This document shows positions 1 to 64,000 of a DNA stretch of 64,000 nucleotides, piece by piece. Made by a program: the position numbers and the translations under genes. The DNA is from Arcanobacterium buesumense (GTDB lineage Bacteria > Actinomycetota > Actinomycetes > Actinomycetales > Actinomycetaceae), in contig NZ_CP050804.1 of the NCBI RefSeq assembly GCF_012563545.1, positions 1,550,001-1,614,000 of the forward strand, written 5' to 3'. Below the pieces are notes generated by a model. That model was not told where the DNA came from. It made no database searches and was given only the letters and a program-made list of their open reading frames with translations. The first letter of the stretch is position 1. Every line of letters begins with the position of its first letter.

Positions 1-195
1 CACCTTAAAAGCTGCACCAGGCATTTCCGGATGGCGAATAAGATTGTGCGGCGCACCTCGAAGTTGCTCACGCGAGTAACGCGACATTCGAGTAAATACA
101 CTATTTGATAAATCAATAATGCCCTTCGCATCCGTTGTTGAAAAGAATAATTCATCAACGGGTACAACATGCAAAGCACCAGTGGGTTCAACCAT
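1..195 (-). CDS. PAS-domain sensor protein, N-terminal part (cut by window edge)
   Basis: Only the first 65 residues are inside the window; the gene continues beyond base 1. The ATG at 195 is preceded by an AAGGA ribosome site about 8 bases upstream. The peptide starts MVEPTGALHVVPVDE and then shows the start of an Aer-like PAS fold: DELFFSTTD, followed by GxIxxxN-type spacing (GIIDLSNSVF), YSREQLRGAPHN and LIRHPEMPGAAF. That last segment (APHNxxRHPxMP) is typical of PAS domains of aerotaxis-type receptors, which sense redox or small ligands. The output domain is not visible, so the function beyond a PAS sensor cannot be assigned. It lies downstream of rpoC on the same strand but behind a strong terminator. 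Confidence 0.75.
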   Translation of the reverse strand, partial: MVEPTGALHVVPVDELFFSTTDAKGIIDLSNSVFTRMSRYSREQLRGAPHNLIRHPEMPGAAFKV

Positions 196-219
196 ACCTG
201 TGTTCCTTAGTAATAAAAC

Positions 220-255
220 AGGGAAAGCGGAGGTGATTTCACCACCGCTTTCCCT
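220..255 (-). terminator. Intrinsic terminator of the rpoB-rpoC transcript
   Basis: Perfect 11-bp inverted repeat (220-230 with 245-255), extended inside by 5 further pairs after one mismatch, with a tiny loop. Read on the minus strand it is followed by a T-rich run (TGTTTTATTA). It begins 25 bases after the rpoC stop, so it ends the rpoBC message and separates it from the PAS gene. Confidence 0.85.
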
Positions 256-280
256 ATTATCGCATTTTTATCGAAGATAA

Positions 281-3200
281 TCAGAAATTAGAGCCGAATC
301 CGTAACCGGCAGCATCATAATCATCGAAAGAGCCGTAACCATAGAAGTCATCAAATGACTCCATGCCCGCTCCCATAAACGAATTGAGCTGCTCGTATTC
401 AGCACGAGCCTCATCGGTTGGCTCAACGCGCAACTGGCGCAGACTCTCAAGTCCAGTACCAGCTGGGATGAGCTTACCGAGAATGACGTTTTCCTTCAGG
501 CCAGACAGCGGATCAGACTTGGCATTAAGCGCAGCCTCAGTCAAAACCTTTGTGGTCTCCTGGAAGGATGCAGCAGACAGCCAAGAATCAGTAGCCAACG
601 ACGCCTTGGTAATACCCATCAATTCGGGACGACCAGAAGCCGGACGGCCACCTTCAGCCAAAACTGCACGGTTAGCACTCTCGAAGACAGCAACATCAAC
701 CAATTCACCAGGTAGCAAACGGGTATCGCCGGAATCAAGAACCGTGACACGACGCAACATCTGACGCACGATAACCTCAATGTGCTTATCGTGAATCTCA
801 ACGCCCTGAGAACGGTAAACATGCTGAACTTCAGAGACCAAATGCAACTGTGTAGTGCGACGGCCAGAAATACGAAGAACCTTCTTAGGATCGATCAAGC
901 CTTCAACTAGCTGCTGACCAACAGTGACATGAGCGCCTTCTGGAACAAGCATCTTAGCGCGTTTGCCAACAAGGTAAACAAGATCTTCATCACCGTCATC
1001 ACGCTTAATAATAAGGCGACGCGAACGCTCCAAATCTTCGATTTCGAGCTTGCCTGCAGCCTCAGCCAATGGCGCTTCACCCTTTGGAGTACGCGCTTCA
1101 AAGAGCTCTTGCACACGTGGCAGACCCTGAGTGATGTCTTCTGCAGATGCTGCACCACCAGTGTGGAAGGTACGCATTGTCAACTGGGTACCAGGTTCGC
1201 CAATCGACTGTGCCGAAACAATACCAACTGCTTCGCCAATATCAACGAGCTTACCTGTAGCCAGCGAACGACCATAACACATGGCACACGTACCAACACG
1301 GGAGTTACAGGTCAGCACCGAACGCACTGAAATCTGCTTAATACCGGCAACGAGAAGCTTCTCAAGAGCAACGTCACCAATATCAGTACCACCGGCTACC
1401 AGCACGTTACCGTCAGCATCAGTGACATCCTTTGCCAAGGTACGCGCGTAAACCGAGGTATCGATTTCGTCATTTGGCAAGACCTTGCCGGTCTCCCACT
1501 GTTCCTTGGTAGCTTCCTTTTCAGTCAGTGTCGTTGGAACGCCATTCACCATCACTTCGCGCAGCTCATTGCCATCCTTATCAACAGCGACAATAAACTT
1601 GTTCAAGCCGCGAGAGGTGCCACAATCGTGCTCCCGGACGATCACGTCCTGGGCGACGTCGACAAGACGTCGGGTCAAATAACCCGATTCCGCAGTACGC
1701 AACGCGGTATCTGCTAGACCCTTACGAGCACCGTGGGTAGCGGTGAAGTATTCGAGTGCTGACAGGCCTTCACGGTAGTTGGAGGTAATCGGACGAGGAA
1801 TAATCTCACCCTTAGGATCGGCCACCAAACCACGCATACCAGCAACCTGACGAATCTGCATCCAGTTACCACGAGCACCAGAGGTAACCATGATGTTCAC
1901 GTTGTTCCACTCATCGAAGTTCTTACGCATTTCTTCAGCAACCTCATCGGTTACTTCAGTCCACAATGCAACTAAGTCCTTACGACGATCTTCGTCGCGG
2001 ATGTTTCCTTCTTGGAAGTCCATTTCGATCTTTGCGGCGCGCTTTTCTGCGGCTGCCAAAATGTCCTTCTTCGTTTGTGGCGGAATAACGTCCGAAACTG
2101 CAATGGTCACGCCGGAACGGCCACCCCAGTAGAATCCAGTTTCTTTCAACGCATCAAGCGAGGCACCAACATCAACCTTTGGATAACGCTCAGCAAGCTC
2201 GTTAATGATCGCACCCAAAACCTTCTTGCCGACCACCTTATTGATGTACGGGAAGGTTGTTGGCAGGGCTTCATTAAAGATTGCTCGGCCAAGAGTTGTT
2301 TCGAGGATAATCGGATCGCCTTCATCGAAGCTCTCCGGAGCCTGCCAATCACGTGGTGGGACAATGTCATTAGCCGGGAAACGCAGGTTAATCTTGGCGT
2401 TGAGATCCAACTGACCAAGATCAAAGGCCATCTGTGCCTCAGCCACTGAGGAGAAGTAACGCCCTTCGCCGTCTCCCCCGTCGCGTACAACGGTCAAGTG
2501 ATACAAACCAATAATCATGTCCTGTGCCGGAACAGTCACTGGGCGACCATCCGAAGGCTTGAGGATGTTATTAGCGGAGAGCATCAAGATTCTCGCTTCA
2601 GCTTGAGCTTCAACAGACAACGGCAGATGGACTGCCATCTGATCGCCGTCGAAGTCAGCGTTGAAAGCAGCACAAACGAGTGGGTGTAGGCGAATTGCCT
2701 TACCTTCAATCAACTGTGGTTCGAATGCCTGAATACCCAAACGGTGCAAGGTTGGTGCACGGTTGAGGAGCACTGGATGCTCACGAATAACTTCTTCAAG
2801 CACGTCGAAGACTTCGTCACGTTGACGTTCAATCAATCGCTTAGCTGCCTTGATGTTCTTTGCGAGCTCCAAATCAACAAGACGCTTTTGTACGAATGGC
2901 TTGAACAATTCCAAAGCCATCGTCTTTGGCAAACCACATTGGTGAAGCTTGAGCGTTGGGCCGACGACGATAACCGAACGGCCTGAGTAATCAACGCGCT
3001 TACCAAGGAGGTTTTGACGGAAACGTCCTTGCTTGCCCTTAAGCATATCGGAAATCGACTTCAACGGACGGTTTCCAGCGCCCTGTACTGGGCGACCACG
3101 GCGACCGTTATCAAAGAGAGCATCGACTGCTTCTTGCAACATACGCTTTTCGTTATTGACCATAATTTCTGGCGCATTAAGATCAATCATGCGTTGCAGA

Positions 3201-4258
3201 CGGTTATTACGGTTAATAACGCGACGGTAGAGATCGTTCAAATCAGAAGTAGCAAAACGGCCGCCATCAAGTTGAACCATTGGTCGCAGATCCGGCGGAA
3301 TCACCGGAAGTGCATCAAGAACCATGGCTTCTGGCTTCGTGCCGGAATGCAAGAAGGCGTTCACTACCTTAATCCGCTTCAATGCACGGGTTTTCCGCTG
3401 TGCTGTACCGGTTTCGATTTGTTCAACTAGCGCATCGTGCTCTGCTTCTAGATCGAAATCACGCAGGCGACGCTGGATAGCTTCAGCACCACGGAATGCC
3501 TTGAAGTAGTCACCCCAACGCAACACCATTTCACGGTATGCATCTTCGTCACCTTCAAGATCGCCGACCTTGAGCTTGGTGAACTTGTCCCAAACTTCTT
3601 CAAGACGAGCGATATCGTCTTCATATTCACGACGAACCCGGCGGGTTTCATTTTCTGCTTGGCGCTTGATCTTGGCACGCGCGCCAGCATCTTCGCCGTT
3701 CTTCTCAGCTTCGGCAAGTGCTTCTTCTTCAGCCTTGAGTCGCTTTTCGACGGCGGCGTCACGCTCTTTTTCCAGGTTTGCGCGTTCGAGTTCATATTCA
3801 GCTGTGAGCGCTGGCATGTCATTGTGCCGGCGGTCAGCATCTACGTCAGTGACCATATAGGCCGCAAAGTAGATGACCTTCTCAAGGTCCTTTGGAGCAA
3901 TGTCGAGCAAGTATCCAAGGCGTGAGGGGACACCCTTGAAGTACCAAATGTGGGTCACCGGAGCAGCGAGCTCAATATGGCCCATACGTTCACGACGAAC
4001 CTTGGATCGGGTGACTTCCACACCGCATCGCTCACATACGATGCCCTTGTAACGTGGGCGCTTGTACTTACCACACGCACACTCCCAATCACGGGTTGGG
4101 CCGAAGATCTGTTCACCGAACAGACCATCCTTCTCTGGCTTTAACGTACGGTAATTAATGGTTTCTGGCTTGGTAACAGTACCATGACTCCACTTGCGCA
4201 CATCGTCTGACGTGGCCAGCGAAATATGGAGCTGATCAAAAAGATTGACGTCGAGCAA
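281..4258 (-). CDS. rpoC: DNA-directed RNA polymerase subunit beta prime
   Basis: Largest catalytic subunit of RNA polymerase, 1325 aa, within the usual actinobacterial length. Seen in the sequence: the N-terminal zinc site C60/C62/C75/C78 (CACGKYK and CERCG); the actinobacterial charged helical insert at about 150-235; the active-site loop NADFDGDQ with the three magnesium aspartates D535, D537 and D539; and the trigger-loop region with [18 protein letters not shown]. The C-terminal tail is rich in Asp, Tyr and Phe. The start is TTG, chosen because [10 protein letters not shown] matches the family N-terminus and a GGAAGTAGGA ribosome site lies just upstream. It is co-transcribed with rpoB, 91 bases upstream, with a hairpin between them. 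Confidence 0.99.
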
Positions 4259-4302
4259 GATTCCTACTTCCTCAAGTAAGTACGCCGATTTTGGGGCATT
4301 TG

Positions 4303-4340
4303 GCGAGGTGAGTAGCAGGCGCGATAGCTACTCACCTCGC
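4303..4340 (-). promoter_or_regulatory. Hairpin in the rpoB-rpoC intercistronic gap
   Basis: Perfect 14-bp inverted repeat (4303-4316 with 4327-4340), loop of 10 bases, starting 9 bases after the rpoB stop. In the minus-strand transcript it is not followed by a T run, so it is not a classical terminator. It may be an RNase processing site, a stability element or a partial attenuator between two subunits needed in equal amounts; this role is inferred. Confidence 0.7.
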
Positions 4341-4349
4341 TGACGTTTG

Positions 4350-7300
4350 TTAGAGTTCCGAACCGGTTTCGAGGTCTTCTAAACCAGTAGTAATGCCGGC
4401 GCTTTGTGGCGCACGGAAGGCATCTTCGTCGGAATCTTGAAGGTTAATCGGGTTGCCGGCGGCATCCAAAGCTTCAACGTTAAGGCACAAGGAACGCATT
4501 TCTTGAACCAAAACCTTAAACGACTCTGGAATACCAGGCTCAGGGACGTTATCGCCCTTGACGATTGCTTCATAAACCTTGACGCGGCCGACGGTATCGT
4601 CGGACTTGATCGTCAACATTTCTTGCAAGGTATGTGCAGCGCCGTATGCTTCGAGCGCCCACACTTCCATTTCACCGAAACGCTGACCACCGAACTGAGC
4701 CTTACCACCCAATGGTTGCTGTGTAACCATCGAGTATGGACCAGTTGAACGGGCGTGGATCTTATCGTCAACCAAGTGATGCAACTTGAGCATGTACATG
4801 TAACCGACTGAGACTGGCTCTGGGAATGGATCACCAGTACGGCCATCAAACAACTGGGCTTTACCAGAAGCACCAATTAACCGATCGCCATCGCGATTCG
4901 GATGGGTGTTTTCCAAAAGTCCACGAAGCTCACCAGATTCAACACCGTCGAATACTGGGGTTGCGACGCGACCGTTGTGTTGGCCCACGACCGCATGTTC
5001 TGGAAGTGCAACTGCCCATTCTTCGCCGGCTTCGCGAGCTGCCGTTGCATCCCAACCTTGGGAGGCAACCCAGCCCAGGTGCAATTCGAAGACCTGACCG
5101 AGGTTCATACGAGATGGCACGCCAAGTGGGTTCAAAACGATATCCACTGGAGTACCGTCGGCCATGAACGGCATGTCTTCGACTGGCAAAATACGAGAGA
5201 TAACACCCTTGTTGCCGTGGCGTCCAGCCATCTTGTCACCAATGGTGATCTTACGACGCTGAGCGATATGAACACGAACAGTTTGCCGTACATCAGCAGC
5301 AAGTTCATCATGGTTTTCGGAGGAGAATTCCTTAACACCAATGACGATACCGGATTCACCGTGTGGAACACGTAGTGAGGTATCGCGAACTTCCTTCGCC
5401 TTTTCACCGAAGATAGCGCGCAGGAGACGTTCTTCGGAGGTCAGTTCTGTTTCGCCCTTTGGCGTAATCTTGCCGACGAGGATATCGCCAGCTGAGACTT
5501 CCGCACCGATTCGGATAATGCCGCGCTCATCAAGATGAGCAAGCATATCCTCACCGACATTTGGAATGTCGCGAGTGATTTCTTCTGGACCGAGCTTAGT
5601 GTCACGAGCATCAACTTCATGCTCTTCGATGTGGATCGAGGTGAGCAAATCTTCAGATTGGCAACGCTGCGAGACGATAATAGCGTCTTCGTAGTTGTAA
5701 CCATTCCATGCCATGAAAGCAACAAGGAGGTTTTGTCCAAGAGCAAGTTCGCCACCATCAGTTGCCGGACCGTCAGCAATAAGCGAGCCTTTTTCAACCC
5801 GATCGCCTTCGGAAACGCGTACCAATTGGTTTGTACAGTTGCCCGGATTAGAACGCTCAAACTTCAAAAGCTTATAGACACGGTGGGTGCCGTCATCTTC
5901 TTCAACATGGACAACATCAGCGGAAACTTCAGTAACCACGCCAGAAGCCTTGGCAACAATAACTTCGCCGGCGTCAACCGCAGCACGTGCTTCGATACCG
6001 GTACCAACATATGGTGCAACCGGACGAATCAACGGCACTGCCTGGCGTTGCATGTTCGCGCCCATAAGTGCGCGGTTAGCGTCGTCGTGCTCCAAGAATG
6101 GAATAGCTGCCGTACCGACGGAAACCATCTGGCGAGCTGAAACATCCATGTAGCCAACTTCGTCAGCCGGAACGAGTGCCGGTTCGCCACCTGGAAGACG
6201 AACGAGGACTTCTTCGTCAACAAAGTGACCGTTTTCGTCTAGAGCTGCTGATGCCTGTGCGACGTTGTAGCGATCTTCGTCAGCCGCATCAAGGTAATCG
6301 ATTTGATCGGTTACCCGACCGTCGACGACCTTACGGTACGGTGTTTCGATAAATCCGAATGCATTAACGCGTCCGTAAGTTGCCAACGAGCCAATAAGAC
6401 CAATGTTTGGTCCTTCTGGCGTTTCGATTGGACACATACGGCCGTAGTGCGATGGGTGAACGTCTCGAACTTCCATAGAAGCGCGATCACGAGACAAACC
6501 GCCTGGGCCAAGAGCCGAGAGACGACGCTTGTGGGTCAAGCCAGCCAATGGATTGTTTTGATCCATGAACTGAGAAAGTTGCGAGGTTCCGAAGAACTCC
6601 TTGATAGCGGCAACGATTGGTCGAATATTGATCAATGACGACGGCGTAATAGCTTCGGCTTCCTGCGTTGTCATCCGTTCGCGAACCATACGGTCAAGAC
6701 GAGCTAGACCGGTACGAACCTGATTTTGGATCAATTCGCCAACTGCCCGGATACGACGGTTACCAAAGTGATCGATATCGTCTGTCTCGACTGGTACTTC
6801 TACCCCACCATCAACTGTAGTGATCGATGATTGATTAGCGTGCAGTGCCAAAAGGTAACGCAAGGTAGCGGTGACATCTTGGAGTTGAAGCTGGCGCTTA
6901 TCAGACTCGGTCTGCGTACCAAGCTTTTTATTAATCTTGTACCGGCCAACCTTAGCCATATCGTAACGCTTCGGGTTGTGGTAGAAGTTGTTAATCAGTG
7001 CGCGACCAGCTTCCGCCGTCGGTGGTTCACCTGGGCGCAACTTGCGATACAGATCTTGTAAAGCTTCTTCTTGAGTCTTGACCGTATCTTTATCCAAGGT
7101 GTCTAGGAGAATCGGGAAGTCCTTGAACTCTTCACGAATCTCAGCTTCAGACATACCCAGAGCCTTGAGGAATACGGTAGCCGACTGCTTACGCTTACGG
7201 TCAACACGTACGCCAACCGAATCACGCTTATCAATTTCAAACTCTAACCATGCACCACGTGATGGGATAACTTTAGTTGAGTAAATATATTTATCAGAGG

Positions 7301-7814
7301 TTTTATCTGCCGTACGCTCAAAATAAACGCCAGGCGAACGAACCAACTGCGAAACAACAACACGCTCGGTACCGTTAATAATAAAGGTGCCTTGTGGAGT
7401 CATTAACGGGAAATCCCCGATAAAGGTAGTCTGTGACTTAATTTCACCAGTTTCATAATTCTGGAATTCAGCAGTCACATATAGCGCAGCGGAATAGGTA
7501 AGATCCTTTTCCTTACACTCTGCGATTGAAGCCTTCTCTTCTTCAAGATGCGGATTTGACAGGACAAGGCCCATCGTTCCAGCAGTGTTCTCGATTGGCG
7601 AGACTTCGTCAAAAATTTCTTCAAAGCCAGACTTTTCGCCTTCTGCAGCGCTTTCACGCCATTCTTCGGAACCGATAAGCCAGCCGTAGCTGGAGGTCTG
7701 TAGGCCGAGTAGGTCTGGGACTGACAACGGTTCGTAAATCTTTGCAAACGATACGCGGTCAGAAACTAGTTTGCCATTCACAACGGTAGGCGTCGGGGTG
7801 CTATGCACAGCCAA
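4350..7814 (-). CDS. rpoB: DNA-directed RNA polymerase subunit beta
   Basis: Second large subunit of RNA polymerase, 1154 aa. The rifampicin pocket is intact and wild type: [18 protein letters not shown] with D418, then H428 and S433, the residues that correspond to E. coli D516, H526 and S531. Downstream it has [18 protein letters not shown], the GNKGVISRI region and the C-terminal anchor [20 protein letters not shown]. The start is TTG at 7814 with a GGAAGGAT ribosome site; starting rpoB with TTG is also known in mycobacteria. It is preceded by a long leader (7815-8177) and a hairpin behind rplL. Confidence 0.99.
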
Positions 7815-8177
7815 AGGTGATCCTTCCCTGGGTTCTGGTAAGGGATATGCGAGGTTCGTCTAAAAACTACCCACATTATGACCAGATTGCCGGTTAAATG
7901 TGCTATTTTCAAGGAAAAATGGTAGCCAAAAGGCAAGCCACGCAAGTTTCTAATTTACCTTTGGAATGCAAGAAAGTCTACCCCCACCGATGTGGAAGGG
8001 GTCACGACTCCTATAAACAGACGAACAATCCTCGAATAACTATGCGGCAGTCGCGCCCTGCATAATCTCATCGACTCTTCGTCAGGTCGAGTAAATCTCT
8101 CAACGCGAAAACTCTCCCACACTTCGCCACTAGATGCAAGTAGACACGGCCAAAAGTATTCCCAACCTCAATATACG
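7815..8177 (-). promoter_or_regulatory. Leader region of rpoB with a candidate promoter
   Basis: Gene-free stretch between the rplL terminator and rpoB. No open frame with a ribosome site is convincing here. The best promoter I can find on the minus strand is TCGACC (8085-8090), 17-bp spacer, GATTAT (8062-8067), each matching 4 of 6 consensus bases, which would give a leader of roughly 240 bases. The rest shows no repeat or motif I recognise. The region length agrees with actinobacterial rpoB often having its own promoter. Confidence 0.35.
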
Positions 8178-8211
8178 AAGATCCCCCAAACGCGAACATT
8201 TGGGGGATCTT
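8178..8211 (-). terminator. Hairpin terminator or attenuator behind rplL
   Basis: Perfect 13-bp stem (8178-8190 with 8199-8211, core ATCCCCCAAA/TTTGGGGGAT), 8-base loop, 61 bases after the rplL stop. The bases after it on the minus strand are only moderately T-rich, so partial read-through into rpoBC is plausible, as is usual between L12 and RNA polymerase genes. Confidence 0.7.
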
Positions 8212-8272
8212 CTCAACCGCCGGTGTTTAACCAGCAAGCTTTATTTCATGAGTGCGGATGAAGCCGCATACC

Positions 8273-8659
8273 TCACTTAAGGGTGACAGTTGCGCCAGCA
8301 CCTTCGAGCTGTTCCTTAGCCTTCTCAGCGGTTTCCTTGTTGACACCTTCGAGGATTGGCTTAGGTGCACCATCAACGAGGTCCTTAGCTTCCTTCAGAC
8401 CGAGGGAGGTAAGAGCGCGCACCTCCTTGATGACTGCAATCTTCTTGTCGCCAGCAGATTCGAGAATGACGTCAAATTCGTCCTTCTCTTCAGCAGCTTC
8501 AGCAGCGCCACCAGCAGCTGGGGCAGCAGCAGCAACTGCAACTGGAGCAGCAGCTTCTACGTCAAATTCTTCTTCGAACTTCTTAACGAAGTCGTTGAGC
8601 TCAACTAGGGTGAGCTCCTTGAAAGCTTCGATGAGCTCTTCAGCGGTGAGCTTAGCCAT
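8273..8659 (-). CDS. rplL: 50S ribosomal protein L7/L12
   Basis: 128-aa ribosomal stalk protein that recruits translation GTPases. The order is standard: N-terminal dimerisation helices ([20 protein letters not shown]), an Ala-rich flexible hinge at about 35-55, and the conserved C-terminal domain with [20 protein letters not shown] and [10 protein letters not shown] good ribosome site (GGAAGGTAGG) precedes the ATG. It is the second gene of rplJ-rplL, 64 bases after rplJ. The strong Ala, Glu and Lys bias is normal for the family. Confidence 0.99.
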
Positions 8660-8723
8660 GATTGGCCTACCTTCCTTTGCCTACGTGTGAGGCGGGTTAT
8701 TGTATTAAGTTGTGCTACTGCTC

Positions 8724-9248
8724 TCAGGCAGCAGCTTCTTCTTGCTTCGCACGTAGTGCGTCGACAGTGCGTACCAACTTGGTTGCTGGTGCGTTGAAAA
8801 CAAATGCAGCCTTCTGCATGGAAGCCTTGAGAGCTCCGGCAGCCTTGGCCAAAAGGACCTCGCGAGATTCGAGATCGGCGAGCTTCGAAACATCTTCAGC
8901 AGCCAGAAGCGTGCCTTCAAGAACACCAGCCTTAACGATAAGTGCCGGGTTTTCTTTGGCGAAGTTCTTCACTGCCTTAGCTGCGGAAGCGATGTCACCG
9001 GTGACGAATGCCAGTGCAGTCGGGCCGGAAAGCGCGTCATCGAGACCTTCGACGCCAGCTTCCTTAGCCGCGATGCGAGCGAGGGTGTTCTTCGCAACAA
9101 CGTACGTAGCTTCTTGACCCATTGCGCGACGAAGAGTCTTCATCTGTGCAACAGTCAGTCCACGGTACTCAGTTACGAGAACGGCCGAAGAACCCGAGAA
9201 TAGCTCCTTGAGCTCTGCGATCGCTGCAGACTTGTCGGTCCGTGCCAT
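8724..9248 (-). CDS. rplJ: 50S ribosomal protein L10
   Basis: 174 aa, base of the L10(L12)n stalk. It has the typical start MARTDKSAAIAELKELF, the central VTEYRGLTVAQMKTLRRAMG RNA-binding part and a C-terminal helix (KLVRTVDALRAKQEEAAA) that binds L12 dimers. The ATG has a strong AAGGAGG site. The complex of L10 with L12 is known in other bacteria to repress its own operon by binding the leader RNA, and the leader here has the expected elements. udk lies upstream on the same strand, not rplA as in many genomes. Confidence 0.99.
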   Translation of the reverse strand: MARTDKSAAIAELKELFSGSSAVLVTEYRGLTVAQMKTLRRAMGQEATYVVAKNTLARIAAKEAGVEGLDDALSGPTALAFVTGDIASAAKAVKNFAKENPALIVKAGVLEGTLLAAEDVSKLADLESREVLLAKAAGALKASMQKAAFVFNAPATKLVRTVDALRAKQEEAAA

Positions 9249-9432
9249 GGGACCTCCTTCCGATTGAATGCCGAGATCGGAAGTTCAACATCGCGAAACC
9301 AAAGCGGGAATAAAAAATCCTCATGCATAGGCATGAGGACGGGTGCAGATTACCTGCTGTCTTTCGTACCTACGCTGGCTTCGCCGTGCGAACTTCGTCC
9401 CGAAAATTTCGGGCGACCTGCGGTCTTGGGCA
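9249..9432 (-). ncRNA. L10 leader of the rplJ-rplL operon
   Basis: Transcribed leader of about 184 bases. On the minus strand it contains AAGACCGCAGGT, a small hairpin (9399-9413, CCCGAAA/TTTCGGG), then CAGCAGGTAATCTGC, the paired elements expected of the L10-binding leader family (Rfam L10_leader), and then an attenuator hairpin. The known role of this family is autoregulation by the L10(L12) complex. A covariance search with the Rfam model would confirm it; I recognise it by pattern only. Confidence 0.75.
9313..9338 (-). terminator. Attenuator inside the L10 leader
   Basis: Minus-strand stem CCTCATGC/GCATGAGG (8 bp, 9331-9338 with 9319-9326), 4-base loop, one A, then six T residues (rc of 9313-9318): a textbook intrinsic terminator. 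It lies 70 bases upstream of the rplJ start and downstream of the predicted L10-binding part, so it can only act as a transcription attenuator. Confidence 0.8.
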
Positions 9433-9438
9433 ATTAGT

Positions 9439-9467
9439 AGACTACGTCTATTTGAGCATCTTGGCAA
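9439..9467 (-). promoter_or_regulatory. Candidate promoter of rplJ-rplL
   Basis: On the minus strand TTGCCA (9462-9467, 5 of 6 consensus), 17-bp spacer, TAGTCT (9439-9444, fits the actinobacterial TANNNT). It lies just downstream of the udk stop and places the start of transcription near 9432. Confidence 0.5.
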
Positions 9468-9521
9468 GACCAAGCTCAGTTCCGTGAGCGGTCCAACATT
9501 TTATAGCAACACCGCAGTCCA

Positions 9522-10148
9522 CTACTGCGCCAATTTCTTCAGCTCCCCATCTATACGATGGAACAGCATATCGAGGGCAACAAGGTTATGCCCACCTTCT
9601 GGCACAATCAGATCTGCACGGCGTTTTGACGGCTCTACATATATTTCATGCATTGGCTTAACCGTGCCTAAATACTGCGACTCCACCGATTCTAATGAGC
9701 GCCCACGCTCCACCACATCACGTTTGATACGTCGCAAAATACGCACATCGGCGTCGGTATCAACAAAAATCTTTACGTCACACAAATCGCACAAACGTGG
9801 CTCGGCAAAAATCAAAATACCTTCAAGAATAAGTACCGGTGCAGGCTCAATGTGTTGGGTTTCAACTGCCCTATTGTGGTTCGCATAATCATAAACAGGT
9901 GATTCGATTGCCTGACCGTTCAGCAATGAGTGAAGATGGTCAACTAAAAGATCGTTATCGAAAGATTGGGGATGATCATAATTGAGCTGGGAACGTTCCT
10001 CATAGCTCAAATCATTATGAGCTTTATAGTAGGAATCATGAAAAATAACTGACGCATGCGGGGCAAACCGCGACTCAATCGCCCGCGTTAAGGTCGTCTT
10101 TCCACTTCCAGTACCACCTGCAATACCGATGACTAACGATGTACTCAC
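9522..10148 (-). CDS. udk: Uridine kinase
   Basis: 208-aa P-loop kinase that phosphorylates uridine (and usually cytidine) in pyrimidine salvage. Walker A is GGTGSGKT at 11-18; the next family signatures are FHDSYYK (substrate-binding Asp/Tyr), NYDHPQSFDNDL and VLILEGILIF, then the lid region RRIKRDVVERGRS. The start is GTG with an AAAGGGG ribosome site. It stands alone between the rplKA terminator and the rplJL promoter, so it is a visitor in the ribosomal cluster rather than part of it. Phosphoribulokinase belongs to the same superfamily, but the length and motifs favour uridine kinase. Confidence 0.9.
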   Translation of the reverse strand: MSTSLVIGIAGGTGSGKTTLTRAIESRFAPHASVIFHDSYYKAHNDLSYEERSQLNYDHPQSFDNDLLVDHLHSLLNGQAIESPVYDYANHNRAVETQHIEPAPVLILEGILIFAEPRLCDLCDVKIFVDTDADVRILRRIKRDVVERGRSLESVESQYLGTVKPMHEIYVEPSKRRADLIVPEGGHNLVALDMLFHRIDGELKKLAQ

Positions 10149-10260
10149 GGAAATAACCCCTTTAATACGAGAATGGAACTCTGTGGAAAATAGTACCGTG
10201 AATCGTCGCCAAATACCTGATAAGCATCTGATACTAGATCAAATATCTTCGTGACATAAA

Positions 10261-10294
10261 ACAAACGCGGAACTGATATCAGTTCCGCGTTTGT
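10261..10294 (-). terminator. Intrinsic terminator of the rplK-rplA operon
   Basis: Perfect 16-bp stem (10261-10276 with 10279-10294, core CGCGGAACTGA) with a minimal loop, 47 bases after the rplA stop. On the minus strand the stem runs into TTTGTTTTATG. Confidence 0.85.
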
Positions 10295-10341
10295 CTACAG
10301 TTACGTATGACGCATGAAGTCATACCGCCCGTTGCAAGGAA

Positions 10342-11043
10342 TCAGGCTTCCTTTGAGCTCTTGGTTGCATCGATGCGAATACCAGGGCCCATCGTAGTTG
10401 ATACGGTTGCTTTGAGTAAGTAACGACCCTTAGATGAGGCTGGCTTCAAACGCATGATCTCTTCGTGAGCTGCAGTGAAGTTTTCAATGAGCTGTTCCTT
10501 GGTGAAGGATGTATTACCAATGATGAAAGCAAGGTTACCGTGCTTATCAACACGGAACTCAATACGTCCACCCTTGATGTCGTTAACAGCCTTAGCGGTA
10601 TCCATTGTCACGGTACCGGTCTTTGGGTTAGGCATCAAACCACGTGGACCAAGCACGCGACCTAAACGGCCAACCTTACCCATGAGATCCGGGGTTGCAA
10701 CAGCTGCATCGAAGTCGGTCCAGCCACCTGCGACCTTTTCGATGAGCTCGTCGCCGCCGACTTCATCAGCACCAGCTTCAAGAGCTGCTTGTGCTTTGTC
10801 GCCAACTGCGAAAACGATAACGCGTGCCGTCTTACCAGTTCCGTGTGGCAGATTAACAGTGCCACGAACCATCTGATCAGCTTTACGCGGATCAACACCG
10901 AGGCGGTACATAACCTCAACGGTAGATGGGAACTTAGTAACGGACGTCTTCTGTGCTAGCTCAATCGCTTCAGCTGGCGTATAAATTTCGCCAGCCTGGA
11001 TGAGCTCAGCAGCCTTACGATAATTCTTTGAGCGCTTTGCCAT
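10342..11043 (-). CDS. rplA: 50S ribosomal protein L1
   Basis: 233 aa, the usual length of L1, which forms the mobile stalk near the E site and represses its own operon in many bacteria. Conserved parts: [15 protein letters not shown] start, [20 protein letters not shown], the signature [20 protein letters not shown] and the C-terminal [18 protein letters not shown]. An upstream in-frame codon would add 22 residues, but the ATG at 11043 has a clear AAGGAG site and matches the family start. It follows rplK with a gap of 105 bases. Confidence 0.99.
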
Positions 11044-11148
11044 TCTGCTTTTCTCCTTGTCAGCAGTTGTGGGGAACGAACCCGCTCGGGCTCTACCACG
11101 ATGCCACATGTGGCATCATCAGTTGCTCGGGATGAGCGGTTAAGATTC

Positions 11149-11583
11149 TTAGATCTCGTCGGTGGTCACGCCCATCGAACGAGCGGTGCCGGCAATAATG
11201 CGAGCAGCGTTGTCGATATCGTTGGCGTTGAGGTCTGGTTCTTTAGTCTTTGCAATCTCACGCAATTGATCTGCGGTGAGGTGAGCAACCTTATTGGTGT
11301 GCGGAATTCCAGAACCCTTCTTAATACCGGCAGCTTTCTTAATAAGTTCAGCAGCAGGTGGAGTCTTGGTGATAAAGGTAAACGAACGATCTTCGTAAAC
11401 CGTAATCTCAACTGGGACAATATTTCCGCGCATGGATTCAGTAGCAGCATTGTATGCCTTCGTGAATTCCACAATGTTAACGCCGTGCTGACCCAGAGCT
11501 GGGCCGATCGGCGGAGCCGGGGTGGCCATTCCAGCTTGAATCTGGAGCTTGATCAGACCGGCAACCTTCTTCTTCGGTGGCAT
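11149..11583 (-). CDS. rplK: 50S ribosomal protein L11
   Basis: 144 aa. The N-terminal domain has [18 protein letters not shown] and the Pro-rich [19 protein letters not shown] segment, the contact for thiopeptides and for RelA-type signalling. The C-terminal domain, which binds 23S rRNA, ends with [26 protein letters not shown] ribosome site before the ATG. First gene of rplK-rplA, 122 bases after nusG. Confidence 0.99.
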
Positions 11584-11657
11584 TTTGATCCTTCTTTTCT
11601 TATCTTACTACCGCCGTCTGGCAACGACGACGGGTGCCTTCGTATCGCTTAAAAGAC

Positions 11658-11688
11658 CACTGTGCTACGGAGATTAAGCCACACAGTG
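11658..11688 (-). promoter_or_regulatory. Hairpin between nusG and rplK
   Basis: Inverted repeat CACTGTG/CACAGTG (11658-11664 with 11682-11688) with further pairing inside after a bulge; on the minus strand it is followed by GTCTTTTAAG. Possible weak terminator of secE-nusG or attenuator before rplK. The stem is short, so this is tentative. Confidence 0.35.
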
Positions 11689-11705
11689 CTGTTGACGTTA
11701 GCCAA

Positions 11706-12524
11706 TCAGTCCATCTTCTTAACTTGACCGAAGGACAAATCGACCGGGGTTTCCTGGCCGACAAGTGTCATGAGAACAGTCAACCGCTGGTTAACTGCAT
11801 CAACCTCAGAAATTGTAGCGGGCATTCCAACCCAAGGCTCAGTGGTAAGAGTCACTGTCTCACCAACGACATATTCAACTTCAAGAGTCAAACCGACAGT
11901 TCCCACTTGTGCGCCAGCGGATTCTGCCGCAGCCGCAGCTTCTTGCTCAACAACAGGAGTGAGCATTTGCACAACTTCATCAGGGTTGAGAGCTACCGGA
12001 TTACGTCCGTTTCCAACGAATCCAGTAACGCCATTTGTGTCCTGGACAACTCGCCATGAATCGTCCGTCATCTTCATGCGAATAAGTGCATATCCTGGGA
12101 TCCGTACACGCGAGATGAGCTTTCGCTGGCCTTTCTTGACCTCAAAAACTTCTTCCATTGGAACTTCAATCTGGAAAATATAATCTTCCATATCCAAAGA
12201 ACGCATACGGGTCTCAAGGTCACGCTTAACGCGCTTTTCATACCCAGCATAGGTATGCAATACATACCAGCGACCAGGTAAGCCCTTAAGCTTGGCACGA
12301 ACCATTTCTTCAGTCACCAGCTCCTCATCTGAGGTAGCCTCTTCATCATCCGAGACGGCAACCGGCTCAGCGGCCACATCCGCAGGTTCAGACGCTTCCT
12401 GATCGTTGGGTAGTGATTCCTCAACGGCAGTTTCTGCAGGTAGCACGATATCCGACGCCGGCTCAGGTACGGCATCGGAGAATACGGGATTACCGATTGT
12501 AGTGTCGAGCTTTTCCTCGGACAT
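11706..12524 (-). CDS. nusG: Transcription termination/antitermination factor NusG
   Basis: 272 aa, a processivity and Rho-coupling factor bound to RNA polymerase. An acidic low-complexity N-terminal extension (about residues 1-85), common in actinobacteria, precedes the NGN domain, which starts at PGRWYVLHTYAGYEKRV. The C-terminal KOW domain contains GETVTLTTEPWVGMPATISEVD. An open frame starts 22 codons earlier, but the ATG at 12524 has a GCAGGAAA site and gives the family start MSEEKLD. It follows secE by 34 bases, the usual secE-nusG pair. Confidence 0.98.
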   Translation of the reverse strand: MSEEKLDTTIGNPVFSDAVPEPASDIVLPAETAVEESLPNDQEASEPADVAAEPVAVSDDEEATSDEELVTEEMVRAKLKGLPGRWYVLHTYAGYEKRVKRDLETRMRSLDMEDYIFQIEVPMEEVFEVKKGQRKLISRVRIPGYALIRMKMTDDSWRVVQDTNGVTGFVGNGRNPVALNPDEVVQMLTPVVEQEAAAAAESAGAQVGTVGLTLEVEYVVGETVTLTTEPWVGMPATISEVDAVNQRLTVLMTLVGQETPVDLSFGQVKKMD

Positions 12525-12558
12525 ATTTCCTGCTTTCAAATGATCTGGCAAATAAGCG

Positions 12559-12804
12559 TTAGCTGAAGATGACGAGAACGAGTTGAGCAAATACCAGATC
12601 GATCACTCCTACGAATGCCATCACAACAGCAACAAAGAAAACGACCGTAAGGAATAGCTTCCACAACTCAGAACGCGTTGGACGCTGAACTTTCTTCAGT
12701 TCCACAAACACTTCACGGAAGAACTGGACGATACGAGCGAAGAAGCCAAGCGAATCTGATTTCGCTGGCTTATTGCCGTGACTAGACGCGGAAGCCTGGC
12801 TCAC
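12559..12804 (-). CDS. secE: Preprotein translocase subunit SecE
   Basis: 81-aa essential subunit of the SecYEG channel. A polar N-terminus (about 1-25) is followed by the amphipathic helix FREVFVELKKVQRPTRSEL and one transmembrane helix (LFLTVVFFVAVVMAFVGVID), the standard single-spanning actinobacterial form. The GTG at 12804 is preferred: it has a GAGAGGAT site, whereas the longer open frame runs back into the tRNA-Trp gene. Confidence 0.95.
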   Translation of the reverse strand: MSQASASSHGNKPAKSDSLGFFARIVQFFREVFVELKKVQRPTRSELWKLFLTVVFFVAVVMAFVGVIDLVFAQLVLVIFS

Positions 12805-12827
12805 TTGGTTATCCTCTCGGTAAATGT

Positions 12828-12849
12828 GGAAAACGGCCCTTGTGGGCCG
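12828..12849 (-). terminator. Hairpin between tRNA-Trp and secE
   Basis: Stem CGGCCC/GGGCCG (12844-12849 with 12834-12839), 4-base loop, followed on the minus strand by TTTTCC. A short intrinsic terminator or attenuator just after the tRNA and before the secE ribosome site. Confidence 0.55.
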
Positions 12850-12858
12850 CCTTCTTAG

Positions 12859-12931
12859 CAGGGCAGGAGGGACTCGAACCCACAACCGCCGGTTTTGGAG
12901 ACCGGTGCGCTACCAATTGCGCCACTACCCT
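12859..12931 (-). tRNA. tRNA-Trp (CCA anticodon)
   Basis: 73-base cloverleaf. Acceptor stem AGGGTAG pairs with CTGCCCT, discriminator G; anticodon loop CTCCAAA gives CCA; T-loop GGTTCGAGTCC. No 3'-terminal CCA is encoded. Its position directly before secE-nusG is conserved in actinobacteria. Confidence 0.97.
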
Positions 12932-13129
12932 ATAGGGGAAAGCCACGTTACATATCCTACCGCAAGTAGGTTAACAGACGTATGCGTTCCACAACTCCCC
13001 CTACTTTACTTCGCATTTTCCTCTGACACAATATTGAGCATGTAATTAGTGCCACATCACTCTTTTTCAGACCCACCCATTCCTTAAATACAGGTGACAT
13101 TCAGCCATTTCCGTGCCACCATAGGACAT

Positions 13130-14335
13130 ATGACACATAAAACACCACGCACTCGCGTATCTGCTCGACTCGGGGCTTTACAACCATCTGCCACACTCGC
13201 CGTCGACGCTAAAGCTAAAGCACTTAAAGCTGCCGGCAAGCCCGTTATTGGTTTCGGCGCTGGAGAACCCAACTTCCCCACCCCAGCACACGTCGTCGAC
13301 GCTGCCGTTGCCGCCGCCCAAGACCCAAAGAATCACAAATACACCCAAGCTTCTGGTTTGCCAGAACTGCGCGAAGCGATCGCGATGCGCGCCCGCGAAG
13401 ACGCCGGTATCACGGTTGATCCAGCTAACATTATCGTTACCAACGGTGGCAAGCAGGCAGTCTTCCAAGCTTTTGCCTCCCTCGTTTCCGACGGCGATGA
13501 AGTCATTCTTCCCGCTCCGTACTGGACCACCTACCCCGAAGCAATCAAACTATGCGGTGGTAGCGTCGTCGAAGTATTTGCTGGCCCAGACCAAAACTAT
13601 AAGGTCACAACCGCACAACTCGATGCGGCACTGACTGACCGTACCAAGGTTCTGCTCATGTGTTCACCATCGAACCCAACCGGTGCCGTCTACACAGCTG
13701 ACGAACTACGTAACATCGGCCAGTGGGCACTAGCTAACGGTATCTGGATCATCACCGATGAAATCTACGAAAAGCTCGTCTATGAAGGTGACATGTCCTA
13801 CCTGCTGAAGGTTGTGCCAGAACTTGCTGACCAGACCATCGTCGTCAACGGCGTCGCAAAATCGTACGCTATGACCGGCTGGCGCGTAGGCTGGATGTAC
13901 GGTCCAAGTGACGTCATTAAAAAAGCAGCTAACTTCCAATCGCATATCACTTCAAACGTCTCGAATGTTTCCCAGCGGGCCGCTATTGCCGCATTAACAG
14001 GCGATCAAAGCATACTTGCTCCAATGAAAGAAGCTTTTGATCGACGTCGGCAAACCCTCGTCGCCATGCTTCGCGAGATCGATGGCTTTGTTGTCCCCCA
14101 GCCTACCGGCGCGTTCTATGTGTTCCCCAACATTGAAGCACTACTTGGCAAGGAGATCCGGGGCCGAGTAGCCACCACGTCAGCCGAACTTGCTGAGCTG
14201 ATTTTAGACGAAGCCGAAGTTGCAGTAGTACCAGGTGAGGCTTTCGGCGCACCCGGTTACCTGCGCTTCTCCTATGCGCTTGCCGACGACGATCTGGTTG
14301 CCGGTGCCCGGAGATTACAAGAACTCTTTGCTTAA
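13130..14335 (+). CDS. Aspartate (class I/II) aminotransferase
   Basis: 401-aa PLP enzyme of the aspartate aminotransferase family (subgroup I-gamma, like AspC of Gram-positives), which exchanges amino groups between aspartate or similar amino acids and 2-oxoglutarate. Motifs: [10 protein letters not shown] near the N-terminus, [34 protein letters not shown], the [11 protein letters not shown] loop, [11 protein letters not shown] and the PLP-lysine site [16 protein letters not shown]. The ATG at 13130 is chosen because it matches family length; a GTG 12 codons upstream has no ribosome site. The exact substrate cannot be read from sequence. Convergent with the APH-like gene. Confidence 0.92.
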
Positions 14336-14361
14336 CCAGATAAGCACCTAAACGACGAAAA

Positions 14362-14397
14362 GTTGCCGGGAGAACGCGTTGGTGTCCTCCCGGCAAC
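14362..14397 (+). terminator. Terminator after the aminotransferase
   Basis: Perfect 11-bp stem GTTGCCGGGAG/CTCCCGGCAAC (14362-14372 with 14387-14397), 14-base loop, 27 bases after the stop codon; no long T run follows. Confidence 0.6.
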
Positions 14398-14520
14398 GTG
14401 CATATAAAACAGCTACTAGCCGTCAATAAACCCAAAATATAAATGCTGTGGCTGGCGCAAGAAATAGCGATTGTCATTACAATCACATTGTTAAGCGTGG
14501 CAGAAGGTTATCTTTTACCT

Positions 14521-15795
14521 TCACCTCAGCCACTTCTCAGCTACCTCTAAGCGAAACAGTGCCTCAGCCTGCCAGTTCTTCTTCCGCGAGCGCCGGGCGC
14601 CGGCAACCAATGAAAGCACCACGCCAGCAGCCGAAGCACCCAAGGCCTGCGGATCAACCCATCGCGCCACCTGCTGCGTCCAATCAGCTAATAATTCATC
14701 AATATGCGGATACGTTTTTGGAGCTAACCCAGGTAGCACCGACATGTGCCCCAATAAACAGCCCCAATCATGAACGCGGTAGCCCGGGCCTAAGCTATCG
14801 ACATCTAAAATTCCCGAAACCTCACCGGTAGCCGGATCGATAAATACGTTCGCTTCATAAAAATCCCCGTGGGTAGGCACAACCGGCCCAACATCCGCCT
14901 GAGCTAATACCGCCCGAATTTCCTTAGCTAACGAGCGTGCCCGATCGGCATGATCTGGAATAACGCTCGCCGCGGCTTCCGCATAATGCTCACTTCGCTC
15001 AGCCCACGCTGGGCGCGCCGGCAACCCGCGAGCCACCAACGGCAAACTATCCAACGTGCCAGCTAACGAATCCAAGACGGCTCGCATTCGCACAATATGC
15101 TCGGGAGCTACACTCGCATACACTTTGTTCAGCGCGATTCCAGGCACTGCCGATGTCACAATAAAACCGCGCGGATCAATACGCTCGATCCGCGGCGCCG
15201 GCGTCCCGCTACGCTCAAGTATCCGCAGCCTGGTAGCAACCGCCTCAACATGCCCGGCCTGAGTGACCTTACCAAAGCTCACATCTTCGGTATCGTCGTC
15301 GATAATTTTAACTACCGCGCGTCGGGTTGGCCGATACGTCACCAACTCCACATCAACAGCGCGCCCTAGCCAGGTAGCCAGTTTATCCGGGTCACACGCT
15401 AAATCTAGGGCTGGTAATTGGGGATCACCAGGATGCTCCCACACATGAACTCGCATCTGGCGCCACGTCAACGTACGCCCATCGACCTCAGCAAGCCGAT
15501 CTTCGTCAACCTGAGCAGAAGAAGCAACAACGTATGTGTCACGGCGGGTAACCGGGCCACACTGGCCATCCACAAAGTCCAACACAACACTGTAGCCAAC
15601 CGAAACTCCGGCACCCGGACGATGATGAACCGCATGAACATTCCAGGAACGGACCACGCCACGATGAGCTAAGGCAACCGAAAGCATCTGTGCGACATCC
15701 GGTCCGGTCAGCAAAGACATCACGGTGCGTTCAGCATCAGCACGTTGACGGTGTACAGCTCGTTCACTAGACATACGGATCACGGGATTAGTCAC
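14521..15795 (-). CDS. APH-family phosphotransferase, substrate unknown
   Basis: 424 aa with the aminoglycoside/choline phosphotransferase fold. The catalytic loop is THGDFYEANVF (HxDxxxxN) and the metal-binding Asp lies in SGILDVDSLG. The family covers antibiotic kinases, but also sugar, choline and unknown housekeeping kinases. The genomic setting (between an aminotransferase and adenosine deaminase in a core cluster) argues for a housekeeping role rather than resistance. The start is GTG at 15795: the reading frame is open further upstream, but a good promoter overlaps that part and predicts a leaderless message. No ribosome site is visible for any start. Confidence 0.8.
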   Translation of the reverse strand: MTNPVIRMSSERAVHRQRADAERTVMSLLTGPDVAQMLSVALAHRGVVRSWNVHAVHHRPGAGVSVGYSVVLDFVDGQCGPVTRRDTYVVASSAQVDEDRLAEVDGRTLTWRQMRVHVWEHPGDPQLPALDLACDPDKLATWLGRAVDVELVTYRPTRRAVVKIIDDDTEDVSFGKVTQAGHVEAVATRLRILERSGTPAPRIERIDPRGFIVTSAVPGIALNKVYASVAPEHIVRMRAVLDSLAGTLDSLPLVARGLPARPAWAERSEHYAEAAASVIPDHADRARSLAKEIRAVLAQADVGPVVPTHGDFYEANVFIDPATGEVSGILDVDSLGPGYRVHDWGCLLGHMSVLPGLAPKTYPHIDELLADWTQQVARWVDPQALGASAAGVVLSLVAGARRSRKKNWQAEALFRLEVAEKWLR

Positions 15796-15802
15796 GTATC
15801 CA

Positions 15803-15831
15803 TTTATAGAGAAGCTTGCCAGGCAGTTCAA
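15803..15831 (-). promoter_or_regulatory. Promoter of the APH-like gene (predicted leaderless)
   Basis: On the minus strand TTGAAC (15826-15831), exact 17-bp spacer, TATAAA (15803-15808). The first purine at the expected start distance is the G of the GTG at 15795, so the message would begin with the start codon. Confidence 0.65.
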
Positions 15832-15870
15832 CTCGACTACCTATCTCGCTCAGTTTCACACTCTGGCACA

Positions 15871-15899
15871 TTGAAACGATCCGCGCACGCTGGCAGACT
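15871..15899 (+). promoter_or_regulatory. Promoter of adenosine deaminase (predicted leaderless)
   Basis: TTGAAA (15871-15876), 17-bp spacer, CAGACT (15894-15899), then six bases and the ATG at 15906. The spacing puts transcription start at the A of the ATG. No Shine-Dalgarno sequence is present. Confidence 0.55.
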
Positions 15900-15905
15900 T
15901 GGCTT

Positions 15906-16940
15906 ATGCGAGACCTTAATGCCCTTCCCAAAGCACATCTTCATTTGCATTTCACCGGCTCAATGCGGGTATCAACTTTAGCCGATATGGCTGCTGAGCA
16001 AGGGATTCGCTTGCCGGAGAATTTAACCGATAATGTTTCGCTCCACGTTCCTGCCGATCAACGCGGTTGGTTTAGATTTCAGCGCGCCTACGATGCCGCC
16101 CGTAAAGTGGTTCGCTCCGAGGAAGCAATGCGCCGAATTGTGCGCGAAGCTGCCGAAGATGATAAACGCGAAGGTTCACGCCGGCTAGAAATTCAGATTG
16201 ACCCCACCTCGTATGCACCGTTTGTTGGTGGTATTACGCCAGCCTTAGAAATCGTGCTTGATGAGGCCGCAATTGCTTCCCGTGACGTAGGTATCGACGT
16301 GGGCGTTATCGTTGCTGCTTCACGTATTCGTCATCCTTTTGAAGCACGCACGTTGGCGCGGTTGGCGGCCAAGCATGCTGGAGATGGCCCTGGGAACGTC
16401 GTAGGTTTTGGGTTGAGTAATGACGAACGACGTGGGACGACCTCGGAATGGTCAGCTGCGTTTAACATTGCCCGCCGCGCTGGTCTCGCAGCGGTTCCGC
16501 ACGGCGGGGAACTTTTAGGCCCAGATCATTTGCGAGAGGTAGTTGCTCATTTGCGTCCAGTGCGGTTAGGTCACGGAGTGCGGGCAGCCGAAGATCCTGA
16601 CCTTTTAGCTCGGATTGTGGACGCCGGCATCGCTTTTGAGGTCTGTCCGGCATCGAATGTATCTCTTGGAGTTTATGGGCATAAGCATGACATCCCATTA
16701 CGCACCCTTCTTGACGCCGGGGCCCAGGTCGCGTTGGGAGCTGACGATCCCTTGCTGTTCTTATCGAGATTAACCGATCAGTATCGTATTGCTCGTGATC
16801 TTGGTTTTGACGATTATGAGTTAGCGTTGCTGGCACATTCGTCAATCACTGCTTCGTTGGCAAGCCCTCAATCAAAGAGCGTTTGGCATGACGAGATTGA
16901 TGCTTGGCTCGCTGGACCAGACGATGCTAACGGCTCTTAA
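15906..16940 (+). CDS. add: Adenosine deaminase
   Basis: 344-aa TIM-barrel metal hydrolase that deaminates adenosine to inosine in purine salvage. Zinc ligands are seen in PKAHLHLHFTGSM (HxH), the later His in PHGGEL, and ADDPLLF (family DDP); LGHGVRAAED is the GHG motif, and CPASNVSLGVYGH replaces the common CPTSN. The start at 15906 is chosen because it gives the family N-terminus (MRDLNALPKAHLH) and lies six bases after a -10 element; the open frame extends 30 codons upstream through the promoter. An adenine deaminase of the same family is the alternative. Its stop overlaps that of murB. Confidence 0.88.
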   Translation: MRDLNALPKAHLHLHFTGSMRVSTLADMAAEQGIRLPENLTDNVSLHVPADQRGWFRFQRAYDAARKVVRSEEAMRRIVREAAEDDKREGSRRLEIQIDPTSYAPFVGGITPALEIVLDEAAIASRDVGIDVGVIVAASRIRHPFEARTLARLAAKHAGDGPGNVVGFGLSNDERRGTTSEWSAAFNIARRAGLAAVPHGGELLGPDHLREVVAHLRPVRLGHGVRAAEDPDLLARIVDAGIAFEVCPASNVSLGVYGHKHDIPLRTLLDAGAQVALGADDPLLFLSRLTDQYRIARDLGFDDYELALLAHSSITASLASPQSKSVWHDEIDAWLAGPDDANGS

Positions 16941-18094
16941 TCGAGGCTTAGACCGACGAAGACAGGCTCAGGTACCAATGTTACCCCGTACGCTTTTTGC
17001 ACGCCGTCACGGACCTCTTGAGCAAGTTGGACAATATCGTTGGCACTAGCTCCACCACGATTTGTGATAGCTAATGAGTGATCGGTTGAAAGCGCCGCTT
17101 TATTGGGCAAACCATATCCTTTATCGAACCCTGCATGGGAGATAAGCCAAGCTGCTGAGGATTTCACAAGGCCCGGAACTACTGTTGGTTCGCCGCCAAT
17201 TTGCCGAATAGTCGTGTGATCGGTGACTGGGAAGCGTGGCGCTTGTTCCGGTAAGTTTTTGGCCTGATCCAAAGTTAAGATCGGGTTGGTAAAAAATGAA
17301 CCTGCTGAATAGGTATTTCGGTTAGCATCATCAAGAATCATTGACTTTGAACGCCGTAGTTCAAGAACCGCTTGCCGAACCTCGGCTGCGGGGGCACGTT
17401 CGCCAAGTTCAATGCCAAGTGCTGTCGCAAGTTGTCCGTATTTGATGGGCGCTCCGAGGCTAGCCCGGCGCATGTGAAAATTCACCTCTAGAACAATCCA
17501 GCGTGGACTTGGACCCAATGGGCCATGAACCATGGACGATTTGAGGAGTGAATGCCGGTAACCGAAATCAAGATCAGCTAGAAATAGGGTGGTAATTTTT
17601 TTAGCTAGTCGGTCATATACTCGTAGTGAGGCGATCGTTTCGGCAACTTCTTGCCCATAGGCACCGATATTTTGTACTGGGGCTGCCCCAGCAGAGCCGG
17701 GAATACCAGAAAGAGCTTCGAGGCCCATCCATTCGTTTTCGATGGCATAGACAACAACGTCATCCCATGGAGTTCCTGCGGTAACAGTCATCTGTCCGCC
17801 GCCACAACCGTCATCCATCGTCGGCGTGATGTCATTTCGCATATCACGTACGACGATACCAGTAAAATCACTATCAGCTGCCAGAATATTTGATCCGCCA
17901 CCAAGGACGAGTAGCGGTAACTGTTGTTCATCAGCTGTGCGAATGGCGTCAATAATCTCGTTTTCCGTCTGGGCCTGGACCAGATGAGAAATGGGACCGC
18001 CAACGTTGAAAGTAGTCAGTTGTGCCAAAGAGGAGGCATCAGTTTGAGCTCGTGACGATGCAACTGGAGCAAGATCTTTCCGAGAGTGTTCCAT
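16937..18094 (-). CDS. murB: UDP-N-acetylenolpyruvoylglucosamine reductase
   Basis: 385-aa FAD enzyme that reduces the enolpyruvyl group to make UDP-MurNAc for peptidoglycan. FAD-binding parts are TTFNVGGPISHLV and LVLGGGSNILAAD, then LSGIPGSAGAAPVQNIGAYGQE. The active site shows YRHSLLKS, the proton-donor Ser in YSAGSFFTNP (S266) and the Glu in LVPEPVFVG near the end. The sequence fits the type I form with the YR loop. A TTG immediately precedes the ATG at 18094; the ATG has better spacing to the AGGAGG site. In actinobacteria murB often lies near rpmG and secE, as here. Confidence 0.95.
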   Translation of the reverse strand: MEHSRKDLAPVASSRAQTDASSLAQLTTFNVGGPISHLVQAQTENEIIDAIRTADEQQLPLLVLGGGSNILAADSDFTGIVVRDMRNDITPTMDDGCGGGQMTVTAGTPWDDVVVYAIENEWMGLEALSGIPGSAGAAPVQNIGAYGQEVAETIASLRVYDRLAKKITTLFLADLDFGYRHSLLKSSMVHGPLGPSPRWIVLEVNFHMRRASLGAPIKYGQLATALGIELGERAPAAEVRQAVLELRRSKSMILDDANRNTYSAGSFFTNPILTLDQAKNLPEQAPRFPVTDHTTIRQIGGEPTVVPGLVKSSAAWLISHAGFDKGYGLPNKAALSTDHSLAITNRGGASANDIVQLAQEVRDGVQKAYGVTLVPEPVFVGLSLD

Positions 18095-18196
18095 CAATGT
18101 CCTCCTGTGTTATCTGCAATCTCTACTATAATCTGCTCCCCCGGCACGGCGGAAATATAGTTGATTGTGTACACCATTGTAAGCACCCATAAAAGT

Positions 18197-18224
18197 AAAA
18201 GCCCCTCCAAATGGAAGGGCTTTT
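18197..18224 (-). terminator. Terminator of the tRNA-rpmG transcript
   Basis: 13-bp stem with one mismatch (18197-18209 with 18212-18224), AAAAGCCC/GGGCTTTT at its base; on the minus strand it ends in GGGGCTTTTACTTTTA, a classic intrinsic terminator 13 bases after the rpmG stop. Confidence 0.85.
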
Positions 18225-18237
18225 GCTTAGTTAAACC

Positions 18238-18408
18238 TTATCGGGTCTCACGATGCGTCTGAGACTTGGAGCACCTTGGGCAGTACTTCTTGAGCTCTAG
18301 ACGATCCGGCGTGTTCCGACGGTTCTTCTTCGTAATGTAGTTACGCTCCTTGCAAACCTCGCAAGCGAGGGTGATCTTGGGGCGAACGTCTGCAGACTTG
18401 CTAGCCAC
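18238..18408 (-). CDS. rpmG: 50S ribosomal protein L33
   Basis: 56 aa. This is the zinc-binding (C+) form of L33, with both cysteine pairs kept: CEVC and CPRC. Conserved parts are [36 protein letters not shown] spread through the protein, and a basic C-terminus. The GTG at 18408 ([10 protein letters not shown], preceded by GAGGTAA) is the start; the longer open frame upstream reads through two tRNA genes and is not real. It follows tRNA-Met by 54 bases and shares their transcript. Confidence 0.96.
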
Positions 18409-18462
18409 TGTTGTTACCTCACGTTCGGCTTGTTGAGAAGCGGGTGCTTCAATTTTCGTTTG

Positions 18463-18536
18463 TAGCGGGGGCGGGGTTTGAACCCGCGACCTCACGATTA
18501 TGAGTCGTGCGCTCTGACCAACTGAGCTACCCCGCC
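18463..18536 (-). tRNA. tRNA-Met (CAT anticodon)
   Basis: 74-base cloverleaf: acceptor GGCGGGG with CCCCGCT, discriminator A, anticodon loop CTCATAA, T-arm GCGGGTTCAAACCCCGC. The tRNA-Thr/tRNA-Met/rpmG order and the sequence suggest the elongator. It encodes no CCA end. Confidence 0.95.
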
Positions 18537-18561
18537 TCAAATTCATTTCTGGTGAAATGAA

Positions 18562-18637
18562 TGGAGCCCCGAAAGGGAATCGAACCCTTGACCTTCTCCT
18601 TACCATGGAGACGCTCTGCCGACTGAGCTATCGGGGC
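18562..18637 (-). tRNA. tRNA-Thr (GGT anticodon), CCA encoded
   Basis: Acceptor GCCCCGA pairs with TCGGGGC, discriminator T; anticodon stem TCTCC/GGAGA with loop ATGGTAA giving GGT; T-loop GGTTCGATTCC. The 3' CCA (18562-18564) is encoded, unlike in the three other tRNAs of this window. Confidence 0.97.
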
Positions 18638-18760
18638 AACGTTGGAAAGCTTACCAAGAGGCATGCACAAAAACCAACTACTTGCGCAATTTTTTCGGTG
18701 ATACATATCACTTCAATTATTGCATGGTTCGTATTGAGCATGAGCCCAATGACGATCCAG

Positions 18761-18841
18761 TGGCAGGTGAGGGATTTGAACCCCCGAAGGTTACCCGTCT
18801 GATTTACAGTCAGATGCATTTGGCCGCTCTGCAAACCTGCC
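18761..18841 (-). tRNA. tRNA-Tyr (GTA anticodon)
   Basis: 81-base class II tRNA with a long variable arm. Acceptor GGCAGGT pairs with ACCTGCC, discriminator A; anticodon arm CTGACTGTAAATCAG gives GTA; T-loop GGTTCAAATCC. No encoded CCA. Confidence 0.96.
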
Positions 18842-18979
18842 ATGCACGTTGTTTTTTACAACCCCGTGCGGATAACGAGATTACCAGCTCTACCCCATAC
18901 CGTGTCAAACTATAAGCATGGAAAAGAGTGCCGTGCGCGTCACATTTTTCAAAAATGCTCAATTTTCTAAGGAGAAACC

Positions 18980-19474
18980 ATGGCAGATTCATCATTCGAC
19001 GTCGTCTCTGACTACGATTACCAGGAGGTAGATAACGCTGTAAATCAAACAGCTAAGGAGATTGGCCAGCGCTACGATTTCAAAAATGTCGGCGCATCAA
19101 TCACCCTCAAAGGCGAAACAATTACTATGATTGCCAACACCCCCGAACGTGTTCTAGCAATCTGGGATGTTTTGCAATCAAAGCTCATCCGGCGTGGACT
19201 TTCACTAAAACAAGTCGATGTTGGCGAAGGCGAACCAAAGGCTTCCGGCAAGGAGTATCACCTCCTCGGCACGCTTAAAAAAGGCATTGACCAAGTCAAC
19301 GCAAAGAAGATCACAAAATTGATCCGTGACGAAGGGCCAAAATCCGTTAAAGCTCAAATTCAGGGAGATGAAGTTCGTGTTTCATCGAAATCACGCGATG
19401 ATCTCCAAGCTGTTATCGCGCTTCTCAAAGGCGGAAAGTTCGATGTAGCACTCCAGTTCGTCAACTACCGCTAA
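18980..19474 (+). CDS. yajQ: YajQ family cyclic-nucleotide-binding protein
   Basis: 164 aa, full length for the YajQ (UPF0234) family. It starts with the signature [20 protein letters not shown] and has the [15 protein letters not shown] segment; later [28 protein letters not shown]. Members fold as two RRM-like domains, bind nucleotides, and in some bacteria bind cyclic di-GMP to act on transcription; which applies here is unknown. TAAGGAG ribosome site 6 bases before the ATG. It stands alone, divergent from the tRNA-Tyr gene. Confidence 0.95.
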
Positions 19475-19492
19475 TCGCACCTACTTCATGCC

Positions 19493-19527
19493 AGTGGGGC
19501 CCGCAGATGCTATCTGCGGGCCCCACT
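19493..19527. terminator. Bidirectional terminator between yajQ and fprA
   Basis: Perfect 16-bp stem (19493-19508 with 19512-19527, core GGGGCCCGCAGAT), 3-base loop, placed between two convergent genes, 18 bases after yajQ and 7 before the end of fprA. Confidence 0.8.
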
Positions 19528-19534
19528 GTGACAC

Positions 19535-20920
19535 TTAGTAAAGTTTCCCGTCGTGTTCTTCACCGCGCGAAACAGCTGTCATCGTCTCGCGCTCAACAAC
19601 CTTTATTCTTTCCCGCCCAGCAGCTTGGCCTAACGACTTTTCGAAGTCTTCTAGATGGTGCCAACCTTCCCAATCGGTGTACCGGACACCGCGCTCATCG
19701 AGCACTGCCTTGGTAGCTTCCCAACCGACGTTTTCAGTGGAGGCATGTAACTTTCCGGCTTTATAATCATCAATCAAATGACCAATTGTTTCTTGCGCAT
19801 CTGATTTGGTAGAACCAATCAAACCAACCGGACCACGCTTAATCCAGCCAGTAGCATACATGCCAGTCACAACATTCCCTTCATTATCCGTCACTCGTCC
19901 ACCTTCATTCGGAACAACACAACGACGGTCATCAAATGGCGCCCCTGGAATTGGTGAGGAGGCATAACCAATCGCCCGATATACGGCCTGAACTGGGTAA
20001 TCAATATATTCGCCAGTCCCCTTCACAGACTGATCTCCTTGAAGTTCCATCCGCTCCATACGGATACCTTCAACGTGATCTTCACCCAGAATTTCAACCG
20101 GGGCTTGCAGCATGTGGATATGGATACGGCGTGAAGCTGTTAAATCTTCAGGCTCTTGGAAGGCGTAGTTTGTGAGCTGATCAACTACCTGCCGCGTCAT
20201 CTTTGACTCATCCATCGCTTTTTCTGAGCCAGCGTCATAGTCAAAATCGTCCGGATAAACCACAATATCAACATCAGGAACGTGCCCAAGCTCACGTAAT
20301 TCCATCGGGGTGAACTTCACCTGTGCCGGACCGCGGCGGCCAAAAACATGAACATCAGTAATTGGCGATTGCCGCAACCCTTGTTCCACATTTTCTGGGA
20401 TCTCAGTGCTCATCAAATCATCTGGATGTTTCGCCAGAATACGTGCAACGTCCAGTGCAACATTACCCACACCAAGCACTGCAACTTCTTTTGCTTCTAG
20501 CGGCCAGGTACGAGGTACATCCGGGTGCCCGTCATACCAGTAAACAAATTCGGAAGCGCCATAAACTTCCGGAAGATCGCCACCAGAAATATCAAATGGT
20601 CGATCACGATCTGCACCAGTTGCCAATAAGACCGCGTCATAGTGCTCATGTAGCTCGTCGAATGTGATGTCTTTACCAATTTCTACGTTACCAACAAGTC
20701 GAATATCGCCACGCTGGAGCACATTGTACAACGCAGTAATAATCGCTTTAATCCGCGGATGGTCAGGCGCCACACCATAGCGAACAAGACCATAGGGGGC
20801 AGGAAGCTTTTCGTACAGATCGACCTGCACGTCCAGATCCGACTTCGATAGAATATCTGATGCGTAAATGCCAGCTGGGCCAGCACCGATCACCGCTACT
20901 TGGAGTGGACGTTGAGTCAC
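19535..20920 (-). CDS. fprA: Ferredoxin/flavodoxin-NADP reductase, adrenodoxin-reductase type
   Basis: 461-aa flavoprotein that moves electrons between NADPH and ferredoxin. It has the FAD Rossmann motif VIGAGPAGIYASDIL at the N-terminus, GLVRYGVAPDHPRIKAI (glutathione-reductase-like adrenodoxin reductase signature), the NADP motif VLGVGNVALDVARIL, and a C-terminal FAD site near GRVTDNEGNVVTGMYATGWIKRGPVGLIGS. This is the FprA type of mycobacteria. Start GTG with an AAAGAGG site. A likely partner is the FdxA ferredoxin at 42,998-43,321, which is an inference. Alone between two terminators. Confidence 0.93.
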   Translation of the reverse strand: MTQRPLQVAVIGAGPAGIYASDILSKSDLDVQVDLYEKLPAPYGLVRYGVAPDHPRIKAIITALYNVLQRGDIRLVGNVEIGKDITFDELHEHYDAVLLATGADRDRPFDISGGDLPEVYGASEFVYWYDGHPDVPRTWPLEAKEVAVLGVGNVALDVARILAKHPDDLMSTEIPENVEQGLRQSPITDVHVFGRRGPAQVKFTPMELRELGHVPDVDIVVYPDDFDYDAGSEKAMDESKMTRQVVDQLTNYAFQEPEDLTASRRIHIHMLQAPVEILGEDHVEGIRMERMELQGDQSVKGTGEYIDYPVQAVYRAIGYASSPIPGAPFDDRRCVVPNEGGRVTDNEGNVVTGMYATGWIKRGPVGLIGSTKSDAQETIGHLIDDYKAGKLHASTENVGWEATKAVLDERGVRYTDWEGWHHLEDFEKSLGQAAGRERIKVVERETMTAVSRGEEHDGKLY

Positions 20921-21035
20921 GATTACCTCTTTCAGCCGCCCAAGACGGCCTCGACATTATTTGGAAGAAACCACACACAATACTAACGGACGATTACTCA
21001 ACAGATAAATAGCGGGTGAGGATATCAACACATAA

Positions 21036-21069
21036 ATGAGGCACGTAACATCGTAGCTACGTGCCTCAT
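21036..21069 (-). terminator. Terminator after hpf
   Basis: Perfect 12-bp stem ATGAGGCACGTA/TACGTGCCTCAT (21036-21047 with 21058-21069), 10-base loop, 26 bases after the hpf stop, followed on the minus strand by TTTATGTGTT. Confidence 0.75.
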
Positions 21070-21094
21070 ACGTATGAGAACTTGTTATTCTAGG

Positions 21095-21769
21095 TTATTC
21101 GGTTTCCCCAGGGCCATGATCGATAGTCTTAGCATCGAGACGGATCACTCCATACGTCCACCCACGACGGCGATATGCTGCACATGGCTGGGAGGTTTCT
21201 TCGTCAATAAACAAGTAGAACGGGTGGCCAACAAGTTCCATTTCGTCTACTGCTTGTTCAACTGACATTGGCTTTGCTTCGTAGAGCTTTTGGCGAACAA
21301 TAACCGGCGAATCTCCAACTTGAGTTTCTACAGTTTCCCCAACGACAGTGGGGCGAGTTGGCGTTTGTGTAGGCGCTTCTTCGCGCTCTTGAGAAGACGT
21401 CACTTCCGCGAGCAATTGATCAACATTGAGTTCACCAGCATCAACATCTTTAACAACATGGTGCTTACGGTCCTTCATTCGCTCACTCTTGCGGCGTAGT
21501 CGTTCAAACAACTTTTGTGCCGCCAGATCAACTGCAGCATACCGATCTGAGGTAGCTGCTTCAGCACGAACCACTGGTCCTTTATCTCGAACGGTGATTT
21601 CGATACGTTCAGAGATTTCCGCCTGCGCCGGATTCGGCTCATGAGTTACTTCAACTTCAACGCGTTGGGCACGTGGTGCAAACTGTTCAATCTTTGCCAG
21701 TTTTTCTTCCACAAACTCACGGAAGTTGTCACTAACTTCGGCATTGCGACCTTTAACTACGAATTCCAC
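21095..21769 (-). CDS. hpf: Ribosome hibernation promoting factor, long form
   Basis: 224 aa. The N-terminal domain (about 1-105; VEFVVKGRNAEVSDNFREFVEEKL) sits in the 30S decoding centre; a variable linker follows; the C-terminal domain (about 165-220; PMSVEQAVDEMELVGHPFYLFIDEET and YGVIRLD) dimerises ribosomes into 100S particles. This long form is normal for actinobacteria and Firmicutes. The GTG at 21769 has an AAGGAG site 6 bases away; the open frame continues 12 codons upstream but lacks one. In mycobacteria the gene also follows lpqB and the ComF-like gene. It has its own promoter here. Confidence 0.95.
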   Translation of the reverse strand: MEFVVKGRNAEVSDNFREFVEEKLAKIEQFAPRAQRVEVEVTHEPNPAQAEISERIEITVRDKGPVVRAEAATSDRYAAVDLAAQKLFERLRRKSERMKDRKHHVVKDVDAGELNVDQLLAEVTSSQEREEAPTQTPTRPTVVGETVETQVGDSPVIVRQKLYEAKPMSVEQAVDEMELVGHPFYLFIDEETSQPCAAYRRRGWTYGVIRLDAKTIDHGPGETE

Positions 21770-21921
21770 GATGATCTCCTTGGGTCGTGAGGGTAGTATC
21801 ACCATAGATACTACGTTGAGGGACTACACTCGCTTAACGCGAGAAAAACACTCATCACCTACTTTCACAGCTATTGCACGACATCATAACGATGAACGTA
21901 ACTTCATAGCTTCCACTACTA

Positions 21922-21950
21922 AGTATAGTGCTTCATGTCACAAAAGTGAA
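21922..21950 (-). promoter_or_regulatory. Candidate promoter of hpf
   Basis: Minus strand TTCACT (21945-21950, 4 of 6), 17-bp spacer, TATACT (21922-21927, 5 of 6). Leader of about 145 bases. The -35 overlaps a small palindrome TCACAAAAGTGA (21938-21949), and an 8-bp inverted repeat (21793-21800 with 21807-21814) lies in the leader just before the ribosome site. Confidence 0.5.
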
Positions 21951-22003
21951 CTGTAAGACCCTCCTCATCAGCATATTCAGCGGTGAGCATACTTCCCGCA
22001 TAT

Positions 22004-22717
22004 CTACGGACGATCCGTTACCGCCAAAACAACAGCTCCGACAACTCGCCCACCAGCCTGACTCACTGCCCGCTGCGCACCCAGCAGCGTCGCCCCCGTC
22101 GTCAGCACATCGTCAACCAAAATAACGTCATATCCCGAAAAACTTTTTACCGCGCGCTGTGCCCGCGACTTTCGCCCACGTTCAGCCACGTTACCGCCAC
22201 CACGCCGGCTTTTCTTCGCCCGCAAGGCGTCAACAAAATCAACTCCAATACACTGAGCAAAGCTCCGCCCAATCACCCCGGCGACGAATCTACCGGCACG
22301 CCGGCGCGAGTTATGTGAAGCCACCGGAACAACCACGACATTAGGCCACTGCGCCGCTGGAAATGCATCCTCAATCTGCAAGTCACCAACAATATCTGCT
22401 ACCAGTTGCGCAAAAGCCGCATCTACCCGGCAATCGTTCATGTTCTTCCAACGCACCAGAGCTGAGGCGACTGAACCGCTATACCATGCGCGTGCCCACA
22501 CCGGAAAAATGCTCAAGTCATCACCTTGATCGTCAACAGCTAACAGATAACGCGCTCCGCTCTCGGCACGCCACCATGGGCCACGATGCCACAACCATGT
22601 ACAGGAATCACACAAACTAACGTCAGGCGTCCCGCATCCCACGCACCAGCGGGGATAAATAATATCCGCTACCTGAGCGAAGAACTGCCGAACAGCGTGG
22701 ACCACACCTACCATCAT
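22004..22717 (-). CDS. ComF family phosphoribosyltransferase-like protein
   Basis: 237 aa. It has an N-terminal zinc-finger with C25/C28/C36/C39 (CVGCG and CDSC), then a type I phosphoribosyltransferase fold with the PRPP-binding loop VILVDDVLTTGATL close to the C-terminus. Homologues (ComF/GntX) take part in DNA uptake in competent bacteria, but most actinobacterial copies have no proven function. No competence genes are in the window. It starts 3 bases after the lpqB stop, so it is the last gene of the mtrA-mtrB-lpqB operon, as in mycobacteria. The ribosome site is weak, which suggests translational coupling. Confidence 0.9.
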   Translation of the reverse strand: MMVGVVHAVRQFFAQVADIIYPRWCVGCGTPDVSLCDSCTWLWHRGPWWRAESGARYLLAVDDQGDDLSIFPVWARAWYSGSVASALVRWKNMNDCRVDAAFAQLVADIVGDLQIEDAFPAAQWPNVVVVPVASHNSRRRAGRFVAGVIGRSFAQCIGVDFVDALRAKKSRRGGGNVAERGRKSRAQRAVKSFSGYDVILVDDVLTTGATLLGAQRAVSQAGGRVVGAVVLAVTDRP

Positions 22718-22720
22718 CGT

Positions 22721-24397
22721 TCACCCAGGAAATGTTGGTGCTATAGCATTCTCTAAAATCCGACGCCAACCACCAGCATCATAGGCATAGACATCATTAG
22801 CCGCAGTATGTAACACGATCGAATCATCATTGCGGCCGGCCGTCACACTCGTCATATCTTCGAGCGAAGACATAACCGAAATGCTTTCTCCCAAGGGCAC
22901 CGAATACAAAGCATTCATCGACGAGGTTTGGCTCTTCCCAATAACCACTAATCGGGAATCTGACACCCACGCCACATCCGTCATTTCACTCAGACGCTGC
23001 CCAACGCGAATTGGTTCAGATAGCGACTGCGGAACCCCAGCTCCATCACGCACAATACCGGCAACTAGAGCCTGAGAAACTCCTTCATGCTCAGCGAGCA
23101 TCACAATCCGCCCGCCCTCACGTGATACTGCAAGTGAGCGAATCTTATAACCATCAAGCCACGTTGCTTCTACCCGCGCCCGTTGGCCAGAAGACATATC
23201 AATTGCGGTCAACTGCTGATCTGGCGAACGCTCAGCAGTCCACACAAAACGATGACGATCAATCGATGGGGAGACTAATTCTTGCCCAGATAACAATTCT
23301 ATTGGCACCCCAGCTGCATCTATCCGATAGATTGTTTGCCCACCTTGTCCCAAAGCCACAAAATCGGCTAATTTCTCACCATAAGGTGTGGCTAGATCAG
23401 ACAGATCTAAGCTGGCTAAACCCTCCGAGTTCGGCACAAAATGTAGGCCATCATCTTTAACAACTGCAGGCTTGCCATCGGATAGAACAAGCATTTCCGA
23501 TCCAGAATATGGATAGCTTGGAATATCAGCAATATTTTCACTTTCGAGCAAAGCTCCGTTAGCTAACAGCTCCACACCGGAAACTCCAGCTAGCGACGTG
23601 AAAGTTTTCATGAATTGGGTGTACAAAATATTGCGAGCCCGCGCCGGTAATTCTGCTACATCACTACTCAAATCAATTCGCGCAACACCCCCGTCAACGT
23701 TCACTACCGGATTAGTTAACGTTGTCCCAGCCGGCAAAATCGTTGTCACTGACCCCGCTAACCATTGCGGCGGCCCATCGACAATTCCGCGCGCTGCCGC
23801 AGAAACCACTTGAGAACGAGGGTACCATCGCACATCTGTGACGAATGCACTTTGATCTTGGATTGGGAAATAAAGCGCAGTACGCACAAAAAGTGTTTGG
23901 AATAACGAATCTGGCATTGTTACCCCGTCAGGGACGACGGCGATCCGCCACTCCCCCGACTTTTCGCGCACCAGTGAAAACTCGCTTGACAGGGTGGAAT
24001 CTGCTGTTGCGGACGTATAACGACCCGTTGAGTCGACAATTCCACTCGCACCTACACTTACTCGGTATGCTCCCGAACGAGTTTGACTCACTTGCTGATT
24101 TTGTGAATCCGGATAGATACGTACCTGAGTTGTCGGATTCCAAACTTTAGCAGCGCCTGCGGTCAAATATTGACGCGCGACGACGAAATTATCCGAAAAC
24201 CCAGCAGAAGAAGCTCGCATGAACCCTACAACAATATCTTCTGGTTCGGCATCTTCAGCTGGTCCTTGCGGATCCAGTACGATACCACCACTGGTTTGTT
24301 GCGAACGCTCCACAGCCTGCGGCAACCCTGACATCGGAATGCGTGCACACCCGCTTATCAATACGAAACACACAATCGCAGCAAGTATCTTTTTCAT
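22721..24397 (-). CDS. lpqB: Lipoprotein LpqB
   Basis: 558 aa. The signal peptide MKKILAAIVCFVLISGC ends in the lipobox cysteine C17. A GerMN-like domain follows at about 190-300 (TTILPAGTTLTNPVVNVDGG and FMKTFTSLAGVSGVELL) and then a beta-propeller-like C-terminal part (about 310-550). In mycobacteria LpqB binds the extracytoplasmic part of MtrB and tunes MtrAB signalling, cell division and envelope. Its ATG overlaps the mtrB stop by 4 bases, so the three genes are translationally coupled. Confidence 0.93.
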   Translation of the reverse strand: MKKILAAIVCFVLISGCARIPMSGLPQAVERSQQTSGGIVLDPQGPAEDAEPEDIVVGFMRASSAGFSDNFVVARQYLTAGAAKVWNPTTQVRIYPDSQNQQVSQTRSGAYRVSVGASGIVDSTGRYTSATADSTLSSEFSLVREKSGEWRIAVVPDGVTMPDSLFQTLFVRTALYFPIQDQSAFVTDVRWYPRSQVVSAAARGIVDGPPQWLAGSVTTILPAGTTLTNPVVNVDGGVARIDLSSDVAELPARARNILYTQFMKTFTSLAGVSGVELLANGALLESENIADIPSYPYSGSEMLVLSDGKPAVVKDDGLHFVPNSEGLASLDLSDLATPYGEKLADFVALGQGGQTIYRIDAAGVPIELLSGQELVSPSIDRHRFVWTAERSPDQQLTAIDMSSGQRARVEATWLDGYKIRSLAVSREGGRIVMLAEHEGVSQALVAGIVRDGAGVPQSLSEPIRVGQRLSEMTDVAWVSDSRLVVIGKSQTSSMNALYSVPLGESISVMSSLEDMTSVTAGRNDDSIVLHTAANDVYAYDAGGWRRILENAIAPTFPG

Positions 24398-26037
24398 TCT
24401 TCCTCCACGCCTTGTGCGATCGGCATTGGGTAGGGTTCCGGAACTTCTAGCGGTAAGGGCCGAGTGAAATCATGACCAGGCAAGCGAGGAATGGTTAAGA
24501 GAAAAGTTGATCCTACGCCCAGCTCACCGATGGCCTCGAGAGTGCCACCGTGAATCAACGCATCCTCTTTTGCAATCGTTAACCCAAGACCTGTTCCCCC
24601 AGATTTGCGTACACGTGATGAATCTGCCCGCCAAAAACGGTCAAAAACGTGAGCTGCATGATCTTCAGATAACCCAACACCGTTATCTTGCACTCGTACA
24701 GCCACAGCGTCCCGCCCGCCAACAACAGACACCTTGACCGGTTTACCTTCCGCATGTTCTAGGGCATTCACCACCAAATTACGGATAACGCGCTCAATAC
24801 GCCGAGGTTCTACTTGTGCATGTGTATCTCCGGCTATGTCTAAACGCACAATCACCCCGTTATCCACCGCTAACGGATCAGCCATTTCAATAACATTGCG
24901 GGCAATATCAGCAATATTCTCATCTTGTGCTGCCAAAGCCATTCCGCCCGCATCATAGCGCGAAATCTCAAGCAAATCAGAAAGCATCGCATCTAAATTA
25001 CGCAACTGAGTATGCTGCAATTCTGCACTGCGCTTTAACGCAGGCGGCAAATCCTCACGCTTATCGTAAATAAGCTGACCAGCCATACGAATTGTTGTCA
25101 CTGGGGAACGCAGTTCATGCGAAACTGCTGAAACGAAATTCGTTTGCACCGCTGACATTCGCTGCATCTTAGTAAACTGCTCTTCGAGGGAAGAAGCCAT
25201 CGTATTAAACGACTCGCCAAGTTGTGCTAATTCATCTGATCCATAGACCGTCATCCGGGAATCAAATTCACCCTCAGTCAACTTTCGTGCATTGGCTGCT
25301 GCCGCCCGGATAGGCCGCAAAATAAAACGCACCATCAACCATGCCACAATAACGATTAATGCCAGCAAACCAACCATACTCAACGATAGCGCCCGCATTG
25401 TCGCATTCAATAAATCCTGCTGATTTTTCAACGAAAAAACAGCGTACAATTCATAGTCACCCGAACCAGGAATCGTGATCTGCTTACCCACGATAATCCC
25501 TGGAATATCATCATTTTTAGCTGAACTAATCGCTACCGACTGCCAACTCAAATCCGCATCACTACGTACAATTTCTCGCAACTGTGGCGTCACCAAAGAA
25601 CGCACCCGCGTCGTCGTCGCTGTCTCTGGCTCCAAAATCGGCGTCCCCGTAAATTCTTGATCTGGGGAACGCAACAACACACCACCCAAAAGCTCACGAG
25701 CCGGATCATATAGCGAAGCCACTAATTCCAAAGCAACCCGCTGAGACTGCGCCGTCGTTGGGGAGACCGCAACTGAAAAACGTTCCTGAGCTAACTGGGT
25801 ATCGGTCGCAAAACGTTCGATATCAACTGCAACCGTTCGATCAAAAACCGCATTTTTCACTTGGGATGTAATCAACGTACCGGTTAAGGCAATACCCACC
25901 AAGGACACACACGCGATAACCGTGATCGTCCGAATTGCCAAGGACGAACGCCACCGCAAACGATAACGGGTAATAACCTGTTCAATTCGGTCAAAAAAAC
26001 TCTGCTTGCGTGATTCCGTCGCAACCACGCGAGTCAT
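24394..26037 (-). CDS. mtrB: Sensor histidine kinase MtrB
   Basis: 547 aa. TM1 is at about 35-55, an extracytoplasmic domain runs to about 215, TM2 to about 240, then a HAMP domain (LRPIRAAAANARKLTEGEFDS) and HisKA with the phospho-acceptor H307 in FVSAVSHELRSPVTTIRM. The ATPase domain has the N-box VIRNLVVNALEHAEG, G1 VQDNGVGLSEDH and GGTGLGLTIAKE. MtrB phosphorylates MtrA and controls cell-wall hydrolases, division and osmotic response in actinobacteria. It overlaps mtrA and lpqB by 4 bases each. Confidence 0.96.
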   Translation of the reverse strand: MTRVVATESRKQSFFDRIEQVITRYRLRWRSSLAIRTITVIACVSLVGIALTGTLITSQVKNAVFDRTVAVDIERFATDTQLAQERFSVAVSPTTAQSQRVALELVASLYDPARELLGGVLLRSPDQEFTGTPILEPETATTTRVRSLVTPQLREIVRSDADLSWQSVAISSAKNDDIPGIIVGKQITIPGSGDYELYAVFSLKNQQDLLNATMRALSLSMVGLLALIVIVAWLMVRFILRPIRAAAANARKLTEGEFDSRMTVYGSDELAQLGESFNTMASSLEEQFTKMQRMSAVQTNFVSAVSHELRSPVTTIRMAGQLIYDKREDLPPALKRSAELQHTQLRNLDAMLSDLLEISRYDAGGMALAAQDENIADIARNVIEMADPLAVDNGVIVRLDIAGDTHAQVEPRRIERVIRNLVVNALEHAEGKPVKVSVVGGRDAVAVRVQDNGVGLSEDHAAHVFDRFWRADSSRVRKSGGTGLGLTIAKEDALIHGGTLEAIGELGVGSTFLLTIPRLPGHDFTRPLPLEVPEPYPMPIAQGVEEE

Positions 26038-26708
26038 TCCTTAGCAGAACCTGCCCGATATCCCACACCGCGCACAGTCAGGACAACATCGGGATTTTCT
26101 GGATCACGCTCCACCTTAGCGCGCAACCGTTGAATATGAACGTTAACCAACCGGGTATCCGCAGAATGGCGGTATCCCCACACTTGTTCCAAGAGTTCTT
26201 CACGAGAAAAAACCTGATACGGTTTGCGCGCTAACACGGTCAGTAAATCAAATTCCAGCGGTGTTAAATGCAAAATTTGCTCACCACGTTTAACTTCATG
26301 AGCCTTAAGATCAATAGTTAAATCAGCAACCCGTAAGGTTTCCACTTCATTTTCCTGCCGGCGCAAACGCACCTTCACTCGTGCGAGTAACACCGAATTT
26401 TCAAAGGGCTTCGTCACGTAATCGTCAGCCCCAGCTTCTAGCCCAGCAATCACATCAACAGAGTCAGTTTTGGCACTCATCATAATAATGGGCACATCAG
26501 ACTCTTCACGCAATTGACGGCACACCGAAACTCCATCGAGGCCTGGCAACATAACGTCTAACAAAACTAAATCTGGATGCTCGGCACGAAACAACGGCAA
26601 AACATGAGAGCCGTTAGCACATACCGACACCTCATACCCTTCGGACTCCAGCAGAATGGCCACCATCTCGGAAATGCCCGGATCATCGTCAACAACTAAG
26701 ATACGCAT
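26034..26708 (-). CDS. mtrA: DNA-binding response regulator MtrA
   Basis: 224-aa OmpR-type regulator. Receiver: acidic pocket D7-D9 (VVDDDP), phospho-acceptor D51 (LLDVMLPGLDG), then MMSAKTD and DYVTKPFEN. The C-terminal winged helix shows LTPLEFDLLTVLARKPYQVFSRE, VWGYRHSADTRLVNVHIQRLRAK and the end DVVLTVRGVGYRAG. This protein is highly conserved in actinobacteria, so the name is secure. AAAGG ribosome site. It follows DUF3499 with a gap of 32 bases and may be in one transcript with it. Confidence 0.98.
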   Translation of the reverse strand: MRILVVDDDPGISEMVAILLESEGYEVSVCANGSHVLPLFRAEHPDLVLLDVMLPGLDGVSVCRQLREESDVPIIMMSAKTDSVDVIAGLEAGADDYVTKPFENSVLLARVKVRLRRQENEVETLRVADLTIDLKAHEVKRGEQILHLTPLEFDLLTVLARKPYQVFSREELLEQVWGYRHSADTRLVNVHIQRLRAKVERDPENPDVVLTVRGVGYRAGSAKE

Positions 26709-26740
26709 TGTTTTGTGCCTTTCACATTACTCGACTAGCT

Positions 26741-27211
26741 CTAGTCTACCGGAAGGTCTCGGTCAGGTTGGTCTTCAGAAACAGCTGAGAGTTCATTAGT
26801 AGGTTCGGTCTGGGCAGAATCTTGCGCACCACCATCAACAACAGTGAAATGCGGACGCGGGCGCGGACGGGGCGTGGCCGAAATATCCATCGATGTACGC
26901 CGAATCTCACGTTGGGCTGGCTGTGGCGGGGGCACATCTTTACGGGATGCTTCTCGAATAGCATCCGCGAGCGCAGTGAGATCATCAGTAGACGGGGCAA
27001 CCGGTTCAAATTCTGTTTTGAGCCGAATCATTTGCCAGCCAACTGGCACCGTTACCGTGTGGGCATGCTGGACACATAGGTCAAACGCCCCTGGCAGTGG
27101 CACGGGTGATAACGGCCCTAGGACTGCAGTTGCTTGCTTATAGTCATAGGTCATCGTGGCAACAGCTGCGTTTTTGCAGGCGCCTCGGGAACAATGTCGA
27201 ATTGGACTCAC
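26741..27211 (-). CDS. DUF3499 family protein
   Basis: 156 aa. The conserved N-terminal half has a cysteine-rich start (HCSRGACKNAAVATMTYDY), TAVLGPL and CVQHAHTVTVPVGWQMIRLK; the second half is Pro/Arg-rich and variable. The Cys and His pairs suggest a metal-binding knuckle, but no function is known for this actinobacterial family. In mycobacteria the homologue also sits close to the zincin-like gene and whiB2, as here. The GTG start has an AGGAG immediately upstream. Divergent from the next gene with only 56 bases between. Confidence 0.88.
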   Translation of the reverse strand: MSPIRHCSRGACKNAAVATMTYDYKQATAVLGPLSPVPLPGAFDLCVQHAHTVTVPVGWQMIRLKTEFEPVAPSTDDLTALADAIREASRKDVPPPQPAQREIRRTSMDISATPRPRPRPHFTVVDGGAQDSAQTEPTNELSAVSEDQPDRDLPVD

Positions 27212-27254
27212 ATCTCCTAGTCTACATCTCTCGTCTTCTTCAGTAACAGTGGCG

Positions 27255-27260
27255 TAAAAT
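27255..27260 (+). promoter_or_regulatory. -10 element of the zincin-like gene
   Basis: TAAAAT seven bases before the GTG at 27268, with no Shine-Dalgarno sequence between: a leaderless message is likely. The -35 is not recognisable. Confidence 0.4.
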
Positions 27261-27267
27261 AAGTTAT

Positions 27268-27696
27268 GTGACTACATTACCTAAACGCGATCGTGGGCGT
27301 CGCCGTGATCGACATGGTCGCGGGATGCGCGGTCCACTTGTCAGCTCGCAATCGCCAGCCTACCGGACACGTGCCCAAAAATTTGACGATATTTTAGCGT
27401 TGGAATTGGCGGCATTTCGCCGCCATCTGGGCCGCCGTTTAGACCGCTACGATTTCGCCGTTTTAGATGTTCCTGCTTCAGATCCTGCCCCGTGGGAAAA
27501 TGGGATTCCGTTAGCTCGTTTTTTACCTTTTGAGCGTCCTTCTCGAATTCTTGGCCGCTTAGTTTTTTATCGTATGCCACTGACAATAGCTGCTGACGAC
27601 GACGATGATCCACGCATGTTTATTCACAACGTGATGGTGAGCCAGATTGCCAGTGCGCTAGATATCGATCCTGCTGAGGTGGAATATCTACAATAG
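27268..27696 (+). CDS. Zincin-like metallopeptidase family protein with lost HExxH site
   Basis: 142 aa. It matches the actinobacterial branch of the minimal zincin family (PF06262): RGMRGPLVSS start, TRAQKFDDILALELAAF, FAVLDVPASD and the C-terminal helix. In catalytic members this helix reads VHEIAHHFGID; here the aligned stretch is VSQIASALDID, so all three zinc ligands and the catalytic Glu are gone. Degenerate members of this kind occur across actinobacteria, so the protein is probably a conserved non-enzymatic binder. The fold assignment is by pattern. Divergent from DUF3499. Confidence 0.75.
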   Translation: MTTLPKRDRGRRRDRHGRGMRGPLVSSQSPAYRTRAQKFDDILALELAAFRRHLGRRLDRYDFAVLDVPASDPAPWENGIPLARFLPFERPSRILGRLVFYRMPLTIAADDDDDPRMFIHNVMVSQIASALDIDPAEVEYLQ

Positions 27697-27699
27697 CTT

Positions 27700-29178
27700 T
27701 TACGGATTAACGCTAACCCGCATCGCTTGAGCATCGGCTCCCTGCGCAGTCAAACCGATGACGTTAATTCCTCGTCCAGTATTGAGATCTGCAGTGGAAT
27801 ATACTGCAGCAGCTACCGGATTAGTAGCCGATATCCAGACGAACTCGAGGTCGTCAGGTAAGGTCAGCGCGGCGGTGTGCGTTACCGTTTCGACTTTCCG
27901 ATATTGTTCTTTACCGTGAATATCATAGCCAGTGACAGTCACTGCGGTAGAAGAAGGAACATTCATCATCAATGTTGATGAGCCATTGAGGGCTGCACCA
28001 CCAGCTTGGATCGGAGTTTGAGCGCCAATCCATGTTGTGTCAGTCAATGCCCCGTAGGTGAGCGACATATTAATCGCAGCGGTCACTGGTTCATCTGCCC
28101 TAACGCGCACGGTATAAGCACCCGGATCAATACCATCAAGGGTCAAATCAAGTACGGATTGAGCTGGAATAACGAGGTTATCAGCACCGGGCAATGGGTA
28201 CTCTTTGTCACCGATGAGATCGACGTGAACTGTTGTGTCATTCTCATGCGGATTAACCAACCGTAATGTTGCTGTCGTTTGTCCCGGATCTGAAGAATTT
28301 TCCGGAGATTCGCCACCTTCTGCAGATGACTGGACGTCAGATTTAACAGCGCTGCCCTGGGGTTCACTGACCTCAAAACCTGGAATAAACACTTCTCGCC
28401 CGAGCGCGGCATGTCCGATAAAAGATAGCCCTTGTGGGGTAAACCCAGATAATACGTTTGTTTGCATCGATGCCCCAAATGCCCCTGAGTCTGATGATAA
28501 TTCGAGAGCTAATTGGCTAGTATCATCAAGTAAACCATCAAGATTGACAGTTATTTTTGTACGCGCAGCGACGCTGATTTGTTGACGTTGTCTAACTTCC
28601 ACGGGGCCGTTTGGACCAAAAGCTCTAAGGTAAACTGTGATCGGATTGTCTCCAGGATTCAATAGGCTTAACACGTTATAGGTCCCGACACCAGATTGGC
28701 TGCCTACGAGCCATTGAGTTTGCCGAGTCCACTGGCAGGGATTCGTTGCCAGACCGCGCATATCTCCGCCACCAACTTGCACCGTCGAGGCGCCAGTAAT
28801 ATGGCCATCCTGTACCTGTGCGTTAGTCGCATAAACAACACCAGTAGCGTCAGTGACACCTAGTTCTGACACAGCTGTAGGAACGACGGTAGTTGAGTCA
28901 CGATCAGTTTGGGTAAGGATATCAAACCAGTGGGCGCCGTCAACAAAAACAACTCCATGCCCGGTAATAGATTCAGCTTCATTTGTAACGTTAACGCCCT
29001 CCGCCACTGTACGGATAGCTCCGCCTAAACAGGCTAATGAAAATGTTTGGTCTGTTGGAACATATTCAGTACTTTTAGCCGCCATTTCGGCGGGCGCAGG
29101 AAGGCTCACCGCAATAACGCCTACCGCGCTAGCTAAAGCCAGAACCGCAATACCCGACACAATTGGCTTTATTCTCAT
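27700..29178 (-). CDS. DUF5719 family envelope protein
   Basis: 492 aa. One N-terminal hydrophobic segment (about 8-28, VSGIAVLALASAVGVIAVSL) serves as signal anchor, and the rest is predicted outside the membrane, rich in beta-strand sequence and Thr/Ser/Gly, with two cysteines near the start and middle (FSLACLGG, NPCQWTRQTQ). DUF5719 proteins have no known function; they are regularly encoded directly after a large membrane glycosyltransferase, as here. The ATG at 29178 overlaps the glycosyltransferase stop (ATGA) and has a GGAGG site, so it is preferred over a GTG three codons earlier. Confidence 0.85.
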   Translation of the reverse strand: MRIKPIVSGIAVLALASAVGVIAVSLPAPAEMAAKSTEYVPTDQTFSLACLGGAIRTVAEGVNVTNEAESITGHGVVFVDGAHWFDILTQTDRDSTTVVPTAVSELGVTDATGVVYATNAQVQDGHITGASTVQVGGGDMRGLATNPCQWTRQTQWLVGSQSGVGTYNVLSLLNPGDNPITVYLRAFGPNGPVEVRQRQQISVAARTKITVNLDGLLDDTSQLALELSSDSGAFGASMQTNVLSGFTPQGLSFIGHAALGREVFIPGFEVSEPQGSAVKSDVQSSAEGGESPENSSDPGQTTATLRLVNPHENDTTVHVDLIGDKEYPLPGADNLVIPAQSVLDLTLDGIDPGAYTVRVRADEPVTAAINMSLTYGALTDTTWIGAQTPIQAGGAALNGSSTLMMNVPSSTAVTVTGYDIHGKEQYRKVETVTHTAALTLPDDLEFVWISATNPVAAAVYSTADLNTGRGINVIGLTAQGADAQAMRVSVNP

Positions 29179-32102
29179 CGACTCCACCTCCGGCGGGTAA
29201 TCGGAACGGCGAAAATAGTTGTAATAATCATCGCCACCAACTGTCCTATCGCTAACGGCGCATGCATTCGATCGTTATAGGTCACAGTTAATTCACCATG
29301 CGAGCCTGCCGGCATGATAAATACCTGCTGCCAATCTCGTTTATGACCAGCAATTTCAGTTCCATTGATACTGGCATGCCAATGTGGCGAGAAACGTTCC
29401 CCGAGCACGACTATGCGATCTGTGGAGCTCGGATTGACATGTTGAGCATGGCCTGCTCGAGCAATAATTATTTCATCTTCAGCTGGTTCTACCCGCCAAA
29501 AATCACCAGCTTCATGCCCAGAAACATACGAGATATTAGTGATTGCGTTTAACGCGCCAACAAGTTCAACCCGATTAAAATCTTCACTCACTGGCACCAC
29601 GATCAGAGATATTCCATGCGCCTGGAGATCCATAGCAACTGAAGCCGAACGGCCCATAATATTGGCAACTGTTTGGCCGAGATGATCACGGGCCTGCGAA
29701 TCAGCTGGACGGGCTTGTGCCACCATCGTTCTATCCGTTAGCTCGATACCATAACCTCGCCATAGTTCAGCTTCGATACCTGCTGGCGTCGGTTCCAAAG
29801 ATAATACTTTTGCTCCAGCTCGCTGATCTTCAATTCCAATAGCAGGAAGAAGCGTAGCTGTTTGCGGGTGTAGTTGACGAATCTGTGAACTGGCCAGAAC
29901 GAAATGCGTTACCGTTGCAATTAAGCCACAACACAATGCGGCACCGACAACACCAACACTTAGATGTTTAATACCAAAGGAGGATGATCGCAGCCACGAA
30001 CGCGTCCCGGCAAAACCACAAGCTATCGCCATCACTAGACTGATCCAGGCAAGCTCTTGGCCAAATCCAGCCCAAAGATACATTGTTGCCACGGCGAACT
30101 GCGTCGTCACCAAGGCCCAGACAAGACCCAATATCGCAAACAACCATGCCAGACGAATCCGCCCATATAACGTAAGCCGCCCAAGTGCTATCACCGCAAC
30201 AACAACAATCATCAATGGCAAGACATAGGCCAAAATGGCCGGAAAATCCCACGACATTACTTCATAAGGAACCAGCGATACAACGTCGACTGGATCTGCT
30301 TGGGAAGAAACTGGGTTGCCTGGCATCGTCAGGAGATAACGCCACCCGGCATATCGCAAGCCTGGAAGGTGAATGATAAGCGCCGGTAGAGGTATGAAAA
30401 TCCAGCGCCACGCAAATTTTTGCCAAACGAAACTGCCAATGCCGATAACAGCGATAATAAGTGCAAAAAGTGGAGATGCCAGCGAAGAAACCATGGCAAA
30501 AAATGCTAAAAAGCCACTGTCTCGAACCGACCCACGCCACGAACCGCCAATAGCGTAGGCACATCCAGTAAGACCGATATATGCCACTACTCCAGCGATT
30601 CTGCCACTAGCTAAGGCATCGAGGAAGGGCGGAGAAACCAACCAAACAAGTGTGAGCACCACCCGTGCCTGCCAGCCAACGATAACCCGTCCCAATGCGG
30701 CATAAGCCAGTAAAGCAACCAGTGGCAATGCACAATACAACATGATGGTCACTAGCTGAGCTATCGTGAGATGCAAGGGCTGGAAAATAACCAAGGGCAA
30801 TGCGGCGAACACCCATAACGGATCGACGGCTCCTGGGTAGCCATCCCCAGCAGGAATCCATCCTGACAGTGCCATCCGAATCAGATCAAGGCCAGTTTGT
30901 GACCCATATGCTAAATCACCGCCACTCAGCGCACCATTAAATGCCACGGGAATAAACAACACCCCCGCAAGGCCAAGAGCTCCCACGATGGCGATAGCAC
31001 GACCAATCCGGCTTACCCGCCGATATTGTGCGTATTCTTTAATAGTGAATTGGTCTGGCACTTGAGCCATAAAACGAGCATCTGCATGTGCCCGCCGAGA
31101 ATGACGTTTTGCTTGTTGGATAGCCCAAGGCGCTGCTTCGAGTTCTTTTAATGCTTTGCGGGGAACTTGGCGAACAGCGCGGATACGCAATCGTCCTCGT
31201 ATTACTGCTTTAAGAGAGGCGATGGTTGCCCATCCAGCACCCAATTCAGCACGTGCATAAGCCGCATCTTTGCTGAGCAATCGCAACAAAGCGCGCGGAA
31301 TACTCCCGACAACATATCCCAGCCAAAGAAGCGGTACCAGTAATGCGGGGGCGGCAAGAAGCGAGTTATAAAGTTGAGCCGAACGCCGGCGGGCAAAGGA
31401 TGTGACAAGAGGTTGTCCCAGGGAAACTTGACCGTGACGTACCACTGCTCGTGGTTCGACGACGACGCGATATCCCGCTATCCGAAGCCGGCGCGAAAAC
31501 TCTAAACCGTCGCCAAAAGGACCTAAGCGAGGATCAAATCCACCCAGATGCTGCCATGCGTGAGTACGCACAAGCATTCCGGCACTGCCGACAGCAAGTA
31601 CGTCAGTACGATAATCCAGCTGTCCCTGATCCAGCTCTCCTGCCTCAATTTCCGGGACTCGGCGAGCAGAGCGGGTAGCATTAATACCTACTTCCAGTAG
31701 CTGGCGTGGATTTTCATCCCAGCTCACTTGCTTTGGGCCTACGGCACCAATCTGATGAGATGTTTCTCCAGTACGGAGAAGAAAGTCTAACGCTGAGGGT
31801 TCTGGAGCGGAATCAGCATGCACAATCCAAAGCCATTTATCAGTCAATTCCACCTCTGCTAGGAGCTGTGTAATCGCCACTCCTAGCGAAGGTTGCTGGC
31901 CCACAATCCGAACCTCAGCCATTGGTAATGCCCGCTGTAAGAATGGCAGTTCAGCTTCATGCTCCAGGCCTATAATGACCCGATCAGGCTTGTGCGTTTG
32001 CTCGGCAATAGCCGCAAGAGTTTGAGCTAGATATGGAAAATCACGGCTTTGTGAAAGCACAATAGCCGTGACTTGATCGCGGATTTTCTCCTGCATACTC
32101 AC
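29175..32102 (-). CDS. Large membrane glycosyltransferase, GT2 family
   Basis: 975 aa. The N-terminal GT2 domain (about 1-250) shows VTAIVLSQSRDFPYLAQTL, EQTHKPDRVIIG, LWIVHADSAPEPSAL (nucleotide-sugar site) and GPFGDGLEFSRRLRIAGYRV. A first membrane segment follows (about 255-285), then after a basic cytoplasmic loop roughly ten hydrophobic segments between about 370 and 750, an extracytoplasmic domain (about 770-945) and a last helix (LAIGQLVAMIITTIFAVPI). The two-part build suggests synthesis or transfer of a lipid-linked sugar to an envelope polymer; donor and acceptor are unknown. It starts 8 bases after whiB, in one operon with whiB and DUF5719. Confidence 0.88.
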   Translation of the reverse strand: MSMQEKIRDQVTAIVLSQSRDFPYLAQTLAAIAEQTHKPDRVIIGLEHEAELPFLQRALPMAEVRIVGQQPSLGVAITQLLAEVELTDKWLWIVHADSAPEPSALDFLLRTGETSHQIGAVGPKQVSWDENPRQLLEVGINATRSARRVPEIEAGELDQGQLDYRTDVLAVGSAGMLVRTHAWQHLGGFDPRLGPFGDGLEFSRRLRIAGYRVVVEPRAVVRHGQVSLGQPLVTSFARRRSAQLYNSLLAAPALLVPLLWLGYVVGSIPRALLRLLSKDAAYARAELGAGWATIASLKAVIRGRLRIRAVRQVPRKALKELEAAPWAIQQAKRHSRRAHADARFMAQVPDQFTIKEYAQYRRVSRIGRAIAIVGALGLAGVLFIPVAFNGALSGGDLAYGSQTGLDLIRMALSGWIPAGDGYPGAVDPLWVFAALPLVIFQPLHLTIAQLVTIMLYCALPLVALLAYAALGRVIVGWQARVVLTLVWLVSPPFLDALASGRIAGVVAYIGLTGCAYAIGGSWRGSVRDSGFLAFFAMVSSLASPLFALIIAVIGIGSFVWQKFAWRWIFIPLPALIIHLPGLRYAGWRYLLTMPGNPVSSQADPVDVVSLVPYEVMSWDFPAILAYVLPLMIVVVAVIALGRLTLYGRIRLAWLFAILGLVWALVTTQFAVATMYLWAGFGQELAWISLVMAIACGFAGTRSWLRSSSFGIKHLSVGVVGAALCCGLIATVTHFVLASSQIRQLHPQTATLLPAIGIEDQRAGAKVLSLEPTPAGIEAELWRGYGIELTDRTMVAQARPADSQARDHLGQTVANIMGRSASVAMDLQAHGISLIVVPVSEDFNRVELVGALNAITNISYVSGHEAGDFWRVEPAEDEIIIARAGHAQHVNPSSTDRIVVLGERFSPHWHASINGTEIAGHKRDWQQVFIMPAGSHGELTVTYNDRMHAPLAIGQLVAMIITTIFAVPITRRRWSR

Positions 32103-32110
32103 ACTAAGCC

Positions 32111-32458
32111 TTACCCACGCAGGCCCTGGGCTACCTTTCGTTCGCGAGCTATTCGCTTACGATCATTATCAGAAGTACCACCCCAAATACCGTGACGGAT
32201 ATCGTTAGTCACAGCGTATTCGAGGCATTCAGCGCGCACTGAGCAACTTGCACATACTGATGTGGCTGGCGCCGTGGAGCCACCTTTTTCCGGGTAGAAA
32301 ATATCTGGATCGGTTTGCGCACATAGCGCCTCTTCCATCCAGCTTAAATCCTCAGCTCCCTGCGTACCGTACCCGAGGTTAAAGATACCCTGCATGAGGG
32401 TTTGGGCGCTGCGAGCATCGGAAGAAGCTTCCGCCGTCGTAGCCGTTATATCCCACAT
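32111..32458 (-). CDS. whiB2: WhiB family iron-sulfur regulator (WhiB2/WhmD-like)
   Basis: 115 aa. The four cluster-binding cysteines are C46, C69, C72 and C78 (LCAQTDPDIFYPEKGG, VCASCSVRAEC), followed by the GIWGG turn (90-94) and a basic DNA-contact tail (RKRIARERKVAQGLRG). WhiB2/WhmD proteins control division and septation. The pairing with envelope genes and the DPDIFYPEKGG motif favour the WhiB2 group, but other subgroups are possible. The ATG at 32458 has a GAAGGGAT site; 19 more in-frame codons lie upstream but overlap the promoter. Confidence 0.9.
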   Translation of the reverse strand: MWDITATTAEASSDARSAQTLMQGIFNLGYGTQGAEDLSWMEEALCAQTDPDIFYPEKGGSTAPATSVCASCSVRAECLEYAVTNDIRHGIWGGTSDNDRKRIARERKVAQGLRG

Positions 32459-32478
32459 ACCAAGATCCCTTCGAAAAT

Positions 32479-32508
32479 ATTGCACTATGTAAATTACACG
32501 CGTGTCAT
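32479..32508 (-). promoter_or_regulatory. Candidate whiB promoter with overlapping palindrome
   Basis: Minus strand ATGACA (32503-32508, 5 of 6), 18-bp spacer, TGCAAT (32479-32484, 4 of 6). A perfect palindrome ACACGCGTGT (32496-32505) overlaps the -35 and could be an operator. It does not have BldD spacing. Confidence 0.4.
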
Positions 32509-32630
32509 ACCCCAAAAGTCAAGGCGATAAGGCAAACTGCCCTCTAGCATTCGAAATAATCACAGATCTACTAATTGACTTGCATTATTCCAATTACGCG
32601 AACCGGACTTAAAATACGAAACGAGTTATC

Positions 32631-33278
32631 ATGAATCAAAGCACCCACACTCTGATGGAAGCACTGCTAGAACGCGGAACTTCACCTGCCTTAATTTGGT
32701 ATGGCGTATCCGAACGCATTGAGTTATCGGGCAAAGTATGCGCTATGCACATATCAAAAATTGCCCAATACCTTTCCGACGATCTAGGAGTTGATGGGGA
32801 TAGCCATCTTTTTCTTGACCTCCCGGCACACTGGAAGTCAGTGTTGTGGAGCCTAGCTGGCCACGTTGCTGGATGCCATGTCAGTTACACACCTACCGAA
32901 TTATCCTGGAACGACGTCGTCGTCACTGCACACCCCACACCACCACAAGATCAAGCCACCCACCTTGCACTAACTCTTGCGCCACTAGCTTTCGCATGGC
33001 CCGGAGACCTGCCCGATGAATACGAAGACGCCGCTAGTGCCCCTATGCGCTACCCAGACACTATCGACTTAACAACCTTCACTCCTCAAGATATCGCCGT
33101 TGAGAATCCACCCACCTCGTTTTCAACCTATGCGGTTGGCGCAGATGACCCACAGCGCCTTACCGCGCAATTCGCTGGGGCCGTTTTCAACCATGCCGCC
33201 CTAGTGATTATCACCCCACAAAACAATATTGAAAACATTCTTGCCACAGAAAATGCGCATGCGTGGGATATAATTTAA
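32631..33278 (+). CDS. TIGR03089 family protein
   Basis: 215 aa. This actinobacterial family resembles the N-terminal piece of AMP-binding enzymes: ALLERGTSPALIWYG, then ERIELSGKVCAMHISKIAQYLSDD cut in short conserved blocks, LDLPAHWKSVLWSLAGHVAGC. The catalytic half of AMP ligases is absent, so it cannot be a full adenylating enzyme. No function is known. In mycobacteria the homologue is adjacent to an LCP gene, as here (33,345). The ATG has no strong ribosome site. Confidence 0.8.
   Translation: MNQSTHTLMEALLERGTSPALIWYGVSERIELSGKVCAMHISKIAQYLSDDLGVDGDSHLFLDLPAHWKSVLWSLAGHVAGCHVSYTPTELSWNDVVVTAHPTPPQDQATHLALTLAPLAFAWPGDLPDEYEDAASAPMRYPDTIDLTTFTPQDIAVENPPTSFSTYAVGADDPQRLTAQFAGAVFNHAALVIITPQNNIENILATENAHAWDII
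33269..33274 (+). promoter_or_regulatory. Consensus -10 element before the first LCP gene
   Basis: Perfect TATAAT at the very end of the TIGR03089 frame. The closest -35-like hexamer (TTGCCA, 33241-33246) is 22 bases away, too far to be ideal. It would start transcription near 33,281 with a leader of about 64 bases. Confidence 0.4.
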
Positions 33279-33344
33279 AGACGTATATTCTCCCGTGACT
33301 TGGGGGAGTAAAATTGACCGTGCGAAAAGAACCAGGAGCATTGC

Positions 33345-34502
33345 GTGGAAAAGTCGAATTCAACCGCCGAACTCCCCCACCGCTCAGCAACGCATCAGCG
33401 TAAAAGTGGCCCATGGCGCAAACGCTTACGCATCTTCGGATTAGCTGTTTTGGCCTTCACTCTTGTTAGTAGCAGTGCGTTAGCCACCATGGTTTACGAA
33501 CTCCAACGTTCTATCGTGCAACACGATCTTTCCGCGTTAGTACAACAAAAAGAACGGCCTACCGAAAACCAAGCTCCACTTGATCAAAAAGCCGGCAAGC
33601 CATTAAACATTCTACTTTTGGGGGCTGACTTGGCTGACGGCGGTAGCCAACGCTCCGATACCACGATGCTGATGCATATTTCCGCTGATCGGCAGCGCAT
33701 TGACGTCGTTTCCATCCCACGTGACACGTTAGTGGACATCCCACCGTGCGTTATGGGCAACGAAGATATGTCCTATCCACAGCATGACGCAATGTTCAAT
33801 GCCGCATTCTCTACCGGAGGTACCTTCGGCGGAAGCGTTGCTCAAGCTGCCGCATGTACCTTGCGAACGGTTGAAGAACTCACGGGCGTCTACGTTGACG
33901 GATTCGCCGTTCTCAACTTCGACTCTTTCCGTGATGTTGTCGATACCATTGGCGGAATCGATATGTGTTTCAACGAAGCAATCGATGATCCACATTCCGG
34001 TATCCAGTTAGAATCCGGGTGTCATCACCTTAATGGCACCCAAGCATTGGGTATTGCCCGAGCTCGCTACTCTATTGGAGACGGATCTGATATTGGCCGT
34101 ATCTCACGCCAGCACCAAGTTGTTACCGCGATTGCAAAAAAGACCTTCTCGCTCAATGTATTCACCGATATTCCAACACTCTATGGAATCCTGAAAGATG
34201 TCACCAGCCACATGGATCTTTCCAGTGGTCTGGGAGATATTCAATGGCTTGGTGGACTTGCCTATTCACTGCGCAATGTAGATCCTGATGCGATTAATTT
34301 TGCAACGATGCCGTATTATCCTGATGGTGCACGGGTTCGTCCATCACAAAATGCACAGCGCGTCTGGGATGCCCTTGTTAATGATCTTCCAATCCCCGAG
34401 GACGCCTCAGCAACCGATTCTGGTCCAGATATTGTTCGTAGTGTTACCCCTGAGCAATTAGATGAATTTACAAAATCTATTGGCTCAGGTATTGCGGACT
34501 AA
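33345..34502 (+). CDS. LCP family cell-wall glycopolymer ligase
   Basis: 385 aa. Short basic cytoplasmic N-terminus, one transmembrane helix at about 28-50 (LRIFGLAVLAFTLVSSSALA), then the LytR-CpsA-Psr domain at about 85-310. Pyrophosphate-lipid contacts are seen in LLLGADL, QRSDTTML (Arg/Asp) and SIPRDTLVDIP, and IARARYSIGDGSDIGRISRQ near the end. LCP enzymes move glycopolymers (teichoic-acid-like, arabinogalactan or capsule) from lipid carriers to peptidoglycan. GTG start with CAGGAGC. Forms a pair with the next gene, 17 bases downstream. Confidence 0.93.
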   Translation: MEKSNSTAELPHRSATHQRKSGPWRKRLRIFGLAVLAFTLVSSSALATMVYELQRSIVQHDLSALVQQKERPTENQAPLDQKAGKPLNILLLGADLADGGSQRSDTTMLMHISADRQRIDVVSIPRDTLVDIPPCVMGNEDMSYPQHDAMFNAAFSTGGTFGGSVAQAAACTLRTVEELTGVYVDGFAVLNFDSFRDVVDTIGGIDMCFNEAIDDPHSGIQLESGCHHLNGTQALGIARARYSIGDGSDIGRISRQHQVVTAIAKKTFSLNVFTDIPTLYGILKDVTSHMDLSSGLGDIQWLGGLAYSLRNVDPDAINFATMPYYPDGARVRPSQNAQRVWDALVNDLPIPEDASATDSGPDIVRSVTPEQLDEFTKSIGSGIAD

Positions 34503-34519
34503 GACCGATTGGATGATCA

Positions 34520-35875
34520 GTGACTCAGCCTCCTTCATTTGAGCCTCGCAAACGTCGTAACCGTCCCAGCGCACAAGGCGCCCGTCGAGTCGGGCGGCCA
34601 GCGCAGGCACGCCCTGCTCCGCCTCAGACGCCCACAGCGGGACGTCTGCCTCGGCGAACGGCTGGACCTAGCCCAACACCGGCCGTTATTCCACCGGCGT
34701 CAACTCCGCGCTCTTCGGCACGTCCGAATGGTCCACGTGGCCCTATACGACGTTCCGCCTTCACAGAGGCCTCACCGGCCACGCAACGGCCCACACCGAT
34801 TGCCCCACCACCACAGCCAGTTACTCCAGCTCCACCACCAATACACGCTAATCAGCCCGCGCCAGTGAGCCGGATGAGCTCACCAGTTTCATCGCCTGCG
34901 AGCTTTATCGCTACTCGCGGAACACAAACACGCACTTGGCGTTTTTATGCTCGTTCAACAGGCATTATTGCCTTATGTTTTATTCTTTCGGTACTTATCT
35001 GGATCTACTATCTCTATAGTTTTGGCGATTCGCATATCACGCGTTTATCGGCACTTACTGGCCGTCCTGACACCCCAGGAACAACCTATTTAATCGTCGG
35101 CTCCGATGAACGCGGTGGAGTTGTTTCCGATCCAACTGAGGGGCATCGTGCCGATACAATCATGCTGCTTCAGGTTCCCGAATCGGGCACTAACTCGTTG
35201 GTTTCAATCCCGCGTGACACGTTGGTGGACTATCCAGATGGCGACTCTGGAAAGATCAACGCCGCCCTTAACATTGGCGGATATAAGTATTTAGTTGGAA
35301 CTGTTGAATCATTAACTGGTTTAACCGTTGATCACTACGTGCAAATCGGTATGGATGGAGTTAAGCAATTAACTGATGCGGTAGGCGGAGTTAACCTCTG
35401 TCTCGACTACGATGTTGATGATCCGTACTCCACGCTTGTCTGGCAAGCCGGTTGTCACGATGTTGATGGCACAACCGCACTAGCTTTTTCCCGTATGCGC
35501 TATGAAGACCCTCTCGGGGACATTGGCCGTACGGCACGCCAACGCCAGGTCGTATCGAAAATTATTAGCAAGGCGGCCAGCGTATCTACCTTCCTCAATC
35601 CGTTCAAACAGCGTGAGTTAGTCGGCGCAGCGAGTGATGTTTTGACAGTTGACACCAATGATTCGCTTTTCGATGTAGCGTGGGCTGGCTTGGCATTGCG
35701 TAATGCCATGGGGCCAGACGGTGCGATGGGGCCACCGCCAATCAGTTCACTTAATTACATGGGCTTCGACGGGGCTTCCTATGTTCTTTTAGACGAGGAT
35801 GTTGGGCCTACATTTTGGTCGCAAGTGACAGACGGCAGTGTAACGAAGGATTCCTTCGCTTCCTTCTCAGATTAA
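34520..35875 (+). CDS. LCP family cell-wall glycopolymer ligase with Pro-rich head
   Basis: 451 aa. The first 130 residues are cytoplasmic, basic and very Pro/Arg/Ala-rich (for example PAQARPAPPQTPTAGRLP); a transmembrane helix lies at about 148-168 (TGIIALCFILSVLIWIYYLY) and the LCP domain at about 195-400 with VGSDERGG, HRADTIMLLQV, SIPRDTLVDYP and FSRMRYEDPLGDIGRTARQ. The long head could bind division or polymerase proteins; that is inferred. Second of two tandem LCP genes, which may act on different polymers. GTG start, weak ribosome site. Convergent with the sensor kinase. Confidence 0.92.
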   Translation: MTQPPSFEPRKRRNRPSAQGARRVGRPAQARPAPPQTPTAGRLPRRTAGPSPTPAVIPPASTPRSSARPNGPRGPIRRSAFTEASPATQRPTPIAPPPQPVTPAPPPIHANQPAPVSRMSSPVSSPASFIATRGTQTRTWRFYARSTGIIALCFILSVLIWIYYLYSFGDSHITRLSALTGRPDTPGTTYLIVGSDERGGVVSDPTEGHRADTIMLLQVPESGTNSLVSIPRDTLVDYPDGDSGKINAALNIGGYKYLVGTVESLTGLTVDHYVQIGMDGVKQLTDAVGGVNLCLDYDVDDPYSTLVWQAGCHDVDGTTALAFSRMRYEDPLGDIGRTARQRQVVSKIISKAASVSTFLNPFKQRELVGAASDVLTVDTNDSLFDVAWAGLALRNAMGPDGAMGPPPISSLNYMGFDGASYVLLDEDVGPTFWSQVTDGSVTKDSFASFSD

Positions 35876-35885
35876 TGCCAAAGGA

Positions 35886-37202
35886 TTAGCGACGACGACG
35901 GCGTGAACGTAACGATATGAGTGTTGCGTGCCCATTATGTTGGCTAGCTTCCATCTGTTGGGGCGCCGCTGCCAAAGTAAGGGTGAACTCAGCTGGCTTA
36001 CGAACAGTGAGTTCTAAACGTCCCCCATCATTTGAAGCTAATTCTCGGGCTACCGCCAATCCAATTCCGGTTGACCCACCAGTTGAAACGCCTTTGAGGA
36101 AGATTGAATCACCGAGCTCATCAGGAACTCCAGGGCCCTCATCACGAACTTTGATATGCACCATACGCCCAGCTTTGATTGGCGTAATTGTTGTTGTACC
36201 AGCCCCGTATTTTAATGAGTTCTCAATAAGGGTTGCGAGAATCTGTGACAGTGACCCAGGAGTAGCTAAAATCTGCTCATAATCCCCATCGTTGAAGACC
36301 AATGTCCGCCCAACATTGCGGAAAACTGGCTCCCATTCATCGTATTGTTGAGTACAAATATCGCGAAGATTCACTATTTCAGTAGTTCCTGAGGTACCGG
36401 TGGTTGAGGTACGCATCAGTTCTGTGACAACTCCGCCAAGACGATCTATTTGTTCAAGTGCTCGTTCACTTTCTTCTACGATATCTGGATCATCGGCGAG
36501 CATCTGGATTTCTTCGATGCGCATCGATAGCGCAGTCAGTGGAGTGCGTAATTGATGCGCGGCATCGGCGGCAAATTGGCGCTCAGCAGCGATACGGCTG
36601 GCCATCCGGCTGGCCGTACGTTCTAGCTCTTGGTAGACCAAATCAATTTCTTCAATACCGGATGCTGGCATCCGGGGACGGACCTGACCAGCTCCGATTT
36701 GTTCGGCCGTTGCAGCTAAGAGGACAAGTGGGTCGGATAGGATGCGAGCGCGTTGCCGAGCAAAGTATGCCCCAACCAGAAATGCAGCGACCACCAAAAT
36801 AGCTACTGCTCCGAGAAGTCGCGCAATATTCGCTATCGCTGCATATTTTGGTGCAGAAATAGTGACGAGCGCGCCTTGGGGTGAGAATCTGCGCAGTTCA
36901 AAGCGGGAAGAAACAGCTGGATTAAGCGACTCAATGGTTTGTCCGTCTGGATATGTTACCGAGATATGAACTCCAGATAGACGCGAGGATTCTGCCAGAG
37001 AATCAAGCAGATTGGGCCACACTTTAGAATTATTCAGCTCTAGCCGACCAATTACTTCTACGACAGCTTGCGATCTCACTTCAACTGTTGTTTCGGCGTC
37101 TTTCCAGATCAAATAGCTTCCCAAAAGCATGCCTGGAACCGCTAGTAATAACACGGACACTGCAACAGCAACTCGTACTAGAGTAATAGTACGTTCGCGC
37201 AT
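35886..37202 (-). CDS. Sensor histidine kinase
   Basis: 438 aa. Two transmembrane helices (about 8-32 and 122-148) bracket a small extracytoplasmic domain of about 90 residues. A HAMP-like linker follows, then HisKA with H216 in ADAAHQLRTPLTAL, N-box LATLIENSLKYGAG, G1 VRDEGPGVPDE and GGSTGIGLAVARELA. The C-terminus is very basic (SLRSRRRRR). It is encoded 28 bases after its response regulator. The signal is unknown; the small sensor domain and adjacent LCP genes suggest an envelope signal, by position only. Confidence 0.92.
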   Translation of the reverse strand: MRERTITLVRVAVAVSVLLLAVPGMLLGSYLIWKDAETTVEVRSQAVVEVIGRLELNNSKVWPNLLDSLAESSRLSGVHISVTYPDGQTIESLNPAVSSRFELRRFSPQGALVTISAPKYAAIANIARLLGAVAILVVAAFLVGAYFARQRARILSDPLVLLAATAEQIGAGQVRPRMPASGIEEIDLVYQELERTASRMASRIAAERQFAADAAHQLRTPLTALSMRIEEIQMLADDPDIVEESERALEQIDRLGGVVTELMRTSTTGTSGTTEIVNLRDICTQQYDEWEPVFRNVGRTLVFNDGDYEQILATPGSLSQILATLIENSLKYGAGTTTITPIKAGRMVHIKVRDEGPGVPDELGDSIFLKGVSTGGSTGIGLAVARELASNDGGRLELTVRKPAEFTLTLAAAPQQMEASQHNGHATLISLRSRRRRR

Positions 37203-37230
37203 CCCACACCTTCTTTGGGGCTAGATAGTT

Positions 37231-37911
37231 TTATCTAACTTCGAACCGGAATCCCATCCCGCGAACAGTTGAAATGTAATGTGGCTCAGTGACATCATCA
37301 CCAAGTTTGCGACGCAACCACGATATGTGCATGTCAAGTTTCTTCGTTGACTTCTCAGCATCTTTGCCCCACATCGTCGTCATCAACGTTTCGCGCGAAA
37401 CAACCGAGCCAGCCGAGCGGATCAAAATTGTCAGGAGCTCAAACTCTTTACCTGTTAGCTGTAACTCTTTGCCGTCAATGTAGGCGCGGTGTGCAGCAAT
37501 GTCGATGGTGACGTCTTGCGCTTGTAGCGTATCTGCCGGTTCATCAATTGCTGAGGAGCGACGCAGTAAGGCACGCACGCGTGCCAACAGTTCAGCTAAC
37601 CGGAACGGCTTGGTAACGTAATCATCTGCTCCAGCATCTAAACCAACAACCATGTCGACTTCTTCAGCTCGGGCAGTAAGTATCAAAATTGGGAATGTTT
37701 GTCCCGCGGTGCGTGCTGCACGTGCCACATCTAGCCCGTCCATATCTGGTAGGCCGAGATCTAAGACCATTAAATCAATCGGTGTGTTCACTAAATTAAC
37801 TGCTGCCTGTCCGGTATCCACTGCGGTGACGTCATATCCTTCACGCGATAATGCGCGCACAAGTGGAGCGGAAATGGCCGAGTCATCTTCAACTATTAGT
37901 ACATTCGTCAT
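37231..37911 (-). CDS. OmpR-family response regulator
   Basis: 226 aa. Receiver with acidic pocket (VEDD), phospho-acceptor D51 (VLDLGLPDMDG), LILTARAEEVD and DYVTKPFRLAE; the winged helix has LTGKEFELLTILIRSAGSVVSRE and ends YISTVRGMGFRFEVR. The open frame continues 17 codons upstream, but the ATG at 37911 has an AAAGGGAA site and gives the family start MTNVLIVEDD. Forms a two-component system with the next gene; it is not the MtrA paralogue by its recognition helix (WLRRKLGDDV). Confidence 0.95.
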   Translation of the reverse strand: MTNVLIVEDDSAISAPLVRALSREGYDVTAVDTGQAAVNLVNTPIDLMVLDLGLPDMDGLDVARAARTAGQTFPILILTARAEEVDMVVGLDAGADDYVTKPFRLAELLARVRALLRRSSAIDEPADTLQAQDVTIDIAAHRAYIDGKELQLTGKEFELLTILIRSAGSVVSRETLMTTMWGKDAEKSTKKLDMHISWLRRKLGDDVTEPHYISTVRGMGFRFEVR

Positions 37912-38000
37912 TTCTATTCCCTTTATTTGTATTAGAACCAACAGTATATCCGTATATACCACTAATTCCCATAGTAAAGGAATATTCAGAGCTATGCTGA

Positions 38001-39044
38001 TTAGGATTCGGGTTTTTCGACGACGTGAAGTTGAGCAGCATCGATACTTCCAATTCCTTGCAAGTTTGGAGTACCAAAAGGTTCAATACGATAAGCATGT
38101 TCGTCAAGCTTTTTTAAGGCTTCTGCTGTTGGCCGGTCCACTAAGATTCCCCCAACTGGAGCTATCGAGCACAGTCGGGACGCAAGATTGACCTTTGGGC
38201 CAAAAACATCCCCAAATCGGGAGACTAATCCACCCCAGACCATCGAAGCGCGGACGTGTGGCATCCCCGGAGTTGCACGTAAAGCTTTAACAATTTCCGA
38301 TACGACGGTTGCGCCAGTTGCTAGATCGTCAGAAATATAGAGCACGGCGTCACCAACAGTTTTAACTACCCTAGCTCCATATGAGGAAATAACATCACGG
38401 GAAGTAAATTCAAAAGTTTGGATGAAATCGACAAGCTGGTGGGGAGATAATTCACCAGATCGCTGCGTAAACGAGACAAGGTCAACGAATCCGACTGCAC
38501 GAGTTAATGGCATCGCTTCATCGCCAGCGTAGGACATGCCTTCTAGTTCAACTTCGGTGCGTCGCAAGAACGCAGTTAAGTGGCGGCGCCAGGCATATTT
38601 TGTTTGATATATCAAAAACTGTTCATAGTCTTGAATATGGTCAAGAACCCAGTAACGGGCGGACACTTCGTCCAGTCCATACCGATTTTCAGCTTCTTCC
38701 ACAAGCGCTTCGTACTGCCATAAAACGATACGATCCGCGAGATGAGATTGGGCACGAATAAGGGAGTTTTGAGTATCTTCGTCCATCTTTCCACGCGCGA
38801 CAAAATCTTGATGGGCGCGCATCACGTCAATGTCATATTCCGTGAAAAGAATACTATCTGGATTGGAGATATAGGGAAATCCCATGGCTCGCCAGAACCG
38901 ACGAACTGTGTCAACATCCATTCCAGCTAGTTCAGCAGCTTGATGCACCGCATATTTTGGGGCACCGCCAAGGAGCCGTCGAGCGTGTTTTTCAACGGTC
39001 GTCAGCTCTTCTTCCGAATTATCATCATGTGTGTCCAGCATCAC
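38001..39044 (-). CDS. Class III adenylate cyclase with N-terminal HTH-like domain
   Basis: 347 aa. The N-terminal half carries a helix-turn-helix-like segment (YAVHQAAELAGMDVDTVRRF) and a helical domain as in the mycobacterial autoinhibited, pH-sensing cyclase Rv1264. The catalytic domain (about 180-340) keeps the class III residues: metal Asp D188 (GFVDLVSF) and D232 (VGDAVLY), substrate Lys K228 and Asp D279 (RFGDVFG), and transition-state N286/R290 (KVNLASR). It should make cAMP. Start GTG at 39044 or ATG at 39041. No membrane segments; cytosolic. Which signal controls it is unknown. Confidence 0.9.
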   Translation of the reverse strand: MMLDTHDDNSEEELTTVEKHARRLLGGAPKYAVHQAAELAGMDVDTVRRFWRAMGFPYISNPDSILFTEYDIDVMRAHQDFVARGKMDEDTQNSLIRAQSHLADRIVLWQYEALVEEAENRYGLDEVSARYWVLDHIQDYEQFLIYQTKYAWRRHLTAFLRRTEVELEGMSYAGDEAMPLTRAVGFVDLVSFTQRSGELSPHQLVDFIQTFEFTSRDVISSYGARVVKTVGDAVLYISDDLATGATVVSEIVKALRATPGMPHVRASMVWGGLVSRFGDVFGPKVNLASRLCSIAPVGGILVDRPTAEALKKLDEHAYRIEPFGTPNLQGIGSIDAAQLHVVEKPES

Positions 39045-39143
39045 ATCACTACTTTAGCAACTTTTCCCATTTTTGAAAACTCACACCATCTTCTATCCAC
39101 ACCCACCCTAGAGTACTACTATTTTCTTCGCCTCGTATGCCGG

Positions 39144-39149
39144 TAGACT
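39144..39149 (+). promoter_or_regulatory. -10 element of the DUF885 gene (predicted leaderless)
   Basis: TAGACT exactly six bases before the ATG at 39156, no Shine-Dalgarno sequence. The -35 region (39121-39126) is only weakly similar to consensus. Confidence 0.5.
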
Positions 39150-39155
39150 ATAGCT

Positions 39156-40820
39156 ATGACTAGACCAGTAACAAAAATTGATGAACTTGCTAATAAATTC
39201 AGCCAACAAATTCTTGATAACTCCCCCGAATCTGTCACGTCCCTTGGACTGCCCGGTGCCGATGAATCAACTTTTTCCGATTATTCTCCGGAAGGATCGG
39301 CGTACATTGCCGATATTCAACGTGACACGCTAGCGCAATTAGCCCACCTTACCCCAGTTGACGACGTCGATCGCGTCACGGTCGCAGCTATGCGTGAACG
39401 ACTAGGTCTTGAACTAGAAGATTACGACGCCTACGAATTTGGCGACATCAACAACATCGCTACCCCGCTGCAAGGCATCACCGAAGTTTTTGATCTTATG
39501 CCTACGGATACTGCAACCGATTGGGAGCTTATTGCCGCTCGTTTACATAACATCCCCCAGGCACTAGCCGGATGGAAGCAAACCCTAGCTTTACGTACCA
39601 ACCAAGGCCCCGCTCACGCAAGCCGACAAATCGAGTTAGCTATTGCTGAAGCTATGCATGTTGCTAGCGAGGCTTCCGCACTAACCGCCCTTGCTCAGCG
39701 TGGTGCACACGCCTATCCACAGCTGGCGGCCACCCTCAATGAAGGAGCTAACCTAGCCCGCAAAGCTTATGGCGAACTCAGCGATTTCTTGCGTACTGAT
39801 ATTGCACCCCACGGCAGCGAGCGCGATGCTTTTGGCCGCGAGCGCTACGAACGCCGTATACGACAGTTCGTCGGCGCACGTCTTGATCTTGATGAAACAT
39901 ACGAGTGGGGACTCTACGAACTTGATCGGATTATCAACGAACAAACTCGCATCTCTGAAGAGCTCTACGGCCCAGGCGTAAATGTTACCCAAGCAATGGA
40001 ACGGCTTAATAATGATCCTGCCCGCCAACTCCACGGAACAACACAACTCCAACAGTGGATGCAGCAAATATCGGATCAAGCATTACATGACCTCGACGGC
40101 ACTCACTTCACAATTCCGGCCCCGATGAAAAAAATCGAATGCATGATCGCCCCTTCAGGCACCGGAGCAATTTACTACACCGGTCCTGCTGATGATTTCT
40201 CGCGCCCGGGTCGCATGTGGTGGTCGGTTCCCGACGGCACGGACACTTTCACCACCTGGCAAGAAAAGACCACCGTCTATCACGAAGGAGTGCCCGGGCA
40301 CCACCTACAAGTCGGTTATGCTACCTACCTTAAAGATCAGCTTAATATGTGGCGCCGGAATTTCTGCTGGGTATCAGGACATGGCGAAGGCTGGGCACTA
40401 TACGCTGAAGGTTTAATGCGCGAACTGGGATACATGGATGAACCTGGTGACTACATGGGAGTCCTAGACGCCGAACGTCTGCGCGCCTCACGTGTTGTTC
40501 TCGATATCGGAGTTCACCTGGAAAAACCCACCCCTTCCCGCTACCAGCACATAAGTCCGGTGTGGAACCGTGATGTGGCGTGGCAGTTTTTACAAGATAA
40601 CGTTGCGATGGAACGCTCCTTCTTACAGTTTGAGCTCAACCGTTATCTAGGTTGGGCTGGCCAAGCCCCATCATACAAAATCGGCCATCGGTTATGGAAG
40701 GAATTGCGCACCCAAGCAGAACAGAAACACGGTGCATCCTTTAACCTTAAAGATTGGCACACCCAAGCACTTTCTCTTGGATCAGTCGGATTAGATGTTC
40801 TGCGTGAGGCACTGGCATGA
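39156..40820 (+). CDS. DUF885 family metallopeptidase-like protein
   Basis: 554 aa, full length for DUF885 (PF05960). The family zinc signature is complete: YHEGVPGHHLQ (HExxPGHH) around residue 370, followed by a second region GHGEGWALYAEGLMRELG, where the Glu is the likely third ligand. No signal peptide or membrane segment is seen, so it is cytosolic. DUF885 members are thought to be zinc carboxypeptidase- or aminopeptidase-like enzymes, but no substrate is known for most. It is coupled to maf by a 4-base overlap. Confidence 0.92.
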   Translation: MTRPVTKIDELANKFSQQILDNSPESVTSLGLPGADESTFSDYSPEGSAYIADIQRDTLAQLAHLTPVDDVDRVTVAAMRERLGLELEDYDAYEFGDINNIATPLQGITEVFDLMPTDTATDWELIAARLHNIPQALAGWKQTLALRTNQGPAHASRQIELAIAEAMHVASEASALTALAQRGAHAYPQLAATLNEGANLARKAYGELSDFLRTDIAPHGSERDAFGRERYERRIRQFVGARLDLDETYEWGLYELDRIINEQTRISEELYGPGVNVTQAMERLNNDPARQLHGTTQLQQWMQQISDQALHDLDGTHFTIPAPMKKIECMIAPSGTGAIYYTGPADDFSRPGRMWWSVPDGTDTFTTWQEKTTVYHEGVPGHHLQVGYATYLKDQLNMWRRNFCWVSGHGEGWALYAEGLMRELGYMDEPGDYMGVLDAERLRASRVVLDIGVHLEKPTPSRYQHISPVWNRDVAWQFLQDNVAMERSFLQFELNRYLGWAGQAPSYKIGHRLWKELRTQAEQKHGASFNLKDWHTQALSLGSVGLDVLREALA

Positions 40821-41458
40821 AAAAACTCCTTTTAGGATCTGCTTCCCCGGCCCGCCGGCAAACTCTTATCAATGCCGGTATCACACCCATCGTCCGCATT
40901 GCTGACTTAGACGAAGACGCCATCATCAATGACTTCGCCACTAATCATGCAGAGCTCAGCCTACGCCAAAAGGCTCAGGCAGAAGTTCAGCTGCTTGCTA
41001 CCAGCAAAGCCCAAGCAATTTATGCACTAGTGAAAAACGACGAACCCGCACCCACCGTCGTCGTCGGGTGTGACTCAATGCTAGAGATGAACGGGCGCAT
41101 CGCCGGGAAACCACACACCCCCGATATTGCTCGTCAACGACTACGAGAAATGAGCGGAAAAGCCGGATACCTCCATACCGGCCATTGCGTTATCGATACC
41201 GCAAGCGGCAGGATCGTTGAAGGCGTCTCAACAGCAACAGTTCATATCGCACACCTGACCGATCACGATATTGAGGCCTACATCGCAACCGGAGAACCAC
41301 TCAATGTGGCCGGATCCTTCACTATTGACGGGTTCGGGGGCCCATTTGTCGAACGAATCGAAGGCGATTATCACGGCATAGTCGGTTTATCATTACCGCT
41401 TTTGCGAACTTTACTCGCCGAACTTGGCCACTCCATCACGGAGTTCTGGTCACACTAA
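40817..41458 (+). CDS. maf: Maf family nucleoside triphosphate pyrophosphatase
   Basis: 213 aa. It starts with the Maf signature LLLGSASPARRQTLINAG; VVVGCDSMLEMNGRIAGKPHTP holds the catalytic Asp and Lys, and MSGKAGYLHTGHCVI follows, with the C-terminal GSFTIDGFGG. Maf proteins hydrolyse non-canonical or methylated nucleotides (dTTP, UTP, m7GTP and others) and in some bacteria affect septum formation; the subgroup cannot be told. The ATG overlaps the stop of the DUF885 gene (ATGA), so the genes are coupled. Confidence 0.95.
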   Translation: MKKLLLGSASPARRQTLINAGITPIVRIADLDEDAIINDFATNHAELSLRQKAQAEVQLLATSKAQAIYALVKNDEPAPTVVVGCDSMLEMNGRIAGKPHTPDIARQRLREMSGKAGYLHTGHCVIDTASGRIVEGVSTATVHIAHLTDHDIEAYIATGEPLNVAGSFTIDGFGGPFVERIEGDYHGIVGLSLPLLRTLLAELGHSITEFWSH

Positions 41459-41468
41459 CCACAAGTAA

Positions 41469-41492
41469 GGGGGCGTATGTACATACGCCCCC
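41469..41492. terminator. Bidirectional terminator between maf and gltA
   Basis: Perfect palindrome GGGGGCGTATGT/ACATACGCCCCC (41469-41480 with 41481-41492), between convergent genes. Confidence 0.75.
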
Positions 41493-41500
41493 AACTACTC

Positions 41501-42832
41501 CTACACTTGGTAATCTAACGGTTCTTTAAATCCCGAATAGCTTTTCGTGCGCTGTCCCAACGGCACCCAATCACGCAACTGTGAACCAATATACACTTGG
41601 CGCGGCCGGCCGATCTTTTGCGTTGGATCGTCCACAAGCTCGTGATATTGCGCAATCCAGCCCGGCAATCGCCCTAAAGCAAACAACGGCGTGAACATCT
41701 TCGTCGGAAAACCCATTGCCTTATATATAAGACCAGAATAAAAATCAACATTCGGATAAAGATTACGTCCAATAAAGTACTCGTCTTCAAGCGCAACTTG
41801 CTCTAATTCACGTGCCATATCGAAAAGTTCTTCATCTCCAGATAAGGCTCCCAGCACATCGTCGGCAATACCTTTAACAATCGTGGCTCGCGGATCATAA
41901 TTCTTATAAACCCGGTGCCCAAATCCCATGAGTTTAATATGATTCTTTTTATCTTTAACTTGAGAGACGAAATCACGGATCGGGGTGCCAGAGTCCCGCA
42001 AATGAGACAACATTGACAGCACTGCTTCGTTTGCGCCCCCATGGAGCGGCCCCGAAAGAGCTCCTACCCCAGCAGCTACTGAAGCATAAATATTTGCCTG
42101 CGAAGAACCCACCAACCGAACTGTTGACGTAGAACAATTTTGTTCATGATCAGCATGCAAAATAAAAAGCTTATCTAACGCATTGACGATAATCGGATCG
42201 ACGTCGTTATTCTGGTAAGGAAGAGCGAAAGTCATCCGAATGAAATCTTCTGTATAGGATTTAGCTGTATCTGGATATAGCAACGGCAACCCAGTAGCTC
42301 GTTTAGAAATATAAGCAACCATCGTGGGCAATTTAGCCAACAAAATGACCGTAGCTAGGTTGCGCTGTTCGATATCTGTTGGGTCGAGAGTATCTTCATA
42401 ATAAGTTCCCAGACCAGCCACACCAGCTTGCAAAATCGACATCGGGTGGCCCGAGGACGGAAAAGCAGTAAAGAATGATCGAAAATCTTCATGCAATAAC
42501 GTATGGCGTTTAATCCGATGCGTGAAAGATGCCAATGATTCTACGTCAGGTAGCTGACCATAAATCAATAAATACGCAACCTCCAAAAAAGAGCAATGCG
42601 CGGCAAGTTGCTCAATAGGATACCCGCGATAACGTAAGATTCCAGCATCACCATCAATATAGGTAATCTCTGAAGTACACGATGCAGTATTAGTAAACCC
42701 CGGATCTAGCGTTACCGTGCCGGTACTGGCTAACATCGAGTTAATTTTAAAACCATCATTGCCTAATATCGCTTCAACGCGTTCGAGTTCCAGATTTTGG
42801 CCGTCAACTGCCAGATGTGCATTGCTTGCCAT
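41501..42832 (-). CDS. gltA: Citrate synthase
   Basis: 443 aa, type II hexameric form (length and N-terminal domain FTNTASCTSEITYIDGDAG). Active-site His in HADHEQNCSTSTVRLVGS, His in LMGFGHRVYKNYDPRA, Asp in PNVDFYSGLIYKAMGFP, plus GALSGPLHGGANEAVL. It condenses oxaloacetate with acetyl-CoA in the TCA cycle. AAGGAGG ribosome site 8 bases before the ATG. It stands alone between two terminators. A methylcitrate synthase would be shorter and lack the beta-strand N-terminal domain. Confidence 0.97.
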   Translation of the reverse strand: MASNAHLAVDGQNLELERVEAILGNDGFKINSMLASTGTVTLDPGFTNTASCTSEITYIDGDAGILRYRGYPIEQLAAHCSFLEVAYLLIYGQLPDVESLASFTHRIKRHTLLHEDFRSFFTAFPSSGHPMSILQAGVAGLGTYYEDTLDPTDIEQRNLATVILLAKLPTMVAYISKRATGLPLLYPDTAKSYTEDFIRMTFALPYQNNDVDPIIVNALDKLFILHADHEQNCSTSTVRLVGSSQANIYASVAAGVGALSGPLHGGANEAVLSMLSHLRDSGTPIRDFVSQVKDKKNHIKLMGFGHRVYKNYDPRATIVKGIADDVLGALSGDEELFDMARELEQVALEDEYFIGRNLYPNVDFYSGLIYKAMGFPTKMFTPLFALGRLPGWIAQYHELVDDPTQKIGRPRQVYIGSQLRDWVPLGQRTKSYSGFKEPLDYQV

Positions 42833-42941
42833 TCTCCGCCTCCTTTTATCGTCGCTACCGTTCGACGACGAATCGGTACGATATAGATCACATTACCGCA
42901 ATTTCTTCAAAATGTTTTGATATTGAGATAAATTAGTGGAA

Positions 42942-42988
42942 TAAAAATCCCCGACCCAGCATGCTTAAGCATTGACTGAATCGGGGAT
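42942..42988 (-). terminator. Intrinsic terminator of fdxA
   Basis: Stem ATCCCCGA/TCGGGGAT (42947-42954 with 42981-42988), with a nested palindrome ATGCTTAAGCAT in the loop; on the minus strand it runs into TTTTTA. Ten bases after the fdxA stop. Confidence 0.8.
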
Positions 42989-42997
42989 AGTACCGAT

Positions 42998-43321
42998 TTA
43001 ATCGTTGATTCCTTGCGGAAGATCGGCAATTAACGGATGATCCTTTGCAATCGGGCCAAGTTTGGTCGCCCCGCCAGGAGAACCCAAATCATCAAAGAAT
43101 TCTACATTCGCCCGATAATACTCGCTCCACTCTTGTGGAAGATCGTCTTCATAATAGATTGCTTCAGTTGGACACACCGGCTCACAAGCTCCACAATCAA
43201 CACATTCATCTGGGTGAATGTAGAGGGTTCGTTCGCCTTCGTAGATGCAGTCAACGGGACATTCGTCAACGCATGCCCGATCTTTGACATCTACACACGG
43301 CAATGCGATTACGTACGTCAT
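42998..43321 (-). CDS. fdxA: Seven-iron ferredoxin FdxA
   Basis: 107 aa. Cysteines C9, C17, C21, C25 and C40, C43, C46, C50 (CVDVKDRACVDECPVDC and CVDCGACEPVC) build one 3Fe-4S and one 4Fe-4S cluster as in mycobacterial FdxA. The acidic C-terminal tail (DLPQEWSEYYRANVEFFDDL) is typical. It carries electrons in the cytosol, possibly with the FprA reductase encoded at 19,535 (inference). Start ATG with AGAGGAT. Monocistronic. Confidence 0.97.
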   Translation of the reverse strand: MTYVIALPCVDVKDRACVDECPVDCIYEGERTLYIHPDECVDCGACEPVCPTEAIYYEDDLPQEWSEYYRANVEFFDDLGSPGGATKLGPIAKDHPLIADLPQGIND

Positions 43322-43415
43322 GAGATCCTCTTTCTATTCTTCACGCTGTATCAATTATCAGCCCACGTGCGCTATAACGCTAGTCGACTAGTCATTCTCG
43401 GTCGTTTACCTCATT

Positions 43416-45101
43416 TTATTGACATGTCACTGCATGAGTAGGGCTGTAATGAACAACCTTTCGTGAATCTTCTACAACTTCGCCATGCAAGGACACAGTT
43501 CGCCCAACTTCTATCGAAAAACCATCCTTCTTATATGTTGACGGTTCACAATCAGCAGCTGGATTAGTCCTCGTTTCTGCCGGAACCACCCCATAGGGTT
43601 GACCTTGATGAATGGAAACATCAAAATACTTCGTTGACCATAGTCGAGTAGTAAGCTTTTGACCATCAACAAACGACTCAAGCACTACTCCATATGGGGT
43701 GGTATTCTTCCACTTCACATAAATGTGGTCATACCACAAAGTTGATTCAAGGCCTTTAGGATAACGATCATAATAAACCGTATGCGGCGTGTGCGCGACA
43801 TCTTCTAATCCCGCACGATAGCCAACATTAAACACATTCGTTGCCAATTGAGATAAGCCACCACCTAATGCGGTAGAAGCAAATCCGTTGACAAAAACTC
43901 CAGACGAAACAAATCCCCGCGATTCTTCCAACGGACCCAGTGCCGTTTGTAAATCAAATGTTTCCCCCGGGCGCACAAGTGTGTTCGCCACATATTGAGA
44001 ACCCACGATAAGATTCGTTGTCCGCACCTGATCTGAGGTAATCGGCGTCGAAATTTCGGACACAATTTCTGTAATTCCAAGTTTTTCAATATCTGCAGTA
44101 CTTACTTGGGGATTAACCACATCAATACTTGCAGTTATCGTCCTATTTTTTGTACTCACCACTTGACGAAGATCAGCAGTAAATGATTGCGCATTAAGAG
44201 TTTCGCCGTCACTTGCTGGGGTAATCTTAACCGCAGAGTTTTCAATTTCAACCCGTGCATCAGAAGGAAGCGCCAATAGACCTGGCTGTAAATTATCGAT
44301 TAAAGCACGCAACTTATCGCCGTCTACCGTGAATTCAACAGAATCTGAATAGGTAATATCAATCAAGTCACCAATATTCACCGGCGTCAATTGCACAAGA
44401 TGATCTTTCACGTTAACCGATATGTCATCACTTAATAGTGGCGTTAGTACCGAGTCGATAAACTCTTGTGCCACTGAGGATGTAATGTGTGCTTCTTGAG
44501 AGGTTGAGGGAAGAAGTAACGGATCTCCTCCAGCTAGCCACGATTGAGCAATCACTTTTTGTGCCCCTTGCTCATCTAGCACAACCCCATCGCGAGCTTG
44601 TGACAAGCTAGCCTGCCCCTGTTCAATGGTGATATGCGCATCAAGAGCCTCTTGATTCACCGCAGTTGCGAGGGCCTGAAGCTGGTCCATAACCGCTTGA
44701 GAATCACTTCTCACATAGGCAAAATAGTTTTCACCGCCGAATAAATGCCGCCAGATGCGTGCCGGATTTAGGGAAAAACCGGTCAAGCCGGTGAGTGTCT
44801 TATCGTAGTCAACCGCTAAGTGCATTGCTTGCGGATCAAGGAAAGCCTGATCATGGTCAATACCTGCGATAGTAACTTCACGAGGTTGTATTAGTGCTTC
44901 ATGGAGTTCAGTTTCTAACGTATGACGTGCTTGTTTCGCCGTCTGCCCAGAGACATCCACCCCTGAAATGGTTGTTCCTCCGGGGATTTGCCCAGCTAGC
45001 GAGTACGCTAAACCAACGTATAGCATAACGACGATGGCGAAAATTCCGCCCACGAGGAACATCCGTGATCGCACTAGCGAAGAATTTTTATGGTTCGTCA
45101 C
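43416..45101 (-). CDS. VanW family membrane-anchored protein
   Basis: 561 aa. One transmembrane helix at about 14-36 (MFLVGGIFAIVVMLYVGLAY), followed by a long extracytoplasmic part: a peptidoglycan-binding-like repeat region (PF12229 type, about 50-340, with SGVDVSGQTAKQARHTLE) and a VanW domain at about 375-510 (LVRPGETFDLQTALGP, ALGGGLSQLATNVFNVGYRAGLED in short blocks, HTVYYDRYPKGLESTLW). VanW is found near glycopeptide-resistance genes, but most members are envelope proteins of unknown role; no van genes are near. The GTG overlaps the previous stop by one base (TAGTG). Confidence 0.9.
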   Translation of the reverse strand: MTNHKNSSLVRSRMFLVGGIFAIVVMLYVGLAYSLAGQIPGGTTISGVDVSGQTAKQARHTLETELHEALIQPREVTIAGIDHDQAFLDPQAMHLAVDYDKTLTGLTGFSLNPARIWRHLFGGENYFAYVRSDSQAVMDQLQALATAVNQEALDAHITIEQGQASLSQARDGVVLDEQGAQKVIAQSWLAGGDPLLLPSTSQEAHITSSVAQEFIDSVLTPLLSDDISVNVKDHLVQLTPVNIGDLIDITYSDSVEFTVDGDKLRALIDNLQPGLLALPSDARVEIENSAVKITPASDGETLNAQSFTADLRQVVSTKNRTITASIDVVNPQVSTADIEKLGITEIVSEISTPITSDQVRTTNLIVGSQYVANTLVRPGETFDLQTALGPLEESRGFVSSGVFVNGFASTALGGGLSQLATNVFNVGYRAGLEDVAHTPHTVYYDRYPKGLESTLWYDHIYVKWKNTTPYGVVLESFVDGQKLTTRLWSTKYFDVSIHQGQPYGVVPAETRTNPAADCEPSTYKKDGFSIEVGRTVSLHGEVVEDSRKVVHYSPTHAVTCQ

Positions 45102-45472
45102 TACTTCTCAATTTCTGCAGTGCTCGTCTGACAACCTTCTTCTCGTCTACCACGATCAAACAAAGCCGGAAGCACACTGCTCACTGCTAACAACACAAGC
45201 CAAGCCTCTAAAGCCCAGGAATGATCAGTGTACAAGATATCGTCACTGAGTGGTGTAATAAGCATTACTCCAGTAACAATAACCAGTGTTAGCCCGTAGC
45301 ACAGCCAACCGAGCCGATCTGCTATCCGATAAACAAACCAGGCACCGGAAGCTACTAACCCGGAGGCCATAATCAACCCAATAATTGGTTGATCAAGCGG
45401 GCCGGAATAGGCAACAAGAGATAATACTGCAGAAAGGGCTCCAACTAGTATCCCACTAATAGCGCGCAGCAT
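45101..45472 (-). CDS. Small membrane protein of unknown function
   Basis: 123 aa with four likely membrane helices (about 4-22, 32-52, 56-77 and 88-106) and a polar tail with GRREEGCQTS. I do not recognise the family with confidence; small proteins of this build often follow typA in actinobacteria. The ATG at 45472 is chosen because it lies 11 bases after the typA stop; the open frame continues upstream inside typA. Overlaps the VanW start by one base, so typA, this gene and vanW-like form one operon. Confidence 0.7.
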   Translation of the reverse strand: MLRAISGILVGALSAVLSLVAYSGPLDQPIIGLIMASGLVASGAWFVYRIADRLGWLCYGLTLVIVTGVMLITPLSDDILYTDHSWALEAWLVLLAVSSVLPALFDRGRREEGCQTSTAEIEK

Positions 45473-45482
45473 ATTATTGTGT

Positions 45483-47408
45483 TTACTTTCCAGCTGCCCG
45501 CTTACGGCGTGCGGCTTCACGTAAACGTTCTGTGGTATTGAGAATAACCTTTCGCACGCGCACAACTTCAGGTGTTACTTCAATGCACTCATCATCTGCA
45601 GCAAATTCGATACATTCTTCAAGAGTCAGCTTGCGCCGTGCTTGAAGCGTTTCAAAAGCATCTGCCGTAGCCGAACGCATATTCGTCATTTCTTTAGCCT
45701 TGACGACGTTGACTTCCATATCTTCGTTGCGCGGATTCTCACCCACGATTTGACCTTCATATGTTTCTTCGCCTGGATCGACGAAGAACGTTCCGCGATC
45801 TTCTAGACGTTGGAGTGAGAAGGCGGTTACTTGACCGGCACGATCGGAGACAAGTGAACCCGTATTGCGCGATTCAATTGTTCCAGCCCATGGCGCGTAA
45901 CCTTCTGAAATAGAGGCCGCAATGCCGGTTCCACGAGTTTGTGTCAGGAATTGTGTACGGAATCCAATCATTCCACGCGAAGGCAAACTAAATTCCATAC
46001 GCACCCAACCACTTCCGTGATTGGACATAGTGATCATTTGGCCTTTACGTGCTGCCATTAATTGGGTAACTGCACCAAGATGTTCTTCTGGTACGTCGAT
46101 TGTGGCACGCTCCCAAGGTTCATGAATGACACCATCGATAACTCGTTTAACAACTTGTGGTTTACCAACAGTGAGTTCAAAGCCCTCACGGCGCATGGTT
46201 TCAACCAGGATCGCGAGCGCGAGTTCACCACGATCTTGGACTTCCCAAGCATCTGGTCGATCAGTGGGGAGCACGCGGATCGAGACGTTGCCAACGAGTT
46301 CTTGTGTGAGACGATCACGAACTTGACGTGCGGTAAGCTTGTGCCCTTTTACTTTGCCAGCTAATGGCGAAGTGTTAATTCCGATAGTCATCGAGATAGC
46401 CGGATCGTCAATATGGATCCTAGGCATTGGGCGTGGATCTTCCAAATCAACTAAGGTTTCGCCGATCATAATATTGGGCATTCCAGCAACCGCTACGATA
46501 TCTCCAGGTCCGGCTGTTGTGGCTGGAACACGTTCCAGACCTTGGGTTCGTAAAAGCTCGGTAATGTGGACACGTTCAATGTCCGAATCTGGACCATTAG
46601 CTAAACCAACCCAAGCGCCTTTCTTCAACTCTCCAGAATAGACGCGGATGAGCGCTAATCGGCCTAAGAACGGCGAAGCGTCAAGGTTAGTCACTTGCCC
46701 AACAAGTGGTGCGTCTTCTTCATAAGTTGGCGCTGGGATATGTTCCAGAATCGCCCGGAAGAGGGGTTCAAGATTTTCATTAGCCGGCAGTTGGCCGTCT
46801 TCTGGCTGTACGGTATCTGCGCGTCCAGCTTTAGCGGCAGCAAAAATTACCGGAATATCAAGGATTTTATCCAAATCAAGATCCGGATTATCAATATCGG
46901 AAGCCAAATTGAGCAATAGATCTTGAGCTTCTTCAATAACTTCAGAAATCCGAGCGTCTGGCCGATCTACCTTGTTAATGACTGTAATAACCGGCTTATT
47001 TGCTTCTAGTGCTTTGCGTAGCACAAAACGGGTTTGCGGCAGCGGACCTTCCGAGGCGTCAACGAGAAGAACCACACCATCCACCATAGATAGTCCACGC
47101 TCTACTTCACCGGAGAAATCGGCGTGCCCAGGGGTGTCAATAACATTAATTGTGATGCCTTCTGGCGCCCCGAAATCTTTAGCTGACGGACCATGATAGG
47201 TAATAGCGGTGTTTTTGGCGAGAATGGTGATTCCTTTTTCCCGTTCCAAATCCCCCGAATCCATGACGCGCTCGCCAGTTTTTTCGACTGTAGCACGCGC
47301 ATCAAATGCGCCGCCTTGCCACAGCATGCCATCTACGAGTGTGGTTTTACCGTGGTCAACGTGTGCAACAATAGCAACGTTTCGCAAATCGGCGCGTGTT
47401 TGAATCAT
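45483..47408 (-). CDS. typA: Ribosome-associated GTPase TypA/BipA
   Basis: 641-aa translational GTPase related to EF-G. G1 is [14 protein letters not shown]2/G3 include [13 protein letters not shown] and [16 protein letters not shown]4 [11 protein letters not shown]. The C-terminal half has domains III, V and the BipA-specific domain ([20 protein letters not shown]). It helps ribosome assembly and growth under stress or cold. AAGGGA ribosome site before the ATG. First gene of a three-gene operon. Confidence 0.97.
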
Positions 47409-47525
47409 AAAAGTCCCTTGATATAAATTGTTTTTACCTAGTGCAAGTCTACGACGCTACCGGCATACACTTCGCTTAGATACAACGAAATGCGAGCGAA
47501 CGAACAACCTGAGAGAATAAGAGAT

Positions 47526-48134
47526 ATGAATGTAACCTTACGCGGTGAAAACAGCCACTTTTGGGCTTATCTCTTATGGATCTTATCCCTTGTTATCCTT
47601 GGAGCTTCGGCTTGGAACGGCGGATGGCGAGAGTTGCTTTTTGCTCTTCCAGTTGCCATGTTCTTGTCTTTTGTGGGCTGGGTTGGCTGGTGGAACCCTC
47701 GCCTTATTGTGCGTCCACAAGGTTTACATGTCATTAACTTAGCTCGGGAATACTATATTCCATGGTCAGATGTCGTAGAAGTGATGAATCGTTGGGGGCT
47801 CTATATTCACACACGTTCGGGAAAGAAGATTCCGGTGTGGGTGTTGCCAAGCCGTGTGGGATTGTTGTACAACTCGTGGCGTGAGCCAAAGCGTAGCTTG
47901 CCCCATCCGATCGATTGGACTGCAGCTGAACCGCAAGAGCTCATCGTTCCATTGCCGTTCGTCGCCGATTCGTTAATGGCTCGTACCCACGCAATCCGCT
48001 CTGATTCGTCGTTACGACGACGGTTAGCACTCGAAGGCGACACATGGGAAACGACGACGGTGCGCTTCCTTCCGCTTTCAATTTTAGGAACATTGATTCT
48101 TTTTATCTGCGCCGTAGCAACCTTTATCTTTTAG
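47526..48134 (+). CDS. Membrane protein with bacterial PH domain
   Basis: 202 aa. Two transmembrane helices near the start (about 14-30 and 35-52), then a bacterial PH domain (about 58-115; RLIVRPQGLHVINLAREYYIPWSDVVEV and SGKKIPVWVLP), then a soluble stretch and a last helix (LSILGTLILFICAVATFIF). No function is known. The ATG at 47526 is favoured over one 12 codons earlier because it suits the length of relatives. Divergent from typA, and its stop overlaps that of the ABC exporter gene by 4 bases. Confidence 0.75.
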   Translation: MNVTLRGENSHFWAYLLWILSLVILGASAWNGGWRELLFALPVAMFLSFVGWVGWWNPRLIVRPQGLHVINLAREYYIPWSDVVEVMNRWGLYIHTRSGKKIPVWVLPSRVGLLYNSWREPKRSLPHPIDWTAAEPQELIVPLPFVADSLMARTHAIRSDSSLRRRLALEGDTWETTTVRFLPLSILGTLILFICAVATFIF

Positions 48135-49861
48135 TCTTGCTGCCAGGTGTGCCAAAGTTTTGCGTACTGCCCACCTTGAGCAACAAGCTCGTCATGGGTT
48201 CCTATCTCAGCTATTTTTCCGTCAATCATCACGCACACGCGATCAGCGTCGTATGCCGTATAAAGCCGGTGCGCAATCGAGATAACGGTTCGTCCAGCCA
48301 TCACTTTTGCTAGGGCTCGTTCTGTTGAACGTGCCGCACGCGAATCGAGTAGCGAGGTTGCTTCATCTAAAATAACCACATCTGGATCAAGCAAAACAAT
48401 TCGCGCTAATGCTAGCTGTTGTGCCTGGTCTGGTGGCAGGTCACGGTGACCAGAACCAACAAGTGTTTCTAAACCATCTGGTAAGTCACGCACCCATGTT
48501 GCCTCAACAGTATCGAGCGCATCCCATAGTCGTATATCGCGTGCGTTCGCAGCCGCAAACCTCAGATTATCAGCGATAGTTCCAACAAAAATATGATTTT
48601 CTTGGGTTACTAGCGCCACTGTGGAGTGCATATATTTTTCTTCTATTTCCGTCACCTCAACACCACCAATACGCACATGACCTGACGATGGTGGGGTCAC
48701 TCCAGCGATTAACCGGCCTAGTGTTGACTTACCTGCTCCCGATGGACCAACAATAGCCAGCCGTTCGCCAGGCTTGATATCTAGGGTGACATCCTTGAGA
48801 ACCGGAGTATCTGCCCGATAAGCGAATGAGAGCTCCTCGATATTGATTGCTTCGCCAATCGGCAAATCTACACCAGCCACCCGATCTGGCCGAACTTGCG
48901 CAACTCCAAAAATACGCGCCAAGGCAACTGCAGCGAACTGTATTTCGTCAATCCACCAAGAAAGCTCATCAATGGGACCACGTAGTTGTTGGGCATACAG
49001 TGCCACCGTTGTCACCGCACCTACCGTGACGTAGCCTAAACCAATAAGCCAGGATCCCCACACCACCGCGATAATCATCGGAGAATACAGCACAACGATC
49101 ATGGCAAAGGAGAAGATGGCCCGCATTAAGGCGGTGTATCGCTCATTTGTCCACTGCTCATTGAGTAATGTCATCGTTCGCGAAATACGATGATCGCGCA
49201 TATTCAAAGCGTCAACTGTGCCAGCTTGTTCTACAGTTTCGGTAATATCGCCTGATATTTCAGCTTCTAACGCGGAAGATGCTAGGTAGGCAGCAATTGT
49301 GCGTCGTAAGTACCGGCGCACAATGAAAAATACTGGCACGAATGACAAGCTGACAACAAAACCAACTCGCCAGTCCACAAGTAGCGCGGCAATCACGGTG
49401 ATGACGATTTGCATCACTAACATCACGATGCGGGAAATCCCTCGGCGTACCAAGAATTCGATACGGTTAACATCGGTTGTCGTCCGGCCAAGCAGATCAC
49501 CAGTACCAGCAGATTCTACGATTGATAGTGGCAAATGTGTCACGGCACTGACTAATTCGACGCGCACATGATGGAAGACTTTTTGCCCTAATACTCGAGA
49601 AGCATACTCACCGGCTCCAGCAGCTAAGGATTGAACAATAACCGCTACAACCAAAATAATAATATTGGTGCGAATAACCGATAAGGGCATACCAGCGTTG
49701 ACAGCATCAAACGAATGGCCAATGATCCATGGCGTAACAACACTAGCTATCGCAACGAGTGACTGAATGAGGAGCACACCAGCAACATCAGTTTTGAATT
49801 TTACGACGAGTTGGACGAGCCTACGCCTGATAGTAGCGTTTTGGGCAATAGGCAGTTTCAC
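48131..49861 (-). CDS. ABC exporter half-transporter, catalytic ATPase with broken signature
   Basis: 576 aa: six-helix exporter domain (about 20-320) fused to an ATPase domain (about 345-576). Walker A AIVGPSGAGKSTLGRL, Q-loop LVTQENHIF, Walker B VVILDEATS and switch SIAHRL are all intact. The signature motif, however, reads LPPDQAQQLALAR instead of LSGGQRQRLALAR. In the heterodimer it supplies the nucleotide pocket that is completed by the intact LSGGQ of the partner gene. The substrate is unknown (drug, lipid or peptide). It overlaps the partner by 4 bases. Confidence 0.92.
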   Translation of the reverse strand: MKLPIAQNATIRRRLVQLVVKFKTDVAGVLLIQSLVAIASVVTPWIIGHSFDAVNAGMPLSVIRTNIIILVVAVIVQSLAAGAGEYASRVLGQKVFHHVRVELVSAVTHLPLSIVESAGTGDLLGRTTTDVNRIEFLVRRGISRIVMLVMQIVITVIAALLVDWRVGFVVSLSFVPVFFIVRRYLRRTIAAYLASSALEAEISGDITETVEQAGTVDALNMRDHRISRTMTLLNEQWTNERYTALMRAIFSFAMIVVLYSPMIIAVVWGSWLIGLGYVTVGAVTTVALYAQQLRGPIDELSWWIDEIQFAAVALARIFGVAQVRPDRVAGVDLPIGEAINIEELSFAYRADTPVLKDVTLDIKPGERLAIVGPSGAGKSTLGRLIAGVTPPSSGHVRIGGVEVTEIEEKYMHSTVALVTQENHIFVGTIADNLRFAAANARDIRLWDALDTVEATWVRDLPDGLETLVGSGHRDLPPDQAQQLALARIVLLDPDVVILDEATSLLDSRAARSTERALAKVMAGRTVISIAHRLYTAYDADRVCVMIDGKIAEIGTHDELVAQGGQYAKLWHTWQQD

Positions 49862-51762
49862 TTTTGCTCACCCCTTTCGCTGTTAGCCTCACGCCGATGT
49901 ACCAGCGCCACATAGGACGGGTCTTTACTCAGCTCCTGATGCGTTCCACGCAATCGTTGACTACCGTCGTCGTTGAGCATTATGACGGTGTCAGCGTGGT
50001 GAAGCATGATTGGCGAAGATGATACGACTAGTGTTGTTTTATCTGCCCGGTATTGAGTCAAGGCCTGGGCAATACGCATTTCCGTATGTGAATCAACGGC
50101 CGAGGTTGGCTCGATAGCGATAAGAATCGGAGCTTGGGTAAGCACGGCGCGAGCTAATGCCAATCGTTGGCGCTGACCGCCTGACAGAGAGCGTCCACGC
50201 TCAGCTACGTAACCGTCTAAACCACCGTCAAGCCCATTCACAATATCTCCGGCTTCCGCAACCTTTAACGCTTCATAGAGCTGAGCATCATCGGCTGCTA
50301 GTGGATGGAAACTATGTTCTCGTGTTGCAATCCCAGAACCGTCACCAGTATCTGCCATCTGCACCGCAATGGGCCGTGGGAGTAAGTTATCTGCACGAGC
50401 ACCCTGAAGATTTGATCGCAACCGCCCCTGAAATAGTTGTGCCACAGCATCTGATAACACAATTGCATTGCGCACATCGGGCAACGGCAGTTGTGCTAAT
50501 GCGACAACATGAGAGCCATCATCAGCACGAATATCATACGAATCGTCAGTGCGTGCTAAACGCCGCGCGAACTCAGCACCAGCCTCTGGCCGGCCACATA
50601 CCACAACCGTCAATCGGCCTGGATATATGCTTATTCCCGTCATGGAATCGGTCAGCGTTGCTTGGCGCCAGTCAATCACTGGTGGCGAAGTAAGAAGTTG
50701 GGCGTCGTTCGTCGTCGAACCAACGGATAAAATCCGGGAAATCCGCCGAGCACCTACTTTGGCATCCGCTAATACTTGAAAGAATTGTGTTGCCGCTGAC
50801 ACCGGAACTGAAAGGTAGGCTGTATAACCATAAAAGGCAACAAGTTGCCCATAGGTTAACTGCTCTTGATAAACCTGATAGATCCCTAACGAGATAACAA
50901 TAGCGGAAAATAGCGCTGGCACGGCAGTTGTTAATCCGCCTAGCACAGCCTGGATAAACGAAGCTTGAATTCCAGTTTCCATAACATGGTGTGATTGGGC
51001 GCGATAGCGTTCGTTATACACATCCTCACCACCAACACCCCGGATAACACGTAAGCCAACCACGGCATCAGCTGCCAACGTCGTCAGCTTTCCGCGTTCT
51101 TCTCGATTAACATATAACCGTTGTTGGAGTGGACGAATTAAGAAACTCATTAATCCCACAACAACCGGTAGCCCGAGTGTGACAACTAAACCAAGAGCAA
51201 CATTGGTACGGATCATTATCACTGCAATAACCGCAAATGCAACTGTTGCCGCTATTGTCTGTGTAATACCACTAATAAAATTACCTATTTTGTCAGCGTC
51301 AGACGTGGTTGCCGAAACAATTTCACCTGCGGAAAGTGGTTCTTTTTTAGTCAGTTGTCGCCCAGAGACATGACTAACGAGACGACGACGCCAGCTGTAA
51401 GTGCCACGGAGCCACACGAGTAAGACGAATGGCCCGCTTAAACTGCCAACAGCTCGAACGAAAATAACTCCGCACATGAGCAGTGCACCTGGTAGTAGCG
51501 CTGATGTCAGTCCGCTCTCAATACCAGAATCTAGGAAAATGCCCAGCGCCCACGGCACTAAGGCAGAACCGACGAACATGAGTAAGGAACCGAGGATAGC
51601 AACTGTCAGTAATTGCCAATTATCTCGCAGCGTTGAGGAAATGATATGTACTCTATCTGCACGAATCTGTTGTGGAAAATCGCTAAATCTCGGCCATGTT
51701 TTGGGCTGGGGGCCAACTTCATAGATACGTTGAGTGACAGTACTATGAGCCTTCTTTTTCAT
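49858..51762 (-). CDS. ABC exporter half-transporter with degenerate ATPase but intact signature
   Basis: 634 aa: exporter membrane domain (about 50-345) and ATPase domain (about 370-620). Walker A is replaced by VVVCGRPEAGAEFARRL (no Lys), Walker B by ILIAIEPTS (Asp lost), and the switch His is absent (VVSSSPIML), but the signature LSGGQRQRLALARA is perfect. So this subunit cannot bind ATP productively itself and completes the partner site. An insert rich in Asp and Gly (about 450-480) sits between Q-loop and signature. RBS AGAGGA before the ATG. First gene of the pair. Confidence 0.92.
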   Translation of the reverse strand: MKKKAHSTVTQRIYEVGPQPKTWPRFSDFPQQIRADRVHIISSTLRDNWQLLTVAILGSLLMFVGSALVPWALGIFLDSGIESGLTSALLPGALLMCGVIFVRAVGSLSGPFVLLVWLRGTYSWRRRLVSHVSGRQLTKKEPLSAGEIVSATTSDADKIGNFISGITQTIAATVAFAVIAVIMIRTNVALGLVVTLGLPVVVGLMSFLIRPLQQRLYVNREERGKLTTLAADAVVGLRVIRGVGGEDVYNERYRAQSHHVMETGIQASFIQAVLGGLTTAVPALFSAIVISLGIYQVYQEQLTYGQLVAFYGYTAYLSVPVSAATQFFQVLADAKVGARRISRILSVGSTTNDAQLLTSPPVIDWRQATLTDSMTGISIYPGRLTVVVCGRPEAGAEFARRLARTDDSYDIRADDGSHVVALAQLPLPDVRNAIVLSDAVAQLFQGRLRSNLQGARADNLLPRPIAVQMADTGDGSGIATREHSFHPLAADDAQLYEALKVAEAGDIVNGLDGGLDGYVAERGRSLSGGQRQRLALARAVLTQAPILIAIEPTSAVDSHTEMRIAQALTQYRADKTTLVVSSSPIMLHHADTVIMLNDDGSQRLRGTHQELSKDPSYVALVHRREANSERGEQK

Positions 51763-51821
51763 CTTACATGTCCTCTTTTCATTGACCTATTCCCCGCTCT
51801 GTATTGTCACTGTTGTTATAA

Positions 51822-51871
51822 AACAGTTGTGATGGCAAGACTGGTTTCCCAGTCTTGCCATCAGAACTGTT
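51822..51871 (-). terminator. Long terminator behind the oligopeptide-binding lipoprotein gene
   Basis: Perfect 14-bp stem (51831-51844 with 51849-51862), 4-base loop, flanked after a 2-base interruption by seven more pairs (AACAGTT/AACTGTT). It lies 36 bases after the stop codon and separates the importer from the exporter genes. Confidence 0.8.
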
Positions 51872-51906
51872 TAAGTACCTAGGTGTGCCTTAACACATTA
51901 GGATGC

Positions 51907-53598
51907 TCACTCGGTGTAGCCGATCTTCTCTGGAAGGAAGGTCTCGAAGGCCTTCGCACCGTAGTTAGCCAAGTTGGCTGGAACAGCGGTGAGGCTTGCA
52001 CGGTAGTAGAGCGGGATGGTCATAACGTTGTCCCAAATGATCTTATCGACTTCATTGGTCATCTCGATACGCTTCTCGTTATCAGTTTCAGCGGAGATCT
52101 TTTCGACGTATTCGTCAATCTTTGGATCGGAAACCATGGAGAAGTTCGAAGCTGAACCAGTGCCGTAAATCTGACCGATGTTCGCCATTGGGTATGGCGT
52201 TCCGCGCCAACCGAATGCGATTGACTCAAATTCGCCAGCCTCAAGGACATTGGAGAATTCTGATGGCGGTACATCAGCGAAGACAACATTAATACCGATG
52301 TTCTTCATGTGCTCCTTAAAGAGCGCAGCAGCAGATTCGGATGTTGGAATACCAGTTAGACGGGTGAACTTAAAGGAAAGTTCCTTGCCGTCCTTTTCGA
52401 AGAACTTGGTGGTCTCGTTCATCTTGTAACCGAGATCTTCCAGATCCTTCATTGCGCCTTCTGGATCGAACTTCACTGAGTGATCTTCGTATCCGGCCTG
52501 GCCTGGCATGAAGAAGTGGTTACCAAGCGAAAGATCGAGTCCTTCAACTGGGAGACCAGCCATGTCAGTGGTCAGGAAGTCTGCCGAGTCAATACCCTTT
52601 TGTACTGCTTGGCGAACCTTAACGTCCTTGAGTGCCTCAGCGTTAGAGTTGAGGGTGATGTGGCGCCAAGAGGTTGAAGCCGACTGCTTAATTGCAGCGT
52701 TCTGGCGGCCCTTAACTAGCTCATAGGTTGCGGCATCAATGATTTGGTCAACGACGTCGAGCTCGTTATTAGCAAAGGCGTTTGCTTGTGCCTTGTTATC
52801 AAGAACTGAGATCGTAATAGTATCTAGCTTTGGCTTTTCGCCCCACCACATGTCATTACGCTCAAGAGTAATACGCTTGGTACCCTGGTCAATGCTCTTA
52901 AACTTGAACGGACCAGAAATAAGGTTGTTCAGAACGTTGACATCTGGAACCCAGCCTTCATTGAACATAGCTGGATCGGAGGTACCTGCAGCTGGCAGTG
53001 CGCCACTGAGGACTGATGACCAGTCTGGGTATTCACGATCGAACTTAGCGATAACTTCAAATTCGTCCTTACCCTGTTCGATAGAGACGATGTGCTCCCA
53101 ACCGTCAGTTGATGCACAGTCAAAGCCGGTATCATCCGACTTACATGCATTCCAGTTTGCCTGGTAGTCAGCAACCGAAATCGGGGTGCCATCATTCCAC
53201 TTAGCTTCTGGGTTGAGTTCGAGGGTAACGGTCATCTTAGAATCGCCGTCTTCCTTCTTCTCAACATTGTAGGACTCTAGATAATCCTTATTGACATCCC
53301 ACGTGCCATCTTCAGCGAAAATGAGGTTGCCACCAGAAATCTTGGCGTACATATCGCTTACTTCAACGTTGTTACCGTTGACGTGAAGTGGGTTGAAATT
53401 CGTTGGCATCGCTGCGATAGCAAGACGAAGATCGCCGCCATCCTTGAGCTTTGCAGAATCGACGCGGTTAACATCCGACGTCGGTAGAGCGGCGGACTTG
53501 CCGCCTTCTGACGATTCCGACGACGCTGGGCCGGAACACGCGCTGAGTACAAGCGCGGAGGCTGCTACTAAAGCAAAGCCTGCTTTCTTAATTGTCAT
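51907..53598 (-). CDS. Oligopeptide/dipeptide ABC transporter substrate-binding lipoprotein
   Basis: 563 aa, SBP_bac_5 (DppA/OppA) family. Signal peptide with lipobox cysteine C21 (VLSACS), then LRLAIAAMPTNFNPLHVNGNN, and the family block LKDVKVRQAVQKGIDSADF. The solvent-exposed protein captures peptides and delivers them to DppBC. The ligand cannot be deduced; solutes of this family also include nickel or heme. Strong AGGAGG site before the ATG. It is preceded by its own candidate promoter and an upstream hairpin, so it can be expressed in excess over the membrane genes. Confidence 0.93.
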   Translation of the reverse strand: MTIKKAGFALVAASALVLSACSGPASSESSEGGKSAALPTSDVNRVDSAKLKDGGDLRLAIAAMPTNFNPLHVNGNNVEVSDMYAKISGGNLIFAEDGTWDVNKDYLESYNVEKKEDGDSKMTVTLELNPEAKWNDGTPISVADYQANWNACKSDDTGFDCASTDGWEHIVSIEQGKDEFEVIAKFDREYPDWSSVLSGALPAAGTSDPAMFNEGWVPDVNVLNNLISGPFKFKSIDQGTKRITLERNDMWWGEKPKLDTITISVLDNKAQANAFANNELDVVDQIIDAATYELVKGRQNAAIKQSASTSWRHITLNSNAEALKDVKVRQAVQKGIDSADFLTTDMAGLPVEGLDLSLGNHFFMPGQAGYEDHSVKFDPEGAMKDLEDLGYKMNETTKFFEKDGKELSFKFTRLTGIPTSESAAALFKEHMKNIGINVVFADVPPSEFSNVLEAGEFESIAFGWRGTPYPMANIGQIYGTGSASNFSMVSDPKIDEYVEKISAETDNEKRIEMTNEVDKIIWDNVMTIPLYYRASLTAVPANLANYGAKAFETFLPEKIGYTE

Positions 53599-53650
53599 AT
53601 GGTCCTCCTCTGGGACATAACTCCGACAAGAATTTGGAGTGATACCCTTT

Positions 53651-53680
53651 AGCCTAGTCTAGATTTAAAAAAAAGGTAAA
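53651..53680 (-). promoter_or_regulatory. Candidate promoter of the binding-protein gene
   Basis: Minus strand TTTACC (53675-53680), 18-bp spacer with an 8-T run, TAGGCT (53651-53656, fits TANNNT). Transcription would start near 53,644, 46 bases before the ATG. Confidence 0.4.
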
Positions 53681-53710
53681 TTATTTTACTCATTTTTGAA
53701 GAAATGTGTA

Positions 53711-53762
53711 CTAAAATACATCTGAGCCAGTAAAGTGTTTTACCGGCTCAGATGTATTTTAG
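53711..53762 (-). terminator. Long hairpin between dppDF and the binding-protein gene
   Basis: Perfect 18-bp inverted repeat (53711-53728 with 53745-53762), continued inside by five pairs after one mismatch. In the minus direction the descending arm includes GTATTTTAG. It starts 22 bases after the dppDF stop, so it either ends the membrane-gene transcript or protects its 3' end. Confidence 0.75.
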
Positions 53763-53783
53763 TGTCGTAAAACTTACTCCACC

Positions 53784-55913
53784 CTAGAAAAGATTAACGG
53801 TACGCGGATAGTAACACGCAGCCTTATGATCCCCGCCCAATTCTTGGAAAGGTGGATGATGGGCATCGCATTGCGTTTGTTCTGCCGCTCCTAACGTCTT
53901 ATACAACGGGCATCGCGTCACAAATCGGCACCCCTTAGGCGGATTTGCCGGCGATGGTAAATCACCCTCAAGCAAAATACGGTCACGATTACGTTCCTTG
54001 TGTGGATCAGGAATCGGAATCGCTGAAAGCAATGCCTGAGTATAAGGATGTTGCGGAGCTTCGAACACGGAATTCACATCGCCAACTTCAACGATCTTGC
54101 CCAGATACATAACAGCAACACGATCAGCGATATGACGAATAACAGATAAATCGTGTGCAACGAACAAGTACGATAGAGACATCTTCGAACGCAATTCATC
54201 AAGCAAGTTAATAACACCTGCCTGAATCGAAACGTCAAGCGCGGAAACCGGCTCGTCCAAGATCAAGAGTTTCGGCTCAAGTGCAAGCGCACGAGCAATA
54301 CCGATACGCTGGCGCTGACCACCGGAGAAATTACGCGGGTAACGATTGACGTGTGCTGGCTCTAAACCAACCATCTTCATCAATTCTTCGACCCGTCCTG
54401 GAATATCTTCTTTCTTCCAGCCACCGTAACGCAATGGCTCTGCGATAATGTCAAAGACCGGGAATCGTGGATCCAACGAAGCCATCGGATCTTGGAAAAC
54501 AACTTGCAGATCTTTACGAATTCGCTTGCGATCACTGCGACTAAGCTGAGTAGTGTCTTCACCCATGACAACAATTTTGCCGTTTTGCGGCTTAACAAGA
54601 TCAAGAACTTGCATCAGCGTCGTCGTCTTGCCCGAACCGGACTCACCAACTAAACCAAGGGTTTCACCGGCGCGAATATCTAAGTCAATGCCATCTACTG
54701 CATGCACTGTACCCACTTGACGACGGAAAACAGAACCCTTCATCAGCGGGAAGTACCGCGTCATACCTTCAACGCGCAAAACTTCTTCGCGCTCTTCACG
54801 CGGGGCCGCAAACGGGGGCGGCACAGCTGCTGGCAATGGATAAATATCGGTGTATTTACGCGACTCGTGACGAATTTCTTCAGCACGCTTACAAGCAACA
54901 CGATGCCGATGCGAATCAGCAGATTTAACATCCGCCAGAACAGGCTCGCCATCAAGGCAATGTGGTTGCGCAACTGGACAGCGTGCTGCGAACGGGCAGC
55001 CCGTAGGCTCAAAGAGCATCGACGGCGGATTACCTTCAACAGCTGCTAACTGGTATTCCTTCTTCGAATCCAAACGCGGTAACGAACCGAGCAAACCAAT
55101 CGTGTACGGCATAGCCGAATGGTAGAAAATCTCATCAACAGAGCCAGATTCAACAACCCGCCCGGCATACATTACGGCAACCTTATCGGCCAAACCAGCA
55201 ACAACACCAAGATCGTGGGTAATCATGATAACGGCAGCACCGAGCTCTTTTTGTGCTTGCCGAAGCACATCGAGAATCTGGGCTTGAATCGTAACATCCA
55301 GTGCGGTTGTCGGCTCATCCGCAATAATGAGTTCTGGCTTATTAGCAATCGCCATTGCAATCATGGCACGCTGACGCATACCACCAGAAAACTCATGCGG
55401 GAATGCCTTAATACGAATCTCTGGGTTCGGAATACCAACCATCGTCAATAATTCAATGGCCCGTTCTTTCCCCTGGGCTTCATTTAAGTCAGGATCATGA
55501 ACTTTGAGCGCTTCAACAATCTGATCACCAATAGTATAGACAGGCGTCAATGCGGAAAGCGGATCCTGGAAGACCATGGCAACTGTTTTGCCGCGCACCT
55601 GCGACATATACGCATCGGAGCGACCTAGCACTTCGGTGCCATGGAGTTTTACCGAGCCATCAACCTGCGCCGATTGATCAAGTAACCCCATGATCGCCAT
55701 TGACGTGACTGACTTTCCCGAACCAGACTCGCCAACAATACCCAAAACTTCACCAGAATTCACCGAGAAGTTAACACCACGCACTGCGTGCACAACACCG
55801 TCTTCGGAAGGGAAACGAACATGGAGATCGGTAACATCGACAATGGGAACGCCTGGCTGTGCCTGAGGAAGATCGCTCGATTCAAATGTCGTAGCATCCT
55901 TTTTCTTACTCAT
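53784..55913 (-). CDS. Oligopeptide ABC transporter, fused DppD-DppF ATPase
   Basis: 709 aa with two complete ATPase domains. NBD1 (about 25-285): GIVGESGSGKSVTSM, signature FSGGMRQRAMIA, Walker B LIIADEPTTALD. NBD2 (about 375-650): GLVGESGSGKTTTLMQ, FSGGQRQRIGIARAL, LLILDEPVSALD. Each is followed by the Cys-rich oligopeptide-type tail (CPFAARCP and CRFVTRCPL). The fusion of two genes that are separate in E. coli is common in actinobacteria. It powers peptide uptake with the DppB and DppC permeases. Overlaps dppC by 4 bases. Confidence 0.95.
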   Translation of the reverse strand: MSKKKDATTFESSDLPQAQPGVPIVDVTDLHVRFPSEDGVVHAVRGVNFSVNSGEVLGIVGESGSGKSVTSMAIMGLLDQSAQVDGSVKLHGTEVLGRSDAYMSQVRGKTVAMVFQDPLSALTPVYTIGDQIVEALKVHDPDLNEAQGKERAIELLTMVGIPNPEIRIKAFPHEFSGGMRQRAMIAMAIANKPELIIADEPTTALDVTIQAQILDVLRQAQKELGAAVIMITHDLGVVAGLADKVAVMYAGRVVESGSVDEIFYHSAMPYTIGLLGSLPRLDSKKEYQLAAVEGNPPSMLFEPTGCPFAARCPVAQPHCLDGEPVLADVKSADSHRHRVACKRAEEIRHESRKYTDIYPLPAAVPPPFAAPREEREEVLRVEGMTRYFPLMKGSVFRRQVGTVHAVDGIDLDIRAGETLGLVGESGSGKTTTLMQVLDLVKPQNGKIVVMGEDTTQLSRSDRKRIRKDLQVVFQDPMASLDPRFPVFDIIAEPLRYGGWKKEDIPGRVEELMKMVGLEPAHVNRYPRNFSGGQRQRIGIARALALEPKLLILDEPVSALDVSIQAGVINLLDELRSKMSLSYLFVAHDLSVIRHIADRVAVMYLGKIVEVGDVNSVFEAPQHPYTQALLSAIPIPDPHKERNRDRILLEGDLPSPANPPKGCRFVTRCPLYKTLGAAEQTQCDAHHPPFQELGGDHKAACYYPRTVNLF

Positions 55914-56875
55914 GCTTTCCCTCCGGACTTAGAAGTAGGATCAATCGCGTCACGCAAACCATCACCAATAAAATTCACTGACACCAGCATAAAGACCAAC
56001 ACTAACGCCGGTGGCACAAATAGCCACGAATGGGTCAATGCGGAAGACTGGCCCAAGCCAATCAAACCACCAAGAGAAATCTGTGGATCCTTGATACCAA
56101 GGCCAAAGTAAGACAATGTGGTTTCAGCTAGTACGGCACCCGCAATACCCAACGTAAAGTCAATAATGAGCAACGAGGAAATATTCGGAATAATGTGCCG
56201 CGTAATAACTACAAACGGTGGCACAGACATGTACTGCGCAGCATGAACATAATCAAGATTCTTAACTGACATCGTCATGGAGCGAACCACACGAGCGGTA
56301 AGCATCCAGCCAAAAAGCGCAAGTAGGAAGATGAGTACTGGAATAGATCCAGATTTTCCGCCAAGCCGTTGGTTAATAACTGCGATCAGCAAGAAAGAAG
56401 GAATGACGAGCATCAAGTCAATAATCCACGATCCGGCCCGATCAACCCACTTACCGAAGTAAGCAATTGACGAACCGAAAAGTGCGGCCCAGCCAGTTTG
56501 TAAAAACGCAACTGAAAAACCAATCATCAACGAGGTGCGCAAACCTTCAACCGTGAGGGCAAAAAGGTCTCGCCCACGGTTATCAGTACCAAACCAGTGG
56601 TTTGGAGATGGCGCCTGCAACGGTGCCGTGCGATCACGAGTTAGGTAATCCCACGGAGTTAAATAGGAGCCAAAAAGCGCAAAAAGAATAACGCCGATCA
56701 GCATGAAAACGCCCAGAACTGCAGTCCAGTTACGAAGGAAACGACGGCGAATCAGTTGCCCACGGGTGTAGCGATGGCTACTTTCCATTCGGACCCGAGC
56801 GTCCTCATTGAGCGCAGCTTGTACTGCATCGACGTCAGCCTGACTGACCATTGGGGAGTGTTCGGTATTCATCAT
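55910..56875 (-). CDS. Oligopeptide ABC transporter permease DppC-type
   Basis: 321 aa. Cytosolic N-terminal tail with an amphipathic segment (DVDAVQAALNEDARVRME), a first helix (AVLGVFMLIGVILFALFGSY), then the BPD_transp_1 domain with five helices and the coupling EAA-like loop VHAAQYMSVPPFVVITRHI. The periplasmic motif PSPNHWFGTDNRGRDLF is typical of DppC. Start ATG overlaps the dppB stop; the second Met is equally possible. Confidence 0.94.
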   Translation of the reverse strand: MMNTEHSPMVSQADVDAVQAALNEDARVRMESSHRYTRGQLIRRRFLRNWTAVLGVFMLIGVILFALFGSYLTPWDYLTRDRTAPLQAPSPNHWFGTDNRGRDLFALTVEGLRTSLMIGFSVAFLQTGWAALFGSSIAYFGKWVDRAGSWIIDLMLVIPSFLLIAVINQRLGGKSGSIPVLIFLLALFGWMLTARVVRSMTMSVKNLDYVHAAQYMSVPPFVVITRHIIPNISSLLIIDFTLGIAGAVLAETTLSYFGLGIKDPQISLGGLIGLGQSSALTHSWLFVPPALVLVFMLVSVNFIGDGLRDAIDPTSKSGGKA

Positions 56876-57879
56876 CCCACCCTTACTCGAGGATCAACCA
56901 TCGAAATCGCAACATCAGAAAGGAAAGCACCAGTAAGTGTACAGGTACCAGCAAAGGCAACTACCGCAGCGGTTCCATTGATATCAGATCCAGTAATTGT
57001 GCCCACTGAATAGATACCCATACCATTCCAGCCATATACCTGTTCGGTAATTGCCGCACCTAAAATCAATGTGGCAATTCCAAAAGCGAAGTATGTTGCA
57101 ATCGGAATAAGCGCTGTGCGCAAGGCATGCTTACGAATCGCAGTTCCAAAGCGAACGCCCTTTGCCCGAGCTGTCCGCACATAATCAGCTCCTAAAGTAT
57201 CAAGCATCAAATTACGCTGGATACGCGAATAAGAAGCGACTGATGACAGCGCCATAGAAATCGTTGGCAATAACAAATGCTGCAAGCGGTCTACAAGCTG
57301 TAAGAAAAATCCATCTGGCGGTATCGCCGATGTTGGCCCCACGAAGTTAAATATCTGGTATCCCGCAGCCTGGTTGGCATAGGTTGCCCCAATTTGCAAG
57401 AAAACAGCAATCACCATCGCTGGAGTGGAGATAATAACCATTGCCGCAATAGAAATAATCCGATCCCGCTTAGAGTACTGGTTAACTGCCGCCCACGCAC
57501 CCAGTGCGACGCCGCCGATAATTCCGATGAAGAATCCAAGGAAAACAAGCTGCAGTGAAATAGGAACACGATTAGCAATTTCGGCGTTAACACTGGCACC
57601 TTGAGGAGAATAACCCCAGTCCCAGTGGCTGATCATGCCAACCCAGTTAACAAACCGATCAAGAATCGGATCAGTTGGATTAATGTTCCATCCAGTTAGA
57701 CGCTCATCGACCGTGCGAACTACTTGCTCGTACGGAATGTTCTTACCAGAGGTAATCTCCGCTTCGATAAGCATCGAGCGTGGATCCAGCTGCGTGCCGG
57801 CAATAAAGTAGGCAAGGGTGACCGCTACTACCAGCAAGAGCAGATAGTTCAGCAATCGCCTAAGAATGAACTTTAACAT
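56872..57879 (-). CDS. Oligopeptide ABC transporter permease DppB-type
   Basis: 335 aa. N-terminal helix (LLNYLLLLVVAVTLAYFIAG), periplasmic loop with LTGWNINPTDPILDRFVNWVG cut by conserved Pro/Trp, and the BPD_transp_1 domain with the coupling loop DYVRTARAKGVRFGTAIRKH. First gene of dppB-dppC-dppDF. The ribosome site is weak and is followed directly by a stem that can form at the start codon (see the leader feature). Confidence 0.94.
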   Translation of the reverse strand: MLKFILRRLLNYLLLLVVAVTLAYFIAGTQLDPRSMLIEAEITSGKNIPYEQVVRTVDERLTGWNINPTDPILDRFVNWVGMISHWDWGYSPQGASVNAEIANRVPISLQLVFLGFFIGIIGGVALGAWAAVNQYSKRDRIISIAAMVIISTPAMVIAVFLQIGATYANQAAGYQIFNFVGPTSAIPPDGFFLQLVDRLQHLLLPTISMALSSVASYSRIQRNLMLDTLGADYVRTARAKGVRFGTAIRKHALRTALIPIATYFAFGIATLILGAAITEQVYGWNGMGIYSVGTITGSDINGTAAVVAFAGTCTLTGAFLSDVAISMVDPRVRVG

Positions 57880-57915
57880 GCGAGGCTTTCTGTCCGGCGG
57901 TGTTCTCCGCCTCGC
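57880..57915 (-). promoter_or_regulatory. dppB leader with two exclusive hairpins at the start codon
   Basis: In the mRNA, GCGAGGC (rc of 57909-57915) can pair with GCCTCGC (rc of 57880-57886), which touches the ATG; alternatively GGCGG (rc of 57907-57911) pairs with CCGCC (rc of 57896-57900). The two stems share three bases and exclude each other, as in a translational switch or thermosensor. Function is inferred from pairing only. Confidence 0.45.
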
Positions 57916-58135
57916 AGGGACGATAAAACACCGGTTTTCTTATTCTCTTATCAGTGGAGTGTATACCGAAAGAATACTTCGAAACACATTCTAGCGTGAG
58001 TTTGAGGGTGAAATTCCATTCGATAGCCCGACTGTGATCACTTAGTCATAGTTATCCACCATTATCTATATGTATTCATTGGCGGTTTTCTTTGGGGTTG
58101 CTCACTTAAATTCGCGCATGACCAACGTCCCGGTC

Positions 58136-58141
58136 TAGGCT
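58136..58141 (+). promoter_or_regulatory. -10 element of lipB
   Basis: TAGGCT six bases before the GTG at 58148, the same spacing as other predicted leaderless genes here. GGAG also occurs, but only 1-2 bases before the start, too close for a normal Shine-Dalgarno. Confidence 0.4.
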
Positions 58142-58147
58142 TGGAGT

Positions 58148-58951
58148 GTGCAGATCATAAATCTTCTCGATCACGGTCCCCTGCCTTATATGCAGGTTGA
58201 CACTTTACAGCGCTACATCCACGAAAAAGTGGCTAGCCTCCAAGCTCCTGACTCCATCATCGTGTGGGAATCAGACCATACATACACTGCTGGCCGACGC
58301 ACTCAACCACAAGACATTCCGAACGACGACGTTCCTGTCATCACCATGGATCGCGGCGGCTCCGTCACCTATCATGGCCCTGGCCAACTCGTGATTTATC
58401 CCATTGTTAAGGTGAAGCCGCCGAAAGACGTTGTTGCCTTTGTACGCACTACTGAAAACACCCTTATTTCCGCAATACAACCACTCGGTGTAGCCGCGAC
58501 TGCCGTTTCCGGGCGCTCTGGCGTATGGATACCAGCACAACAGATGCCAACCGGTATTGAATCCAAGATTTGCGCTATCGGAATTAAATTCGCCAATGAC
58601 GCCACCATGCACGGAATGGCTTTCAACGTCACCACTAATCTGGATCGTTTTATGCGCATCATCCCCTGTGGAATCACCGATGCCGGCGTCACGTCGCTAG
58701 CTCAGCTCGGCATCCACACCACACTAACTGATACTGCAGATCTTCTCGTTCCGGCGCTTAGTGATGCATACCAGCAGTTCCTTGCACGTCCCGACACCGT
58801 CGTCACCGCTCACCCACAGCCCGCTCAACTTTTAATGGAAGCCCGCAATCATCATCCTGCTATTCCCCAGCGAACCGGCGTATCATGGAAAGCTGATACC
58901 GGCGCAAAACCGCACAACAAGGAGGCGTCATGGCAGTCGCAGATCGGGTGA
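58148..58951 (+). CDS. lipB: Lipoyl(octanoyl) transferase
   Basis: 267 aa; transfers octanoate from acyl carrier protein to lipoyl domains of 2-oxoacid dehydrogenases and GcvH. Signature [17 protein letters not shown] (69-85), catalytic Lys K147 (AIGIKF) and acyl-thioester Cys C174 (IIPCGI). The C-terminal about 50 residues are variable and slightly longer than usual. GTG start. The last 22 bases overlap lipA, whose ribosome site lies inside lipB. Confidence 0.96.
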
Positions 58952-59976
58952 ATCCCGAACACCGCAAACTATTACGTGTTGAAGAACGCAACCGCGAAAC
59001 CCCCATCGAAAAAAAGCCTAGCTGGATTAAGACCACTGCTACCGTCGGTGCCGAATACACAGATATGCGCAACCGCATGGAAGGAGCAAGCCTTCACACC
59101 GTATGCGCTGAAGCAAACTGCCCCAATATTTACGAATGCTGGGAAGACCGTGAAGCATCCTTCCTGATCGGTGGCGATATTTGCACTCGGCGTTGTGACT
59201 TCTGTTTTATTAAAACCGGCCGCCCCACGTCTTATGATCAAGATGAACCCCGGCGTATTGCTGAGTCCGTTGTGAATATGCGCCTCAACTACGTCACCGT
59301 TACCGGAGTGACGCGTGATGACCTCGACGACGGCGCCTCCTGGCTCTACGCCGAAACCTGCCGGCAAATCCACCGGATGTCACCCACAACAGGCGTTGAA
59401 CTACTCATCGACGACATGCGTGGCGGGGAAAAATCCCTCGCTCAGGTCTTTGAATCACGCCCCGAGGTATTAGCACATAATCTTGAAACTGTTCCCCGTA
59501 TCTTCAAAAAGATCCGACCCGCATTCCGTTATGAACGTTCCTTGGACCTCATCACGTTTGCTTCAGAATCAGGGCTGATTACCAAATCTAATTTAATTCT
59601 TGGCATGGGAGAAACACGCGACGAGATCATTGCCGCCATGCAAGACCTTAAAGATGCTCACTGCGATTTGTTGACCATCACCCAATACTTACGCCCCTCA
59701 CCGTTGCATCATCCTATTGATCGCTGGGTCAAGCCACAAGAATTCGTTGAGCTATCCACGATTGGTTATGAGATGGGATTTGCAGGAATTATGGCCGGTC
59801 CGCTTGTTCGCTCGTCATATCGTTCCGGCTCGCTATGGGCGCGGGCCATGGCGCATAAGGGCTGGGAGATTCCTGACAACCTCAAAGCTATCGGAGCTAG
59901 CTCAGCCCAAGGACTCGGCGTTGGTGGCGGACATGCTCGGCAGGAAGCCGCAACGCTTATTGCCCGGGGCCTATGA
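58930..59976 (+). CDS. lipA: Lipoyl synthase
   Basis: 348-aa radical SAM enzyme that inserts two sulfurs into the octanoyl chain. Auxiliary cluster cysteines C59, C64, C70 ([12 protein letters not shown]) and radical SAM cysteines C85, C89, C92 (CTRRCDFC); the C-terminal RSSY serine ligand motif is in [10 protein letters not shown]. Strong AAGGAGG site. The lipB-lipA pair gives the cell a full endogenous lipoylation route. Confidence 0.98.
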
Positions 59977-59985
59977 TTGCAGACG

Positions 59986-60029
59986 TCAAAGGGGTGGGCC
60001 GCAAAATATTTTGCGGCCCACCCCTTTGA
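59986..60029. terminator. 22-bp perfect palindrome, bidirectional terminator
   Basis: Perfect inverted repeat without spacer, centred between 60007 and 60008 (arms 59986-60007 and 60008-60029; core GGGGTGGGCCGCAAAA). Sits between convergent lipA and the acyl-CoA ligase; both directions give a GC stem with flanking A/T. Confidence 0.8.
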
Positions 60030-60042
60030 GATTATGTATTAG

Positions 60043-61611
60043 CTATCCCTTTCGGGCATCAAGGCACATTTTCTTGATTTGTGCCATATCAGTTTTACCA
60101 TTGGCATTAGTTGGCAAACTCGGCACAACACAGACCGCCCGAGGCGCTTTATATCGCGCAATATGACTTGCCACAAAATCTCGTATAGTACCTAGATCCG
60201 GGGCTTGCTCCCCCGGTTTGACAACAATCGCTGCTGCGACTGCCTCTCCCCACGTTTCATCTGGGATACCAACAACTGCTGCATCTACAATCTGTGGCAT
60301 CTGAAGCAATACGCTTGATACTTCTTCCGGAATGACCTTTTCCCCACCGGTATTGATTTGATAGCGCGTGCGACCCACAATCCACACGTGCCCCTCCGCA
60401 TCACGGCGTGCCATATCCCCAGTCAGCAGCCAACCGTCACGAAAAGCTTCAGCGGTAAAACTAGGATCGTTCCAGTAGCTATGAACCACATGAGGTCCGC
60501 TAATAACTAACTCACCAGTATCTGCTTCTTGCCCAAATTCATCGATTATCTTGGCGCTAACATGGGCGAACGGAGAACCGATCGAACCGCGCGCTTGGGC
60601 GAGCAAATCTTGCGATAGCATAAACCCAGCACCACCCGTTTCCGTCATTCCCCACACATTTAATGGACGTAAACCGCTCTCTTCCATGCGCGCCAAAAGC
60701 GCCGGAGGACAGATCGCACCACCAATCAAAGGCAACCGGAAAGCAGTCAAGTCCCGCTGGGAGAAATCCGGGTGTGCCAATAATGCTGAATACATTGTTG
60801 GCACCGCAAACATCATCGCCACTCGATGCCGCTCAAGCTCCTGTAAAACCCTCCCCGGATCGAATTCCCGGACGATCACAATCGTTCCGCCATGCGAAAA
60901 AAGATCCAAAGTAGTGCCATTAAAACCACCAATATGGGTGAGCGGAACCGTCACCAGTTCAACATCGTGGTTAGAATACTCAAATCCTTCCCGAAAATTC
61001 TGCGAACCCCACCACAGTTGTTCATGAGTAAGATAGACCGCTTTCGGCCGGCCGGTTGAACCGGAAGTAAAAAGCATAGCTCCGCCATCTACCTCTGAAA
61101 CATTAGTATCTACCGCCAAGCCAGTCTTCCACGCAGTAGCCTCCATAGGGTGGCTTTTTCGATAACATGCCGACAATCCCTGAAACCCTTTGGGGTAACC
61201 ATTCGTTAATGACGAGAACTCGACGTCGTCATCAATAACAAAATATGAAACACCATGACGTTTCTGAATACGTGAACTTTCCAGATCGGCCACTACTACT
61301 CGCGGTTGCGCAAAATCCAGCACGTCCGCTAGCTCTGGGCCAGCAAAACGATACGAGATAGGAACAAACACTGCCCCAATCCGCGCGCAAGCTACGTGAA
61401 GCAACATGTGATAAGGACTATTGCGTGCAATCAGAGCAACTCGATCGCCCTGCCCGACACCGATATCGCCTAGCATAGCCGCTAGTTGTTTCGTTATCAG
61501 CGTAGCCTCTAACACAGTATAGGATGTTTCCCCATAGTGAATAGCGAAGCGTTGCCCATGCGAATGCGCGGCCATGTCCAGCGAGTAGGCTGGATTGTAG
61601 TGTGGTTTCAT
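60043..61611 (-). CDS. AMP-forming acyl-CoA ligase (MenE- or fatty-acid-type)
   Basis: 522 aa. ANL superfamily: P-loop LFTSGSTGRPKA, A5 WGMTETGG, A7 GWLLTGDMARRD, A8 hinge GRTRYQINTGGEKVIPEE, and catalytic Lys in NANGKTDMAQI. The acid could be o-succinylbenzoate, a fatty acid or another carboxylate; no menaquinone gene is nearby to support MenE. The ATG overlaps the end of the aminopeptidase gene by 4 bases, so the genes are co-translated, an odd pairing by function. Confidence 0.88.
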   Translation of the reverse strand: MKPHYNPAYSLDMAAHSHGQRFAIHYGETSYTVLEATLITKQLAAMLGDIGVGQGDRVALIARNSPYHMLLHVACARIGAVFVPISYRFAGPELADVLDFAQPRVVVADLESSRIQKRHGVSYFVIDDDVEFSSLTNGYPKGFQGLSACYRKSHPMEATAWKTGLAVDTNVSEVDGGAMLFTSGSTGRPKAVYLTHEQLWWGSQNFREGFEYSNHDVELVTVPLTHIGGFNGTTLDLFSHGGTIVIVREFDPGRVLQELERHRVAMMFAVPTMYSALLAHPDFSQRDLTAFRLPLIGGAICPPALLARMEESGLRPLNVWGMTETGGAGFMLSQDLLAQARGSIGSPFAHVSAKIIDEFGQEADTGELVISGPHVVHSYWNDPSFTAEAFRDGWLLTGDMARRDAEGHVWIVGRTRYQINTGGEKVIPEEVSSVLLQMPQIVDAAVVGIPDETWGEAVAAAIVVKPGEQAPDLGTIRDFVASHIARYKAPRAVCVVPSLPTNANGKTDMAQIKKMCLDARKG

Positions 61612-62900
61612 GCACCCATCCAGTAGGCTTCAAGAATACGAGCCATACCGAGCAAATCAGCAGGATTAGTGATTTCTCGTACGGAATGCATCGAAAGCAT
61701 TGCCACACCAACATCCACGGTAGTCATCCCAAACCGGGTTGCGGTTAGCGGACCAATAGTGGTTCCGCATGGCACATCGTTATTAGAGACGAACTCTTGG
61801 GTGCTCACGCCAGCCTGATGTGCCGCCCGTAACCATGTAGCCGAACCGATCGCATCAGTCGCGTAACGTTGTTGGGCGTTAATTTTAAGTAACGGTCCGC
61901 CACCTAAGATTGGGTGGTGGGCTGGGTCATGTTTGTCCATCTTGTTCGGATTAACCGCATGCCCAGCATCAGCTGAGATACATGAAGATTGTGCAATAAA
62001 GCGCCAATATCCTTCGTCTCCCGCTATCGGCGAGGCGGCAACGATTCGCCGCAATGTACTTTCGAGGATTGGCCCACTGGCGCCTGTTGGCGTCCCTGAT
62101 CCAACTTCTTCATGATCAAAAGCTACAAAGACGAGGACATCATCTGTTTGTCCCCCATCTTCAGCGACGGATAAAAAGGCTTGTAGTGAAGCAAAAACCG
62201 AGGTGAGGTTATCTTGGCGTCCGGCGCAGAAGAAGTCTTCGCCATCCGCTCCGCCATAAATGCGATAGGGAGCGGTGTCATAAGCGTAGAGGTCAGCACC
62301 GGCCACACTTGCTGGATCGATACCATCGCTGACACACACATGAGCCATGACGTCAGCTTCAGATACTGCCCAAATAGGATGATAATCGAGCTGGCGGGAA
62401 AGTTTTAATTCGTCATTTTGGCTACGATCCAAATGCGGTGCTAGTTGTGGAATTGTCATCAGGGCATCGGTTTTCACTAAATGACGTTCGCCGTCTGTGG
62501 TGACGATCTGACCGGCAATTCCGAGGTCACGATTAAGCCAAGAGTTCAGGAGTGGGCCGCCATAGACTTCGACGTTGACTTGGGAATAACCAGCGGCAGT
62601 TGATGTAGCTACTGGCTTAATTTTGAACGACGGCGAATCCGTGTGGGAGCCAATAATACGTGCGCCACTTTGCAGACTAAATTTTTCCGGTAGTTGCCAA
62701 GCGATAACCGCGCCACTAACAACCATCACCGCGCGGGTAGCATTTGACCATTGGTCGTGTTGATCAACGCGAGTAAATCCAGCTTCGGTTAGCTGATGAG
62801 CAACATTTTCGGCTGCATGATAGGAGGTAGGCGATTGGGTGATGAAATCACCGAAAGCTTGGGCATAAGTTAATGGAGTAAAACGATCAAGGTAATTCAT
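61608..62900 (-). CDS. M18 family aminopeptidase
   Basis: 430 aa, close to actinobacterial aminopeptidase 2 (ApeB-like). Metal and catalytic residues lie in IGSHTDSPSFKIKP, FCAGRQDNLTS and FVAFDHEEVGSGTPTGA (general base Glu), then SADAGHAVNPN and the C-terminal SMHSVREI His. These cytosolic zinc enzymes remove N-terminal acidic or neutral residues from peptides and could finish peptides imported by the Dpp system; this link is inferred from function only. Ribosome site ACAAGGT. Confidence 0.93.
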   Translation of the reverse strand: MNYLDRFTPLTYAQAFGDFITQSPTSYHAAENVAHQLTEAGFTRVDQHDQWSNATRAVMVVSGAVIAWQLPEKFSLQSGARIIGSHTDSPSFKIKPVATSTAAGYSQVNVEVYGGPLLNSWLNRDLGIAGQIVTTDGERHLVKTDALMTIPQLAPHLDRSQNDELKLSRQLDYHPIWAVSEADVMAHVCVSDGIDPASVAGADLYAYDTAPYRIYGGADGEDFFCAGRQDNLTSVFASLQAFLSVAEDGGQTDDVLVFVAFDHEEVGSGTPTGASGPILESTLRRIVAASPIAGDEGYWRFIAQSSCISADAGHAVNPNKMDKHDPAHHPILGGGPLLKINAQQRYATDAIGSATWLRAAHQAGVSTQEFVSNNDVPCGTTIGPLTATRFGMTTVDVGVAMLSMHSVREITNPADLLGMARILEAYWMGA

Positions 62901-62925
62901 ACCTTGTAGTCTAATCCTTTACGGT

Positions 62926-63693
62926 TTAGTCTGCCCGTAGCGCTCCGAGGAGGAAAAGCCATGCATCATGTCCGGGACGGACAACATCTGCGTGGTTAGC
63001 CCCGGGAACAATGGCAATTCTGATTGGAGTTGCCGAATGTTGTTTGACTAAGGATACCGGAATTGTTTGATCATCTTCACCATGGATGACTTGGATGTTT
63101 AACCCGCCGGCGGCATATCCGGCTTCACCAAGCTCATTCATTCGGGTCATGGGATCTAACCGAGCATACATGTGTGGCAGATCTTCAGGTGTGCCACCGA
63201 TCCACGAGGTAATACCCAGCGGATCTTCCCGACCGTTAATATTTGCTGTTAATTGGCAAAATGGCGCCAGACCGATAGCTTTAGTGGGCGGCAGTTCCGG
63301 ATCGAGAGCAACGTCAATTGCTAGGGTGGCGCCGAAAGAGTGGCCGATCCACGTTGCTGAGGCAAGATCTGGACGGCGTGATAACGTGGCGATATCTGCC
63401 AAGGTCACATTAGGATTTCCGTGTTCTTTGCGGACTTCAACAAGAGCAACTCGATAGCCTTCTTCCCCCAGAGCCAATGCCGCTGGCCGCGCATAAGCAA
63501 GAGAAATTGGGGTGCGGTATCCACCGCCTGAGATAAAGACGAGAGTTTGTCCGTCCGCTGGGCCATACCATTCAATGTATTGGGCAGGATCTGATCCGTA
63601 TGATTCGATCTCTTCACTGGCAACACTGAGCGCCGCCAAAGTTTCAAAGACATGGCGTTCAGGACTTATCGGTGTTACCTTATCATCGATCAT
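62926..63693 (-). CDS. Alpha/beta hydrolase
   Basis: 255 aa. Nucleophile elbow GHSFG with S119, acidic residue D207 or D208 (HGEDDQTIP), and His H234 (GANHAD). An oxyanion-hole-like SGGGY at 55-59 recalls kynurenine formamidase or esterase relatives, but no tryptophan pathway is near. No signal peptide. ATG at 63693 lies six bases after a -10 element and has no ribosome site; an upstream GTG would add six residues. Probably leaderless. The substrate is unknown. Confidence 0.82.
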   Translation of the reverse strand: MIDDKVTPISPERHVFETLAALSVASEEIESYGSDPAQYIEWYGPADGQTLVFISGGGYRTPISLAYARPAALALGEEGYRVALVEVRKEHGNPNVTLADIATLSRRPDLASATWIGHSFGATLAIDVALDPELPPTKAIGLAPFCQLTANINGREDPLGITSWIGGTPEDLPHMYARLDPMTRMNELGEAGYAAGGLNIQVIHGEDDQTIPVSLVKQHSATPIRIAIVPGANHADVVRPGHDAWLFLLGALRAD

Positions 63694-63699
63694 GGCACA

Positions 63700-63728
63700 A
63701 GTATCGCGCACTTATCGGAAAATCTCAT
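63700..63728 (-). promoter_or_regulatory. Promoter of the alpha/beta hydrolase (predicted leaderless)
   Basis: Minus strand ATGAGA (63723-63728, 4 of 6), exactly 17 bp, GATACT (63700-63705), six bases, ATG at 63693. Confidence 0.5.
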
Positions 63729-63810
63729 ATTCATCGAGCCTATATTGACAAAGTTGAGTGATATGCCACGGTCACAAAACGCGCACTTTACGCTTTCATC
63801 TAAAACGTAT

Positions 63811-64000
63811 TTAGTTGACGTCTGAGCCAAGATCCATCACAAATGCACGTTGGGCTGGAGATGCTACCGATTCTGGATTGTACTCGCGCTGGATGAAGTC
63901 GATCGCATCATGGGGATCCATACCGTCAAAAACCGCAAGAATCGCGAGTGCCGTACCGGTTCGTCCAACTCCGCCAGCGCAAGTTATTTCAATTTTCCTA
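63811..64000 (-). CDS. Protein-tyrosine-phosphatase-like protein, C-terminal part (cut by window edge)
   Basis: The last 62 residues or so are inside the window; the N-terminus lies beyond base 64000. The P-loop CAGGVGRTG (CxxGxGRTG, variant of HCxxGxxR) with following TALAIL is the active site of cysteine-dependent protein or inositol phosphatases. The usual His before the Cys is a Thr here (ITCAGG). The protein ends FVMDLGSDVN. Its regulator role and substrate cannot be judged from the fragment. Confidence 0.75.
   Translation of the reverse strand, partial: RKIEITCAGGVGRTGTALAILAVFDGMDPHDAIDFIQREYNPESVASPAQRAFVMDLGSDVN

Follow-up and report, generated by a model that had tools for sequence, protein, structure and literature searches.

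The best-described counterpart of the leader analyzed here is that of Bacillus subtilis rplJL, in which termination promoted by L10(L12)4 was shown by in vitro transcription, binding, and mutations, as set out in the passages of Yakhnin et al. (2015; PMC4538822) on this mechanism. In Escherichia coli, a leader bound by L10 also mediates autogenous control of rplJL, with translation as the controlled step, according to the passages on this operon in the same paper and in a 2024 review (PMC10931766). Citing Fu et al. 2013, the review states in its passage on this leader that an L10 leader may be in more than half of the sequenced Actinobacteria and that the mechanisms should be explored; the presence of the leader in Actinobacteria is therefore not new. 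No study of actinobacterial rplJ attenuation was found in the literature searched, and Fu et al. 2013 may discuss it. The term "L10" is absent from the main text of a 20-leader survey (PMC7247131), and "rplJ" and "L10" are both absent from the main text of a terminator survey (PMC2965389), whose relevant portion predicts few intrinsic terminators for the group containing our organism. The available portions of PMC3207917, PMC3766115, PMC4895711, and PMC8388888 add nothing on an actinobacterial L10 leader.

Here, we analyzed the leader of rplJ in a window of 64,000 nt (positions 1,550,001 to 1,614,000) of the 1.94-Mb genome of Arcanobacterium buesumense, together with leaders and loci of other genomes, labeled L followed by a number. 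An anti-antiterminator (AAT), an antiterminator (AT), and an intrinsic terminator (T) are present beside rplJ, and they are conserved, mutually exclusive, and covarying. Based on comparative sequence analysis, we put at roughly 80% the probability that this leader is an autogenous L10(L12)4 transcription attenuator of rplJL, similar to that of B. subtilis, in a divergent actinobacterial form whose AT would grip the apex of the terminator.

Gene order and promoter

The whole leader region sits on the minus strand of the window, where the order of open reading frames is nusG, rplK, rplA, udk, leader, rplJ, rplL, and rpoB. Apart from rplJ, these names are those that we take the genes to have from their sequences. 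The rplJ gene (8724 to 9248, ATG at 9248) encodes ribosomal protein L10, shares homology with the L10 gene at 80 named actinobacterial loci, and would be the first regulated gene; rplL (8273 to 8659), presumably encoding L7/L12, would be coregulated. A Shine-Dalgarno (SD) sequence for rplJ, AAGGAGG (9253 to 9259), is kept in the genus alignment. The closest named loci in a protein search were those of Arcanobacterium bovis and A. pluranimalium, with an L10 identity of 84%. The udk stop codon lies at 9522, upstream of the leader, and this uridine kinase gene (9522 to 10148) is placed between rplA (10342 to 11109) and rplJ. It is also directly upstream of rplJ in the genus-like loci L004, L005, L131, L132, L135, L137 to L141, L162, and L163, with no udk match in the remaining loci compared, whose flanks are limited.

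An earlier, sequence-only reading of this DNA had pointed to a promoter-like pair upstream of rplJ. The pair is present as a -35 box, TTGCCA (9467 to 9462), a 17-nt spacer, and a -10 box, TAGTCT (9444 to 9439), together spanning 9439 to 9467, and the boxes are kept in close relatives; a generic promoter scan of the window did not list it. In 69 of 81 loci, compared with a mean of 4.3 and a maximum of 13 in shuffles, a TANNNT box ends 3 to 10 nt before the leader, which makes it most likely that the leader opens its own transcript. Transcription is predicted to start at about 9433 to 9431, giving a leader RNA from about 9432.

A conserved stem at the putative L10 site

The first-strand motif AAGACCGCNGGU is matched at 10 or more of its 12 letters in all 81 leaders (the 80 named loci plus the window), and in relatives it is followed by a second strand, RCCWGCGCAGGUGA, and then by a U-run hairpin. 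RNAalifold, applied to an alignment of 65 nonredundant leaders (A1), gave a three-way junction of 17 pairs, 11 of them with changes on both sides, composed of an outer stem (ACC/GGU), a kink-turn-like internal loop, an inner stem (CGC.GGU/RCC.GCG), and the hairpins P2 and P3. Nine AAT stem pairs are formed in 97.6% of the cells of A1, compared with 24 to 39% in slid registers, and columns 14 and 136 hold C-G, T-A, or T-G in 141 of 142 leaders.

In the window, the 5' strand of the AAT, which is the putative L10 site, reads GCC-CAAGAC-CGCAGGU (9416 to 9431; outer stem, kink-turn-like internal loop, and inner stem). Hairpin P2, CGCCCGAAAUUUUCGGGACG (9396 to 9415), has changes on both sides at all four of its consensus pairs. 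It is followed, within 9380 to 9396, by a GAAG junction (9396 to 9393), whose AAG columns are almost invariant, and by hairpin P3, UUCGC-ACG-GCGAA (9392 to 9380). The 3' strand, CCA-GCGUAGGUA (9367 to 9378), closes the stem; its segment GCGUAGGUA (9375 to 9367) is the switch strand, which would alternatively serve as the 5' strand of the antiterminator, as the AAT pairing and the swap tests below suggest. The sequence-only reading had named two L10-leader-like elements. One of them, ACCGCAGGT (9424 to 9416), is indeed part of the 5' strand of the conserved stem; the other, CAGCAGGTAATCTGC (9359 to 9345), belongs to a linker hairpin, CAGCAGGUAAUCUGC (9345 to 9359), that varies even inside the genus and is not a conserved L10-leader element. 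The true 3' strand, GCGUAGGUA, had been overlooked.

The window and most of the class keep ACC/GGU and AGAC, while GA on the 3' strand of the kink turn is replaced by CA or UA, and UAA by GAAG. Between the leader and the GTPase-center stem of the organism's own 23S rRNA, the resemblance is short only, and we give it no weight.

Terminator and antiterminator

Downstream of the linker, the window holds a terminator hairpin, GUCCUCAUGC-CUAU-GCAUGAGGAU (9317 to 9340), recovered by the hairpin scan and on the fold path, and a run of six T residues (9312 to 9317), from which the 3' end of the attenuated RNA is predicted at about 9314 to 9311. The six T residues and the 70 nt to the rplJ start codon agree with the sequence-only reading, and the stem has 10 pairs (9340 to 9317) instead of the 8 counted there. 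At least four T residues in the 10-nt tail were found in 79 of 81 leaders (exceptions, L026 and L059), and U-runs of high-GC relatives are often weaker than that of the window. The hairpin scan returned T-tailed hairpins in 78 of 81 leaders and none in L026, L059, and L068; in L018 and L031 it picked an extra upstream hairpin, and the terminators of these five leaders were set by hand. The Demequina leaders L018 and L031 carry two tandem T-tailed hairpins, and only in the second is the apex complementary to the switch strand.

The mutually exclusive antiterminator, unseen in the sequence-only reading, is a 9-bp complementarity between the switch strand GCGUAGGUA (9375 to 9367) and the terminator apex UGCCUAUGC (9333 to 9325). 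In most leaders the switch strand is GCGCAGGUG (GCGUAGGUA in the window), and in many the apex is CGCCUGCGC (UGCCUAUGC in the window). On A1, which was built without regard to AT, the AT pairs form in 87.1% of cells, and a register slid by two still gives 80.2%; the AT covariation score was matched by 4 of 500 shuffles. Swap tests, which depend on no register, gave stronger evidence. Among the 65 leaders, with kinship not removed, each leader's own switch strand on its own terminator scored 20.27, compared with 18.91 ± 0.20 for swapped strands (0/2,000) and 13.33 for letter-shuffled ones. A second set of 71 leaders, taken from genomes searched later and used neither in the alignment nor in the model, gave 20.70, compared with 19.77 ± 0.16 (0/2,000) and 13.83, respectively, again with kinship not removed. 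Among the 78 later leaders, the window's own aside, L114 exactly duplicates L034 from the first set, and no other exceeds the near-identity cutoff.

Changes in individual columns were read on a FastTree tree of the L10 proteins of 142 leaders (65 plus 77). Column 138 is paired in both states and covaries with both partners: in all three variants among the 142 (L073, L076, and L134) C12/G138/(C or T), given in the order AAT partner, column 138, and AT partner, has become T12/A138/T. The G-to-A change has at least two origins on the tree, and L199, found separately, shows it by eye. Column 139, unpaired in the AAT, has changed about nine times, always from C to T, with the pairing to its AT partner retained. 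Where it is T, 13 leaders have G as the partner and four, namely, the window, L066, L073, and L076, have A, the partners being taken from the best-scoring complementary run, so that unpaired cells appear as missing, only one of them at column 139. A clean case is Demequina flava (L066), with GCGUAGG and CCUACGC, compared with GCGCAGG and CCUGCGC in other Demequina (L018, L021, and L031). A second one is the window, whose apex has A at the site where the other members of its genus with GCGUAGG carry G. Covariation among relatives had been proposed as a check by the sequence-only reading; in the comparative alignments and on the L10 tree, both AAT and AT covary.

Folding and the level of control

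None of 200 dinucleotide shuffles folds as well as the 183-nt leader (z, -4.0). Along the fold path of the window, AT has the lowest energy with the RNA end at 9324 or 9321 and gives way to AAT plus T once the end reaches 9318; the full leader has computed energies of -37.8 kcal/mol for AT and -41.0 kcal/mol for AAT plus T. AT appears in the partial-transcript fold of 134 of 142 leaders (46 to 53 in letter-shuffled motif controls) and is missing from that of L008, L030, L058, L061, L118, L119, L123, and L127. The full-length minimum-energy folds contain AAT in only 26 and T in 59 of the 142. Such scarcity fits a default of readthrough that would be tipped by the protein, and fits equally a weak AAT.

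The leader could instead act on translation, as in E. coli, with L10(L12)4 binding refolding the RNA so that the rplJ SD is hidden and the U-run hairpin is incidental. In the window, CUUCCGAU (9283 to 9276) can pair with AUCGGAAG (9264 to 9257), which overlaps the SD, and enforcing the AAT lowers the computed SD accessibility from 0.50 to 0.29; it is also lowered in 10 of 12 relatives, the exceptions being L139 and L140. However, this SD hairpin (9283 to 9257) is found in part of the genus and is missing or weaker in L131, L162, and L163. By comparison, 79 of 81 leaders retain the U-run terminator, and covariation links the terminator apex to the L10-site strand, a conservation of the apex that translational repression leaves unexplained. 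We therefore consider purely translational autorepression unlikely; on the computed folds, control of translation may nevertheless be an extra layer in the genus.

A long-range helix in the readthrough RNA, which would keep the AAT from closing and leave the SD accessible, was also considered and rejected, as it is not conserved. It joins the P3 side (about 9396 to 9373) to the stretch after the terminator (about 9306 to 9279) and would dismantle the L10 site. The duplex has a z of -3.3 in the window, but only -0.7 to -1.5 in the closest relatives, is absent in L004, L005, and L131, and has a median z of 0.05 in 78 leaders of other genera.

Distribution of the leader and its relation to Rfam families

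At Rfam gathering thresholds, the 64-kb window returned four tRNAs only. A search with the Rfam L10_leader model (RF00557), which the sequence-only reading had proposed, gave a divided answer: at a lax threshold, an end-to-end match was obtained at 9448 to 9303 on the minus strand, whose 19.5 bits fall below the gathering cutoff of 44 bits, and this match is the best for RF00557 in the whole 1.94-Mb genome, the next scoring 13.8 bits. The gathering threshold was exceeded in 0 of 20 relative loci and 0 of 16 further scans, two sets that overlap in part (four loci; L042, L055, L074, and others of the first 80). Among 12 loci searched at E values up to 1, the same position scored 30.3 bits in L004 and 29.5 bits in L008. 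Ms_AS-1 (RF02463) was considered as an experimentally seen terminated L10 leader and discarded: it scores 18 bits at the leader, compared with the 37 needed, and its over-threshold matches (17 of 22 genomes) map elsewhere than at the leader in all 10 genomes that are comparable.

A covariance model, R1, was built with 148 positions and the AAT-junction pairs only. It found a match in all 39 relatives and, in an even sampling of the class, in 275 of 296 genomes (good assemblies, 259 of 267; genera, 103 of 115), with one match per genome among the matches listed and three in one genome; rplJ lies just downstream in 78 of 78 fetched loci. Named loci of Streptomyces, Corynebacterium, and Bifidobacterium carry the leader. 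When 20 of the 21 genomes missed by R1 were examined, only four had an L10 match in the assembly. Of these four, L199 has the full set, L198 and L200 have the AAT motifs and lack the T-run, and L201 is truncated by the end of its contig. Upstream of rplJ in L200 (G556, a draft assembly with the L10 gene cut at the contig end), an AT-type hairpin, CCCCCGCGCAUCUGUGCCGGGGG, abuts AAGGAG and has no U-run; it is possibly a terminator turned into a translation-level element.

Across the phylum, R1 matches 57 of 396 genomes. Leaders of 26 genomes of other classes (L172 to L197) were inspected by eye, and several are canonical, with AGACAGC.GG, UUAAU, and GCCGAGGU, followed by U-run hairpins. Mixed forms were also seen: L184 joins GAAG to GCCGAGGU, L186 joins UUAAU to GCGCAGGU, and L198 and L200, among the class genomes missed by R1, are mixed as well. 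The forms in L184 and L186 support descent from the RF00557 type. In 12 leaders of other classes, an apex-type AT was not detected (own, 11.5; swapped, 11.8), the motif finder having misassigned several of them.

The divergence of the putative L10 site bears on the identity of the ligand. The canonical UAA of the known site is GAAG here, and GA on the 3' strand of the kink turn is CA or UA, as might be expected if a real attenuator responded to a ligand other than L10(L12)4, such as another ribosomal protein, or if a constitutive terminator set a fixed ratio. Yet the leader always adjoins rplJ (78/78), RF00557 aligns over the same stem, and leaders mixing both forms exist (L184 and L186). Moreover, the fact that AAT is conserved against AT speaks for regulation. 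Another ligand or a fixed ratio thus appears improbable, and the reading that we prefer remains attenuation by L10(L12)4.

Discussion

In the mechanism proposed, RNA polymerase would start at the promoter just upstream and produce a leader with three overlapping structures. The AAT, a kink-turn-like stem with a three-way junction, is the expected L10(L12)4 site; in AT, the 3' strand of the AAT, GCGUAGGUA, would pair with the terminator apex, UGCCUAUGC; and T is the predicted intrinsic terminator. When free L10(L12)4 is low, the switch strand would quit the AAT and capture the emerging terminator apex, so that T is not closed and rplJL is transcribed. When L10(L12)4 is in excess, the AAT would be held closed, the switch strand would be unavailable, and T would form, ending transcription near 9312. 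Both the role of L10(L12)4 as ligand and the occurrence of regulated termination in vivo are inferred. The sequence-only reading had argued for transcription attenuation from the layout, and our comparisons support this, since the stem, the terminator, and the mutually exclusive antiterminator are conserved across the class and covary.

That the hairpin instead merely ends, without regulation, the transcription unit of the upstream gene udk (or rplA), as its position on the same strand 182 nt after the end of udk might suggest, is very improbable, since udk and the hairpin are separated by a conserved promoter, so that the terminator would act on rplJL itself, while the hairpin is also kept in loci without a udk match and its apex is complementary to a leader strand.

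Beyond this locus, nearly all of the class Actinomycetes probably control rplJL by an L10 attenuator of their own, in which the L10-site strand would grip the apical loop of the terminator and one short strand, of the GCGCAGGUG type, would be selected by both of its partners. Such leaders would form a distinct RNA family, missed by Rfam 15 thresholds, with a mechanism apparently untested in the phylum according to the literature searched. The model obtained here is resolved to single nucleotides, is backed by covariation, and has matches in 275 of the 296 genomes of the class. From it follow predictions of the bases to be altered and of the 3' end of the short RNA, and the underlying alignment is a resource for a family left unrecognized at the Rfam threshold. 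If true, a conserved ribosomal-protein attenuator would exist in a group predicted to be poor in intrinsic terminators, according to the relevant portion of PMC2965389.

Comparison with known systems

As in the B. subtilis rplJL attenuator, described in the corresponding passages of PMC4538822, the window has an L10-site stem as the predicted anti-antiterminator, an overlapping antiterminator, an intrinsic terminator, and a promoter directly upstream. The terminator lies between leader and rplJ, and the antiterminator can coexist with neither the L10-site stem nor the terminator. The leader letters have diverged, with GCG[C/U]AGGU in place of GCCGAGGU and GAAG in place of UAA. The overlaps also differ: in B. 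subtilis, the same passages give 8 nt between antiterminator and anti-antiterminator and 5 nt between antiterminator and terminator, whereas in the window the whole 9-nt partner lies inside the terminator, centered on its apical loop. A leader peptide of the B. subtilis type, with its SD in the 3' arm of the terminator, was also looked for, and no conserved open reading frame follows the terminator in 13 leaders of the genus and its neighbors, judged by eye. The ATG after the terminator in the window has no SD and is absent, by eye, in several relatives.

Compared with the RF00557 family, the leader has the same place directly upstream of rplJ and the same outer stem, and a terminator is part of the family model, but its score remains at 19.5 bits, compared with the 44-bit cutoff. 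With the E. coli rplJL leader, the proposed switch would share autogenous control through a leader that binds L10. However, control in E. coli is exerted at translation, according to the passages on this operon in PMC4538822 and PMC10931766, whereas the conserved terminator and antiterminator of the window point to transcription.
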